A DNA stretch of 64,000 nucleotides from Labia minor (lineage: Eukaryota > Arthropoda > Insecta > Dermaptera > Spongiphoridae), in assembly GCA_963082975.1 (NCBI GenBank), contig OY720346.1, positions 72,965,267 through 73,029,266 on the forward strand. Direction: 5' to 3'. Under the pieces are notes generated by a model, which saw only the letters and a program-made list of their open reading frames with translations, was not told where the DNA came from and did not search any database. Made by a program: the position numbers and the translations under genes. Of the stretch, positions 1 to 64,000 are shown piece after piece. How positions within the stretch are numbered: the first letter of the stretch is position 1; the number at the start of each line of letters is the position of its first letter.

Positions 1-302
1 CTGATTAATCATTCTCCATTATTTATATTTATTTATTCTTTTTTAATATTCGATTCTAGTAAATTAATAAATCAATCTTAGAATGTTATTTTTTTTTTAA
101 AAAAAAAAACAAAAACATAATGAATCGATTAATTTAACACAATATAAAATTTTGCTACTAATTTATATAATATTATAAATACTAATTTTTGATGATGAAA
201 TTAATCATTTATATTATGCGATTTTTAATAAATTTACTTATAATTAAATACAATTTATTTTTATATATATGTTTTCTTTAGTTAATAAAATATCGATTTT
301 TT
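1..302. other. AT-rich spacer, no gene
   Basis: Very AT-rich, stop-dense sequence with homopolymer runs. I see no open frame, RNA gene or recognised repeat. Confidence 0.6.
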
Positions 303-897
303 ACTATCTCGTAAGAGATAGTATTGCGATCACGAAAATTTTCGATGTTGAGATTTTGATGTTTTTATAGGTTTTAAAGGTTCCTGAATCATTTTCACTA
401 AGGTTGAGAAAAATGTCTTTATGTGTGTGTGTGTGTGTGTGTAGTCAAGATTACGCAAAAACTGTTTGAGTTAGAATGATGAAATTTGGTACACGGGAAT
501 TATTCAAAATTTGTAGTTTTCTATCAATGTTTGAGAAATGTAGCTCAACCGGAAGAGGGTCATTACTTACAACGTTTTGATTTTTTTTCCTATAAAGTGA
601 CCGTAAAAATAAAGATATATGTTTGATAATTTTTCACATGATTAATAATTGTATAAAACTGCTATATATAGAATTTCAGCTTGATTGAATCGCTGAAATT
701 ACCAGAATTAATTTTTTAACACTGCAAATCTCACGCGCCAACACGTGACGTGCTGCGATCAACAAAAAACCAAACATGCGCTGGTTTAATATTTATTATT
801 TATAATTTATGATTAATTAAATTTAATTTAAATATAATATATTATGTTATTTAATCCAATTCAAATTGCGAGATAGTCGAGTGGAGACACTCCAGCT
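303..897 (+). mobile_element. HLE-1 copy 1, Helentron-like non-autonomous element
   Basis: Near full-length copy of the window's main repeat. It starts with ACTATCTC followed by its complement GAGATAGT (a palindrome, here with a mutated loop), then a conserved block, a GT microsatellite at about 421-443, a core with the conserved ACCGGAAGAGGGTCATTAC block, a CACGTGACGTG block, an AT-rich segment, the subterminal GCGAGATAGT, and a 3' hairpin (TGGAG-ACA-CTCCA) before the terminal GCT. T-rich flanks on both sides and no obvious target duplication suggest insertion between T residues. The Helentron-associated class is inferred from architecture. No coding capacity. Confidence 0.7.
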
Positions 898-1134
898 AAT
901 TTTAATTAAAACTAAAAAGAAAAAAATCCAAAAAACAACTTTGATTGAATAAATAAAAATGATTAAAATTGTAATAAAACATCAAAAATAATAATCAAGA
1001 ATAAATTAATATGAATGTTTAATTAAACTATTAAAATGTTTGATAGAAATATGTAAATAAAACAAATTCGTAACAAATATTTTATAATAATTTATATAAT
1101 ATAATATTATATTGTATTATATGCTATAAATATT
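898..1134. other. AT-rich spacer, no gene
   Basis: AT-rich DNA between two repeats. Nothing recognisable. Confidence 0.55.
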
Positions 1135-1637
1135 AGTACCTGGTTCACCAAACCGCCGCTCGGTCATTAAAAAAAAATTATTCCTTATTATCGGGTTTGG
1201 CTGGCAATATTAATAACTGGTTCACCGAGCCACCGTTCAAATAATTTAAAAGAACATAAATTAAAAAAAAATAATCATAAAACATACACACCTTAAACGT
1301 ACGTATTACATGTAATTCACCGAAAGACAGAAAAGTATTGCCTATGCATATAACATAATATATATTTCGTAATTTGATTTTAATTATATTTATAATATTT
1401 TGTATTTAAGGAAGCGCTTGATCTGACGTAGTTTCTGAAGTCATTTAAATTTCCTATTTTAAATTAAGAAAAAACTAATAAAGATGATTTTTCCCCGAGT
1501 CTGAAACCAATACAGATCGATTTTTCTTTATAAAAAATGGTGAATTTCAAAAAAAATTCTTCGAGAGGTTTAATGTTTCAAAAATACAAATATATATACG
1601 AGAATATATACAATTTTTTCTAGTATAATAAGTTAAG
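1135..1637 (+). repeat. Family D interspersed repeat, copy 1
   Basis: Begins with a GC-rich CTGGTTCACC / CCGCCGCTCGGTCATT block that is repeated in altered form about 75 bp later (GGTTCACCGAGCC). It ends with a block around TAAGAAAAAACTAATAAAGATG and a tail of ATATATAC runs. A closely similar copy lies at 29944-30565, and an inverted, decayed piece at 42110-42690. The TAAGAAAAAACTAAT block also occurs in family C, so the two families may share an ancestor. Class unknown; no open frame. Confidence 0.6.
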
Positions 1638-2435
1638 ATAAAAAAAAATGATTTGAAATTAATTAATTATCTAATATTATTTATATTATTATTTTATAAT
1701 TTAATTAATTAGGAGTATTATTATTTATTATTGTAATAAATTATGATATTTTGATCAGTTAAGGACTAAAATAAGAATTTACTCAGAAGATTATAATGAT
1801 GAAGTAGAAGACAGGAACAAGATTGTTCCTCCGAAAAAATAAATACAATAAAGACGTAACAGTTAATCTGTGTGAAAGTAAAAAAAAAAAAGAAATAAAA
1901 AGAAATCTATTTTTCGTGATATTTAGAGAAATAAATTTGTGGAAAGGATTGAGATTGGTTCTCGTTGACAGATCATATAGCCATCCATATAAATAAATAT
2001 CATGTTTATCGGTGTTTCTATTAAAGAGACAGCGGCAATTTACTCTCGGTTATCATCAAAGAAATCATCCAGACCACACTCATTCGAAAAGCCATTAAAG
2101 AGGCGTATTGATATTTCTTCTACTATCGATTTAATAACGACTGAAAGATAGATAGATAGACGAGATGTTTTTATGTTTTTGGAAATAATATAAAAATGAA
2201 ATATATCCACTATCGGATCATCATCATCATTAATATATACGATATATATATATATATTTGAAAACTCAATGACTCTCTAGCTTGACAAAATATTGATTGA
2301 TGTAAAATTATAAAGAAAAATTATTCTTTTAAAAAAAAAGATGGAAATAAAAATAAATGTTATTGATAAATGGCTGAACACAAACAATTTACTTTGAAAA
2401 ATCAAATTAATACAATATGAATAATATTATTAATA
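1638..2435. other. AT-rich spacer with a short unique stretch
   Basis: No gene seen. About 1970-2110 is less AT-rich and looks single-copy in the window. A short GATA run lies near 2148-2160. Confidence 0.5.
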
Positions 2436-2884
2436 TTATTATTATTAATAAATTAATTAATTTTTAACACTATAATCTGAAATAAACCGGACAAAATTTC
2501 TGTCTAAACTAAAAATTAGGAAATATAAAAAAAAAAACTTTTTAAAAACGCAAATTCCAAATTAAATAGTCATAGTTAACAAGTATAGTGGAAAAGGAAA
2601 AAAAAACAGAAAGGGGTTTATGCATATACAATGAATGAAATGTCCTTCATATTCTTTTCCTTTCTCTTTCTCTTTGGCGCCCACGCTTTTATTTTTTAGA
2701 TATGATTAATGGAACCGTGGTGTCTGTGGAGAAATTATTTTCTCCTTTTTAGTGCAAATAGAAAGTTTTTTTTTTTATATATTTTTATTTCCTAATTTTC
2801 ACTCTTGACAAAAATTTCGCCCGGTTTATGATTTCAGGTTATAGTGTTAAAAATTAATTAATTTACTAATAATAATAATTTTAT
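2436..2884. mobile_element. Foldback MITE with about 90-110 bp terminal inverted repeats
   Basis: The left arm (about 2436-2530) and right arm (about 2773-2884) are imperfect reverse complements. They share blocks such as AATTTTTAACACTATAA, ATAAACCGG and AAAATTAGGAAATA in mirrored order. The middle of about 240 bp has no open frame. Long arms and short length fit a foldback-type MITE. Outer limits are blurred by ATT repeats, so I cannot read a target duplication. Single copy here. Confidence 0.6.
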
Positions 2885-2924
2885 TAGTAATTATTTAATA
2901 ATACTTCCGAGGTCGCCTATGACC

Positions 2925-3078
2925 TGAGATGAACATGAATATTGCATTGTCATCGGAGTTACATATGTATGCAAAATTTCAGCTCATTCGAACATTGGGA
3001 AGTGTGTCAAATTTACCTTGCAAGATTCTACGACAAGACACAATGGGAAACTAAATAAAAGCGTGTAATAAAGTTTAT
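2925..3078 (+). repeat. Probable 3' tail of a retroelement
   Basis: Contains ATGCAAAATTTCAGCTCATT, a stretch on GGGAAGTGTGTCAAATTTA, and then AAATAAAAGCGTGTAATAAA. From memory this resembles a tail shared by retroelements in many insects. It is a fragment with no coding sequence, and assignment needs a repeat library. Confidence 0.35.
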
Positions 3079-3422
3079 CTCAAAAAAGCTTATTATATAA
3101 TAATTATTACATTATATTAATTATCATTATTTAATTAAAAGAATATATGTAAATTCGTATGTTATTAATTATTATTTCAATAAAAAAATTTTTTAGAACG
3201 GAAAATAATAACAATGGTGAAATATACAATCAAATTGACAACTAATTAATTAAAAATATAACATTTTATTTTTAATTCAATTATAGGGACTATTATATAA
3301 ATAAACAATAAACGTTGGTCTGTATTTTGATTGCTTAGTAAGGATTTTTTTAACTTTAATAGAAAATGTTTGTGAATTTTTGGAAATTCACGCGTTAGTA
3401 ACCTAGTATTTTTTCGTTATCT

Positions 3423-3436
3423 CCCCCCCCCCCCCC
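3423..3436. repeat. Poly-C tract
   Basis: Uninterrupted run of about 14 C in otherwise AT-rich DNA. 3437-3600 shows nothing else recognisable. Confidence 0.9.
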
Positions 3437-3609
3437 ACCTCTGATATGGGACAGTAAGTCAAAAGGCGTTAATATCCTCAGAAAAGTACCAAAACGACAT
3501 CTGTCACAGAGATTAATAAAACATCGAAGCGTAGAGAAATGTCATAAAATGTTTATTGAATTTTCCTACAAGTGGGGTGGCAACCGACCATCCAAGCCCT
3601 AACATCGCA

Positions 3610-3613
<4 letters not shown>

Positions 3614-3653
<40 letters not shown>
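3614..3653. repeat. (AT)n microsatellite
   Basis: About 20 uninterrupted AT units. Open frames through it encode only alternating Tyr-Ile and are not genes. Confidence 0.95.
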
Positions 3654-3659
<6 letters not shown>

Positions 3660-4066
3660 ACAACTGACCAGAGAATAACATCAGCAAAACTAGTATTGCA
3701 TATTATCAATTGAAGTCCGATAAAATCGAAAGTAATAACTTTACTCCTGATTCCACTCGACTTACAAATATAGTAAAATGTTTTCCACGGGAAGATTTCC
3801 TGATTATATTTTATTGATAAAATGTCTCTGAAATAGTTCATGAAAAGGGGAAATCAAATTTCCATCCTGGAAGGAACCCAACTAACCTTTTATAGGATGT
3901 ATACCAATAACTTGCTAATTCTCAAAAGGTACATTTCAACAACCGAAATGCTTCTTAAAATATTAATTTTAACAAAAATAATAATATTTAAATCATGTAT
4001 AGGAATATTAGTATCTTATATTTACAACTTTATGAAAGAAAAATCATTATAGAATTGTAAAACAAA

Positions 4067-5624
4067 ACAGAAATGCCAAAAATGCACGTAGTAAAAAAGA
4101 TCAACTGCTTATTGATAAGATGATTGTAGAAAACTGCAGACAAAGAAAAACCAACCTATTTTTGGCATAGATAGACTACAAAAATATATTTGACTCAGTA
4201 CCACACAGCTGGATTAGTTACTAGCTCAATGCTTGAAAATGTTTGGTATTTGTGTTAACTTCTGAAAAATACAATGACTAAATGAAAAACAAGCTTATTT
4301 GTAAATAGAGAGTAATGTAACAGTATATACATATATATATATATATAAGATAAGGAATTTTCTAAGGAGATTCTTTATCATTAATATTAGTGACTATTGC
4401 AATGATAGCTTTAACAAAAATGCTGTAAATTTTAAAACGAATTGTCAAAACAAAGTGACAAAGTTTTGTTTAAAGATGGAAAAACATCAAATGAATTGAC
4501 ATTACTTTCAAATACAGTCAAAATATTTAGCGATGATATCAGAATAGAATTTGGATGAAATATAAGTGCAATGCTCGCGATGAAAAAAAGAAAAACTAAA
4601 CAAGCATGAAGTGTTTTGTTTAAAGATGGAACAAGTATAAAAAGTTTGGGTGAATATTATAAATATTTCAGGCGGATGATAATCTGCACAAACAAGTAAT
4701 AAAGAAAACCAACTCTGAATACATAAAAGGAATTCGTAAAGTTTTAAAATCATAGCTGAATGGAAGCAATAGCCATCAATACTTGAGCAGTACGTGTCAT
4801 ACAGGATATTGACAGGAAATGTCAACTGGACGCAAACTGATTTAAATAATTTAGATCCAAAAACTCGCAAATAAATGAAGTAATGTAGATCGCCTTTATT
4901 TATCAAGAAAAATTGGAGGAAGAGGTTTGTTGTAGATACTACAAAATGTAGAAGAAGAAACTAATGACTAGATATGAAAAACTAAAGAAAAATTATTAAT
5001 TGAAGTACTTAAACCTAAGTTCTTAAATAAAATTTGCTACAAACAACAGGCACTAAGAAAGAATCTAAAGAAACAACTATAAATGGACGTTTACAGAACT
5101 GGACAACCAAAGCGTTACATGTGGTCAACACCACAAAGAAACAGCAAATAAATTTAATGCAGCGAAAAGTTTATGACTTTAAAAATAACCCTTAACAAAG
5201 AAACTGAGAGCCTTATATTTTCTGCTCAAGAACAAACATTACAAACAAATGTAATGAAAGCAAAAATTTAACAAAGAAGCAATAAGAAATATACAAACTA
5301 CAAGATGGAAACAGTGAACCAGGACAAATAAGAATGCACCCTGACAGGATTGCCAAACTAATAAATTGGAACATTTATAAACATTAAAAATGTATTAAAT
5401 ATGCAATCCCAAGTTACTATAACATTGATAGAAAAGAAGAAGAAAACATTTTAAAATCCGGGAACTGGGTAAAAGTAACAGATCCTGTCAAAAACCATAA
5501 AAAGTGATGCCTATTGTATTAGGTGCACTTGGATTAATTACAAAAAACTTGAAAAAACATCTAAACTCACTCAAAATAAATGACATTTCAACGGCTTTTT
5601 TGGGACGATATATGAACAATTTCT
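4067..5624 (+). pseudogene. Decayed LINE reverse transcriptase with RLE-type C-terminal end
   Basis: No long open frame survives, but conceptual translation with stops and frameshifts gives ordered similarity to a non-LTR reverse transcriptase family. KKDQLLIDKMIVENC lies near 4100, a DYKNIFDSVPHSWI block near 4170-4215, NTVKIFSDDI near 4505-4545, AQEQTLQTN near 5227-5255, and GALGLITKNLKKHLNS then FLGRYMNN at 5520-5622. The order matches RT palm, thumb and C-terminal domain of a family whose C-terminus resembles a restriction-like endonuclease; that assignment is from memory of the family. The YxDD catalytic region should fall near 4310-4400, where an AT microsatellite and a degraded stretch sit; I cannot find it. 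At least ten in-frame stops. No clear 5' UTR, poly(A) tail or target duplication. It cannot encode an enzyme. Confidence 0.7.
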
Positions 5625-6763
5625 AAGCCTCTGGGTGAAGCCCAAATGTTCTAACTAATCACTTAACATGTGATCTTTGTAAAAACATTTTTATTCATGA
5701 TGTACTATTTCAACTTTTTAAGTTTAAAAAAAATTTTAATAATAATTAATAAATATTTAAAAATTATTAAAAAAATATTTATATTTATTCACTTCACAAT
5801 TATTTTGTTTAAATCATTTTCAAAGTATATATGGAAAAAACTCGTTGAGGTAAGTCAGTAACGATTTTTGGTACTGCATTTTTATTGTCCTTATCATAAA
5901 TCATTTAGTCTTAGCCTATTTTATTAAGAAAATATATTTCTTTAAAATTTAAGAAGCAAATATTCATGGTTTATCTTTAATTTTTCTGAATTATATTTAT
6001 CAAAATAAATATATTTTTAAATCTTGCTTATCAAAATGAAAAAAAAGGAAATTTACATTTTTATTATTATTTCTATATAAATTTATTTTATTATGTTTTT
6101 TTATTGATTTATCCTTTTATTTTAAATTGAATTTTAAACAATTTTTAACAATTTATATTTATATATATATATATTATACAACCCCTCAAATATTACTATT
6201 ACAACCCTTGCCACAAATTTCAAAGTGCCTTTATTTTTTGTGGAATTTGATATAAATATAAAAGTAATGAAAACATGAGATTTACAAAAATTCAACTTTT
6301 ATCATAATATTATTTCAGAGATTTAATAAAAATAATACTAATAGATTGGATAAAAGATCAGAAAATGTTCTAAATTGATTGAAATTGAATTTTTATTTTT
6401 AATCTAATCCATGAACTTTGTCAGAATATAAAAACCATAGTAAAAAAAAAATACAAAAGTTTAAAATAAAAATAATAAAGTAAATGTTTAATTTAAATTC
6501 TATAAATTGATTAAATATATTTTTTAAAATAATTATTCGTAAGGATAAATGTATATAAGATAGATAATCAAATATTTAAATTTAAAAAAAAATCTTTTTA
6601 TTCATCATTTCTTAAATATTCATCGGGTATAAATAACCCTTCCGGGAATAATTTTGGTATAATTATTGTATTCTAAAGTTGAGATATATTTAATATTTAA
6701 ATTAAATTTTAAAATAATTTTTTCTTTTGTGAATAAAATAAATTCTTAAACAAAAAAATATTT
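5625..6763. other. AT-rich spacer, no gene
   Basis: Long AT-rich stretch with many homopolymers. The only open frames are short and Lys/Ile/Phe-rich, as expected by chance in such sequence. Confidence 0.6.
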
Positions 6764-6771
6764 CTCTATAT

Positions 6772-7002
6772 CAGTGATTCTCAAACACTGTGCCGCGAGA
6801 TTATGAGGCTCTTAAACATTTCCGACTTTTTTTCTAAATTTTTTCAATATGGTTCTAAAAAACAAAAAAAAAAGGTAAACCGTTTTTGGGACCACTTTTT
6901 TCAATATGGTAAACATTTACACTTATCTTTTTCTTTAGGTGCCGCCAAATTTTTAAACCGTTAAAAGTGTGCCGCGGTAAAAAAAAAGGTTGAGAATCAC
7001 TG
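6772..7002 (+). mobile_element. hAT MITE (family hAT-F), copy 1, 231 bp
   Basis: Termini are CAGTGATTCTCAA and TTGAGAATCACTG, exact inverted repeats of 13 bp. The element is flanked by the 8-bp duplication CTCTATAT (6764-6771 and 7003-7010). Eight-bp duplications and CA...TG ends are hallmarks of hAT transposons. The interior repeats GTTCTAAAA / GGGACCACTTTTTT motifs and has no open frame. Two more copies lie at 16463-16750 and 60433-60696. Confidence 0.85.
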
Positions 7003-7010
7003 CTCTATAT

Positions 7011-7310
7011 CAGGGGTACTTAAACTGTGGGTCGCGACCCCCAAGGGGGGTCGCGAGACTACTGAAAGGGGGTCGTAAAGATCTGATACTTTTGAATCAT
7101 TATAAATAAAATTTTAAAATTATTAAATTATATATATGTGAAATAAATGGGTATGTATTCTTTAATCCTTATTTTATTTACATTGTAAAATAGTGCGATA
7201 TTACATCTACATCTACGGTTAATATATATTTCATTATATGGAGGAGGGGGTCGTTTAAAATTTCCTAAGCTTGAAGGGGGTCGCTATATAAAAAAGTTTA
7301 AGAAGCCCTG
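7011..7310 (+). mobile_element. hAT MITE (second family), 300 bp, abutting copy 1 of hAT-F
   Basis: Begins CAGGGGTACTTAAACTG and ends GTTTAAGAAGCCCTG, with GGGTCGCGACCCCC-type sequence inside each end. Flanked by CTCTATAT at 7003-7010 and 7311-7318. The left duplication is the same 8 bp that bounds the neighbouring hAT-F copy, so both elements used one target. No open frame. Confidence 0.85.
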
Positions 7311-7345
7311 CTCTATATTATACTATAATATACTAAAACAGCTAA

Positions 7346-7980
7346 AAAATAAGTTGACCCGTGGCCAGGTCTGAACCGACCGACAGTTTGAAATAAATGA
7401 ATTTCCAGCTACAGAAACAATTTCAAATAATTTTAATATATCTATTAATGTAATAAAAACAGATATGGATATAACATAAATATTTTTAATTTTATTTTAT
7501 TTATAATATATAAGTAGGAGCTGGCTGAGACGTCATGAATGGCTGGATGACGTCATATAATTTTAAATTAAGAAAAAAACTAATAAAGATGATTTTTCTC
7601 GAAGATAAAACAAATACAAAGTGAATGATTCGTGATAATATGTAAAAAATCTCCTCATGTGAAATTTGGTGTGAAAATAACCCTTTCCTTCCTATCGTCG
7701 ATCGCTAATACTACCACTTCCGGTTTCCGGATTTGCACCAAAAGTTGATCAATTCATCCCACTGATGCATTAAGTAAATATACCAAACTTCATCAAAATC
7801 GGTTCATCCGTTCAGGCTGTACACATCTATACGGACAGACGGACGGACAGACGGACAGACATCATGCTAAAAATACTTTTTTCTGTTTAGAAAATGCATG
7901 ATTTGTGGAGATATGTAAAAATCTCCACATGTGAAATTTGGTTTGAAAACAATACCTCCCTTACTATCGTCGGTCGGTAA
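7346..7980 (+). repeat. Family C repeat, copy 1 (left end and body)
   Basis: Starts with AAGTTGACCCGTGGCCAGG, then a CCGACCGAC block, a TGACGTCATATAATTTTA block, the pair CACTTCCGGTTTCC / CAAAAGTTGATCAATTCATC, a (GGACAGAC)n stretch at about 7835-7860, and CTCCCTTACTATCGTCGGTCGGTAA. Other copies show that the full element ends in an inverted version of the CTGTGGCCAGACACAG start; that right end is missing here. No coding capacity. Class unknown, with foldback-like structure. Confidence 0.7.
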
Positions 7981-8809
7981 TTAAGTCCAAGTTAAAATTT
8001 TATTTATGAGCCCCTTGTAGTTATGCAACTAAGCAATACATTAAGAAAAATAATTTCTGCAAAAAAAAAAAAAAAAATAAAAAAACTGTTAAGTGAATAA
8101 AATTTAAGTAAATATTTCAGTGTTCAATTTATCTTTGTATCTATTTTGATTGTAAATTAGACAAATAAAACAAAATTTGGTGAAAAAGGCATTTAAACTT
8201 TTTTTTTTACTTTTTTATAACTCTTTGTGTCATCATTCATCAGAAGGTATTAGAAAATAGAAACTGACATTAATCTAATATGAAATCAGTTCCCAATGGA
8301 TTGTTTATCTTCTTTACCTTTGTTTCACAAGACGCTCTAGATTTTTGAGTATTGTTCTCCTAAAGGATAATTCTCCAGTGATTTTCGGAAAAGTGTAACA
8401 TTTAATTAAATAGGAATTCTAAAATAACATAACACATATACATAAATTATTATTTTTTTGATGAAAGATTGAATTAGAAATGCAAATTTAGAACAGCAAT
8501 TCTTAACTCCAAATGGAAAGAGAATGAGAAAGAGAGAAAGAGAGGGAGAGATTAATTTATCATAGCAAATCCTATAAGTAAATAAACTTTAAATAATACA
8601 ATTATCATTTCTATTAGTTTATTGCTAAGTGTGACTAAATTACTTCAATATTAAGACTAAGAAAATTTACAAAAAAATGGATGTATAGAAGTTAATGGAT
8701 TGCATTAAAATTTAGCACAAATATAATTAAATATCTGAAAGATCTGTAAGAGAAACCACCAAAAATTGACGATTATTTTGTTTAGGTAAATCTCGTATAC
8801 TTATTTATG
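7981..8809. other. AT-rich spacer
   Basis: No gene. A GA-rich stretch (AGAGAAAGAGAGGGAGAG) lies near 8530-8550. Confidence 0.55.
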
Positions 8810-9353
8810 GCTAAACAGATTTTGATAAAATTTGGTATATTTACCTAATGCACCAGTAGCATGAATTCATCAAGTATTTATTTTATATTCATCGTCAGAA
8901 ATTTTTCTCTTAAAATATAGTAGTAATTAATAATTGAGTAATTAAACTAAAAATACATAAGTTGACCTGTGGCCTAATTTCCAGCTACAGAAACAATTTC
9001 AAATAATTTTAATATATCTATTAATGCAATAAAAAACAGATACGGATATAACATAAATATTTTTAATTTTATTTTATTTATAATACATAAGTAGGACTTG
9101 GCTGTGACGCCATGAAGAGCTGGGTGACGTCATATAATTTTAAATTAAGAAAAAACTAAATGAAGATGATTTTCCCGAGGATAAAACCAATACAAAGTGC
9201 ATGATTTGTGGAGATATATAAAAAAAATTTCCTCTTGTGAAATTTGGTGTGAAAATAACCCTTCCCTTTCTATCTTCGATCGCTAATACTACCACTTCCG
9301 GTTTCAGGATTTGCACCAAAAGTTGATCAATTCATTATACTGATGCATTAAGT

Positions 9354-9390
<37 letters not shown>

Positions 9391-9957
9391 ATAAAGTATA
9401 AAAAAAATATTTTAAAAACATGAATTCAAAATATCTAAATTTTATTATCTTGGTTTTTATTTTTAGTTTAATTACTCAATTATTAATTACAACTATATTT
9501 TAAGTGAGAAATTTCCGACAACGAATAAAAAATTAAACTACTTTATAAACTACCACTTCGGTTTCCGGATATACATCAAAAGTTGATGCATTAAGTAAAT
9601 ATACCAAATTTCATCAAAATCCGTTGAGCCGTTCAAACTGTACATACACATCTATACGGACACAGACGGGCGGACGGACAGACGGACAGACATCATGCTA
9701 AAAATACTTTTTTCTGTTAAGAAATGCATGATTCGTGGAGATATGTGAAAATTTCAACATATGAAATTTGGTGTGAATACAATACCTCCCTTACTATCGT
9801 CGGTCGGTAAAAACAAGATAATATAATTTAGTCATTTTAATTCAAGTTTTAAAAATATATTTTTTATACTTTATATATATATATATAATGTTGTTTGAAA
9901 ATTTAATTTATTTTAAATCGTCGGTTGGTTCTGTGTCTGGCCACAGCTCATTTTTTT
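8810..9957 (+). repeat. Family C repeat, rearranged foldback copy 2
   Basis: Composite of family C sequence. 8810-8945 is an inverted piece of the body (ATACCAAATTTTATC read on the minus strand). 8955-9365 is the left end and body, with a deletion just after GACCTGTGGCC. 9357-9386 is an AT microsatellite. 9540-9810 is the body with the GGACAGACGG stretch. 9820-9957 is the inverted right end, finishing with CTGTGTCTGGCCACAG. It shows that the family has complementary termini. Confidence 0.6.
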
Positions 9958-9989
9958 AATTCCTGTAAATATTTTAAAATTATATACAC

Positions 9990-10158
9990 TTAAATCGGAA
10001 ATTATTCTAAATTTTCTTTTTATGGTTATTTGTTTTACTGAAATGCTATAATAGTTCACTGTTTTAATTCCCACATTTGTTTGTAAAAACATCTTTTCAA
10101 AAGGCAATCCATTCATTCATTGGTCAGGGAACGAGCTGCCTCGACGTAAATCAACCCA
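9990..10158 (+). repeat. Duplicated low-copy segment, copy 1
   Basis: About 165 bp from TCGGAAATTATTCTAAATTT to CTGCCTCGACGTAAATCAAC is nearly identical to 40662-40832. It is not part of the other repeat families, although both copies sit beside family C ends. The short minus-strand frame through it (9913-10116) is shared by descent but shows no known domain. Confidence 0.75.
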
Positions 10159-10480
10159 AATAGGTTTTCAGCTTCCAATCGAGGGGGTGGCGTGGATGCG
10201 GGTGGATGGGGGTAAACTGTTTTTCTATCGCGTACAACCGTTACAATTTAGTTAAGTTGAACGAGGCGCATAATTAAAATTAGATTAACGGAGGCTGTCA
10301 GACGGGCCGCCCCTTCTAGAAGAGACCGGGATGGAGTCGGCACGGGAGGAGAAGGAGTTAGATGAGGGTGAAAAAAGAGAGAGAGAGGTGAACGCTCACC
10401 GCAGTTGTATAGAAACATTAGCGCCTCATAAAACACAACGGAATATTCCATTAATATAGATTTTTTTTTAACTTGCAAAC
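10159..10480. other. GC-richer unique region
   Basis: Clearly less AT-rich than its surroundings, with G-rich runs (GGGGGTGGCGTGGATGCGGG near 10182) and a GAGAGAGAGAG run near 10377. No convincing coding frame. Candidate conserved noncoding DNA, or an untranslated exon or promoter; this is inference from composition alone. Confidence 0.35.
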
Positions 10481-10775
10481 TCAGGTGAGAGATGAATTAT
10501 GGAGAATACAAAAACAATCACCGTTTTTTACTAGAATTTTACCATACAAGTACTTTTATAAAGTTGAAAAAGATGAAAATCTCATAAATTTAGATTTTCA
10601 ATTTTATATAGATTTATATGGGTATATATCTATACAAATAATAAATATCTACAAGGCATGTATTTTTTTTTAAATATATAAAAATTGTTTATAGATAATT
10701 TGAAAACTATTTTATACTATTTTTAAAAATATTTAAATCTTTGTCTCTTTATACATATTTTAATATATTTATATT

Positions 10776-11360
10776 AAGGTCTGTAATCACGAAGGATAAT
10801 AATATTCGAGAAGAATTTATATCGAGGTTGCAATCGGGTAACGCCTGTTATTATTCAGGAAAGGGGCTTATCTCGCCAAAATTATTAACAATGGGGATAA
10901 AAATTAAAAAATTAAAATATAAAAAAAAAAAATAAATATAAAACAATTATTTTGCCTGTTGTATTATATGGGTGTGAGGCATGGTCTATGACGTTGGGAG
11001 ACGAGAGTAGATTTAGAGTATTTGAGAATACGATTCTTCGCATCATTGATGGGCCAAAGAAAGATGAGGTCATTGGAGAATGGCGGAGACTACATAACGA
11101 GGAATTGCATAACCTCTATGCATCTCCATACATAGTTAGGATTATAAAATCAAGAAGAGCAGGTGACTAGAATGGGAGAGGATAGAATAGCAATGGGTAT
11201 ATTTGTGGGGAGACCGTTTTGGAAACGTTGGGTTAGAAGACCAAAAACACAGTGGGCGGACAATGTAGGAAGGGACGTAAGAGAAATGGGAGAAAATAGG
11301 AGTTGTTTACTGCGGTCAAGAACTTTCGAGTTCAATAGAGCCACAGAGATAGATAGATTA
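10776..11360 (+). pseudogene. LINE ORF2 C-terminal fragment, copy 1
   Basis: 3' end of a non-LTR retrotransposon ORF2. Frame one gives ITKDNNIREEF and a CYYSGKGLISPKL block (10776-10905). A frameshift in an A-run near 10925-10935 separates it from VVLYGCEAWSMTL and WRRLHNEELHNLYASP (10952-11150). Another shift near 11155 leads to RMGEDRIA and WVRRPKTQWADNVGRD (11163-11290). These are hallmarks of the region after the RT domain in many insect LINEs. The 3' end is a short GATA run near 11350. A second copy lies inverted at 47068-47757 and extends further upstream. Inactive. Confidence 0.85.
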
Positions 11361-12040
11361 TCATATAAGAAAGTTGAAAAATTTATTATTAATCAAAATT
11401 TGAACCTAATATCAAAAACATTTTCAAAAAAACACCAATCTCAACCGTCTTTCAGTTAAGAATTTCTGTTTATCATTTATGTAATTTTTATGTAATATTG
11501 AATTGTAAATGTTGCTAAATAATATTATGTAACCCTACGTACTAATGTAATAAAATTGTTTAAAAATGTTTGTTGTAAAATTGTTAAAAATATACTCTAT
11601 TAAATGCCCATAGTTCTAGAAGTATTAAATTTTATTAATATACTTATGCTGCATCAAAAATATAGGGATTTATTAAACGAGAAGAAAGTTTAAATGGGGT
11701 AAAAGTAGAAAAAAGGTCAGGAAAACACGTTTTAGATCAAAACAATTTTATTTATTTTCTAAACAAGGAATCTCTGCTCCTCGTGTGTGTGTTTTCATCG
11801 CGATTTATTTTTTATTAAATGATTCTTATCATTTATATATTTCATCCTTTTTCTCCTTTCTTTTACATTTCTCTATTCATTATCCATTTGAATGAACATG
11901 ACTGATGATTGAATGTTATCATATTTATCTTGTCTCTATTATAAATATATTATAAATATATTTGTTTGTACAGTCACATACTGGTAAGAAAATAATAATA
12001 ATAATAATATTTATTATTGTATATCTATATATTCATTTGT
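11361..12040. other. AT-rich spacer
   Basis: No gene or repeat recognised. A TAA/ATA-rich stretch near 11990-12015 is low complexity. Confidence 0.5.
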
Positions 12041-12320
12041 ATAGTGGGTGGCTTCGGTGTTATTGTGGCCAAAGTTGTCCGTTTTTGGTCGATTGCTTTC
12101 TTCAGACGGTTGATTCAATTGTTCACATTATCGGTTCAAATCAAGAGTTTGGCAACTCATTCCTTATCAATCCCACCAAACGCACAGTAAAACTTTACCG
12201 GTAGCCAATCCTGGCTTCGACCACGATCGTTTTCGATTGACGTTGTCCTAAATGATTCACTTTTTATTGGCAGTCACCATTCGCTTCGGAAATACTATAA
12301 AATATAGCCTATTTTCTCTT
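12040..12320. other. Moderately GC-richer unique region
   Basis: Balanced-composition stretch that looks single-copy here (GGTGGCTTCGGTG... CTTCGACCACGATCG...). The 80-residue frame across it has no recognisable domain and begins in low-complexity sequence. Function unknown. Confidence 0.3.
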
Positions 12321-12496
12321 TGCTGGTGACCATCCTTGACATGAGCTTAAAATAAAAAAAAACTGAATGAAACATTCACCAAACTGTCAAATAAGTTTTT
12401 TAATATAAAATGTCAGCTTTCTATAATGCCACGTACTATAAACCAATCGGACAAGTCATCTTTTGGTAAAATAATGGATTACTTTTTAATAGATAT

Positions 12497-12617
12497 CAAA
12501 ATATCTAATGTAAACCTGAAAGTACAATTGTAAATTTAATAAATGCTCTATTATTATTTTTTTAAATATATAATATTAATATTTTTATTTGTTTATGATT
12601 GTATTCAAGAAAAAAAA
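12497..12617 (+). repeat. Direct repeat flanking HLE-1 copy 2, left
   Basis: About 115 bp including TTGTAAATTTAATAAATGCT and TTTTTATTTGTTTATGAT. It is repeated in the same orientation at 13242-13370, immediately beyond the HLE-1 copy. Both end at an A-run followed by AGCT. Confidence 0.75.
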
Positions 12618-13203
12618 AGCTGGAGAGTCTCCACTCGACTATCTCGCAAATTTGAATTGGATTAATTAACATATATTATATTTAAATTAAGTTTAATTAA
12701 TAATAAATTAAAATTAATAAATAATATTTACTAAACCAGCGCATGTTTGGCTCTTTGTTGATGGCACCACGTCACGTGTAGGCGCGTGAGATTTGCAGTG
12801 TTAAAAAAATTAATTCTGGTACTTTCAGTGATTCAATCAAGCTGAAATTCTATATATAGCAGTTTTATACAATTTTTAATCATGTGAAAAATTATCAAAC
12901 ATATATCTTTATTTTTATGGTCACTTTAGAGGAAAAAAAATCAAAACGTTGTAGGTAATGACCCTCTTCTGGTTGAGCACAATCTCTCAAAAGTTGATAG
13001 AAAACTAGGAATTTTGAATAATTCCCGTATACCAAATTTCATTATTCTAGCTCAAACCGTTTTTGCGTAATCTTGTCTACATACATACACACATACCCAC
13101 ACAGACAGACAGACATTTTTCTCAACCTTAGTGAAAATGATTCAGGAACCTTCAAAACGTATAAAAACATCAAAATCTCGACATCGAAAATTTTCGTGAT
13201 AGT
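12618..13203 (-). mobile_element. HLE-1 copy 2, Helentron-like element
   Basis: Reverse-oriented copy starting AGCTGGAGAGTCTCCACTCG (the 3' hairpin end) and ending at GTGATAGT. The 5' terminal palindrome is lost, the end collapsing to GATAGT. CA-rich microsatellite near 13080-13110. Core blocks are all present. Flanked by a 115-bp direct repeat. Confidence 0.7.
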
Positions 13204-13241
13204 AAAAAGCGCCCGACTATTGAAAAAGGTGGCCAACCCCT
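13204..13241 (-). repeat. Solo hAT-like terminus
   Basis: Ends in GGTGGCCAACCCCTG, the complement of a CAGGGGTTGGCC hAT-type terminus, with CTATTGAAAAA inside. A related end (GGCCACACCTG, with TTTATTGAAAAAG inside) closes the hAT element at 27066. No partner end is seen. Confidence 0.4.
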
Positions 13242-13370
13242 GATCAAATGTATACCTGAAAGATATTGTATAATTGTAAATTTAATAAATGCTCTATTAT
13301 TATTTTTTTAAATATATATATAATATTAATTTTTTTATTTGTTTATGATAGTATTCTAGAAAAAAAAGCT
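13242..13370 (+). repeat. Direct repeat flanking HLE-1 copy 2, right
   Basis: Second copy of the segment at 12497-12617, with a few substitutions and an extra AT pair or two. Probably a local tandem duplication. Confidence 0.75.
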
Positions 13371-14185
13371 AACGTTAATTATTTGATAGTAAATAGATAA
13401 AAAATGATATTATGTGATCATCATTGGATCGTACATCAATTTGTGACATTCATTTTTAACAAGCTTTTATTTTTATGCTCCACTTTACTACATTTTTATT
13501 AATCATGATCAGAAAGGACCAAAACACAACAAAATGATATATTTCAGGTTTTATATTCCAGTCTGTTTTTCTCCCTATCAAAATTGAATTTTACCCAACA
13601 ACTGTCCAGCGTTAAACGATGTTTAATTGAATGCGACCTTTTATTTAAATAACATGATAATCAAGAAGAATAGCCGGCATTTGTTGAGCTTGGATACGAT
13701 TAGCCTTGATTAAATCAACACAGAAACAACAGAAACACTTTCATTTGACAATTTTTTTCAATTTTTTTTTTTTTTTTTAATTTTGTTTTGATTTTATTCC
13801 TTCCATCTGTGTGTGTCAGAAAATTATCTCGTTAATTTTATTGACAAGTGTGAGATGGAAATTCAATCATTCACCACCGCTTGGGAGGATATATATATAT
13901 ATTTTATTTTTCAAATACAAATTGTATAGAAGGTTAGTATTTTGTGATGGTTTCCAATCAAGAGGATAGGAATTAATTTCATAGTTGAAATTGGATATTG
14001 GTTAGTAGCCGGATGACAGAGCAACTCTCCGGTTACCAATAACCTTCCTTTCGATTGCTTCGGGAAATTGTAAACAGGCCACAGTGATTAAATTTCAACT
14101 TTCCTCTTGTATATATACAATATAATACTGCTAACAAAAAGAAAATACAATTTATATAAAATTATTTAATATATATATATATATA
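13371..14185. other. Mixed spacer, partly unique
   Basis: No gene seen. 13560-13740 and 13930-14100 are less AT-rich and not repeated in the window. A T-run lies near 13765 and an AT run near 13890. An AT microsatellite precedes the next element. Confidence 0.45.
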
Positions 14186-15005
14186 CGAGGGTGGGGTGAA
14201 AAGTTTCCAGCCTGATCAAGAAAAACGATGTTTTTAAATTTTTTTGTTTTGTTTTATTTTTCAACATAATCTCCATCAACACTGATACATTTCTTATAAC
14301 GGTGTTCTAATTAATTTAATTAATTAATTAAATTTGATTTAATTTAATTTAAGTCTCATCAACAGTTATGAATCGACACAAAAATTCGTTTGGATTAAGC
14401 CTACAGCGCCAAATTGTCGTTAGAAATGGTTTTTCGAAGCAATTTTTGGTCTAACGTTAGGAAATGCGGCACCCACATTGCACATAGCTTTCCATATTCA
14501 AATGGTTTTGCAAAATATTTCGCACACGTTCAGCTGACATCGTACAGGTCTCAGCTATCTTAGATTTTGAAAAATAAAACAAAAGAAAAATTGAAAAACA
14601 TCGTTTTTAAATTATTTTTTTTGCTTTATTTTTCAACATAATCTCCATCAACACTGATACATTTCTCATAACGGTGTTCTAGTTTAGTTAAATTAATTAA
14701 TTTAATTTAATTTAAGTCTCATCAACAGTTATGAATCGACGCAAAAATTCGTTTGGATTACGCCTACAGAACCAAATTGTCTGTAGAAATGGTTTTTCGA
14801 AGCAGTTTTTGGTCTAACGTTAGCAAACGCGGCACTCATCTTGCACACAAATTTTCCATTTTCAAATGGTTGTGCAAAATATTTCGCACAAGTTCAGCTG
14901 ACATCGTACAGGTCTCAGCTATCTTGAATGTTGAAAAATCAAGCAAAAAAACATTTAAAAAAATCATTTTTCTTGGTCAGTCCGGAAACTTTTCACCCCA
15001 CCCTC

Positions 15006-15006
<1 letters not shown>
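14186..15006. mobile_element. Mariner-like MITE, dimeric copy, 821 bp
   Basis: Termini are CGAGGGTGGGGTGAAAAGTT and the complementary AACTTTTCACCCCACCCTCG, within longer inverted repeats of about 45 bp containing AAGAAAAACGATGTTTT. The interior holds two head-to-tail copies (about 14222-14580 and 14600-14945) of one unit with ATCTCCATCAACACTGATAC, ACAGTTATGAATCGAC and TCAGCTATCTT blocks. The monomer is seen at 59401-59936. TA flanks the left end. No transposase frame. Confidence 0.75.

Positions 15007-15045
<39 letters not shown>
15007..15045. repeat. (AT)n microsatellite
   Basis: TA/AT dinucleotide run directly beside the MITE end, possibly seeded by its TA target. Confidence 0.9.
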
Positions 15046-15047
<2 letters not shown>

Positions 15048-16462
15048 CAAGAATAAATCAATAAACAAAAATAAAAGACAAGGTAAACCTCGTTTAACAT
15101 CATCTCGTATTGTATCCTTTCATTCTTCATAATCGAAAATCCAAAATTTTTTTTTATTTCTTTATTTTAAACTTTGTTATTATATGATGTCGTTTCAAGC
15201 TTCCCATGTTAAATATTTTAAATTTAAATATTAAATGTTAACATAGTAGACTATCATATTTATGTGAATTTGAATTAAATTGTAAACTTGCTTAAAATAA
15301 TATGAGCTTTTTCTTGTTTAATCAAACTTTTGTTATAACATTATTTCAATACCTTATATTAAATGGAACGCATCTTCAACGTTATACGAGGTTTATGAGT
15401 ATTATAAATTTTTCCCATTGGTCTCAATATTTAATAAAAAAAAAGAAAAAAATAAATTAAATAAAATAAAATAATAATATAAAGTTTACTTACATTTTTC
15501 ACTATAGATTATTGAAATTTCAAACCTTTTATAGATTCCAATAGATAATTTAATTTAAATTTAGTCAATACAAGTGATTCAAAATTACTCACATAAAATT
15601 TTAATTTCTTTGTAAAAAAAAAACTGCCTTCGTTGCTATATTAAAAAAATATATGATTTTTCCATCTCTCCATAGACAAATTTAGCTGAGTTTGAAATCT
15701 TGAATGCGATGAACGAAAAATAATATTAGAATAAAAATGAAAAAAAAAAATCACCCTCCATTTATGTTACCCGGACATAAATTTTCTCTCCTCCACAACT
15801 CCTAGTTTAATTGTTGAGTCAGAGAATTCATATTTACAAGCGCTTTTTAAAGGAGATAAAAGGGAGTCATAAAATAAAATACAACCGAACCCATTTAAAT
15901 GCTAAGGAGGTCTGGAGGCTGCCGCCACCGGCAAAACAGAAAACATCAAATTTTCATAAAGCGAGAAATGGAGAATGTTGGGAGGAGAGGACTTTAAGAT
16001 TTTGTATATAATTTGTGAAATTTTAATAAAATTAGATAATAATTTTGTTAAAAAAAAAAAATTTAACCTGATTCTTATCAAATTTAATTAAAGAAGTTTA
16101 CTTTACCAGTATATATAATGTAGGATTGATTAAAATGTTTTTAATTGAAATTTAAAATTTATTATTTACAAATTAAAAAGTCCAAAGAAGTGAGTGTTTA
16201 TTAAGTAGTTTTTAATAAATTCACTGAAACAAACATTTTATATTGATTAATAATAAAAACAAACATATTTTTATGTTAAAATATATATTTAAATAGAATA
16301 TTTACCTACCTATATATTTAAATAATTAATTATAATACTAAATTAAAATAATATACATATTTTATTATTATTGTATATTATATATATTTTAATTTTTTAT
16401 GGATCAATATATAAATATAATATATATTTATTTCATTCAAATATAATTTAAATTAATTAACC
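15046..16462. other. AT-rich spacer with a short purine-rich open stretch
   Basis: No gene identified. 15811-16011 has a 66-codon frame in purine-rich, less AT-rich DNA (GAGGTCTGGAGGCTGCCGCC near 15906). It resembles no domain I know and has no splice context I trust. Confidence 0.4.
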
Positions 16463-16750
16463 CAGTGATTCTTTAGGTTTTTTTTTACCTCGGCACACTT
16501 TTAACAGTTTAAAATTTTGGCGGTACACAAAGAAAAAAATAAGTGTTCCATATTAAAAAAAGTGGTCCCAAAAACGTTTTGCCTTTTTTTTTTAGAACTA
16601 AATTAAAAAAATTTAGAAAAAAAGTCGGAAATGTTTTAAGAACCTAGTCCCAAAAATGTTTTACTTTTTTTTTTGAACCCAATTGAAAAAAATTAGAAAA
16701 AAAAGTTTAAGAGCCTCGTAATCTCGCGGCACAGTGGTTGAGAATCACTG
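16463..16750 (-). mobile_element. hAT MITE (family hAT-F), copy 2, 288 bp
   Basis: Inverted copy bounded by CAGTGATTCT and GAGAATCACTG. Flanked by the 8-bp duplication AATTAACC (16455-16462 and 16751-16758). The interior carries a partial internal duplication of the GTCCCAAAAA / AAGTCGGAAATG region. No open frame. Confidence 0.85.
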
Positions 16751-16979
16751 AATTAACCAATCTTTATCATATTTTAAAATTAAAATTTCAAAACAATGCA
16801 CCTTTTCAGGAGAAATGAAGTTTTAAGCTGCATTAATGATTTAAAATAATTATTTAATTATTAGAATTAAACTTTATAGAAATTTATTATTTTTTTTTTT
16901 AAATTGTCCGTAGTAAATTTAAAAAGGAAATTACTAGAAATGGGAGAAAGCCAAGATGTATTGTCTCCTGCGGCAGTTT

Positions 16980-17445
16980 TCCATCGAAATTCTAATAAAC
17001 TTTAAGTCTGAAATGAAATGACGAAGGGCTGTTCGGAAGGAACTGTAAACTCAATGGGTTGGGGTGATATGGGTGAGAGCGGGAGGGTGGTGAGGAGGAG
17101 GAGGAGGAGAAATAGGAGGGAGTGGTGGGGAGGGTATAGGGAACTGAAGCCTTTAGGGGACACAATGCCTTCTGGTTTGTCGACCGCACAATGGAGGCCA
17201 CATTTTGGGGGTTTTCGTGGAAAGGTGGTGGTGATGGTGGCGATGGGGGATGCAAACCAGCGCAATATTGGTCCAAGATTGAATTCCCGGGTCGACGATT
17301 CCTATTGTGCCCTCAAGGTACGAGAATTAACGCTAATATACCCCTAAAGGGTCTTTTGTCTTCTCGAAAGGGAGTTTTATCACTTTTCCTCATCACTGGG
17401 CTGCTGTATTTATTTATTCATTGTGTGTCCAATGAGAAATCTTAA
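16980..17445. other. GC-richer island with a polylinker-like motif
   Basis: A G-rich tract (GAGGAGGAGGAGGAG near 17094) and balanced composition up to about 17400. At 17281-17300 EcoRI, SmaI and SalI sites overlap in GAATTCCCGGGTCGACGATT. Read in one frame it gives AQYWSKIEFPGRRFLLCPQ, bounded by AACCAG before and CAAG-GTACGA after, so a small exon is possible. I do not recognise the peptide. Short overlapping frames on both strands are composition effects. Confidence 0.35.
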
Positions 17446-18667
17446 TAAACATTAATTTTTATTTATACTCTTCGTAACGGCCAAAAGGACTAGTATTTAA
17501 TTTCGAATACTGGCAGGAGATTTCAAGGGAAATTACGGTAGTTAAATAAATGCAGTCAAATAACATAAATTAAAAGCTATATATACTTCTGTATAATAAA
17601 GAGAGTGTAATTGGAGGGTAGAAGTTCTCCATTAATCATACCACCACATCATACATATATATATTCCATTATACATTTCATATATAGCCAAAGAGTTGAA
17701 AAACAAAATAAAATAAATAGAAAATTAAAATTTCAGAAATTAAAAAGTTTTAATTTCAATTGGAAGATATAAGAATGAAAAGATTCTGTAAAAAATATAA
17801 TTTTAAGATAATGCCCTTAAGTTCTAATATTTATTACAAGAAAAAAATAAAAAAAATTAAGAAAATATAAAATTAAAAATAGTCAAATAACACTATTAAA
17901 ATAAATTTTTGTTGCTTACCATTTTTAAAAATTTATAAATTAAGAAATAATTTGAATCAATGTGGAAATAAAATAAATAGATATAATTGTATAATAATAA
18001 TAATTGAAGAGTAAGTTTGAAATGAGATTGATTCTTTAATATCAAGTGCATAATAAATACACATGGGACATGGGTATGTATTTTATAAAAAAAAATCAAA
18101 AATGATCAATTGAGTAATAATATACTTGAATTATATATATAAATACTACTTTACTACTTACATATGTGTATAAAGTAATTGCTTCTTCAGAATTAGTTAT
18201 AGAGTGCTTTTATAATTTAATTCATTTTTTGAATACTATTTCTGAAAGGAAATGTTTACTATTATCCTTTGATTTATAGGTTTATAATGAATAGAAAAAA
18301 TTCACGTTATATTATGTATTATTGAACAAAAAATAAAAAATAAATAAAAAAAAAATCAAGATATTGATTATAGAAAATATAAAGAAAGAAAAAAAATAAA
18401 CGCAATAATTAATTTTGAAAATATTTTACATTAATATTAAATAAAATATTCAATCTAAAAAGAAATAATAAGAAATTAAGAGATTTGGGTTTAATTATAA
18501 TAGTAATATAAGATATAATCATTTATTTAAATGATGAAAAAATTATTATTTATTTATAACGAAATAATTATTTTCTAATATAAATGTTGCATTTTAATTT
18601 AAATTATTTTTTCATCATCCTTAATGATTATTTTAAAATATGAATTATTTTCTAGTACTTTATAGTT
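17446..18667. other. AT-rich spacer, no gene
   Basis: Low-complexity AT-rich DNA. Nothing supported. Confidence 0.6.
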
Positions 18668-18675
18668 GTTGTGGT

Positions 18676-18942
18676 TAGTGGTGTATTGGGAGGGGAACGC
18701 GGGGGAACGACGTTCCCTTACCTTTTTTCAGAACCGGAACGCGTTCCAGTACTTTTTCATGTCCCGATAACTCCCACTTAAATCTACTCTTAGAATTTCT
18801 TTTTTTTGTATTCTTTAATATTTTGTATAGTAAGAATAAGAAAAAATAAAAACTTATATGGAAAAAAATAGTTTGCTGAAAATAGGCCTTTTTTTTGCTC
18901 CCAATGCGTTCCCTTACTTCTTATTTTACCAATATATCACTG
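18676..18942. mobile_element. hAT-like MITE, 267 bp
   Basis: Ends TAGTGGTGTATTGGG and CCAATATATCACTG are imperfect inverted repeats. Flanked by the 8-bp duplication GTTGTGGT (18668-18675 and 18943-18950). GGAACGCG and CGTTCC motifs repeat inside. No coding sequence. Single copy in the window. Confidence 0.75.
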
Positions 18943-18950
18943 GTTGTGGT

Positions 18951-20130
18951 GGTTGATATCTGAAAAAAGAGAAATATGGCTGATTTTTAATCAGAAAATC
19001 CGTGGGTGATAGAAACCAACCAAATGACTAGCAACATGAAAATTACTATCAATCAGCTCTTCGTCTCTTTTTTTTTTAGCAAAATCGCCCTCATATACTC
19101 TCTCTCACTCTATTTCTCACACCCACGCACACAGACATACACTTAGACAGGCAGAAAAAATATTCACACATACTCTTAAAATTTCAATCCTTTCCACTTC
19201 CTACGCCGACTTGTTACTTTTAAACTTACCTATCAGCCAGCACCCAGCACCTTTTTGCCAATATCACCGCAATCTTTGCGAGTTATTTGGAATTGATGCT
19301 ATAGAATGGTTCTTGGAAGTAAAAAGACCCTTCATAAAGGTTATCGTTCCTCGTAACATACAATATAGTAGTACGAGTTTTAATCAGAAAAAAATCCCTT
19401 TTACTGTAAAGAAAAGTACAATTGTTAAAAGAGAAATTGAGAAACTTACTCAAAAGAACGAAATAAAAATAGTAATATAAATATACTAAATATAGATCGA
19501 TACTAAAAGATGAAAAGATTTTATTCTAAAGAGTTGTTTATTTGCATTTTTATATGTTAAATAAAGTACAAAAATAAACGAATTAATGACAACACTAAAA
19601 TTATAATAATATAATTTTAAAGGGGAAAAATTTATAAAATTTAAATATATTTAAATATTGAATATAAAATAATTTAAGTAATTATAGCAATTATATATAA
19701 AATTAGTAATTGTATCCGCTTGATACATCGACTATAGAGGCTTGTAAGACCTAAAAAATAATAGAAAGCTATTGTTCCTGAAAATCGAAAGTGGGAGGAA
19801 ATGGAAGGGGATGAATCCTTAATATATATTAATTTTGCTCGAAGGCTAAAAAGAGGAATTAATAAAATTACGATAGCAACCTCTTCACTTCTATCGCACC
19901 TGGAAATTTAAATGGACTGTATCAAAGGTCTATGTTTAATATATTAAGAATTTGGGATTGAAAAAAGTTCGCTAAATAAACACTATAATCAACTTTTACA
20001 ATATTTAATTAAATTAAAATTAGGTTCAATTAAAAACGGATTAATTATATTTAGGGTCACCTAAATATTTTTATATATCAACTTAAATCTAAATTTTTCA
20101 ATCTAAAATTAATATAGTTCAAAGTGTTCA
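18951..20130. other. AT-rich spacer with one unexplained open frame
   Basis: A CT/CA-rich stretch lies at 19060-19160. 19211-19480 holds an 89-codon frame starting at TTG, with a plausible-looking middle (LCELFGIDAIEWFLEVK) and a Lys-rich end. It matches nothing I recognise and could be chance. The rest is AT-rich. Confidence 0.4.
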
Positions 20131-20605
20131 TAAGTGCACTTATCTGACCACCGGGAATTGAATTAAATGGGGGTTTACGCTGCCGTTCGCTGCCTGGATG
20201 TCTTCTCTGCTGGTTTCGCAATTGATCCAACGATCAATTGGCTTTGGACCCTCCTCGAGTTTCCAACGGGATGAATGGACCAGCACGGATCCAAAGGTAG
20301 AGATGATCCCCTCAGGAATCACTGGGTTTGCCCCCTCGGAACAAACTCTGGAGCACAGGACCGGCGGCTGCAATCTGTAGCCTCGTCGACGACCCCAAAA
20401 GCACCGCGTTCGAGTTGTAAATTCGAACGGGTCGAATAAGGCGTCGGTGGGCCAAGGGGCCCCAGTAAGCAGTGGACGAGCAGATAAAAACAACAGGCAG
20501 CAGCGACAGACAAAGGCAATAGCACTCGGGCGACAGGTACAACAGCAGCGGGGCTTCAGAGAGCTCGGCCTGTCTTTTTATATGTAGATAGTAAGGGAGG
20601 GGGGT
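20131..20605. other. GC-richer unique island
   Basis: Sharp rise in GC over about 470 bp, with several CG dinucleotides and a CAG/CAACAG-rich stretch near 20470-20550. Overlapping frames of 60-117 codons on both strands are expected in stop-poor sequence and none shows a domain. Candidate untranslated first exon or promoter, or conserved enhancer. A CAG-GTACAA near 20535 could be a splice donor. All of this is inference. Confidence 0.35.
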
Positions 20606-21505
20606 GGTCAACCTCATGAATTTATGACAATAACAATTAAATATTTAAAACTATAAATGAAATTAACTTAAAAATATTAAACTACATTATATAATTAATT
20701 AACACTAATATTTATAAATATTAACTTAATTACTATTTAAACTTAGTCAGAGGGCGGGAATTCAAATTTATTTGAATTCAGGTTCCATGCGGAAACAGTA
20801 ATAAATGTATATATTTAAATATTTAAATATCAAATTTAAATATAATTAAATATGATATGATCAACTTTTTGACATTAACAAATTTTAAATAATGTTTTGA
20901 AATTAATGAATTCTATTGATATTAAAATATGAGTGTATAAACATAAATGACATTTGAACAAACCTGTATTTTGAAAATATGTAATAAATAATTTAAAATA
21001 TATAAACTCAACTCTATATTATAATTTCATTTTGATAGACGATACTAATTTTAATATAAATACTTAAATATAATATATAATAAAGCATATGTCATTTTCA
21101 ATAGGATTTTTCATTTGAATGTCGCTTGGCTTGTGTCAAATATCAAAGAATATTAAAAAAAAAATTACAAATGAAAGGCGCCAACTCATCGTCAATTATG
21201 ATTTAATAATTTAAATGTTTAAATAAACATGTTTTAATACATTTAAGAAAACTTTAGCAGAAATACCCAAAATTTAATGAATTAATTATGAAAACTATTT
21301 TTAATGATTGCTATCCTTAAGTTTTGATGAACCAAGTTATATACTATATCAATAAAGAGACTCTAATAATTTGCAAATTGTATCTATTAATAATCCTAAA
21401 AAAGAGCTGGAACTCTCAGAGGGAGAGAGAGAGAAAGACTTCCTATGTCTCACATAAAATATTATCTATTTTCTTAGTTTAAATTTGACAAATAAAAGCA
21501 TATAT
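20606..21505. other. AT-rich spacer, no gene
   Basis: Only low-complexity AT sequence and a short GAGAGAGAGAG run near 21425. Confidence 0.55.
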
Positions 21506-22115
21506 AAGGTTTGTTCAAAAGAAAAGGTGAATTTTGAATTATTAAAAGTCGCAGGGAGACAAATCTGGTGAATACGGTGGCTGAGGCATGATTACGATGT
21601 TGTTTTTGGCCAAAAAATCACGAAAAAGCAATGATATGTGAACTGATGTATTATCTATGATTTGTTTTCCAATAATTCCGATCGTTTGAGCCCTATTGTT
21701 TCACGCAAACGTTGCATAACTTCCTTGTAGTATGCCTTATTAACAGTTGTTAAGAACTAATGATGCACCACGCCATTTTAATCTAAGAAAACATTGAGCA
21801 AAACCTTCAAATTTGATAGAGTCAAATTTTTTTTTTCAAGTCAAAGCAGACTCGCTGAATGCCACAGTCAACATCTTAAGTGCGTTGGAGCACTTTATTC
21901 CATTTTAACGAAAAATTTAATTCAGATTCTTTAAAAAATCAAGAACACACAAAAACTTGACTAACATTTTGAGTTATCAAAAACAAACTACTAATCCAAA
22001 ATGGATGATAATGTCAATATATGAGGAACATATGTGTATCAACATAACAAAAAAAAAATCAAGTGTACACAGACCGCGAAAATTCAAAATTCACCTTTTC
22101 CTTTGAACAGACTTT
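21506..22115 (-). pseudogene. Internally deleted mariner element, copy A
   Basis: Terminal inverted repeats share AAAAGGTGAATTTTGAATT with the element at 36008-36775. Read on the minus strand, the right part gives remnants of a mariner transposase N-terminal helix-turn-helix region. The left part gives FRDFLAKNNIVIMPQPPYSP, the stretch before the third catalytic Asp in mariner D,D34D enzymes. Stops and frameshifts abound, and the middle of the gene is missing. It could be mobilised only by a related transposase acting in trans, if at all. Confidence 0.75.
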
Positions 22116-22165
22116 TTATGTACTCAATTCACGTCAATTTGAGAATGAAGATTTTTTTTCCTTTT

Positions 22166-22357
22166 AGTTAATCTATGTTGCGAATTCTCCTTCTTTCATA
22201 TGGATTGATTGATTATTTAAATTATAAAATATATATAAAAAAATGTGAGAAGGACATGAAAACTCCAGATATGAGAGGCGTATTATTCCCTGAAATAGAT
22301 ATCACTTCCACTGGGATTGTGACTACTCGTTACCCACTTGAATATTTAAAATTATAA
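22166..22357 (+). pseudogene. Exon-like fragment of an unrecognised protein, copy 1
   Basis: Follows a strong polypyrimidine-AG (TTTTTTTTCCTTTTAG at 22151-22166). One frame reads SMLRILLLSYGLIDYLN, then a Lys/Tyr-rich AT stretch, then EKDMKTPDMRGVLFPEID and a stop after YPLEYLKL. 24371-24625 aligns with it in the same frame and order, including both ends, so this is a duplicated coding exon in decay and not chance. I cannot name the parent protein. Two coding-like copies 2.2 kb apart may be retrocopies, captured fragments or decayed tandem paralogues. Confidence 0.5.
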
Positions 22358-22447
22358 TTTTATTTTAATAATAATATTTTTTTTTAGTTTTAATTTTTGT
22401 TTAATAGACAAAACTAAAGTGTTATCTTCATGAAAAAAGTGGAAAAA

Positions 22448-23073
22448 ATCTGAAGTGTCTCCACTAGACTATCTCGCAAATTTGAATTGGATTAAATAAC
22501 ATAATATATTATATTTAAATTAAATTTAATTAATTATAAATTATAAATTAAAATTAATAGATAATATTTATTAAACCAGCGCATGTTTGGCTCTTTGTTG
22601 ATGGCACCACGTCACGTGTTGGCGCGTGAGAATTGCAGTGTTAAAAAATTAATTCTGGTACTTTCAGCGATTCAATCAAGCTGAAATTCTATATATAGCA
22701 GTTTTATACAATTATTAATCATGTGAAAAATTATCAAACATACATCTTTATTTTTACGGTTACTTTAGAAGAAAAAAAATCAAAACGTTGTAGGTAATGA
22801 CCCTCTTCCGGTTGAGCTACATTTCTCAAAAGTTGATAGAAAACTATGAATTTTGAATAATGCCCATGTACCAAATTTCATCATTCTAGCTCAAACCGTT
22901 TTTGCGTAATCTTGGTTACATACATACACACATACACAAACATACACACACACACACAGACATTTTTCTCAACCTTAGTGAAAATGATTCAGGATCCTTC
23001 AAAACGTATAAAAACATCAAAATCTCAACATCAAAAATTTTCGTGATCGCAATACTATCTCTGGCGAGATAGT
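22448..23073 (-). mobile_element. HLE-1 copy 3, Helentron-like element
   Basis: Full-length reverse copy. The 3' end is slightly mutated (CTGAAGTGTCTCC for CTGGAGTGTCTCC). Intact 5' palindrome ACTATCTC-TGGC-GAGATAGT at the right edge. CA microsatellite near 22925-22960. Flanks are T/A-rich with no clear duplication. Confidence 0.75.
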
Positions 23074-23239
23074 AAAAATCATAATTCAGGACAAACTATA
23101 TATTTAAATAGTTTCTTAGGGGGAAATTATTTTTTTCTTTACAAAATAATGGAAGAGACAAAACAATTCTCTATTTTTAAAGTCGTTTTTGTTTTTTAAC
23201 TTTATTCTCCTAACATTTAACATTTCAACAGGATTATTT

Positions 23240-23549
23240 CAATTACACTGTTTAAAAATAAATCTGAAATGATGACATCAATCAAAAATATGTCGTTATC
23301 GCGAAATACAGTTATGCGTAGAACAGAAGGAATGAGCCGAAATCTTGAAGACATTTTAAATGAAAATATTAATAAATGCCTTTTATTATCATTGCAGTTT
23401 GACGAATCTATGGACTATATCGGTACTGCACAATTATGTGTTTTTATTCGAATGGTTTTCGATGATATATATATGTTGGTTACAGAAGAATTATTAACTA
23501 TTATTCCACTGCATGATGATGATAAAAAGTTAAAAATCTATATTTTATA
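23240..23549 (+). pseudogene. hAT transposase pseudogene, N-terminal/catalytic part
   Basis: A 93-codon frame (23269-23550) contains LSLQFDESMDYIGTAQLCVF followed by IRMVFDDIYM and LLTIIPLH. This is the first catalytic-Asp region of hAT transposases of the ZBED5/FAM200-like branch (family knowledge). The true N-terminus and zinc-finger part are missing. The rest of the gene resumes at 25786 after 2.2 kb of unrelated DNA that includes HLE-1 copy 4. Non-functional. Confidence 0.8.
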
Positions 23550-23634
23550 AAATTTAATTTTTATTTGAATCTTTTCTAAAATTTATTAAACTTCATTTAA
23601 ATTAATAGGAATAAATAAATTTACAATAAATTTT

Positions 23635-23825
23635 TGATTGAGGGATGATTTCGGTGGTGACGCCGGTCAACGTCTTCCACTGGAAAGGGAATGGGAACTG
23701 ATTGCGCTCGAAGCACACCGGCAAGCAAGCAGGCAGGCCAGGAGGGAGGGTGGGTGGGGGGAGATGAGGTGGCGGGGGGTTCAACATGGCGGCAAATCTT
23801 TTCAATCTGTCAAAATTCAATAATT
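23635..23825. other. GC-rich insert inside the hAT pseudogene interval
   Basis: About 190 bp with GGGTGGGTGGGGGGAG and CATGGCGGC, much richer in GC than its flanks. Frames on both strands are composition-driven. Origin unknown. Confidence 0.35.
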
Positions 23826-24268
23826 AATATTTAATCAACGAAGCACCGTAAAATTATATAATAGTAGTGAAAATGAATCTACGTTTCATGATGAATCTAT
23901 TGGTATAGGTTTTATCTGTTGTTATGAGGCAAGATTTTTGTTGAACTGTAAAAATAAACCAATATTAAAATTAATTAAAAATTTCCATTTAATGATACAA
24001 AAAATCAATTTTATTTAGAATCTGGCTAAAATTATGGTCCATGGATTGGTCTTGGTCACAATTTATAAGATTTAGTCAAAAATTTTAATAAAATGAAAAA
24101 CATTGATTTGATTGGTTTTTCTAATTTTCCAAAACGTACTATAAATATGAGTTCCAAGTTTTTACTAATATGAAGCGTAGGAGAGGTGGGTCCTCTCAGA
24201 GGCACATAAGACATGTCTCACTCGTGAATATACGGGGTTTTGCTACTCGAAAAAGTGACGTAATCTGG

Positions 24269-24311
24269 ATATATTTGAATTAACCCCCTTCGGGGGTTAA
24301 TTCAAATATAT
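24269..24311. other. Perfect 20-bp hairpin
   Basis: ATATATTTGAATTAACCCCC (24269-24288), loop TTC, then its exact reverse complement (24292-24311). A second short perfect hairpin, GGAGACTC-TAAA-GAGTCTCC, follows at about 24317-24336. Neither belongs to a repeat family seen elsewhere in the window. Confidence 0.9.
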
Positions 24312-24370
24312 GTAAGGAGACTCTAAAGAGTCTCCTATAAGAGACAAGATTTCAATTTTTTTTTCTTTTT

Positions 24371-24625
24371 AATGAATCTATGCTAGATATTCTCCTTCAT
24401 CCAAATAAATTTGATTTTTTGAATGATCAGGGGGGGGGGGGAGAAAGAGTAAGGGAATGGATGGAAAGGCGTCAATGGGTAAAGGACATGATTCCTCCAG
24501 GTAGAAGAGGGATTTAGAAGAAATCATGAGCTCACGTGAGGGCAGGGACGCCAATCCCTGAAATAGAATTCTTTTCTACTGGTTTTATAGAAAAGAATCT
24601 ACCCGTTACCCAGGATATTTAAATT
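24371..24625 (+). pseudogene. Exon-like fragment of an unrecognised protein, copy 2
   Basis: Homologous to 22166-22357. The frame reads SMLDILLHPNKFDFLND, a poly-G run (24430-24441) that breaks alignment, REWMERRQWVKDMIPPGRRG, two in-frame stops, then GTPIPEIEFFSTGF and a stop after TQDI. The middle (WMERRQWVKDM) looks like real coding sequence and is missing from copy 1. Parent protein not recognised. It is preceded by a T-rich tract but lacks the AG of copy 1. It lies within the interval that splits the hAT pseudogene. Confidence 0.5.
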
Positions 24626-24861
24626 ATTTATTAAAAATTAATTTTATGTTATTACATCTTTTATATACCATATATTTATATATTTTTCTTATCCCGATAA
24701 TTTATATACTTTTTATCCAAGGGCTTCCATTTCTCAAAATACCGTTTAGTCCTAGACTACTCTACTCTACCCAAATTTCACCTCTACCTCCCCCTCCTCT
24801 CATATCTATTCCAAAATGAAGTATTTATTTTAATTGAAGTTATAAATTTAAATGAAAAATT

Positions 24862-25454
24862 AGCTGGAGTGTCTCCACTTGACTATCTCGCAATTTGAAT
24901 TGGATTAAATAACATAATATATTATATTTAAATTAAATTTAATTAATTATAAATTATAAATAATAAATATTAAACCAGCGCATGTTTGGCTTTTTGTTGA
25001 TGGCACCACGTCACGTGTTGGCGGATGATATTTGCAGTGTTAAAAAAATAATTCTGGTAATTTCAGCGAATCAATCAAGCTGAAATTCTATATATAGCAG
25101 TTTTATACAATTATTAATCATGTGAAAAATTATCAAACATATATCTTTATTTTTACGGTCACTTTAGAGGAAAAAAAATCAAAACGTTGTAGGTAATGAC
25201 CCTCTTCCGGTTGAGCTACATTTCTCAAAAGTTGATAGAAAACTATGAATTTTGAATAATGTCCATGTACCAAATTTCATCATTCTAGCTCAAACCGTTT
25301 TTGCGTAATCTTGTCTACATACATACACACACACACACAGACATTTTTCTCAACCTTAGTGAAAATGATTCAGGAACCTTCAAAACGTATAAAAACATCA
25401 AAATCTCAACATCGAAAATTTTCGTGATCGCAATACTATCTCTGGCGAGATAGT
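24862..25454 (-). mobile_element. HLE-1 copy 4, Helentron-like element
   Basis: Full-length reverse copy with intact 3' hairpin (CTGGAGTGTCTCCA) and intact 5' palindrome (ACTATCTC-TGGC-GAGATAGT). Very similar to copy 8 at 45909 across the whole length, so the burst looks recent. Inserted in the interval between the two halves of the hAT pseudogene. Confidence 0.8.
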
Positions 25455-25785
25455 AATAACAGTCCTTCCATTTACAATTTTTTTTTATTAATATTATTAT
25501 ATAATAATTAAAACTAACATATCTTTCATATATCTAAGAACATATATAAATATATTATTGATTTAACCTTTCTATATTTTAGTATTTGAGTATATAATTA
25601 ATAATATATAATTTTTTCCCATTTTTTAGCACTTTATTACAAACATATTATATATTTTAATTTTTTTATTCGTTGATCAAAAATAATATATATATAAAAT
25701 ATATTTATTTATTACATAATAAATAGATAATTATATTATTATATAAGATAAATATATAAAAATAAATTCAATTGAAATAAAACGA

Positions 25786-27066
25786 TTGAGTCAAGATTCA
25801 ACATTTCAATTCATACTTGTTCGCTCAATCAAATTGAAAGAGAACTCAATGAACTGTTACTTCATACTGATGTAAGATGGTTAAGTCGTGCTACATTTTT
25901 AGCAAGATTTAGAGAACTTCTGCCACAAATAACCTCAATCTCAACAATCTAAAGGTAATTCATATCCGCAATTAAATGATCTCGATCTTGCTTTTTTCTG
26001 TGATGTTACTATTAAATCAGAAGCTACAGGGTAAAGGTACAACAATAATAGATATGATTAGAATTTTGAAGTCATTTAAGGAAAAATTAAATATGCTTGC
26101 AAAATGCAACTAAAGCGTCGTGATTTAAAATCTGGCAGATGGATCTAAAAATAACAAGACTGTTGCTTACGGCAAATATGCTCATGTTATTAGAATGCTT
26201 CTAAATGAATTTGATAGAAGATTTCTCAAACAAAGTGAACTTGAAGATATTGCCTGTTTTTTATCTTACCCATTTAATGACATCGACGTTGAAAGTCTTT
26301 CTCAGAAACTTCACAATTTTCTTAATACTACAAATATAGCAGAATTAGAAGAAGAAATACTAAATCTTAAATCAATGGTTTCAGATAGCAGTTTTTGGAA
26401 ACTAATAAGCAAAGATAAATATCCAAATATTTGGAATGGTTGCTCGTTTCAATTCCTTCTTTGGCTCCACATATTTATGTGAATCCGCATTTTCTTATAT
26501 GAATGCGATCAAAACAAAACAGCGATCGCAAATAACGGATCTACATTTAGAGTCATGCTTAAGAATTGCTTTAAGTTCATATCAGCCAAATTTTGAGAAA
26601 CTTGCTTCTCTTATGCAATGCCAGGTTTCATCCAAAAAAAAATTGTACGCTTAAAATTTGTTTTGTTCGTATTTATTTCTTAACATTGTATTTTTTAAAA
26701 TTTTAATAAATATTGTTAGAATTCATAAAATATATCGTCGGCTTAGATTGCAAACCTGCTAACTCATATTCAGCATATTTTGCACAACTTTCTTAAAACT
26801 CATAAATTTTTTGCTTGTCACGTGATTTCAAATAAATAGGTGCATAATAGCGGTGTTTCATAGCCAATGTAAGGTGTTTTTCTCTTTGTAATAGTGTGAA
26901 AATGTAATTTTTGACCAAAAGTGGAGGTTTGCAATTAAAATCGGCGATATAACTTCTTTAATTATCTTCTAAAATTTTAAAATTATTTGCCCATATCTAT
27001 AGTCGACCGCAGACTATATTTTATTGAAAAAGTAGCCCCTAAAAGATAAAAGTTTGGCCACACCTG
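25786..27066 (+). pseudogene. hAT transposase pseudogene, C-terminal part and 3' end
   Basis: Conceptual translation gives LLHTDVRWLSRATFLARFRE (about 25856-25915), DLAFFCDVTIKS (about 25982-26015), MQLKRRDLKSG (about 26100), a 95-codon frame at 26195-26482, then, after a +1 frameshift near 26440, GSTYLCESAFSYMNAIKTKQ followed by the HLESCLRIALSSY block to 26655. The last block is the hAT dimerisation domain. The noncoding tail ends at GTTTGGCCACACCTG (27052-27066), a hAT-type right terminus. The matching left terminus is not found upstream of 23240, so the element is truncated. Several stops and frameshifts. Confidence 0.85.
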
Positions 27067-28205
27067 CTATATATATATATGTACATTACCACAAATTGGA
27101 AGTAATACATTTTATCAAAAGAGAGAAATTGGAGTATAATGAAGCTTTTTTTTTAAACATATATTAAAAAATATTACCAGCTATAAAAATTCACAAGACA
27201 ATTTTAGTCCTAACTTATTTGTTTATATATGCATATCAGGGAATATACTTCAACAAGATAAAGTGGAAAAGACGATGATCCAAAAACAGCAGACAGAGTC
27301 CCAGGGTGATATTTGTCTCGTTCTATTCAATGGCCCTATCTATCAATATCATTAGATATATATTGAAGGGTTATAATAGAAAACTATCTCTTTCAATATT
27401 CGAAATAATATATACGTGAATGAGAATAGGGAAAAAGTATCACTAGGGCCATTTGTCACCAGTCTATTCATAATATTGATCAAAAAAATAAGGTCAAGTA
27501 AAAAAAAAATATCATAAATAGTGGACAAAAATTGGCAGAGTTTAGCATGAGAAGAAGAAAGGAGGAGGAAAGCAAACATAAGACACAAAAGAAATTTTTA
27601 AGAATATTTTTTAAAAATACTGTCACACTAAATTATAAATTATTTTTTGAAAACGTTTTTTTCTTATTTTATTCAGGTGCGTATCTAGAATAAAAATAAA
27701 TTAATAAAAAAAAAAAACTTAAGGTAGTTTGTTACTGGCATTCCGAAGTCAAAAAAATAACTTTTTTTTTTTTTTATAAATAATTATCCAAAGCATGCTA
27801 TAATAATTAATGAAAATTCTCATAAGAATTTATTCGATTCAATTTAATACTAGTTATAATTAAATAATTATAATAATGTAAAAATAAAATATTAATTGAC
27901 TAGTACTCAGCTGTCACATTAAATGATTTTTAGGTTGGAATTTGAACTATAATAAAGTATAATCAGTGGCGCAACCAGGGGGGTTTAGGGTTTTAACCCC
28001 CCTCCCCCCAGGAGAGAAAAAAAATTCAAATTGCTATATATTATATAACATTATGTACAGTACATAATGTACTATATTACAAATAGAAAAGAAAAAATAT
28101 AATCCTCCATTTTATTTAAAAAAAAAAAAATTCTTAAAGTATAACTTAGTGTAAGTTTATTTTATTTTAAAAAAATTTTAATAAAAATAAAAATTGCTTA
28201 TTTTT
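27067..28205. other. AT-rich spacer with a solo transposon end
   Basis: No gene. At 27965-28015 a GC-rich end (CAGTGGCGCAACCAGGGGGG, then a CCCC/GGGG stretch) looks like one terminus of a DNA transposon without its partner. AT microsatellite near 27070. Confidence 0.5.
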
Positions 28206-28640
28206 ACAATCTCGCCAGAGATAGTATTGCGATCACGAAAATTTTCGATGTTGAGATTTTGATGTTTTTATACGTTTTGAAGGTTCCTGAATCATTTTCA
28301 CTAAGGTTGAGAAAAATGTCTGTGTGTGTGTGTGTGTGTATGTATGTGTGTGTGTGTATGTATGTAGGCAAGATTACGCAAAAAACGGTTTGAGCTAGAA
28401 TGATGAAATTTGGTACATGGACATTATTCAAAATTCATAGTTTTCTATCAACTTTTGAGAAATGTAGGTCAACCGGAAGAGGGTCATTACCTACAACTTT
28501 GTGAATTTTTTTTCTTCTTAAATGACCGTAAAAATAAAGATATATGTTTAATAATTTTTCACATAATTAAAAATTATATAAAACTGCTATATATAGAATT
28601 TCAGCTTGATTGAACCGCTGAAAATACCAGAATTAATTTA
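28206..28640 (+). mobile_element. HLE-1 copy 5, 3'-truncated
   Basis: Intact 5' palindrome region (one mutation: ACAATCTC), long GT microsatellite at about 28318-28365, and core blocks up to ACCAGAATTAATTT. The CACGTG block, AT-rich part and 3' hairpin are missing. Confidence 0.7.
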
Positions 28641-29648
28641 AAATATAGGGCCAAGTTTGAGTAACAAATCAAATCGTTTTTAAAAATTATTGTCTGTGAA
28701 TATAAAAAATTATAAAATCATTTTTATTATAAAAATAAATTAATATTTTAGTTTTAAAATTTCCCAAAAAAAAAAAAAATAAAAATATTTTAAAGTGAAA
28801 GAATTAATTATTAAAACATAAAGTCAATTCAATATAATCATTTTATTATTATTATTATTATTATTATTTTATTTATTTATTTTATTTTTTCTCTGTGTCA
28901 ATTTTACTTGGATTGAATATAATAATTGGACATGAAGGAGATATTGATTGATACTCACCCATATAATATTTTTCCCCTCTTGTTTTTGAACTTTTTTGAT
29001 TGATTTTCAGCTTGATTCATTTTCAAATATTTAATATACAATCTAAAAACAAAATAAAGATTAAATTTTGAAAAAAAAAAACGAAGAAAAAATAATATTT
29101 ATTATATATTAATAAAGTATTAGCAAAGCTAATATGATCTATTCTATCATGTCTAACAATCTACAAGTTACTTTAAAAAAAAAAAATTAAAATATCAGTA
29201 ATTATGGAAATATAATTTTAAAAAAAGAGATTGTCAATATCTAATAATAAAATTAGCATTAGTTGATTTTAGAGAATCGTGATTCAATTTCCAAACTGAA
29301 CTTTGCCTTTAATATAAAAGATAACTATCAGTTTGGCAGAACAGATGAATTTTCCACTGTACTAGTTCAGGCAGGTATTACGGTACTTAATCTTATCTCT
29401 ATACCACCCCTTCCACACCACCTTCTCTTTGATCTAATTAAATTTGAGAATATATAATATATTTTATTTTTTTGTAAGCAAGAATAATTATATTATAAAA
29501 AAATTCTGAGACTACTTATATACTTATATATAATAAATATTTAAATATTAAATTTTAATAAACAGAGCATGATGATCTAATCGATCCAAGTAAGATTATT
29601 ATAATGGTTAAAACGAAATATACCTTTCGTTTCAGTTATAAAAAAAAT
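28641..29648. other. AT-rich spacer with a possible cryptic exon-like stretch
   Basis: Mostly low complexity, with a TTA run near 28845. 29265-29375 has a short open stretch (NRDSISKLNFAFNIKDNYQF) between a TTTTAG and a GGCAG-GTATTA. It has exon-like signals but no recognisable domain. Confidence 0.3.
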
Positions 29649-29666
29649 AAGGAAAGTATATATAAA

Positions 29667-29872
29667 AAAACGTCTGACTTGTACGTCCTAGGCAAGGACA
29701 ACGCCTATCAAACCGATTATATCAATGAGGTGTCCTATGATCAGTAGAACGGGTCCTCTCAACCTTTACCTTGATTTTCTTGATCGGAGGCACTACTTTT
29801 TATCAAGTAGGTATTCCCCAATGTTGATCCCGGAAGCTGGGTTGACTCCATCCCATAGACCCCAGCTAGAGA
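29667..29872 (-). mobile_element. SINE copy, 5'-truncated, with 18-bp target duplication
   Basis: Reverse copy of the SINE at 56443, lacking its tRNA-like head. Flanked by the exact 18-bp direct repeat AAGGAAAGTATATATAAA (29649-29666 and 29873-29890). The A-run at the left is a short T tail on the minus strand. Long target duplications and 5' truncation fit LINE-machinery retrotransposition. Confidence 0.85.
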
Positions 29873-29943
29873 AAGGAAAGTATATATAAATCTTTGAATT
29901 TGTATAATTATAAGATTGATGATGATTATTTGTATATTATTTT

Positions 29944-30565
29944 AAGTACCTGGGTCACCGAGCCGCCGCTCGGTCATTAAAAATAATTATTCCTTATTAT
30001 TGGGTTTGGCTGACAATATTAATAACCGGTTCACCGAACCACCGTTCAAATAATTTAAAAGAACATAAATTTAAAAAAAAATAGTCATAAAACATACACC
30101 CCTTAAACGTACGAATGAATGGAATGAGAGAAATACAGAAAAGTATGACCTGTAGATATAACATAATATATATTTGGTAATTTGATTTTATTTATATTTA
30201 TAATATTTTGTATTTAAGAAACAAATCCGAAACAATTTCAAAAAATTTAAAAATACCCATTTATGCACTGGAAAAAATAGATATGGTTATAAAATAAATA
30301 TTTTTAATTTAATTTTATTCATAATATATTTTGTATTTAAGGAAGCGCTGCCTGGCGAAGTTGGTGACTTCATTTAAAATTCCTATTTTAATTTAAGAAA
30401 AAACTAATAAAGATGATTTTCCCGAGTCTGAAACCAATTCAGATTGATTGTTCTTTATAAAATTTATCTATGGTGTGAATTTCAAAAAAAAAAATCCTTC
30501 GAGCGGTTTAATATTTCAAAAATACAAATATATATACAATTTTTGCTAGTATATAATAAGATAAG
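29944..30565 (+). repeat. Family D interspersed repeat, copy 2
   Basis: Starts AGTACCTGGGTCACCGAGCC and matches 1135-1637 throughout, with an extra block near 30225-30330 holding a second TTTTGTATTTAAGGAAGCGC unit. Ends in an ATATATAC-rich tail. No coding sequence. Confidence 0.65.
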
Positions 30566-31123
30566 ATGAATATATATAATAATAATATATATATTATTTA
30601 TATTGATGATAGATTAATGTTCTTGAAAAAAAATTAAAATAAAAATCCTTATATAACATAAAATATTTATTTAAAATTACTTAATAAAATCATACTTTTA
30701 TAATATTTATAATATTTTAAAAATGTATATATATATATATATATATATGTTTGCTTTCAAATATTTAATTAATGTTTTAATTAATACAGAAACTTTAAAG
30801 ATCTAATATTTTTACATTCCTTTTATTGTATTGCCTCTGATTCTTCCTAAACAAAACCGCAACGTGGCGAAAAGGAGGAGTAAAATCAGGACTTAAATTG
30901 GAATTTAAGGAATTTCTATAATTAGGATTTGAAGGATGATAAGATTCCATTGCCCGGAGTGGTGGAAGGAAATTCCACGCTTGATCCCTTAACTTAAACA
31001 TCAGTCAGCTGTTGGTTCTAATTTCCTTTCACTACCCCGAGAAAAGGCATCGCTTTATAAAATTGACAAAGATATTTTCTAATGACTATCAAATGTACGT
31101 TCCATGTACACCCATCAGTTCTA
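30566..31123. other. Spacer with AT microsatellite and a unique patch
   Basis: An AT run lies at 30727-30748. 30790-31060 has more balanced composition and is single-copy here. The 68-codon minus-strand frame (30795-31001) shows no domain. Confidence 0.45.
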
Positions 31124-31344
31124 CAGGGTGGCGCAGATTCATCGGGTGGTTTTAAACTACTTGTCAAACTGTCAATTTTAAAGATATTGGATTGCAATAA
31201 AGTGCAAAACGTTACAATGGAAGTTTATTAACAAAAAATTAGTTAGTTTTTAAAAATTACATCCATTACGGGAAATCAAACGGCCAGGGAACAGAGCGCG
31301 TACATATGAACCATATATTGTCTATGTCGTAATTGTTCTCTTCA

Positions 31345-31805
31345 TTTGAGCACATTATTTACAAGTGCCCTTTATATAGTGGTATTCGAGATCGCCTGAA
31401 TATAGACGAGAGTATTCCTTGGACACAGTTGCTGAGACCTTTCAAACCAGGAGAGTTGTACAGATTATATTTTATGATTGGGGGTTCCCTCAGATTGAGG
31501 TCGTTTGTTCTGAATGACTGGTGGGATGGATGTTGTGGTGTTTTTTGTTAATATGTGTTGGTCTTGTCTGTATGGTGGTGGTGGTTTTTGGGTATTGGTG
31601 CTCTGTTGGTTTTGTTTGGGGTGTATGAAGAGGATTTTCTCTGGCGGATGATTATATCGAGATACCGAATGAGAAGATACGTTTCAAGAAAGAAAACGAC
31701 ATCAAGGAAGTTGGTAGATGAACTTTAAAAAATTGTTATGTTTTCAAAAATTGTTATGTAATACCGAATGCGGCTGTATGCATTTGAGAAATAAATAAAA
31801 TAAAT
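31345..31805 (+). mobile_element. 5'-truncated LINE 3' end with 14-bp target duplication
   Basis: Flanked by the exact direct repeat AATTGTTCTCTTCA (31331-31344 and 31806-31819). A frame from the first bases reads FEHIIYKCPLYSGIRDRLN and continues to a stop at about 31551. This is the Cys-containing end of an ORF2 protein as in R1/Jockey-type LINEs (family knowledge). A 3' UTR of about 240 bp ends in an AAATAAATAAAATAAAT tail. Inserted into the mariner element. Confidence 0.85.
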
Positions 31806-31956
31806 AATTGTTCTCTTCAAGTTGTGGGAGGAGAAATTCTTCAATCATGTTCACATAACGCTGCAAATTAACAGTGATTTCCATTGGCCCCCTCGCTCAC
31901 CGGACCTCACGGTGTGACTTTTTCTTATGGGGCTATTTAAAAGTAAGGGTCTACAT

Positions 31957-32282
31957 AAGGGGTGGGCAACCCGCGGCCCGCGTGCACAAAAACTGCGGCC
32001 CGCGAACATATTTAAAATTTATATGATGGCCGGCCCTTATTCAAATGTTTTAATGATCTCCTTATTTAAAATATTGAGTTATTTCTAATGACATTCATTA
32101 CTAAAGTAAATAACATACCAAAAACATCATTTTTTGTCAATTCTGGTTATTTTATGATAAATTTTCTTCACCGTTTTCTGAAAACATAATTTTTATTTAC
32201 CTACAAAGCCAATGTTAATGACCCGCTTAAGTTTGGTTGTTTTCAATTTTGGCCCGCATTACAAAAAGGTTGCTCATCCCTG
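31957..32282 (+). mobile_element. hAT MITE, 326 bp, inside the mariner element
   Basis: Ends AAGGGGTGGGCAACC and GGTTGCTCATCCCTG are imperfect inverted repeats. Flanked by the exact 8-bp duplication GTCTACAT (31949-31956 and 32283-32290), which lies within the transposase codons. Interior has GCGGCCCGCG-type sequence and no open frame. Removing it rejoins the transposase reading frame region. Confidence 0.9.
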
Positions 32283-32417
32283 GTCTACATGAACAAATCC
32301 CGGACCATTCAGGAGTTGAAGGCAGCAATTCACAACGAAATCACATCAATTCCTGGAGATGTGTTTGACCGGGCAATGCGGAATGTTAATTACTACTAAT
32401 TTTTACTTTCACTTACC

Positions 32418-32426
<9 letters not shown>

Positions 32427-32460
<34 letters not shown>
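32427..32460. repeat. (AT)n microsatellite
   Basis: Dinucleotide AT run within the right half of the mariner element. Confidence 0.9.
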
Positions 32461-32464
<4 letters not shown>

Positions 32465-33139
32465 TAAGGGGAAGTAATTCGATTTTTAGTTTTCAACGGA
32501 GTCCAAAAAACATAGTCCCGCAAAATGGTCTGTGTGTGTGTCTGTGTGTAATGGATGATTCTAGCTCAGAAACGAGAAGCTGTCCGAAACTGAAACTTCG
32601 TATTTAGAATAGGTATATACCCGGGATGTTACAGCAACTTTTTCGTTAAAATCAGTTGACCCGAAGTGCCACTTTACATCATTGATTTTACACTTTTTTG
32701 CGGTTTTCTCCAAAACGGCTCTAACGATTTTGATTAAACTCGCTATATGGATGTTAAATTAAGTGATCTATAATATGAGTTTGGTGTTATCCACGTGGAA
32801 ATTCTTTGAGTGGGCTTTAATGACAAATTTTCAAAATGGCTTCCTCTAAAGTACCATTAATTTTTATAATTAAAAAAAAATATAACCATTTTACATTGTT
32901 AATATTAATAAATATTGATAAATGCAAACTTGATAATTTACTTTAGAGGAAAATTTGGAAAAAAGAACAGTTTGACAAGTAGTTAAAAACCACCCGATCC
33001 ATCTGCGCCATCCTGTATTTGAATTTCAAAACTTATTACTAATAAGTTTTGAAATTCTCTTCCAGCTCATTTGTCCAATGATATTTTTTAGGTAAATTAC
33101 TTACGTTTAACATCAATTTACTAAAAAGCATAAGAACTT

Positions 33140-33515
33140 CCTATTTGCAAGCTCTTTTAATAGTCCACCATTAAATCCGAGCTGTGCCAGTTTGTTTCAT
33201 TTGCATCCTTGTCATCATGCAATCCTATCAACAAGTCTGAAATAGAATGTGCCCCCATCAGTATTATCCATCCGGGATGGTGTCTTCGGCTGCCCCATAT
33301 GGCCTTACCAAGGCTAACGTTGTTTGATGGAGGGATGTTTTGCATTTGCACTCCAATTAGCCAATATGATGGATCTGACAGTAAATTAACGAGGGAACAT
33401 TTTCCACGGGTTATTTCCGCGACATGAATAATTGCATAATGTGATTTTAAGCGTCGACCCTCACATGCCAAAAGCAGCCTGGTTAATTACCCGGCCACCC
33501 CCTTGTGCTTACGTC
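33140..33515. promoter_or_regulatory. Candidate conserved noncoding element
   Basis: Balanced-composition, apparently single-copy DNA. It contains a POU-type octamer ATTTGCAT (33199-33206), a TAATTGCATAATG stretch (about 33427-33439) and TTAATTACC-type homeodomain cores near 33483. Overlapping frames on both strands have no domains. An enhancer is a guess from composition and motifs. Confidence 0.3.
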
Positions 33516-33544
33516 TTCCGGTACGTTGTTCATTTCAAAACCCC

Positions 33545-33625
33545 TCTTTCTTCACTCTCTTTCTCACTCTCATGTTTATTTTTTTCTTTTTTTTTCTTTT
33601 TTTTTTCTTCTTCTTTTTTCTTTAC
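33545..33625. repeat. Polypyrimidine (CT/T) tract
   Basis: CTCTTTCTCACTCTC followed by TTTTTTCTTCTTCTT-type runs. Low complexity; frames through it are Phe/Ser-rich artefacts. Confidence 0.8.
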
Positions 33626-33639
33626 ATTTAATTATACAT

Positions 33640-34498
33640 GATATCAAAGAGAGTGAGGCAAGTAAAAATGAATTATATAACATAAAATAAATTTACTTCC
33701 ATAAATGAACCAATGAAAATTCCCATTTATCTTGATTCTATATATTATTAATTTCTAGAAAAAAAAAAAAAAACGAACAATATTTATAGATGAGAAAATC
33801 AATAGATTGCTATTTGATTAAAATAATGAAAATTGCTCATAAATTGCATGTCTTAAAATTATTATAATTAATATCATGAAAGAGATAGAGAATTTGAAAT
33901 ATTATTATTCATCTATCATATCATATTTTTAAATAATACTTATAACAAAAAAAAAAAAAAAAAAAAAAGAAGAAATTATTCATGATAGTAAAATATGAGA
34001 CTTGTAAATAAAAAATTATTATTATTATTTTTTAATTAAATTTATTGATTGTGTTATTAAGTATTTTAGTCATTAGTAATTATTATTAAAATTTTTAAAT
34101 TTTATTTTAATTCTAATATTTTTATTATTATATTGTATATATATATATATAAATTATTTTTAATTTATTTTTTTTTTCAATTAATTTCTCATTTTTTCAG
34201 AAAAAAAAAATGATAATAAATTAGATAGAATTTAGATGAATATATTATAATAACTGGGAAATTAATTTTTAAAAAAAATGTATGTCCTAATTTTTTCATG
34301 TTTTTTTTTTTTTGTAATTTGCTCTTAATGTTAATTATAATTATTTTATAATTATATATCTTTAACTAATAAATATTATAGTATTACATAACTATGCTTA
34401 GAGTAAACTATTAAAGATAATTTTAGAGTTAGAATAAGCAATTTTGAAAATTCATAATTTTTATTATCGAGTTCTAGATTATTATTTTTATTAGTTAG
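33640..34498. other. AT-rich spacer, no gene
   Basis: Homopolymer-rich, including an A run of about 20 near 33950 and an AT run near 34136. Nothing else. Confidence 0.6.
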
Positions 34499-35078
34499 AT
34501 ATAGTACTGCGATTACGAAAATTTTCGATGTCGAGATTTTGATGTTTTTATACGTTTTGAAGGTCCCTGAATCATTTTCACTAAGGTTGAGAAAAAATAT
34601 ATGTGCATGTGTGTGTGTGTAAACAAGATTACGCAAAAAGGGTTTGAGCTAGATTGATGAAATTTGGTATACGGGCATTATTCAAAATTCGTAGTTTTCT
34701 GTCAACTTTTGAGAAATGTAACTCAACCGGAAGAGGCTCATTACATACAACGTTTTGATTTTTTTTCTTCTCAATTTTACCGTAAAAATAAAGATATATG
34801 TTTGATAATTTTTCACATGATTAAAAATTATATAAAACTGCTATATATAGAATTTCACCTTGATTGAATGGCTGAAAATACCAGAATTAATTTTTTAACA
34901 CTGCAAATCTCACGCACCAACACGTGACGTGGTGCCATCAACAAAGAGCCAACCACGCGCTGGTTTAATAAATATTCTCTATTAATTTTAATTTATAATT
35001 TAATTAATTTAATTTATTAATATATGTTATTTAATCCGATTCAAATTTGCGAGATAGTCGAGTGGAGACAATCCAGAT
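34499..35078 (+). mobile_element. HLE-1 copy 6, Helentron-like element
   Basis: The first half of the 5' palindrome is missing (starts GATATAGTACTGCG). Short GT stretch near 34603-34620. Core and CACGTGACGTGG block present. Subterminal GCGAGATAGT and 3' hairpin (TGGAGACAATCCA, one stem mismatch) present. Confidence 0.7.
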
Positions 35079-35084
35079 ATTTTT

Positions 35085-35235
35085 TTAGAACAATATTGAA
35101 AAAAAATTGAAAAAAAATCGGAAATGTTCAAAAGGTTTTTTTAGAACCATTTTGAAAAAAAATCGAAAATTTTTAAAAGCTTTCGGACACTTGATAGGGG
35201 GGCGCGCCCCTCAGGTTGGAAATCACCGATATAAT
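35085..35235. repeat. hAT-like MITE fragment
   Basis: Repeated AGAACCATTTTGAAAAAAAA-type units and an end GGTTGGAAATCACCG resemble the hAT-F/hAT MITE interior and terminus. No matching left end; it abuts HLE-1 copy 6. Confidence 0.45.
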
Positions 35236-36007
35236 CTATTATAAAATTATTTAAAATCGATTAAATTTAAATTGCATAAATAATTAATTTATATATATAT
35301 ATATATATATTATAGATGGTACGATGGTACCATGTATGCATGGTTAAATAAAATAATATTTAAAGTATTTATATAGTTAAATCCTGTAAGGATTTGAGAA
35401 AATTTAAAATTTTAGCAAGTGCACCAATTTTTAATGTTCTGTGTATCATATATTTATTATATATATATATATAAGAGCAATGTCTTCTCAAGATCCATTT
35501 ACTTGTTAGGTATTTGCCAGATGTTTAATTATCAAGTAGTATTGATAAAACATGAAACCTGGAATTTTTAATGGTATATAACGAAAGAATTCCCATTGGG
35601 AGGTTGCAAAGGGCTTCAACAACGGAAGGGTTTTTAGACAGACTTATAAATAAAAAGCAACCAGGCTGTCACGGAATCAATGAGAAAGAACAAGAGCTAA
35701 AAGTCGGAAGGGGTGGGGGAAATGTGGGGTTGAAATGCGAAAGCGAAAGAAAACATATCAACATTAAGGGAAGCAAAAGAACGAAGAAAAAAAAATAAAA
35801 ATAATAAAAAAAAAAAATAATAATAAAAATAATTAAACAGAAATTGTAATGAATGCCTGCCTTATTTTTTTTTTCTTAGATTTTTTTCTCATTAATCTAA
35901 AAGTTATTTACTTTTAATAGAATAAAAAGGCAAAAAAAAAAATTATATTATTATATTTAAGTAGCCTTGTTTTTACAGATTATGATTTAGTATTAATATT
36001 ATATATA
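35236..36007. other. AT-rich spacer with a purine-rich patch
   Basis: AT runs near 35290 and 35460. 35571-35798 is an A/G-rich, stop-poor stretch giving a Lys/Glu/Arg-rich 75-codon frame with no domain. Confidence 0.45.
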
Positions 36008-36775
36008 CGAGGTCTGTTCTAAAAAAGGTGAATTTTGAATTTTCCCGGGCTGCGTACATTCTATTATCGATTTTTTTCTCTTATGTTGGTACACATATGT
36101 TTGTCATATGTTGACATTATCATCTATTTTGGATTTTAGTAGTTTGTTTTTGACAACTGAATAAGTTAATCACGTTTTTGTGTGTTCTTCGGTTTTTTAC
36201 ATAAGAAAAATAAGGAATAATACAGTGAAGCAATACGGCTCAAATGATCGGAATTGTGGAAAAAAAATAATGGATTCTGAATTACGATAATGCACCAGCT
36301 CACACATCAATACTTGTTCATGATTTTTTGGCCAAAAACAACACCGTAATCATGCCTCAACCACCGTATTCACCAGATATGGCTCTCTGCGTCTTTTTCC
36401 TAATCCCAATACTGACGATATTTCAATTTTTTACATAAAAAAAATAAGGAATAATACAGTGAAGCAATACGGCTCAAATTATCGGAATTGTGGAAAAAAA
36501 ATAATGGATTCTGCATTACGATAATGCACCAGCTCACACATCAATACTTGTTCATGATTTTTTGTCCAAAAACAACACCGTAATCATGCATCAACCACCG
36601 TATTCACCAGATTTGGCTCTCTGCGATTTTTTCTTATTCTCAAAAATGACGAGACCAATGAAAGGAAAGCGTTTTGCCACAATTGATGAGATAATGTTGG
36701 AATCGAAGAACGAAATGATAAATAAATACTTTTCCAAATAATTCAAAATTCATCTTTTCTTTAGGACAAACCTCT
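36008..36775 (+). pseudogene. Mariner element with internal tandem duplication, copy B
   Basis: Inverted termini CGAGGTCTGTTCTAAAAAAG and the complement of TTTAGGACAAACCTC, each followed by GTGAATTTTGAATT-type sequence. The plus strand encodes transposase remnants: NYDNAPAHTS (second catalytic Asp), VHDFLAKNNTVIMPQPPYSP, then a Asp-Leu/Met and CDFFLF-like end, and KRFATIDEIMLESKNEM near the C-terminus. A 228-bp unit at about 36193-36420 is repeated at about 36427-36653 (period about 234), so the catalytic segment occurs twice. The N-terminal region is mostly missing. Same family as 21506-22115. Confidence 0.85.
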
Positions 36776-37288
36776 TTTATATATCCTTAAAATTTAATTG
36801 ATAATATATTACAATAATTATTTAAATAGAAATAAATAATTTTTTTTGCATTGAGTATGCATATACTAATATATACATACAATTAAAAATATAAAATGTT
36901 CAAATTCTTTTAAATATATATATATATGTATGTACTATATATTACATTTTAAAAACACATACGTATAATGAATAAAATATTTTTCCATTTAATTATTTAT
37001 AAAAAACGTTTAGCTCAAATACTGAAATTGTAATTAAGAGAGAATCTTTTTTTATTTTAATAAAAGTTAATGAATGAAAAAAATAGAGCAATCCAGACAG
37101 AGAGTATTATTATTATATAATTTATAAAATTGATTTATAATTATATATATAGTAATCTAATAAAATTTAAGTTAATTTTAAATATATTAAATCCAAATAA
37201 AATCAATAAAAACAATTTTTTAAACTATTTTGTAAACTAAATGAAAAAAAAAATTATTTTATTCGCATTTCGATGGTTACTCGAAGCT
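36776..37288. other. AT-rich spacer, no gene
   Basis: Low complexity only; AT run near 36915. Confidence 0.6.
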
Positions 37289-37984
37289 AGAGATAGTATT
37301 GCGATCACGAAAATTTTCGATGTCGAGATTTTGATGTTTTTATACGTTTTAAAGGTTCCTGAATCATTTTCACTAAGGTTGAGAAAAATGTATGTGTGTG
37401 TGTGTATGTGTTTAGACAAGATTATGCAAAAACGGTTTGAGCTAGAATGATGAAATTTGGTACATGAGCATTATTCAAAATTCGTAGTTTTCTATCAACT
37501 TTTGAGAAATGTAGCTCAACCGGAAGAGGGTCATTATCTACAACGTTTTGATTTTTTTTCTTCTAAAGTGACTGTAAAAATAAAGATATATGTTTGATAA
37601 TTTTTCACATGATTAATAATTGTATAAAACTGCTATATATAGAATTTCAACTTGATTGAATCGCTGAAAGTATCGGAATTAATTTTTTAACACTGCAAAT
37701 CTCACGCGCCAACTCGTGACGTGGTGCCATCAATAAAAAGCCAAATATGCGAATTAATTTTTTAAATTTTTAAATTTTGACTTAAAAATAAAGGTAAAGG
37801 TTAAAATTTAATATATGTTAATTAATTAAATAACTAAAATTGAATAACAATATTATACTGTAAATTTAATTTTTTTTTAAATTAATTAATTAATTAATCC
37901 AATTTAATTATACTTAATTTATAATTTAATTAATTTAATTTAAATTTAATATATGTGTTAATTAATCCAATTCAAATTTGCAAA
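37289..37984 (+). mobile_element. HLE-1 copy 7, long variant lacking the 3' hairpin
   Basis: Starts in the second half of the 5' palindrome (AGAGATAGTATTGCG). GT microsatellite at about 37393-37410. Core complete. After the ATATGCG block the AT-rich segment is longer than in other copies and matches that of 50778-51498. The terminal hairpin is deleted after CAATTCAAATTTGC. Confidence 0.7.
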
Positions 37985-38149
37985 TTTTTTTTTCTTTCTT
38001 AAATGGGATCATTATATAATCCTACACATTTATTTATTTGTTTAATTAATTTAATAATTTATTAATAGTTTTGTTATTTATTCTTCGATTTGAAAATACT
38101 GCTCTTTAGTACTAATATATTATTAAATTATTAAAAAAAACAAATAAAA
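37985..38149 (+). repeat. Flank shared with 51499-51675
   Basis: TTCTTTCTTAAATGGG, ATTTATTTATTTGTTT, TAGTTTTGTTATTTATTCTT and TTTAGTACTAATATATTATT occur here and downstream of the HLE-1 copy at 50778 in the same order. The element and flank were therefore duplicated together. Confidence 0.75.
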
Positions 38150-38290
38150 TAAATATTTATTAAACAATAAATATTATTTATTAATATTAATTTATAATTT
38201 ATAATTAATTAATTTTAATTGAAATAATAATATATTATGTTATTTAATCCAATTCAAATTGCGAGATAGTCGATTGGAGACACTCCAGCT
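38150..38290 (+). mobile_element. HLE-1 3'-end fragment
   Basis: AT-rich 3' portion, subterminal GCGAGATAGT, and hairpin end CGATTGGAGACACTCCAGCT. Only the last 140 bp or so of an element, next to copy 7. Confidence 0.7.
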
Positions 38291-38454
38291 TATTTTCTTC
38301 TCAACTACTTCAAATGCTAATATTAAATTCAATCAATTTTTATTAAAAATCTTTGAACAGAGAAGAAAATAGGAAAGAAAACTATTATATATATAATAAT
38401 AATTAATTTTTTTGAATTTAGTAATAGATTAGCAATTTCTAATTCATTTTTATA

Positions 38455-38900
38455 GGGCGAAGTGAAAACGATTCTATGATGATGGTACACCCGGTGGTGT
38501 AGGTAACACCGTTAGCTCATTCATCAGGGGTGGCTTCAGGGACGGCAAATTGCCCGGCCGATAAATCACGTACGCTTCTTTACGGGCCTTACGCGGGAGA
38601 CGGGAGACAAAGGGATGATTTATTCCCGGGCAATATCCACCCTTTTCACCCCTCCACCCACCCACACAAACACTACTCTCACCCACACTTACACATACAC
38701 CCACAGGCCCATCCAAATACTCCAATAAGGTACTCCCCTTGTCACACTTTCCTATACGGGTAGCAAAAGGAAGCTGGCTTTGACTTCCGTTTGGCAATCT
38801 TCAAATCTTAAGCGCAATGATGGATTGAATTTTTAAGATTTCCTCTTTCCCAGCGTCTGTCTGATACGATGATCGAGTTAAGAAAAAAAAACGACCCTAT
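38455..38900. other. GC-richer unique island
   Basis: Abrupt shift to balanced composition, with ACACCCGGTGGTGT, GGCCGATAAATCACG and a CCACCCACCCACACAAACAC-type C-rich run. Opposed frames of 77 and 107 codons have no domain and are expected from the composition. Candidate regulatory DNA or untranslated exon. 38901-39294 is AT-rich with nothing seen. Confidence 0.35.
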
Positions 38901-39294
38901 AACGCCTCGACAGATTTTACGGCCTAAATAAAAACTAAAGTTTATTTGATTTTTACAGAACCGCCAATGAAATTGTCATAAAATTTCAAATCTATCGACA
39001 GTAACACCCACACTAGCCAAACTTCTAGATATAAACTCATATATATATATATAATATCATATTACTTATAATCTTATAATTTAAGACATATTTTTATTAT
39101 TAATAATAATATATTTTTTACAATTCTTTTCTAAGTTTATATTGAGAGATGTGTAAATAATTAAATTAAATAAATTTAATAAAATTAACTAATTTAAAAG
39201 TATTGTATATCTAAAGTAAACATTCATAGTGACAAATTGAATTAATAGAGCAAATGTAGTTGTTGAATAATGAAAATATAGCTATTAATAAAAA

Positions 39295-41066
39295 TAAGTT
39301 GACCTGACACAGAAGCGACCGACGGTTTGAAATGAATTAATTTCCAGCTTCAGAAACAATTTCAAATAATTTTAATTTATCTATTAATGTAATAAAAATC
39401 AGATATGGATATAACATAAATATTTTTAATTTTATTTTATTTATAATATATAAGGAGGCGATGGCTGTCATGAAGGGCTGGGTGACGTCATATAATTTTA
39501 AATTAAGAAAAAACTAATGAAGATGATTTTTCCCGAGGATAAAACCAATACAAAGTGCAAAATATGAAAAAAATCTCCTCATGTGAAATTTGGTGTTAAA
39601 ATAACCCTTCACTTCCTATCGTTGATCGGTAATACTACCACTTCCGGTTTCCGGATATGTACCAAAAGTTGATCAATTCATCATATTGATGCATTAAGTA
39701 AATACACCAAATTTTATCAAAATCCGTTGAGCCGTTCAAGCTTTACACATCTATACGGTTGGACAGACGGACAGATATGATGCTAAAAATACTTTTTTCT
39801 GTTAATAAAATGCATGATTCGTGGAGATATGTAAAAATCTCCACATGTGAAATTTGGTGTGAAAACAATACCTCCCTTACTATCGTCAGTCGGTAAAAAT
39901 GAGCTGTAGCCAGGCACAAAACCGAACAACGATTTGAAATAAATTAATTTCTAAACAACATTTTTTATATATATATATGTATATAAAGTATCAAAAAAAA
40001 ATATTTTTAAAACTTGAATTAAAATGACTAAATTATATTATCTTTGTTTTTATTTTTAGTTTAATTATTCAATTATCAATTATTAATATATTTCAAGTCA
40101 AAAATTTCCGATAAGGAATATAAAATTAATACTTTGTAAACTAACACATCCGGTTTCCGGGTATATACCAAAAGTTAATAAATTCATGCTACTGATGAAT
40201 TAAGTAAATATACCAAATTTTATCAAAATCCGTTGAGCAGTTTGAATTGTACACTTCTAAACCCAACGGACAGACGGACAGACATCATGCTAAAAATACT
40301 TCTATCTGATAACAAAATGTATGATTTGTGGAGATATGTAAAAATCTTCTCATGTGACATTTGGTGTAAGAAGAATACCTTTCCTTCCTAACGTAAATAA
40401 AGATTTTCTGTCTAATATAAATATATACAATTATATAAGGATAGAATAAGTATATTCTCGTATAAAAAAGTTTTTATTATTTGAGGTTTAAATGTATTTG
40501 AGCAATAAAGATCATTTGTGCTAAGAATTAATAATCATCCATCATATTCTCAGACATTAATTTATTCCCTCATCCAAGAAACTCCATCATGGGAGATTCG
40601 AATCATTTTTGTTGGAGCACAACGAAGCAAATATTAAATGAACAACCGGCCTGTCTGTGCTTAGAATTTCGGAAATTATTCTAAATTTTCTTTTTATGGT
40701 TATTAGTTTCACTGAAATGCTATAATAGTTCACTGTTTTAATTCCCACATTTGTTTGTAAAAACATCTTTTCAAAAGGCAATCCATTCATTCATTGGTCA
40801 GGGAACGAGCTGCCTCGACGTAAATCAACCAAAATTGTAGTTTACAAAATATTAATTTTGTATTCATTGTCGGAAATTATTCACTTAAAATATAGTAGTA
40901 ATTAAACTAAAAATAAAAACCAAGATAATATAATTTAGACATTTTAATTCAACTTTGAAAAATATAATATATATATATATATATATATAAGTATTATAAT
41001 GTTATTTAGGAATTCATTTATTTGAAATCGTAGGTCGGTTCTGTGCCTGGCCACAACTCATTTGTT
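39295..41066 (+). repeat. Family C repeat, composite copy 3
   Basis: Left end AAGTTGACCTGACACAGAAG, body to CTATCGTCAGTCGGTAA (39895), then a second left-type end (GAGCTGTAGCCAGGCACAAA, 39899-39918) and another body to about 40395. After an interval holding the duplicated segment 40662-40832, an inverted right end (40857-41066) closes with CTGTGCCTGGCCACAAC. The GGACAGACGGACAGA microsatellite occurs in both bodies. No coding sequence. Confidence 0.6.
40662..40832 (+). repeat. Duplicated low-copy segment, copy 2
   Basis: Nearly identical to 9990-10158, from TTCGGAAATTATTCTAAATT to CTCGACGTAAATCAACC. Here it lies within the composite family C array. Confidence 0.75.
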
Positions 41067-42109
41067 GCAATCGATCATAAGTTATAGGATGTTTCAATAA
41101 TTAATATTAAAGTTGAAATGTAGAATTAATTAATTGTGTAATTTATGTAAGAATTTTAAAATTGATCAAATTTGTCGCGCGTGTCATTTACTCCTGTCAA
41201 TTCACCTCCAAAATTCTTCCAGATCTATTAATTATCTTCTATCGGACAATTTTAGGTCGTCTAAAACATTCGAAGTGTTTTTGCTATTTATTGACATCAG
41301 TCAACTGGAGAGGTAAACTGTAACATTGTAGAGACAGATTATCAAAGGAGTATGATTGGGATAAGGGAAAGGGGGGTGGGGTGAGGTGGAGAAGTCATAG
41401 GAGAAAAATAAAAGAAAGAAATAAAAACAATTTTTCAAATGTTGATTTATCTGTCCGATTCAGCTTTGAATTGTTTGAAATATTGCCACCATATTTGATA
41501 TCTGGAAATGAAAAACTCACAGAATCTCTTGTGTATGTACCATATATACTAATATATATATATATATATTTCATAAAAAAATAATCCAAAGAGAAGAATA
41601 AAAAGGATCTTGATGAGCCAAAACAGTCAATTCAAGAAGTATTTTATTTTTCGATATTTTGGAAATGTAGTCAAAAATAATTTCATCTCTCTCTCTTTTT
41701 TTTTTAGATTCATATTTTTTTATTATTGTATATTCATCTTTTATACCTAAACTATAGCAAAATAAATATTTTTTACATTTTTAAAATTTCAATAAAATTC
41801 ATATATCACATAAGCTTAATCAATATCTACATATATATATTTATTTATTTATTTGGCCTGAGGGCGAATTCCATTTAGCCAACCTTTAATACCAATTTAT
41901 TGTAAAAAATATTTTATATTATTATTTTTAAAAAAATAAATAAATAATTGATTAAAATATATATATATGTTAAAGCAAAGGGGTTTACAAATTCAGCCCT
42001 GTTATGGACTGGCCAAATTTATTATGCTAAACACATAACTTAACCCCTCTACTTGTTTCAACTATTTTTTAATTCTAAAAAGACTGGTAAATTAATCGTC
42101 GCCAGCAAT
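41067..42109. other. Spacer, no gene
   Basis: 41110-41330 is moderately balanced and single-copy. A G-rich patch (GGAAAGGGGGGTGGGGTGAG) lies near 41366, and short AT runs near 41550 and 41835. No supported gene. Confidence 0.45.
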
Positions 42110-42690
42110 CTTTTTACTATCTCGCCAGACGCTCTAACGATTTTTTTGAAATTTACAGTATTTATAAAGAAAAAATAAGTTTTATTGATCACATCTCTGG
42201 AAAAATACATCTTCATTAGTTTTTTCTTAATTTAAATTTATATATGGATGACGACACTATGGCATCCATATTGATATTTGACTCCCGCCTTTTTTTAATG
42301 GATATTGTATTAATATTTTTTTTTATATTTAAAATATTTTAAAATTTTTTATTTATTTTCGAAATAAAATTAAAAATATATATTTTAATAATATTTTATA
42401 AATATAAATTACGATATATATTTATCATTCTTCCAATAAAAAAAAATATTCATGCACTTAGAAACATACCTAATAATACATATTTATGTATTATTGAGGA
42501 CCCCAGTTCCATTCATTTTAATCAGATTGATGCAATGATGTAACATTTAATAATTGTAATAAATAATTAAAGAATTGTATATCAGCTCGGTGTCCCAAGT
42601 ATTAATATTACCAGCCAAACCCAATAATAATTAATTATTTTTTTTTAACTTAATTACCGAGCCGAGGCTCGGGGTCCCGGTATATTAGTT
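42110..42690 (-). repeat. Family D repeat, inverted and decayed copy 3
   Basis: Read on the minus strand it starts with the GGTTTGGCTGGTAATATTAA-type block next to a GAGCCTCGGCTCGG hairpin-like block (42600-42680) and runs to a TTAAGAAAAAACTAATGAAG block (about 42205-42230). The first bases (ACTATCTCGCCAG at 42117-42129) are a stray HLE-1 5' end fused to it. Confidence 0.5.
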
Positions 42691-43147
42691 ATGACACCAT
42701 ATATTCGTATTAAAATATACTTATATTAGATTTAATGAAGATTATATATAATAATACAAAAAAAAAAAAAAAATAAAATAAAATAAAATAAAATAAAATA
42801 AAAATATAATTCACAATTTTATTTTTATGTATGTACTAATATAATTAAGGTATATATAGATAGAAATATCCTAATATAAGCAAATAAATAGGCTGATTAG
42901 AGAGGTTTTTAATTAATATGCACACAAATTCTATATAAAATATTAAATCTCAAAAATGAAAACAAATAGATTTTTTTTTTCGATAAGTATTTGTTTAGGT
43001 ATTAAAAACATTGAATTGTAATTATGAAATAATTGATATTTTTGGTTCTTTATTATTTCATTCAAGTTTTTAAATATTGATTCAATATTAAATAAATATT
43101 TTTTCTCATATAGATTAATTGTCAAATGAATAGCAGAATTGAAACGT

Positions 43148-43191
<44 letters not shown>

Positions 43192-43518
43192 TTTTTGTTT
43201 TTGTTTTTTTGTTTATTTGTTTGTGTTAAGTACGGTAATCCCTTCGACTGCGTAGCAGTATCATTCCACCACCAAATCAGTGCAATATGATGAATCCTAT
43301 TTTATATGAAAATGAAAAGTTAAGTACTAAATATTTGAAAAAAAAAAGTTCAAAATTTATATTAAAAACTTAACTTATTCAATGAAAAATCATTTTTAGT
43401 CCGAGAGATAAAAAAAAATGAATAACGATTTAAATAAAATTATTAATGAATTATAAAATTAAAAGAGAAGATTAAGTAAATATAGATTTCATTAAAATGA
43501 TTATTATTATTAATACTA
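42691..43518. other. AT-rich spacer with microsatellites
   Basis: (AAAAT)n at about 42770-42803 and an (AT)n run at 43151-43189, followed by GTTTTTGTTTTTGTT. Nothing else. Confidence 0.6.
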
Positions 43519-44053
43519 CGAGATGTGTCTAAAAAGTTCGGTGAATGGTATGATAAAAACATAAAAGAGAATGTTAATTGTAAATACCTTTATTAACCTT
43601 CAAAATAGTCTCCACTAGGCACAACACACTTCTGACAACGTTTAACGCTTGAAAACTGTTGGAGAAGTCTCGATGTGGAATCGTTCTCAGAATAGCCGTC
43701 ACAACGTTCAGGCCGGCAATCCACAAGCAGGACAGCAGAAAACACTGAACATGTACGAGAGATGCTAACAAAAGATCGGCGATTGACTCTCTGACTAATA
43801 GCCGAAGAATTGGGTACTAACAAAGGCACAGTAAGTAGTGTTTTCGGGTGTCCTGCTTGTGGATTGCCGGCCTGAACGTTGTGACGGCTATTCTGAGAAC
43901 GATTCCACATCGAGACTTCCCCAACAGTTTTCAAGCGTTAAACGTTGTCAGAAGTGTGTTGTGGCTAGTGGAGAGTATTTTGAAGGTTAATAAAGGTATT
44001 TACAATTAACATTCTCTATTTATGTTTTTATCATACTATTCACCGAACTTTTT
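43519..44053. mobile_element. Foldback mariner derivative
   Basis: Left arm (43519 to about 43740) and right arm (about 43838-44053) are long near-perfect reverse complements (CAGGCCGGCAATCCACAAGC on the left, mirrored on the right). Each arm carries the transposase C-terminus: the right arm reads FSSVKRCQKCVV and then EYFEG with a stop, the left arm the same on the minus strand. The spacer reads HVREMLTKDRRLTL and LIAEELGTNKGTV, separated by one stop: the N-terminal helix-turn-helix of a mariner transposase. The whole central catalytic part is absent. Confidence 0.85.
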
Positions 44054-44700
44054 TGAGAAAACAAACTACATTAGTGTATTTATGGGTAGATTTGTAAGAG
44101 AATAAAGTGTTATATTTATTCTCATCTCTTCAGTAAATATGAAACATGTTATTTATCTTGAACCGCCGCCCGTCATCTCAATGCTTGTCCAAATTGAAAG
44201 AGGAAAACAAAAACAAATAACAAAGAAAAAAAAGAAGACAAGTTTTAAATCGAATCTACAATCAATTGGTAGGGTAACAAGATGGATTTCATAATATAGT
44301 CTGTCAAATGGCAAGTGACCCAGATTGAAAGGGGTGGATGAGTTGGATTAAGGGAGAAGGAAGAGGAAGATACACCATTGAAGCTGTTTTCGTAAAAGAA
44401 TTCTTGGAAAATGTAAATAACCGCCAACTACACTGACGAGTTTATCATGTTTATCTTTTCTATTCAATTCTTTGCCTACAACCCGATAATCAAGTGAACC
44501 AACATATTAGATAATCGATTCACTTTTTACTATTCAAAAAAATAAATAAATAAATAAATAAAAAATAGATTCATCTTTAGAAGAGAGAAGAAAATCTCTC
44601 TAATGATCAAAAATATTTGAGTTTGATCTCTTCAATATTTTTAAAATTATTTACAATCGAAATTTGAATACGAATACTTACGATGGTTCTTTGACATATT
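44054..44700. other. Spacer, no gene
   Basis: AT-rich, with an (AAAT)n run at about 44541-44565. 44240-44440 is less AT-rich and single-copy. Confidence 0.5.
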
Positions 44701-44807
44701 TTTCGTCTGATTTTTTTTTTAAAACCATATTGAAAAAATTTAAATATTTCCATAATTTGCGTTTGGGCCGCATCTCAAAGGGTTAGGTCGCAGTTTAGAC
44801 ACCCATG
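44701..44807. repeat. Solo hAT-like terminus
   Basis: AAAACCATATTGAAAAA-type interior and an end TTTAGACACCCATG, with TTTGGGCCGCATCTC inside. It resembles hAT MITE termini, without a partner end. Confidence 0.4.
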
Positions 44808-44815
44808 CTTTAGGT

Positions 44816-45253
44816 TAGTGATGGCGAACCTTTTTGAGAAGTGATTTTTGTCGTATTTTGATCATTATTTTTTTAGATCTAGCTCACTGGGTCACTAAGT
44901 ATATAATTGAAAAAGAAATAAAGAAAATCACATACAATATATATTTTGTATAAATATTTATAAATAATTAATAGGTATATCAGTGTTTCTCAACCTTTTA
45001 GTATTCACAGCCCAATTTTAAATCATAATTTTCATCGCGCCATATGAAAATATTTCAGAGCATCATCGCAAAATCATTTTTTTTTTAAAAAAACCATATT
45101 GAAAAAAAATTGAAAGAAAAATCGAAAATGTTCAAAAGATTGGCCACAAAATCATCTTAACTTTTTTTTTGACATAAAAAAATTTTATAAAAATCAAAGA
45201 GTTGGTCAATTAAAAAGCTTGGGTGGGTCAGTGTCTGAGGTTCGCCATCACTT
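44816..45253. mobile_element. hAT MITE, 438 bp, with 8-bp target duplication
   Basis: Ends TAGTGATGGCGAACC and GGTTCGCCATCACTT are near-perfect inverted repeats. Flanked by CTTTAGGT at 44808-44815 and 45254-45261. Inside, a CAGTGTTTCTCAACC end at about 44981 looks like a second hAT-type terminus, so another element may be nested. No open frame. Confidence 0.8.
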
Positions 45254-45521
45254 CTTTAGGTGATATATTGTAAAAATTCAGACAGGTGTTGTGTGATATA
45301 ATCATTAAATGAAATTAAAATATTTTCATATTAAAAAAATAATAGATCAAGTTAAATCTATGTTCTGATAAATAATTAATTTTAACATTTTATGATTTTT
45401 CAGAAAATTTATAAAAATGTTAACTTTTTTTTTCTTAAAAATCTTGTGCTATCATTGTGAAAATAAGAAATAATAATAAATTATATTATACAATATATGG
45501 TAATAGTTTATAAAATGTGAA

Positions 45522-46581
45522 GCTTCAGGGATTTGGATGAAACTTTGCCAGTGGATTCCATTTTTAATTCCAAAGAAACTTTCCTTTTGCAATATTTCTT
45601 GGTCTCTTCTAGTTTACGAGATAAAAATTATTAAAGTTTGACAGATAAATTAGTTATGAATGACCTGCCATATTTATTAATGTTTTATAAACTAATTCTC
45701 TAATTTTTCATTTATTAAGTAATTTGCGGTTTTTTCGGTTCGGTTTGGATATAGTAAAATTATTTAATTAATTAATTTTATAATTTTTCTATATCCAAAT
45801 CGAACTAAAAAAAAAAAAAAATTAATGAAGCCCTCTGCTGGCCAAATAATAAAACATGGTAGCTAAATTGAATGTTAATGGATAAGGAAAGTTTCTTAGG
45901 AATTAATTAGCTGGAGTGTCTCCACTCGACTATCTCGCAATTTGAATTGGATTAAATAACATAATATATTATATTTAAATTAAATTTAATTAATTATAAA
46001 TTATAAATAATAAATAATAAATATTAAACCAGCGCATGTTTGGCTTTTTGTTGATGGTACCACGTCACGTGTTGGCGCGTGAGATTTGCAGTGTTAAAAA
46101 ATTAATTCTGGTAATTTCAGCGAATCAATCAAGCTGAAATTCTATATATAGCAGTTTTATACAATTATTAATCATGTGAAAAATTATCAAACAAATATCT
46201 TTATTTTTACGGTCACTTTAGAGGAAAAAAAATCAAAACGTTGTAGGTAATGACCCTCTTCCGGTTGAGCTACATTTCTCAAAAGTTGATAGAAAACTAT
46301 GAATTTTGAATAATGTCTATGTACCAAATTTCATCATTCTAGCTCAAACCGTTTTTGCGTAATCTTGCCTACATACACACACACACACAGACACACACAC
46401 ACACACACTCACAGACATTTTTCTCAACCTTAGTGAAAATGATTCAGGAACCTTCAAAAAGTATAAAAACATCAAAATCTCAACATCGAAAATTTTCGTG
46501 ATCGCAATACTATCTCTGGCGAGATAGTAAAAATGGAATCCACTGGCAAAGTTTCATCCAAATCCCTGAAGCTTCACATTT
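45522..46581. mobile_element. Inverted-repeat element B, copy 1, split by HLE-1
   Basis: Left end AAAATGTGAAGCTTCAGGGA, then TTTGGATGAAACTTTGCCAG; the right end is the exact mirror (46529-46581). A second internal inverted pair (GGTTCGGTTTGGATATAG against CTATATCCAAATCGAAC) lies near 45735-45810. Part of the right arm is deleted relative to 58482-58938, and HLE-1 copy 8 (45909-46528) interrupts it. No coding capacity. 45262-45521 before it is AT-rich. Confidence 0.8.
45909..46528 (-). mobile_element. HLE-1 copy 8, Helentron-like, nested in element B
   Basis: Full-length reverse copy with intact 3' hairpin end and 5' palindrome. CA microsatellite at about 46374-46410. The complementary arm of element B (45538-45570) preserves the uninterrupted sequence, so the insertion point can be read as an A-run (T-run on the element strand). 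At most 2 bp are duplicated. Confidence 0.85.
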
Positions 46582-47067
46582 TGTAAATAAAACTATAACA
46601 TCATCTTAAATGTATACTATTGTTATAATAACTAGAATATAGTTAAATATAAAACAGAATCATATTTTATAGCTAATTCTATAAAAGATAACATTAGAAT
46701 AAAAAATTATTAATAAAATATTTAATTAAATTTCAAAAACAAAAAATTTAAAAGTATAACTATTATAAATATATTATTATAAATAATAGTTAGTTAATTA
46801 GTTACCTACCTTATACATAAACACAAAATATACTTCGATTTTTTGTTTAATATCTCAATATCAAATAAAATTATTTAAAAAATACAATAGTAGGTATACT
46901 TATGTAAATAATAAGGTCAAGAATATTAAATATAAAACAAAACAGAATAAAAATAAAATAAAAGCAATATTTTAATGTTATTTAGGTCAATAGAAGTTGT
47001 TGTATCTACATACTTCAAAAATGTTCATGTCTATTTTAAGAGTAATAATAAATATTTTATACTATAG
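46582..47067. other. AT-rich spacer, no gene
   Basis: Nothing recognised. Confidence 0.6.
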
Positions 47068-47757
47068 TCTATCGATCTATCTCTGTGACTCTACGGTACT
47101 CGAAAGTTCTTGGCCGCAGCAACCACACTTCTCCAAGTATCCCTATTCTGAGCCACAACCCTCCAATCCCTACCTTCTTCCATCTCTCTCACTTCCCTTT
47201 TACATTATCCATCCACCGCGTCCTTGGTCTTCCAACCACTCGCGTCCTTGGTTTTCCCACTCGATCTCCCCCAATATAGTGTTCGCCATTCTTTCTTCTC
47301 CCATTCTAGCCACGTTTCCTTCCCATCGCAGCCTTTTCGATTTTATAATTCTAACTATATCTGGAGATGCATAGAGATTATGCAATTCCTCGTTATGCAG
47401 TTTCCGCCATTTCTCGGTGACCTCATCTTTCTTTTGCCCATAAATGCTTCACAAAATCCTATTCTCAAATACTCCAAATCTACTCTCGTCACTTAAGGTC
47501 ATAGACCATGCCTCAGACCCATATAATACAACTGGTAAAATAATTGTTTTATATATTTTAATTTTTATCCCCTTTGATAATAATTTTGACACGATAAGCC
47601 CCTTTACTGCATGATAACAGGCGCTTCCCGATTGTAACCTCGCTTAAAACTCTTCTCGAATATTATTATCTTTCATTATTACACAACCTAAGTATTTAAA
47701 TTTTTCTACATTTTCAAATTTTATACTATAGTCAGTTATCAAAATTTTCCTTTCAAT
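47068..47757 (-). pseudogene. LINE ORF2 C-terminal fragment, copy 2
   Basis: Same LINE family as 10776-11360. On the minus strand, from the right, it reads FKYLGCVIMKDNNIREEF, a VVLYGSEAW-type region, an EKWRKLHNEELHNLYASPDI region, then IVRIIKSKRLRWEGNVARMG and a Trp/Arg-rich tail, ending in a GATA-type run at 47068-47090. Frames are broken by several indels; the longest intact piece is 61 codons at 47200-47385. It retains more upstream sequence than copy 1. Inactive. Confidence 0.85.
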
Positions 47758-49550
47758 TTAAAAAAAAAAATACTTTATAAAAATATCATAAATTCTTATT
47801 ATTATACGATAAATTATAATAAAAATAAATTTTATAATGAATTATAGAAAAATTTATGAAAGGTTAATATTTTTCAAATAATTAACAAAAAAGTAAAATT
47901 AATTTTGGTTTGAATTAAAATTATATTCCAATTTTGCCCCCTTTCCCTTTCTTTCTCCCTAGCCAACTTTTTTTTCCAAATTAAATTTCTTAATGCCAAT
48001 GGAAATGGAGGGAGGATGGATAGAGGGAGAGTTTCATTAGCAAATGAATATCTTTGGTGGGATTTACTTGCAAATACGACTACTTTCATTTAATTAATAT
48101 AATATAAGCTATTTATAGAGATATGTAACTAATAAAGTTTATTAATTAATGAAAATGGAATATAAATGACCTCCTATATTTAATAGTATAATATAATATA
48201 ATTACTATGCTTTAGTTTAAACAACTATTTTGTTGAGATAATTAAAATGAATGTAAATTATAGTTAAATTAAGAAGTAGAATTTATAAAAAAAATATTAC
48301 TAAATAGAAAACTAATTCCTCCCCTTCCCTACACTATTACTTCATTATTCCATCTTCTTTTATTCTGGTTCCCATCTACTCCAATTTTCTCAAATATAAA
48401 TTATGTTTAACGACTTGAATATTTTGTTTATAACTAATATATATCTATAATATTATATATATTTTCTTTTTTTATAACTCTTTTATCAACTTCTCTTCAA
48501 GTCAGTCTGTCTGTCTTTTCGCTCTTATGACAAATTGAAATCTAGTTTTTACCAACTTTAAATTGAGCTAGACTTTTGAAAATATTTTTAGATATTTCAA
48601 TGGAAGGTATGGAAGAAATATAGTTGAATTATAATTAATTAATTGTGATGTAATTAGCGAATAATTACTTTTAGTAACTATCTCCTTTTGTATTGTTCCG
48701 ATTAATTTTTTTTCAAAGGATTCTGAGGCATAAATATTGATTTCAGGATAGATTTTAATTTTCAAAGTAATTAAAAATTTTTATAGCATTAAAATTAATG
48801 ATTAAATCTTATTAATAAGGTCTAGCGCCAATGATGTAGGGGTGGCTTTCCCCTCAAATGACATAGAGGAAAGATTCTTTTTTTTATATATGTCCCAGAG
48901 AGAAAATAAAATAGGGCAATAAAAGAAAACTTTTTTTATGAAGATAATGAGTACAATATCCTATATACATTTATAAGATCTCATATTAATAGAAATTATT
49001 TATTTATAAATATAATAGAATATAATAGAATAGAATAGAATAACTAAAACACTTCATTGACAATTAACACTATTTCTTCTAATGTAATCAACTTTTTTGG
49101 ATTTGATTGATAATATGTAAATTCTTTCTTTTAAAATTTGTTACATACTTTGATATAAATATATTTTACATCGAAAAATAATAAAAGATTAATTTCTTAG
49201 TTCTTAATCTATCAATTTTTTTGCATAATAAAAAAAATTGTCAGTTTATGTGTTTAATAAAAAATTTTATTAATACAAAAATTGGATTTGATGTTTCATA
49301 TAAATAAATAAAACTAAATGCGTCCAACGTTTTTCGTTGAATATGAAGCAATTCATCCATCAACTCCAGGCTTATAGAAAAATTATTTTTATCTTTTTAG
49401 TCCATGAAAAAACGTTATTTTATAATTTTTTTTTAATATTTATATTTTAATCTACTATTGTATTTGATTTACTGAAATACAATTCTAAATCATATTCTGT
49501 TCTATCAAAGGTAGTAGGTATATGTTTTTTTAATAAAATAGGAATAATAA
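47758..49550. other. AT-rich spacer, no gene
   Basis: Long low-complexity interval. Small less AT-rich patches at 47930-48060, 48300-48375 and 48830-48900 show no domain or repeat. An (ATAGA)n-like run lies near 49015-49040. Confidence 0.55.
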
Positions 49551-49553
<3 letters not shown>

Positions 49554-49597
<44 letters not shown>

Positions 49598-49687
49598 AAA
49601 GAGGGTTGATATATATTTAAGAGGGTTCAAAGGATTTATGATGTCAATGAAAAAAAAAAATATAATAAGAAGCTATTAAAGGAAGAG

Positions 49688-49735
<48 letters not shown>
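49554..49735. repeat. Cluster of AT and ATA microsatellites
   Basis: (AT)n at about 49555-49582, (ATA)n to 49600, and (AT)n again at about 49690-49733. Confidence 0.9.
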
Positions 49736-49738
<3 letters not shown>

Positions 49739-49909
49739 GTAAATTGAAAGGAGTGAGTGAATCGAAAATTCTACCCCCGTTTCGACTTCATCAATCAATT
49801 GCAATGAAAGTCTCAACTACTTCTATGACTTCACTAATACCTTTCATATTTTTCAAAATTGTATAGATCAAAAAATAATAATAATAATAATAAATAAAAA
49901 AATATACTC

Positions 49910-50470
49910 GTATGGATTGAAATTCAATTCACATCATTCTTTTTCCACTCGTTTCTTAAGAAGTAACCGAATTGTGAACTTTAACCCGCACAAAGTGAGT
50001 TCGCGTTTAGCTACACGCTCCCCTCCCCCCTCCCCCCACCCCTCCTCCCACCATCCCATTACACTAACCCTTGTTCGAAGCTTGTTGGTCCAAGTCAAAA
50101 ATTCTGACAAATAACTCGAACGATATCAGAAAGCAATTTTCTTTTTAGCGCACTTTGCTCCCGGAGAAATATCCGACGTGTGCGGCTCAACATTTTTTTT
50201 TTTAACCCGCATCTCACTCCCCCCCACCACCTTCTTCAACCTCCCTTCGCTCTTTTCTGCTTTAAGCCAAACCTCCTCTCAACCTCCAACTAAGTCTTAA
50301 GATGATCGGCTTTGAAACTAGTCCTCTTGTAAGCATTGAACAGATCAATAGATATCAAAGAGATGATGAAAAAAATATAAATCACCCCCACCCCCAACCC
50401 ACCCTCCCTACAAATGAAAGGTAGCAACGCTCAGAGTCTGACAGCTTGAGAAAATAAATCAGCATCTGAC
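49910..50470. other. C-rich, GC-richer unique region
   Basis: Pyrimidine-rich runs (CCTCCCCCCTCCCCCCACCC near 50021; CTCCCCCCCACCACC near 50216; CCCCCACCCCCAACCC near 50384) within moderately balanced sequence. The 65-codon frame at 49917-50114 is Ser/Pro-rich from the C tract. Function unknown. 50471-50777 is AT-rich. Confidence 0.4.
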
Positions 50471-50777
50471 TTTTTTTAAATAAATATAAAAATAATTGCT
50501 TATGGTTTTTAGAAAAATAAAAAAAAAACAAAATAAAAAAACAAATTTACAATAATAAATAATTCACTTGTCTAATTCAATAAACTTTTCAATTTGAATA
50601 CCCCTAAAAGTATATAATAAATAAAACTTCATTTTATATATAATATAATCTTATTTATTTAATTAAAAAAATATGAAACTAATATGTAAATTAATTCATA
50701 TATTTTTTTATAAAAATAATATTATGCCAAAATTATTTCATTTAAAATTAAATACCAACAAAACTACACTTTTTTTT

Positions 50778-51498
50778 ACTATCTCGCCAGAGAAAGTATT
50801 GCGATCACGAAAATTTTCGATGTCGAGATTTTGATGTTTTTATACGTTTTGAAGGTTCCTTAATCATTTTCACAAAGTATGAAAAAATGTATCTGTGTGT
50901 GTGTAGACAAGATTATGCAAAAACGGTTTGATCTAGAATATTGAAATTTGATATACGGGCATTATTCAAAAATTCGTAGTTTTCTATCTACTTTTGATAA
51001 ATGTAGCTCAACCGGAAGAGGGTCATTACCTACAATGTTTTGATTTTTTTTCTTCTAAAGTGACCGTAAAAATAAACATATATGATTAAAAATTGTATAA
51101 AACTGCTATATATAGAATTTCAGCTTGGTTGAATAGCTAAAAGTACCGGAATTAATTTTTTAACACGTTGACTGCCAATCACGCGCCAGCACGTGACGTA
51201 GTGTCATCAACAAAGAGCCAAACACGCGAATTAATTTTTTAAATTTTTAAATTTTAACTTAAAAATGAAGATAAAGGTTTTCAATTTAAATTGAATATAT
51301 GTTAAGTAATTAATTAAATTAATTGAATACAAAATATTATACTGTATATTTAATTTTTTAAAAATTAATTAATTAATTAATCCAATTTAATTATAAAATT
51401 ATTTATAATTTACTTAATTAAATTAAATTTAAATATAATATATGCGTTAATTAATTCAATTCAAATTTTGCGAGATATTTAGTGAAGACACTCCAGAT
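50778..51498 (+). mobile_element. HLE-1 copy 9, long variant
   Basis: 5' palindrome nearly intact (ACTATCTC-GCCA-GAGAAAGT), short GT run near 50895, full core, expanded AT-rich segment shared with 37289-37984, then a mutated subterminal repeat and 3' hairpin (AGTGAAGACACTCCAGAT). At 721 bp it is the longest copy. Confidence 0.75.
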
Positions 51499-51675
51499 TT
51501 CTTTTTCTTTCTTAAATGGGCTCGTTACGATCCTACATTTATTTATTTGTTTATTTAATTTAAAATACACTTTATTTATAGTTTTGTTATTTATTCTTCC
51601 ATTATAATATTTTGAAAATATCTCTCTCTTTAGTACTAATATATTATTAAATTACTAAAAAAAGAAATAAAATAA
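51499..51675 (+). repeat. Flank shared with 37985-38149
   Basis: Same ordered blocks as the flank after copy 7. It marks the right part of a duplicated segment. Confidence 0.75.
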
Positions 51676-52080
51676 AAAAAACAAAAAAAAATAAATATAA
51701 ATATTATTACCATTTTAAATTCTTTGTAAGTGAAACTTTTTCCATTTACTCAACAAAAATGATCAAATAATATTATAATCTTCAAAAGATAATAAAGCAA
51801 GAAAAAAAAAATATTAAGATTTTAATTGAAGATTTGAAATGAAAATTAATTTATTATCTAAATTAAAAACTAAGGTGAGTTATATAAAATTATATATATA
51901 TATATATATATAATATATAGGCCAACAACAATTTTAAATTAGTTTCTCTCAGTGACAATTAAACTTACATCGTTTGGTATTTAATAGTTAAGAAAATCCT
52001 AGGATTATATACCATTTTATTACCTTTCCTTCCCCTAGTTATGGTGGACTATAAAACAAACCCAAAGTTCAGGTATTTCT

Positions 52081-52115
<35 letters not shown>

Positions 52116-52200
52116 ACAAACTTTTTCTCGAATGTAAAATTTTTTGATGCTTTATTAAAAAGGATTAAATAAGATTTGATTAAATTTTACCTATTCTTAA
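51676..52200. other. AT-rich spacer with microsatellites
   Basis: (AT)n at about 51890-51917 and an A run of about 26 at 52087-52113. No gene. Confidence 0.6.
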
Positions 52201-52329
52201 TGAGTTTAGAGATCTTGCATTAACGCGATGCCTTTAAAGACTATAAAATGGCTAATCTCAAAAGTTTCCTCGTAAAATGAGAAAATTACTTAACTACCCT
52301 TTCGTTAATTTATTATTATTTATTTCATT

Positions 52330-52740
52330 ATCAAAAAGGGGTGAAGAAAAAAAAAGAACAAAAAGAGAAGTCGAGTGGAATGAAATCGTAGAAGGGGTGA
52401 AGAAGTGAAGGGTGACAAAGAAGTCGAGTCCTCTTCCTCGCTTAAGGATTCATTTGCTGAAGGTGATTTCGATTGAAGTTCATCGCACGAGAGCAGCAGT
52501 CATCCCATCTATAAAATTTAATGGCCTCCGACCCATTAAACCCCGTCAGCTTAGGATGCAGAATGTTTTATTATCTAAAGTATTCCCGTCAATATTTGCA
52601 TTGGATGCTGCTGCCTCTGCTGCTCCACCGATCCATCCGACTCCTTGAAAGGATTCCATTAAATTTTACCAACGGGTGGATTGTTTGCAAACACACTAAT
52701 GTAAATAGAAAATCCATTTGACAACGAGAATTGACATTTT
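52330..52740. other. GC-richer unique region
   Basis: Purine-rich start (GAAGAAAAAAAAAGAAC), then balanced sequence including GCTGCTGCCTCTGCTGCTCC. Two overlapping plus-strand frames (78 and 66 codons) show no domain. It looks single-copy. 52741-52939 is AT-rich. Confidence 0.35.
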
Positions 52741-52939
52741 TCTCGTATAATTGGTGATAATCAATTCTTAAACAGGATTTATTTACTTATATTTTACAAT
52801 ACATCAAAATAAATAAATAAATAAATAGTAGTATTACTTGCTTCTAAAACATTAAATTATTAATTTAATATTTTAAATATATTTATGTTTATTTTATTTT
52901 TATTTTTAACCATGAAATTCTCTTTCATAAATTATAAAA

Positions 52940-53449
52940 AGCTGGAGTGTCTCCACTCGACTATCTCACAATTTGAATTGGATTAAATAACATAATATAT
53001 TATATTTAAATTAAATTTAATTAATTATAAATAATAAATATTAAACCAACGCATGATTGGCTTTTTGTTGATGGCACCACGTGAAGTGTTGGCGCGTGAT
53101 TTGCAGTGTTAAAAAATTAATTCTGGTACTTTCAGAGATTCAATCAAGCTGAAATTCTATATATAGCAGTTTTATACAATTTTTAATCATGTGAAAAACT
53201 ATCAAACATATAACTTTATTTTTACGGTCACTTTAGAAGAAAAAAATCAAAGCGTTGTAGGTAATGGTCCTCTTCCGGTTGAGCTAAATTTGTCAAAAGT
53301 TGATAGAAAACTACGAATTTTAAATAATTTCCCGTGTAAACCAAATTTCATTATTCTAGATCAAACCGTTTTCGCGTAATCTTGTCTACACCAACACACA
53401 CATACACACACACAGACATTTTTCTTAACCTTAGTGAAAATGATTCAGG
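52940..53449 (-). mobile_element. HLE-1 copy 10, truncated at its 5' end
   Basis: Starts with the intact 3' hairpin (AGCTGGAGTGTCTCCACTCG). Runs through the core and CA microsatellite (about 53390-53414) but stops at ATGATTCAGGA, losing the last 100 bp or so, including the 5' palindrome. Joined directly to family C sequence at 53450. Confidence 0.75.
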
Positions 53450-53777
53450 AATTATCAATTATTAATATATTTGAAGTGAAAAATTTCCGATAATGAATAT
53501 AAAATCAATACATTGTAAACTACCACTTCTGGTTTCCGGATATACACCAAAAGTTAATGAATTCATGAGACTGATGCATTAAGTAAATATACCAAATTTT
53601 ATCAAAATCCGTTATGCCGTTTGAGCTGTACACGTCTATACACACAATGGACAGACGGACGGACAGACATGATGCTAAAAATACTTTTTTCTGTTATCAA
53701 AATGCATGATTCGTGTAGATATGTAAAAATCTCCACATGTGAAATTTGGTGTGAAAACAATACCTTGCCTTTCTAAA
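53450..53777 (+). repeat. Family C fragment fused to HLE-1
   Basis: Starts mid-element at ATTATCAATTATTAATATAT, then CACTTCTGGTTTCC, the GACAGACGGACGGACAGAC stretch and GAGATATGTAAAAATCTCC-type end. No termini. Confidence 0.7.
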
Positions 53778-53919
53778 AATTTATAAAAATTTTACAAAGC
53801 CCAAATCGTTTGTAATTATCTCAAGAAGAATTTATAGAATAACAAACTTCATATTTAGAATGAATGGAGGAATAATTTTTATATTTTTTTTTTATTATTG
53901 ATTAATGAAATTGTCAGCA

Positions 53920-54430
53920 TGCAGGTTTGTGTTGAGGTGGATGATTTTCGTTCATTCATTTGGGGCCCGGATCGCATTTGCATAGGAATTGGGCTCTGGG
54001 CTTTGGCTGAAGCCGTTTAATAACTCGACGTGAAAAGGAATATTCTCCTATAATAATTGTTAATGAAGATAATAACGAAGTGAAAACCAGGCCTGGCAAT
54101 TTGCATAATTCAACCCGTCAATTGATCTTTTAATAGAGACAATTGACTTGCCCTTGAAAATGAATGGGGCGGTGGTTGATTACTCGTATCGGACTTATGC
54201 CATCACCAAACGATCACTCGAATATTCGTATTGCCAAATGGAATACAATCAACAAGATTGCCACCCGAAAATCGATCCTTTTTGTGTATCCATTTGGACC
54301 GTTTGATCCCCATCTGGTCGACGGGGGTGCATACGAAATCCATTCAATTAAGTTCAAAAGAAACCCTTTCTACTTGGATGAATTTACTTCCTTCACCCAT
54401 CCCCTCCACACCACCAACCGCCCACATCAT
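53920..54430. promoter_or_regulatory. Candidate conserved noncoding element
   Basis: Balanced, single-copy DNA with a POU octamer ATTTGCAT (53976-53983), an ATTTGCATAATTCAAC stretch (about 54099), and GGGGCCCGGATCGC. Two overlapping plus-strand frames (134 and 76 codons) start within it, but neither shows a domain and their codons look composition-driven. Regulatory role is inferred only. Confidence 0.3.
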
Positions 54431-54629
54431 GCCTATTTCCTTTGCAAAACATCACTTTTAAGAATTTTTATTGAATTGGAAAGAAATATTTTTTTGACAG
54501 GCCTTTCTTTATACGAGTATATACTCGCGTACATTCCATCCATCTTTTATTTTATCATACAAATATAAAAAAAAAACTTTCATTTTATTAATTATTATCA
54601 TATTTTTCATTTATAATTTAAATCAAGTA

Positions 54630-54800
54630 TGATTATTATTATTATTATTATTATTATTATTTAGGTCGGAATAATTTAAATCAAGTATGATTATTATTAT
54701 TAATATTATTATTATTATTATTATTATTTCCAAGTTTTCACAATCACTCACTCAGCACAAGTGCTGGTAAACTTTGATTATTATTATTATTATTATTTAG
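54630..54800. repeat. (TTA)n array with tandemly copied flank
   Basis: ATTATTATT runs at about 54633-54661, 54690-54728 and 54779-54798. The spacer TTTAGGTCGG and TAATTTAAATCAAGTATG are repeated with them, so slippage or local duplication copied a unit of about 60 bp. Confidence 0.8.
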
Positions 54801-54887
54801 GTCGGTATAATTTTAAAGGCGTAGAGATGAAAAAAAACATTTATTTTATTTTCAATTCTTTTTCAAAAATAACTATCAATTCAATTC

Positions 54888-54927
<40 letters not shown>
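54888..54927. repeat. (AT)n microsatellite
   Basis: AT dinucleotide run of about 40 bp. Confidence 0.95.
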
Positions 54928-54928
<1 letters not shown>

Positions 54929-55006
54929 CCTTTTTCGTTACACATGTTACATACATACTTACATTATAGTCATTAATAAATAGTATTTAATACAATAATA
55001 GCTATA

Positions 55007-55174
55007 AGCTGGAGTGTCTCCATTCGATTATCTCGCAAATTTGAATTGGATTAATTAACATATATTATATTTAAATTAAATTAAATTAATTATAAATAAT
55101 AAATTAAAATTAATAAATAATATTTATTAGATCAGCGCATTTTTGGCTCTTTGTTGAGTGGAGACACTCCAGAT
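55007..55174 (-). mobile_element. HLE-1 mini-derivative, 168 bp
   Basis: Left edge is the normal 3' hairpin end (AGCTGGAGTGTCTCCATTCG). After about 130 bp of AT-rich 3' part it jumps from TTGGCTCTTTGTTG straight to GAGTGGAGACACTCCAGAT, an inverted copy of the same end. The element therefore has two identical hairpin termini in opposite orientation and no core. Confidence 0.75.
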
Positions 55175-55321
55175 TTTTTTTTTTTAAATAAAATAACTTA
55201 AATAAAAATTTTAATAATTTCTTTTCATTTAATTTTGTATTGATTCAATTTTGATATAGGAGACAAAAATGATGATAATTTTGTTTAGAATCTATGAAGT
55301 TTTTGAAAACTTAAAAAAATA

Positions 55322-55920
55322 AGCTGGAGTGTCTCCACTCGACTATCTCGCAATTTGAATTGGATTAAATAACTTAATATATTTTATTTAAATTAAATTT
55401 AATTAATTAAAAATTATAAATAATAATTATTAAACCAGCGCATGTTTGGCTTTTTATTGATGGTACCATGGCACGTGTTGGCGCGTGAGATTTGCAGTGT
55501 TAAAAAATTAATTCTGGTACTTTCAGGGATTCAATCAAGCTGAAATTCTATATATAGCAGTTTTATACAATTTTTAATCATATGAAAAACTATCAAACAT
55601 ATGTCTTTATTTTTACTGTCACTTTAGAGGAAAAAAAAATTTAAAGGTTGTAGTTAATGACCCTCTTCCGGTTGAGTTACATTTCTCAAAAGTTGATAGA
55701 AAACTACGAATTTTGTATAATTCCTGTATACCAAATTTCATGATTCTAGCTCAAACCGTTTTTGCGTAATCTTGTATACATACTTACAAACTTACACATC
55801 CACACAGACATTTTTCTCAACCTTAGTGAAAATGATTCAGGAACCTTCAAAATATATATAAACATAAAAATCTCGACATCAAAATTTTCGTAATTGCAAT
55901 AGTATTTCTGGCGAGATAGT
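55322..55920 (-). mobile_element. HLE-1 copy 11, Helentron-like element
   Basis: Full-length reverse copy. Intact 3' hairpin. Weak CA stretch near 55778-55805. 5' palindrome mutated on one side (AGTATTTC-TGGC-GAGATAGT). T-rich flank on both sides. Confidence 0.75.
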
Positions 55921-56442
55921 AAAAAGAAAAAAAATTTCAATATTACACAAAAAAAACAAAACACATTACTAGAGGTTTCATTTTACCAGGCCCCTAATTC
56001 CAATTTTTTTTTTTTATTCTTATTCTCATTTCCATATTTAATTTTATTTTTTAATTTTAATTTTATTTTTATTTTTAATTTGTAATTTTAAATTTTATTT
56101 GAATTTTATTATATTTATTTTTATTTGGATTTTATTTATAAATATATATATGCGACCATAATTATGAAAATAGTCTAAGTTATATATTTCTTGTTTCGAA
56201 ACATCTAATGATTTGCATTTGAATAAATTAAAAAAATATTTCAAGTTATAATTTTCTTAGTTTTGATTAATGGAAATTTATTATGAATATGAAATTTTAT
56301 GTGAATTTCACATGAAAATGTTTTGAAAACTTGAATTGCCTTAGACCACTTACATAATTTTGTGGGCACATATATAATATATAAATATTCTGTCGATTTT
56401 TTTATTTTTCATTTTTTATTTTATTTATTATAAAATGTACAT
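55921..56442. other. AT-rich spacer, no gene
   Basis: ATTTTATTTTTATTTT-type low complexity. Nothing else. Confidence 0.6.
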
Positions 56443-56725
56443 AGATGGCGCCACAGGATGGTAGCTAGACAAGCTGGCTCACATTCTCGTGGTCCTGGGT
56501 TTAAGTCCCGGGCCTGGCAAGGAAATTTCTCTAGCTGGGGTCTATGGGGTGGAGTCAACCCAGGATCAAAATTTGGGAAAGCTACTTGATAAAAAGTAGC
56601 GCCTTCGATCAAGAAAATCAAGGTAAAGGTTGATAGGACTCGTTCTACTGATCATAGGACACCTCATTGATATAACCGGCTTGAAAGGGGTTGTCCTTGC
56701 GTAGGACATACAAAAGTCAGAGGTG
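56443..56725 (+). mobile_element. tRNA-derived SINE, near full length
   Basis: The head resembles a tRNA gene: an A-box-like TGGTAGCTAGACAAGCTGG (56459-56477) and a B-box-like GGGTTTAAGTCC (56497-56508). Its minus strand reads RDLNPGPRE, a signature often produced by SINE B boxes. The body (CTAGCTGGGGTCTATGGG... ACTGATCATAGGACACC) matches 29667-29872. The 3' limit is near GTCAGAGGTG, and I could not read a target duplication. It would be transcribed by RNA polymerase III if active. Confidence 0.8.
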
Positions 56726-57378
56726 TACTTAATATTTTGATTAGGACCTAACTACTTATTAAATTATGTATAGATTAAATGTATATATTGATAATAATAA
56801 CAAAACGTATTATGACGTAATTGTGATATCATAATAGTTTACTTATTAGAAATAATTTTTACTGCTAATTTTAATATTTAAATGTAGACTAAAACTTACA
56901 AAAAAGAAGGTGGGAATCTTACTAAATAAATATATTTATATTAAATATATTTAATTTACATATGATTATAACATATTTGATAAATGAGAAAATATTTGTA
57001 AAAGCGTTGATAGAAACAATCCGGAAACCAAACCCAATTAAAATTAAAATTTATAAAACAACTTCGCAAATACATTGAACTATAAGCTTTACTACGGTGT
57101 ATTTATTTCTTAGATGATTACCAGATGATTTACCAATTTGACCAAAATCCACAGAGATATATGCGAGTATTCCCTTGAAATTAATCATTACTCTCACATG
57201 ATTGAATTTCCATGAACAATTCCAGAGTTTTGTGATTAGATATTGATAAAATTTATAGCCTATTTTCAAATAGTATTAATATTACTTTAAAATAAATAAA
57301 TAACGAAAACAAGTAAATTTAAAATTTGAAAATTCTAAAATTACATTTATTCGAGATTATTTTATTTTATTATTTTTT
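56726..57378. other. AT-rich spacer, no gene
   Basis: 57050-57260 is somewhat less AT-rich; its 72-codon minus-strand frame shows no domain. Confidence 0.5.
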
Positions 57379-57861
57379 ACTATCTCGCCAGGTTGAGATA
57401 AATGTCTGTCTGTGTGTGTGTGTGTGCGTGTAGACAAGATTACGCAAAAATGGTTTGAGCTAGAATCATGAAATTTGGTATTCGGGCTTTATTCAAAATT
57501 CGTAGTTTTTCATGAACTTTTAAGAAATGTAGCTCAACCGGAAAAGGGTCATTACCTACAACGTTTTGATTTTTTTTCCTCTAAAGTGTCCGTAAAATTA
57601 AAGATATATGTTTGATAGTTTTTAACATGATTAAAAATTGTATAAAACTGCTATATATAGAATTTCAGCTTGATTAAATCGCTGAAAGTAATGGAATTAA
57701 TTTTTTAAAACTGCATATCACGCGCCAGCATCAATGAAGAGCCAAATATTATTTATTAAAGTTAATTTATAATTTATAATTAATTAAATTTAATTTAAAT
57801 ATAATATATGTTAATTAACCCAATTCAAATTGCGAGATAGTCGAGTGGAGACACTCCAGCT
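57379..57861 (+). mobile_element. HLE-1 copy 12, internally deleted
   Basis: 5' end ACTATCTCGCCAG joins directly to GGTTGAGATAAATGTC, losing about 100 bp. GT microsatellite at about 57410-57427. Core, a shortened CACGCGCCAGC block, subterminal GCGAGATAGT and intact 3' hairpin. Ends 130 bp upstream of the beat exon. Confidence 0.75.
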
Positions 57862-57991
57862 TATTTTTTTTTAAAGGAAACTAAAAAATGATTTAAACTA
57901 TAGTAGAGAATTTGTTTGTTTTTTTCATTCCATCACACAATAAACAGATTTTAATTTAATTACGTTCTAATAGGTTCAATTTGTTGCTTAG

Positions 57992-58203
57992 GTGTGGCCA
58001 CCGAGGCGTTACGTGGCGTTCGTATTAAAATGCCAGAAGCGGTTCGCAGCGGATCAGAAGTTGTGCTTACATGCGATTACGATCTCGAAGAGGCAATGCT
58101 TTACTCGATTAAATGGTATCGAGGCGATCAGGAGTTCTACAGGTACGTGCCGAAGGAGTCACCACCGACACGTGTCTTCGCCCTGCAAGGAATTCACGTC
58201 GAT
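57992..58203 (+). CDS. Beaten path (Beat) family protein, Ig-domain exon
   Basis: Internal exon of an immunoglobulin-superfamily cell-surface or secreted protein. Beat proteins bind Sidestep family receptors and steer motor-axon defasciculation and target choice in insects (family knowledge). The exon is bounded by TTGCTTAG before and GTAAGT after. It begins with two bases that complete a split codon and ends on a whole codon. It encodes about 70 residues: LRGVRIKMPEAVRSGSEVVL, first Ig Cys at residue 27 (LTCDYDLEE), Trp at 41 (SIKWYRG), and the family signature EFYRYVPKESPPTRVF ending GIHVD. The second Ig Cys, signal peptide and other exons are not visible; no partner exon is found in the remaining 5.8 kb downstream. 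Intact, higher GC than its surroundings, so under selection. Which Beat paralogue is uncertain. In-frame GTG at 57994 is not a start. Confidence 0.9.
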
Positions 58204-58481
58204 GTAAGTAGCAACCAAAAAGATTCATAAATTTTTTTTTTTTTAAAAATAAATAATTTTATGAAACTTATGTATTATGAAAATTAAAATATTGCAATAA
58301 TCCAAAGAAAAATAATTAAATAAAATTATTTATATTTATTATATATTAATAAAACTTTTTCTGAATCAAGACTTTATAATCTCAAATGCTAATTATTTTT
58401 TTCCCCCAAATTAAAATCATTCTGTCAGCTGGAAACTTGAATCTATTAAACTTTCTGGTAATTGTTTAGTCTAACCGATAT
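58204..58481. other. Intron start, AT-rich
   Basis: Begins with the GTAAGT donor, then AT-rich sequence with no further feature. Confidence 0.6.
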
Positions 58482-58938
58482 ATGATAGATTTGGATAAAA
58501 CTTTACCAGTGGATTCCTTTTTTAATTTCAATAAAACTTCCGTTAAGAAGTATGTGGCGGTCGCTTCTAGTTTACGAGTTAAAAATGATTAAAGTTTGCA
58601 ATTAGTTATGAATGAGCAGCCATTTAATAATGTTTTATTGACTAATTCATTAATTTTCGGTTCGGTTTGGATATAGAAAAATTATTTATTTAATTAATTA
58701 TTTTTTTAATTTTCTTATATCTAAACCGAACTGAAAAAAAACAAAAAAATAGTGATGCCCCCTGCTGGCCAAATGAATAAAACATGGTAACAAAATAGAA
58801 TATCAATGAATTTATATGCAAACTTTAATAATTTTTATCTCGTAAACTAGAAGAGACCGAAAAATATTGTATAAGGAAAGTTTCTTTGGAATCCAAAATG
58901 GGATCCACTGGTAAAGTTTTATCCAAATCCATTATACA
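58482..58938. mobile_element. Inverted-repeat element B, copy 2, unsplit
   Basis: Left TGATAGATTTGGATAAAACT mirrors the right AGTTTTATCCAAATCCATTA. The arms of about 120 bp also share TTCTAGTTTACGAG and its complement. The middle has the internal inverted pair TTCGGTTTGGATATAG / ATATCTAAACCGAAC and GATGCCCCCTGCTGGCC. No open frame. It lies in the intron 280 bp after the beat exon. Confidence 0.8.
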
Positions 58939-59400
58939 TATGCCAAAGAGAACAATTACCCTTTTTTCTCGTTTATTAACATTATTAAATTAAATTATAA
59001 TAAAATATTAAGAAAATATAATATGAATTCGTATATTACAATTCAGACAAAAATTACAATACATTAATTTTTAACAAGTAAATTCTAAAAGTAAAAGGAA
59101 AAGCAGTAGAAAAATTTACTTTGTAAGAATATAAATGAAAAGACTCAATTTATGTATAATATAATATAATATTATGCACATGAAATGGTTTGAACTTTTA
59201 AGCACGTTCATCTAATCACGTATAAAATGTTATGACTGTAGATGCTATTTTCTACTATTTATACACCTTACAATATCTACAAAGGTTACAAAACATTACC
59301 TTCTTAGTAATAATATAGAAATCATTTGATTTTTAAATTATTTTTTTAAATTTCAAGTTTAGTTTAATCTTTTTTTTTTAATGATTATATATTATATTAA
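58939..59400. other. AT-rich intronic sequence
   Basis: No feature recognised. Confidence 0.55.
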
Positions 59401-59936
59401 GAGGGTGGGGTGAAAAGTTTCCGGCCTGACCAAGAAAAACGATGTTTTTAAATTTTTTTTTTTGCTTTATTTTTCAACATTCAAGATAGCTGAGACCTGT
59501 ACGATGTTAGCTGAACGTGTGCGAAATATTTTTCACAACCATTTGGATATGGAAAGCTGTGTGCAACGTTGATGCCGCGTTTGCTAACGTTAGGCCAAAA
59601 ACTGCTTCGAAAAAACATTTCTACCGACAATTTGGTGCTGTAGCCGTAATCCAAACCTATTTTTGCGTCGATTCATAACTGTTGATGAGACTTAAATTAA
59701 ATTTAATTAATTAATCAATCAACTAAATTTAATTAATTAATCAATCAACTAAATTTAATTAATTAATTAATTAATCAACTAAATTTAATTAATTAATTAA
59801 TCAACTAAATTTAATGAATTAAATTAATTAGAACAGTATCAGTGTTGATGGAGATTATGTTGAAAAATATAGAAAAAAAAAAATTTAAAAACATCGTTTT
59901 TCTTGGTCAGGCCGGAAACTTTTCACCCCACCCTCG
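59401..59936. mobile_element. Mariner-like MITE, monomer copy, 536 bp
   Basis: Ends GAGGGTGGGGTGAAAAGTTT and AACTTTTCACCCCACCCTCG. It contains one unit of the sequence that occurs twice in 14186-15006, here in the opposite orientation (TCAAGATAGCTGAGACCTGT near 59480). An AATCAACTAAATTTAATTAA tandem array of about five units lies at 59700-59820. No open frame. Confidence 0.75.
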
Positions 59937-60432
59937 TATATTATATTATTATCCATAAGCCACAAGTTTTCTATTCAATTCATTTTTAATTACTAAATTA
60001 TATTTTATTTAATTTTATATTCATTATATATATATATTTGAATATTTAACATTTTTTTTTCATCTTTCATTTTTTATTACGCAAAAATAAATATCCATTA
60101 AAAGTATTATTTTTTTGTATGTTAAAAAAAACACATTCCTAATGGGAGGGATCTTTTTAGATTTTTTTTTTTAATTTTATATAATTGCGAAAAAATACTC
60201 CCTGAGGTTAAAAGTATCAAAAATAAATTCTAAATAATATCTGTGGGGTGTGTCTTTTATTTACTTTGATTTTATTTATTTGTCTAGTATATTTTATGAA
60301 AATTTTATTAATAAATATTTAAAGAGATCTAAAAATAAATAGAGTAAAATTATAAAACTCATTTGAAATTAACATAATACTTTCGCTTGCGCATTTGCTT
60401 ATCTATTATACTAGTATTAATACATATTAAAC
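59937..60432. other. AT-rich spacer, no gene
   Basis: Low complexity; nothing recognised. Confidence 0.55.
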
Positions 60433-60696
60433 CTGTGATTCTCAACCAATGTGACGCGAAATTATGAGGCTCTTAGACATTTCCGACTTTTTTCTAAATT
60501 TTTTCAATTTAGTTCTAAAAAAAAGTAAAACGGTTTTGGGACTAGGCTCTTAAGCATTTCCGACTTTCTAAATTTTTTCAATATGGGTCTAAAAAAAAGG
60601 GTAAACCGTTTTTGGGACCACTTTTTTCAAAATGATAAACTTTTACAATTATCATTTTCTTTGTGTGCCGCGGTAAAAAAAGGTTGAGAATCACTG
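60433..60696 (+). mobile_element. hAT MITE (family hAT-F), copy 3, 264 bp
   Basis: Ends CTGTGATTCTCAACC (first bases mutated from CAGTG) and GGTTGAGAATCACTG. Flanked by the 8-bp duplication TATTAAAC (60425-60432 and 60697-60704). The interior repeats the TTCCGACTTT / GGGAC units. No open frame. Confidence 0.85.
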
Positions 60697-60704
60697 TATT
60701 AAAC

Positions 60705-61197
60705 AAAAAAGTATACGATAAAACAAATCTTAGAAATAAAATAAAAAAATAAAATGGAAAATTTATTTTTTATAAGAACTGATTTTGCATACTATTTACA
60801 AGATAACCTATTATGAATATTTTTTAAATGATAATTTAATTTGAAATAACATTAGAAGTGTCCAATTGTGTGTTTGAAGGGATGAAATTAGATGGAGGAA
60901 TCTCAGGATGGAGGATTATGTAGTACTGACACAAAAATAAATTTGATAAATTTGAATCATATTATATTATGAAAAATGCCTATTTATGTGACTTTTAAAA
61001 ATTAATAAAGAAAAACAAATTTCACATTAGATAGGACTCCAAATTTAATTGAAACAATAAAAAAATCGTAAATTAGGCATTTTATTTCTTTTACATTTCT
61101 AAAAGCACGTTTTCCTAAAATGCGGCCCCTGTAGCATTGCTCCTAATCAAAGAGGCCCATGGAGTTATTTGGGTTGGCCAGGCCTGGTTTAGACTGT
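60705..61197. other. AT-rich spacer with a solo transposon end
   Basis: 61128-61190 (GGCCCCTGTAGCATTGCTCC ... GGTTGGCCAGGCCTGG) looks like one hAT-type terminus with no partner. Otherwise nothing. Confidence 0.4.
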
Positions 61198-61435
61198 TTA
61201 GAGGGAAAAAATGAAAACGTGGTAGGTAATGGTCTTCTCCTGAATGATCTATATTTTTCAAAAGTTGATAGAAAACTACGGATTTAATAATGTCCGCGTA
61301 CCAAATTTCTTTATTCTAGCTCAAACCATTTTTGCCTAATCTTGTCTACATACATACATACATACACATACACACACAGACATTTTTCTCAATCCTAGTG
61401 AAAGTGATTCATGAACCTTCAAAACGTATAAAAAA
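61198..61435 (-). mobile_element. HLE-1 copy 13, core fragment
   Basis: Only the core and CA-microsatellite part remain (GAGGGAAAAAATGAAAACG ... CATACACACACAGACATTTTT ... CCTTCAAAACGTATAAAAA). More diverged than the other copies; both ends are missing. Confidence 0.65.
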
Positions 61436-61468
61436 TTGTAAAAATTTGTAGAAAACAAAATAGATATA

Positions 61469-62016
61469 CAGGGTGCATCAAAAAAATGTATACACACTTT
61501 GAACTTCCATAGAAAATTTATTTACCGTTCTACAAAGTTAAATTTCAGGAAAATAGAAAGCTGAAAGTCCAATGTAAATGAAACATAAATAACAAATGTT
61601 AATACTTTTCAAATTGGTGACCTGCAGCATTAATACAATTCTGAGTACGAGTCACCACTGATTCTGTACATCGTATCAAAACGTCCAATGAGATTTCTCT
61701 ACACACTGCTTGAATCTCATTCCAAAGAATGTCTATGTTACGTGGTTTACGTTTGTACACCTCATCTTTTACTGTGCCCCACAAGAAGAAATCCAGTGGT
61801 ATAAGGTCTGGAGAGCGTGCTGGAAACTCGATTGGCCCCCTGCGTCCTATCCACTGGTCCGACAAATTTTGATCCAGGTAAGCTCGTACGTCCCTGTGAT
61901 AGTGCGGCGGGGCACCATCTTGTTGAAAATAAAAATCATCATTACCGTATAATGCACGAAAACGCGGGAAAACTACAATAGTTTAAAGTGTGTATACATT
62001 TTTTTGAAGCACCCTG
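61469..62016 (-). pseudogene. Tc1/mariner-type element, internally deleted, with transposase C-terminal half
   Basis: Inverted ends CAGGGTGCATCAAAAAAATG and CATTTTTTTGAAGCACCCTG, each bordered by TA (61467-61468 and 62017-62018). The minus strand is open from the right TIR to a stop at about 61599. It reads FRALYGNDDFYFQQDGAPPH, then SDQWIGRRGPIEFPARSPDL and PLDFFLWGTVKDEVY, and ends GHQFEKY. The two visible catalytic Asp (QQD and SPD) are about 36 residues apart. The first catalytic Asp and the DNA-binding half are deleted, but the remaining frame is unbroken, so the loss is recent. Confidence 0.85.
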
Positions 62017-62018
62017 TA

Positions 62019-62754
62019 TTATTTATTTTTCATATATTGTTAATTAATCTATTAATTTTTGTTTTTTATAAAAATGAAATTAGATATTAAAATTTTATTT
62101 ATAAAACGTGATTGAATACTCTTGAAGATGTCATAAATAAATATGATAATGATGAATATAATTAATTTCATTTTCTCTACTACATTTTTACTTGGTATTT
62201 TTTATTTTGACCTTTTCTTCTTTTTTTTTTCTTGTAAATATATATAAATTTCATTTCAATTTATCATGTTGAGATGTGGAGGGTAGATAGTTAGTGAGGG
62301 TAGGTTGTATGTAACAAAGCAAATATGATTTGCTTAGAAGGAAACAAATCGTAAAGTGGGTGATTTTTCTTCCAACATCACCCTTCTTGCTTCCCTCCAT
62401 ATACCACCACCCTCCTTTTTTCATACACCCTGCAACAATCCCACTCACGCCCTTTCCCACTTTTCTCTTTGATCTTTTCCCTCTGCATCCGACAACATCT
62501 TCATTTCATGTGTTTTTCTTTTTTACCCTCTACTCCATTCTACATCTTTTTTCATCCAAACCCCCCCCCCTCACCCTCTTCCCTTTCTCATCATCATTCT
62601 TTACCCTTAGTGTAGTGTTGCTGCCGTTCTCTTCTACCATTCGTTTCCAATTTGATTATGAATCCACCCCCCCCCCCGCCCCAATACATAATATCATACG
62701 TTTTGGTCCTTCAATTTCAATTAAAAGATTAAATTCAATCCGAGAAAACTGTTT

Positions 62755-62757
<3 letters not shown>
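62019..62757. other. Spacer with a C/T-rich tract
   Basis: 62360-62690 is pyrimidine-rich, with C runs near 62563-62570 and 62665-62680. The 159-codon plus-strand frame here is Pro/Phe/Ser-rich low complexity and not a gene. Confidence 0.55.

Positions 62758-62798
<41 letters not shown>
62758..62798. repeat. (AT)n microsatellite
   Basis: About 20 AT units. Confidence 0.95.
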
Positions 62799-62803
<5 letters not shown>

Positions 62804-62889
62804 ATATAATTTCTATCTCATTTTGTGTGATTTATTTCAGTTGCTATCGTTTATAAATCTCCTGGTGTGCAGGGTAGGCTTAAAATGTA

Positions 62890-62938
62890 GGATGGGATGG
62901 ACGGTGGTGAGGATGGGACGGACGGTGGTGAGGAGGGT
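62890..62938 (+). repeat. 21-bp tandem repeat, two copies and part of a third
   Basis: GATGGGATGGACGGTGGTGAG followed by a copy with one substitution (GGGACG for GGGATG), then GAGG. G-rich island in AT-rich DNA. Confidence 0.85.
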
Positions 62939-63966
62939 AGAAGTGGGACACAAGCGATAGAGAGAGGCTTTATATATAAATTTATTTGAATAAGTTTCGT
63001 ATCAATAGTGACCATAATTAGTGCTTTAAACTTTGTCACTTTGAAGATTTAATTCCTCTCCGTTGTTCCTAAATAAAACAATAACATTATTGAAATGCTT
63101 ATTTAATACAATAATTAATTATTACTAGAATATTTAGTATTCTAAATTTTTAAATTTCACTAATTATCCTATTAATGCATTATCAATAAATTAAATTATT
63201 ATAACTGCAATATATAAACAATAAGATATCTGTTTTCAGTAATTGAATCTTCATTTTCTCAGAAAAAGAAATCTCTGGTCTTTTTAAGAGATTTTTATAA
63301 ATTCTTATTGATATAAAAGAATAAATTTTGGATTGTATATTCGTGTTTTTTTTTTTTTGTAAAACAAGACGTATATCTAAAAGAAGAGGTTATTTTTTGC
63401 AGGATTGAACTCATTCAATTATCAAAAACCCAAGAAAAAATATCAATATCTTTTTTTATAAGAATAAATCTTCAAAACATCTGACTAAAGTCTTCTTCTT
63501 ATCTATTTTTATTATTTCCCTTTTATTTTAATAACAAATATAATAATATTTTTTTAGAATTGAACAAAAATTATTGTCATATAACATTGAGGAAGGGGAG
63601 GGGGTGTAGGAATAGGGATTACATTTACCACTTATAAAAGATTTAATTGAGATATATTGAAGGAATTGAACAACAAATATTTGAATTCTAAAACTTAAGT
63701 TTACTTATATTGTACAATTTATTTACTAGTATCGGAGACCTGTTATATTTATTGATTTCATAATTCAATTCTTCCCTCTAACCTTAATATCAAACTATCA
63801 ATATTATTTGAGGTTTCCATCAAATTCATAACATAATTTTTAATATTGAATTATAAAACTAATGATTTAATTTTTTTTATAAATAATAAAAAAAGGAACT
63901 GAAATGAATTAATAGGAAAATTAATTAATTTAAATCTTATTTATTTATTTATTATAAATTAAAAAA
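62939..63966. other. AT-rich spacer, no gene
   Basis: Nothing supported. A G-rich run (GGGGAGGGGGTGTAGG) lies near 63595. Confidence 0.55.
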
Positions 63967-64000
63967 ATGACCTGTGGCCAGACACAGAACCGATCGACGA
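63967..64000 (+). repeat. Family C left end, cut by the window edge
   Basis: ATGACCTGTGGCCAGACACA followed by GAACCGATCGACGA is the left terminus of family C, complementary to the right terminus at 9918-9957. Confidence 0.75.

Follow-up and report, generated by a model that had tools for sequence, protein, structure and literature searches.

Two different hAT-type miniature elements, here called A and B, lie side by side in the window (the whole 64-kb stretch that was analysed), and the same octamer, CTCTATAT, stands before, between and after them in exact register with their ends. We consider the best reading to be a heterotypic double insertion of hAT elements through shared target preference, to which we assign a probability of roughly 85%. 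A and B would then be two different non-autonomous hAT elements that were inserted successively at one target. Insertion of a hAT element leaves the 8-bp target on either side of the element, so that the site is doubled and not lost; a later hAT element whose preferred target is likewise this palindromic motif (nTCTAGAn-like, TA being central) can then enter either copy, and this second insertion duplicates the octamer again to give the series target-element-target-element-target with zero bases between. For the window's own pair such a double insertion is inferred; either A or B may have been the earlier element, and one transposase or two may have been used. In this manner a hot site can survive an insertion and stay available to further transposon families, so that different elements can stack base-exactly, which bears on the origin of clusters and tandem repeats.

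Architecture of the A-B pair

The original prediction had CTCTATAT bounding two different elements exactly, and the three copies were confirmed at 6764-6771, 7003-7010 and 7311-7318 of the window (C4:72965267-73029266). Element A (6772-7002, plus strand, 231 bp, CAGTGATTCTCAAAC...GGTTGAGAATCACTG) lies between the first and second copies and has 15-bp inverted ends that agree at 14 of 15 positions. Element B (7011-7310, plus strand, 300 bp, CAGGGGTACTTAAAC...GTTTAAGAAGCCCTG) lies between the second copy, which is common to both elements, and the third, and its 15-bp ends agree at 13 of 15. hAT elements usually have short inverted ends of the form CAG...CTG. The ends of A and B are of this kind and each element is enclosed by the 8-bp target duplication that characterizes hAT insertions; both are also short, non-coding (there is no open reading frame of 150 amino acids there), bounded by inverted ends and repeated in many copies, as is characteristic of MITEs. 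A and B have only the general form of their ends in common. The subterminal GTGGGTCGCGACCC of B may be reminiscent of SPIN-like hAT elements. Parent elements of A and B were not found, and Rfam and tRNA scans of the 64-kb window gave no match.

Many copies of B, at 95-98% identity, were found by searching the rest of the assembly from which the window is drawn (604 Mb, 71 contigs). The window itself carries two more copies of A, one at 16463-16750 (minus strand, ends 11 of 15) between exact copies of AATTAACC and the other at 60433-60696 (plus strand, ends 14 of 15) between exact copies of TATTAAAC; TA is central in CTCTATAT, AATTAACC and TATTAAAC alike. The octamer CTCTATAT is itself common (4 occurrences in the window against 2.43 expected from shuffles), and the non-random feature is its exact register with two pairs of inverted ends. 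The window has 17 exact 8-bp repeats around inverted ends that agree at 13 or more of 15 positions, a count that takes in overlapping alignments and non-hAT repeats, and each of 10 dinucleotide shuffles has 0. A terminal-repeat scan of the window also returned 6772-7310 as a single element; in annotation, neighbours with one common duplication can pass for one composite element.

A second, one-sided pair lies farther along the window. It consists of a hAT-type element, D (44816-45253, minus strand), with CTTTAGGT on both sides (44808-44815 and 45254-45261) and ends that agree at 14 of 15 positions, and of a truncated element, E (44710-44807, minus strand), which starts directly at D's duplication and retains its first 98 bp. 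From base 1 over these 98 bp, E has 88% identity to the start of an intact element at L053:2125-2351. The far end of E and a third copy of CTTTAGGT were not found.

Several other features were observed in the window. A further A-like end, CAGTGTTTCTCAACC, for which no opposite end was found, is located within D at 44981 (plus strand), and a hAT-like element of 326 bp (31957-32282, ends 12 of 15) is flanked by the duplication GTCTACAT. An inverted repeat with 184-nt arms that are 97% complementary and separated by 90 nt occupies 43563-43746 and 43837-44020. A dispersed repeat is present at 7347-7980, 8975-9360 and 39288-39899, with 84-89% identity to the stretch after B in another locus, L002; its copy at 7347 starts 29 bp past the last CTCTATAT.

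Recurrence of B junctions in the genome

Both ends of B were read at 21 distinct loci (a count that leaves out overlapping loci as well as a second unit of the array), and the flanking octamers were identical in 19 of these and differed by one mismatch in 2. These loci are the best matches to a joined A-B query, so that pairs are over-represented among them. B stands alone at most loci read. Two B copies in opposite orientation, ~290 bp apart and with octamers that differ from one another (GTATATAC and CCTTAGAT), were seen at L007 (C10:4496237-4499556).

A gap test was applied across the genome, in which an intact B end had to be followed by CAGNG within 0-30 bp. It yielded 32 matches, of which 15 have a gap of exactly 8 bp and 17 are shared among the other 30 gap values (P 9e-17 by a Poisson test that takes the mean count per other gap as its expectation). 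The genome search for abutting pairs that had been proposed as a check thus returned 15 gap-8 junctions of B at different targets. Chance was considered as the origin and rejected: the octamer is common, yet the spike at gap 8 is not what chance would be expected to give. B ends with the same 16-mer total 624 with the copies of an array on C10 included (346 followed by A or T and 278 by C or G), and 15 of these 624 form gap-8 junctions. The window's A-B junction is absent from the 15, as one base of its B end is different.

The 15 reused octamers comprise 14 different sequences as read (GTATAGAG occurs twice), or 13 when reverse complements are merged. The far duplication of B is present in 11 of 14 loci, being exact in 10 and having one mismatch in L034, and it is exact in the array unit; that of the partner is present in 9 of the 15 gap-8 loci, where it is exact in seven (L040, L045, L051, L053, L054, L057 and L039/L062) and has one mismatch in L044 and two in L034. 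Three exact copies of the octamer are found in 6 of the 15 (L040, L045, L053, L054, L039/L062 and L057). In L047 both ends of the partner are present, yet the sequence on its far flank, CCTTATAT, is no match, and a matching far end of the partner was not found in L027, L029, L030, L033 and L048, where 1.5 kb were searched in four and the search in L029 went further out; these loci count against the reading as double insertion. The starts of the partners are diverse and mostly unlike B; that in L053 is B-like. In L054 an A-type partner stands inverted after B, opposite to the window arrangement. L062 has a partner of 2,696 bp whose ends agree at 13 of 14 positions, and PF05699, the hAT dimerisation region, was detected (E 1.8e-5) in one of its three adjacent open pieces; comparison of one transposase piece with solved structures gave no match at E 0.01.

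Filled and unfilled sites in a tandem array

A tandem, satellite-like array that carries MITE B extends over C10:60,531,011-60,609,717, with at least 19 B places that are mostly ~4.2 kb apart, and it constitutes a natural before/after sample. Three of its units (L010, L026 and L058) read ATCTATAG-B-ATCTATAG-catcatt, and the unit L057 reads ATCTATAG-B-ATCTATAG-(255 bp, CAGGGGTGGCCAAC...GTTGGCCGTACCTG)-ATCTATAG-catcatt. When L057 is compared with the three sister units, one flank is identical at 608 of 608 positions in every case, and the opposite flank is identical at 600/600, 600/600 and 598/600 positions. On the simplest reading, B came first in L057 and a hAT-like element of 255 bp then entered the right-hand duplication, doubling ATCTATAG. 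Among the loci read there was no other copy of the 255-bp element, except for a 58-bp partial match in L051/L060, and its family assignment is tentative. The filled and unfilled units of the array, together with the diverse partners and targets elsewhere, argue for sequential insertions and against a composite that moves.

Target motif and strength of the reused sites

TA is central in 94 of 100 listed B targets among the 346 with A or T next, in 95 of 100 listed among the 278 with C or G next, and in 95 of 100 listed A-type targets among the 4,105 A-type ends followed by A or T. The targets of both B and the A-type ends therefore agree with nnnTAnnn, the target consensus of the Buster group. 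Octamers were weighted from the listed B targets (100 of the 346 with A or T next, plus 95) against a dinucleotide background; the 95 represent the 100 listed of 278 with C or G next, minus five tandem rows, and the listed targets follow contig order (C1, C2 and part of C4).

The reused octamers have a median weight of 289 (n=15), as compared with 58 for those ordinary B targets that have C next (n=47; Mann-Whitney P 9e-5). The medians for ordinary B targets are 36 with A or T next (n=100) and 58 with C or G next (n=95). Draws of 15 C-followed targets in proportion to their weight gave a median of 372 (95% 130-736) and blind draws a median of 58 (26-130), for which the observed 289 has P 0.0008; the outcome was alike when B targets followed by A or T served as the control. 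Since the reused octamers are stronger than ordinary targets, reuse follows sequence strength. The suggestion in the original prediction that a duplicated hAT site is a preferred target holds up in this sense, that the strong targets are the ones reused. The weights were built on B's motif, and A-type targets score about alike by them. B ends are followed by C or G in 45% of cases (278 of 624), against a G+C content of 27% in the window, and B's preference may reach past the octamer in a way that suits an adjacent CAG. Extended palindromic target motifs, of 14 bp for hobo, are described in passages of PMC3276498.

Differences between hAT end types and alternative explanations

The original prediction did not foresee how much more frequently B occurs in pairs than do two other types of hAT end. 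The same gap test applied to A-type ends, of which 4,105 are followed by A or T, gave 191 matches, and among 100 of these that were listed the gap was 8 in 6, one of them the window itself, the other gaps averaging 3.1 (P 0.098). Ends of the type GGTTGGCCACCCCTG gave 15 matches in the test, with a gap of 8 in 0 of 15. The ratio of gap 8 to other gaps is thus 15:17 for B as compared with 6:94 for the 100 listed A-type matches (Fisher 6e-7) and 0:15 for the GGTTGGCCACCCCTG ends (Fisher 8e-4). An excess at gap 7 (6 of 100 listed A-type matches and 2 of 15 with GGTTGGCC ends) may be due to octamers with C as their last base. The motif is common to A-type and B targets, so preference alone does not predict the difference between B and the A-type. 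When the expected number of pairs is roughly estimated by hand from the motif weights and the 6 intact hATs in 64 kb, a base that is too small for hAT density, B pairs lie about fourfold above expectation and A-type pairs fourfold to eightfold below it; with 624 B ends and larger weights, B comes nearer to the estimate and the A-type falls further below.

These differences are what would be expected if B were specially drawn to hAT junctions, for example through a transposase that recognises other hAT ends or their flank, such as a C after the duplication, and the frequent C or G after B targets points the same way. We nevertheless regard this explanation as improbable: the reused octamers are much stronger motif matches, which an attraction blind to sequence does not predict, the partner ends are diverse, and B preceded its partner in the array case. 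Special attraction of B may add to plain motif preference. A related proposition, that B is attracted specifically to other hAT duplications beyond what motif and copy number provide and that one transposase can use the ends of different families, is likewise doubtful. The locus L002 (C6:7274127-7277559) bears on its second part. On the minus strand it reads TTCTACAG-A(291 bp)-CTCTACAG-(885 bp)-CTCTACAG, and the 885-bp element (minus strand, 1692-2576) has the 5' end of B, the repeat as at window 7347-7980 and an A-type 3' end. Flanked by exact octamers, this chimera of a B end and an A-type end is a hint that a single transposase might be able to pair ends from the two families; it could also stem from recombination or repair filling.

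A might also have entered this site in one homologous chromosome and B in the other, with recombination within the 8-bp duplication then joining them, a course of events that has the same end product as double insertion and likewise requires a preferred site; we hold it to be very unlikely, as the recombination must fall within 8 bp and the array case is a simple insertion. There is next to no chance that A-B is one composite element moving as a unit, as might be suggested by L002, where A is likewise followed by B in one orientation, since the middle octamer there is the same as the right outer one and one base off the left, unlike the window's CTCTATAT, and since other B pairs have other partners and B occurs alone at most loci read. 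That a site was reused, and not a joined pair spread, had been predicted at the outset, and it is borne out by the different partners and octamers of the other B pairs, by the opposite arrangement in L054 and by the comparison of L057 with its sister units. Dispersed copies of the joined pair would have spoken against it; the exact pattern of the A-B junction was found once, a count that is weak alone because the pattern includes a base private to the window's B.

Comparison with known systems

Heterotypic hAT pairs with one common duplication were not recognised in any report in a full-text literature search, most subscription journals being outside its range. Among known hAT elements, those of the Buster type, such as TcBuster, and the Drosophila MITE Mar resemble the present ones in having 8-bp duplications with the consensus nnnTAnnn and short non-coding relatives; the relevant passages contain no pairs that share one duplication, and the words 'tandem' and 'nested' are absent from the main text of the Mar paper (PMC3499496, PMC3517528). 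The clusters of Ac-mMITEs in pineapple are attributed, in the passages concerned, to adjacent independent insertions via target preference and do not move as units; those elements are Mutator-like and lie in (TA)n microsatellites, whereas here one 8-bp site is re-duplicated (PMC8449440).

The closest parallel is the double insertion of transposable elements in Drosophila (McGurk and Barbash 2018, Genome Res 28:714, as presented in passages of PMC12628747), in which the target duplication admits a further copy at the site, insertion-site preference is given as the main cause and hobo, itself a hAT, is reported to have reached 16 tandem copies. The principle is the same, and two copies share one target duplication in both systems. 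We accordingly file the principle as already known for same-element dimers and its operation between different hAT families as what is new here: the Drosophila dimers consist of the same element, as far as those passages (PMC12628747) describe them, whereas the present pairs join different hAT families and come with before/after units in an array and with a test of how strong the reused sites are.
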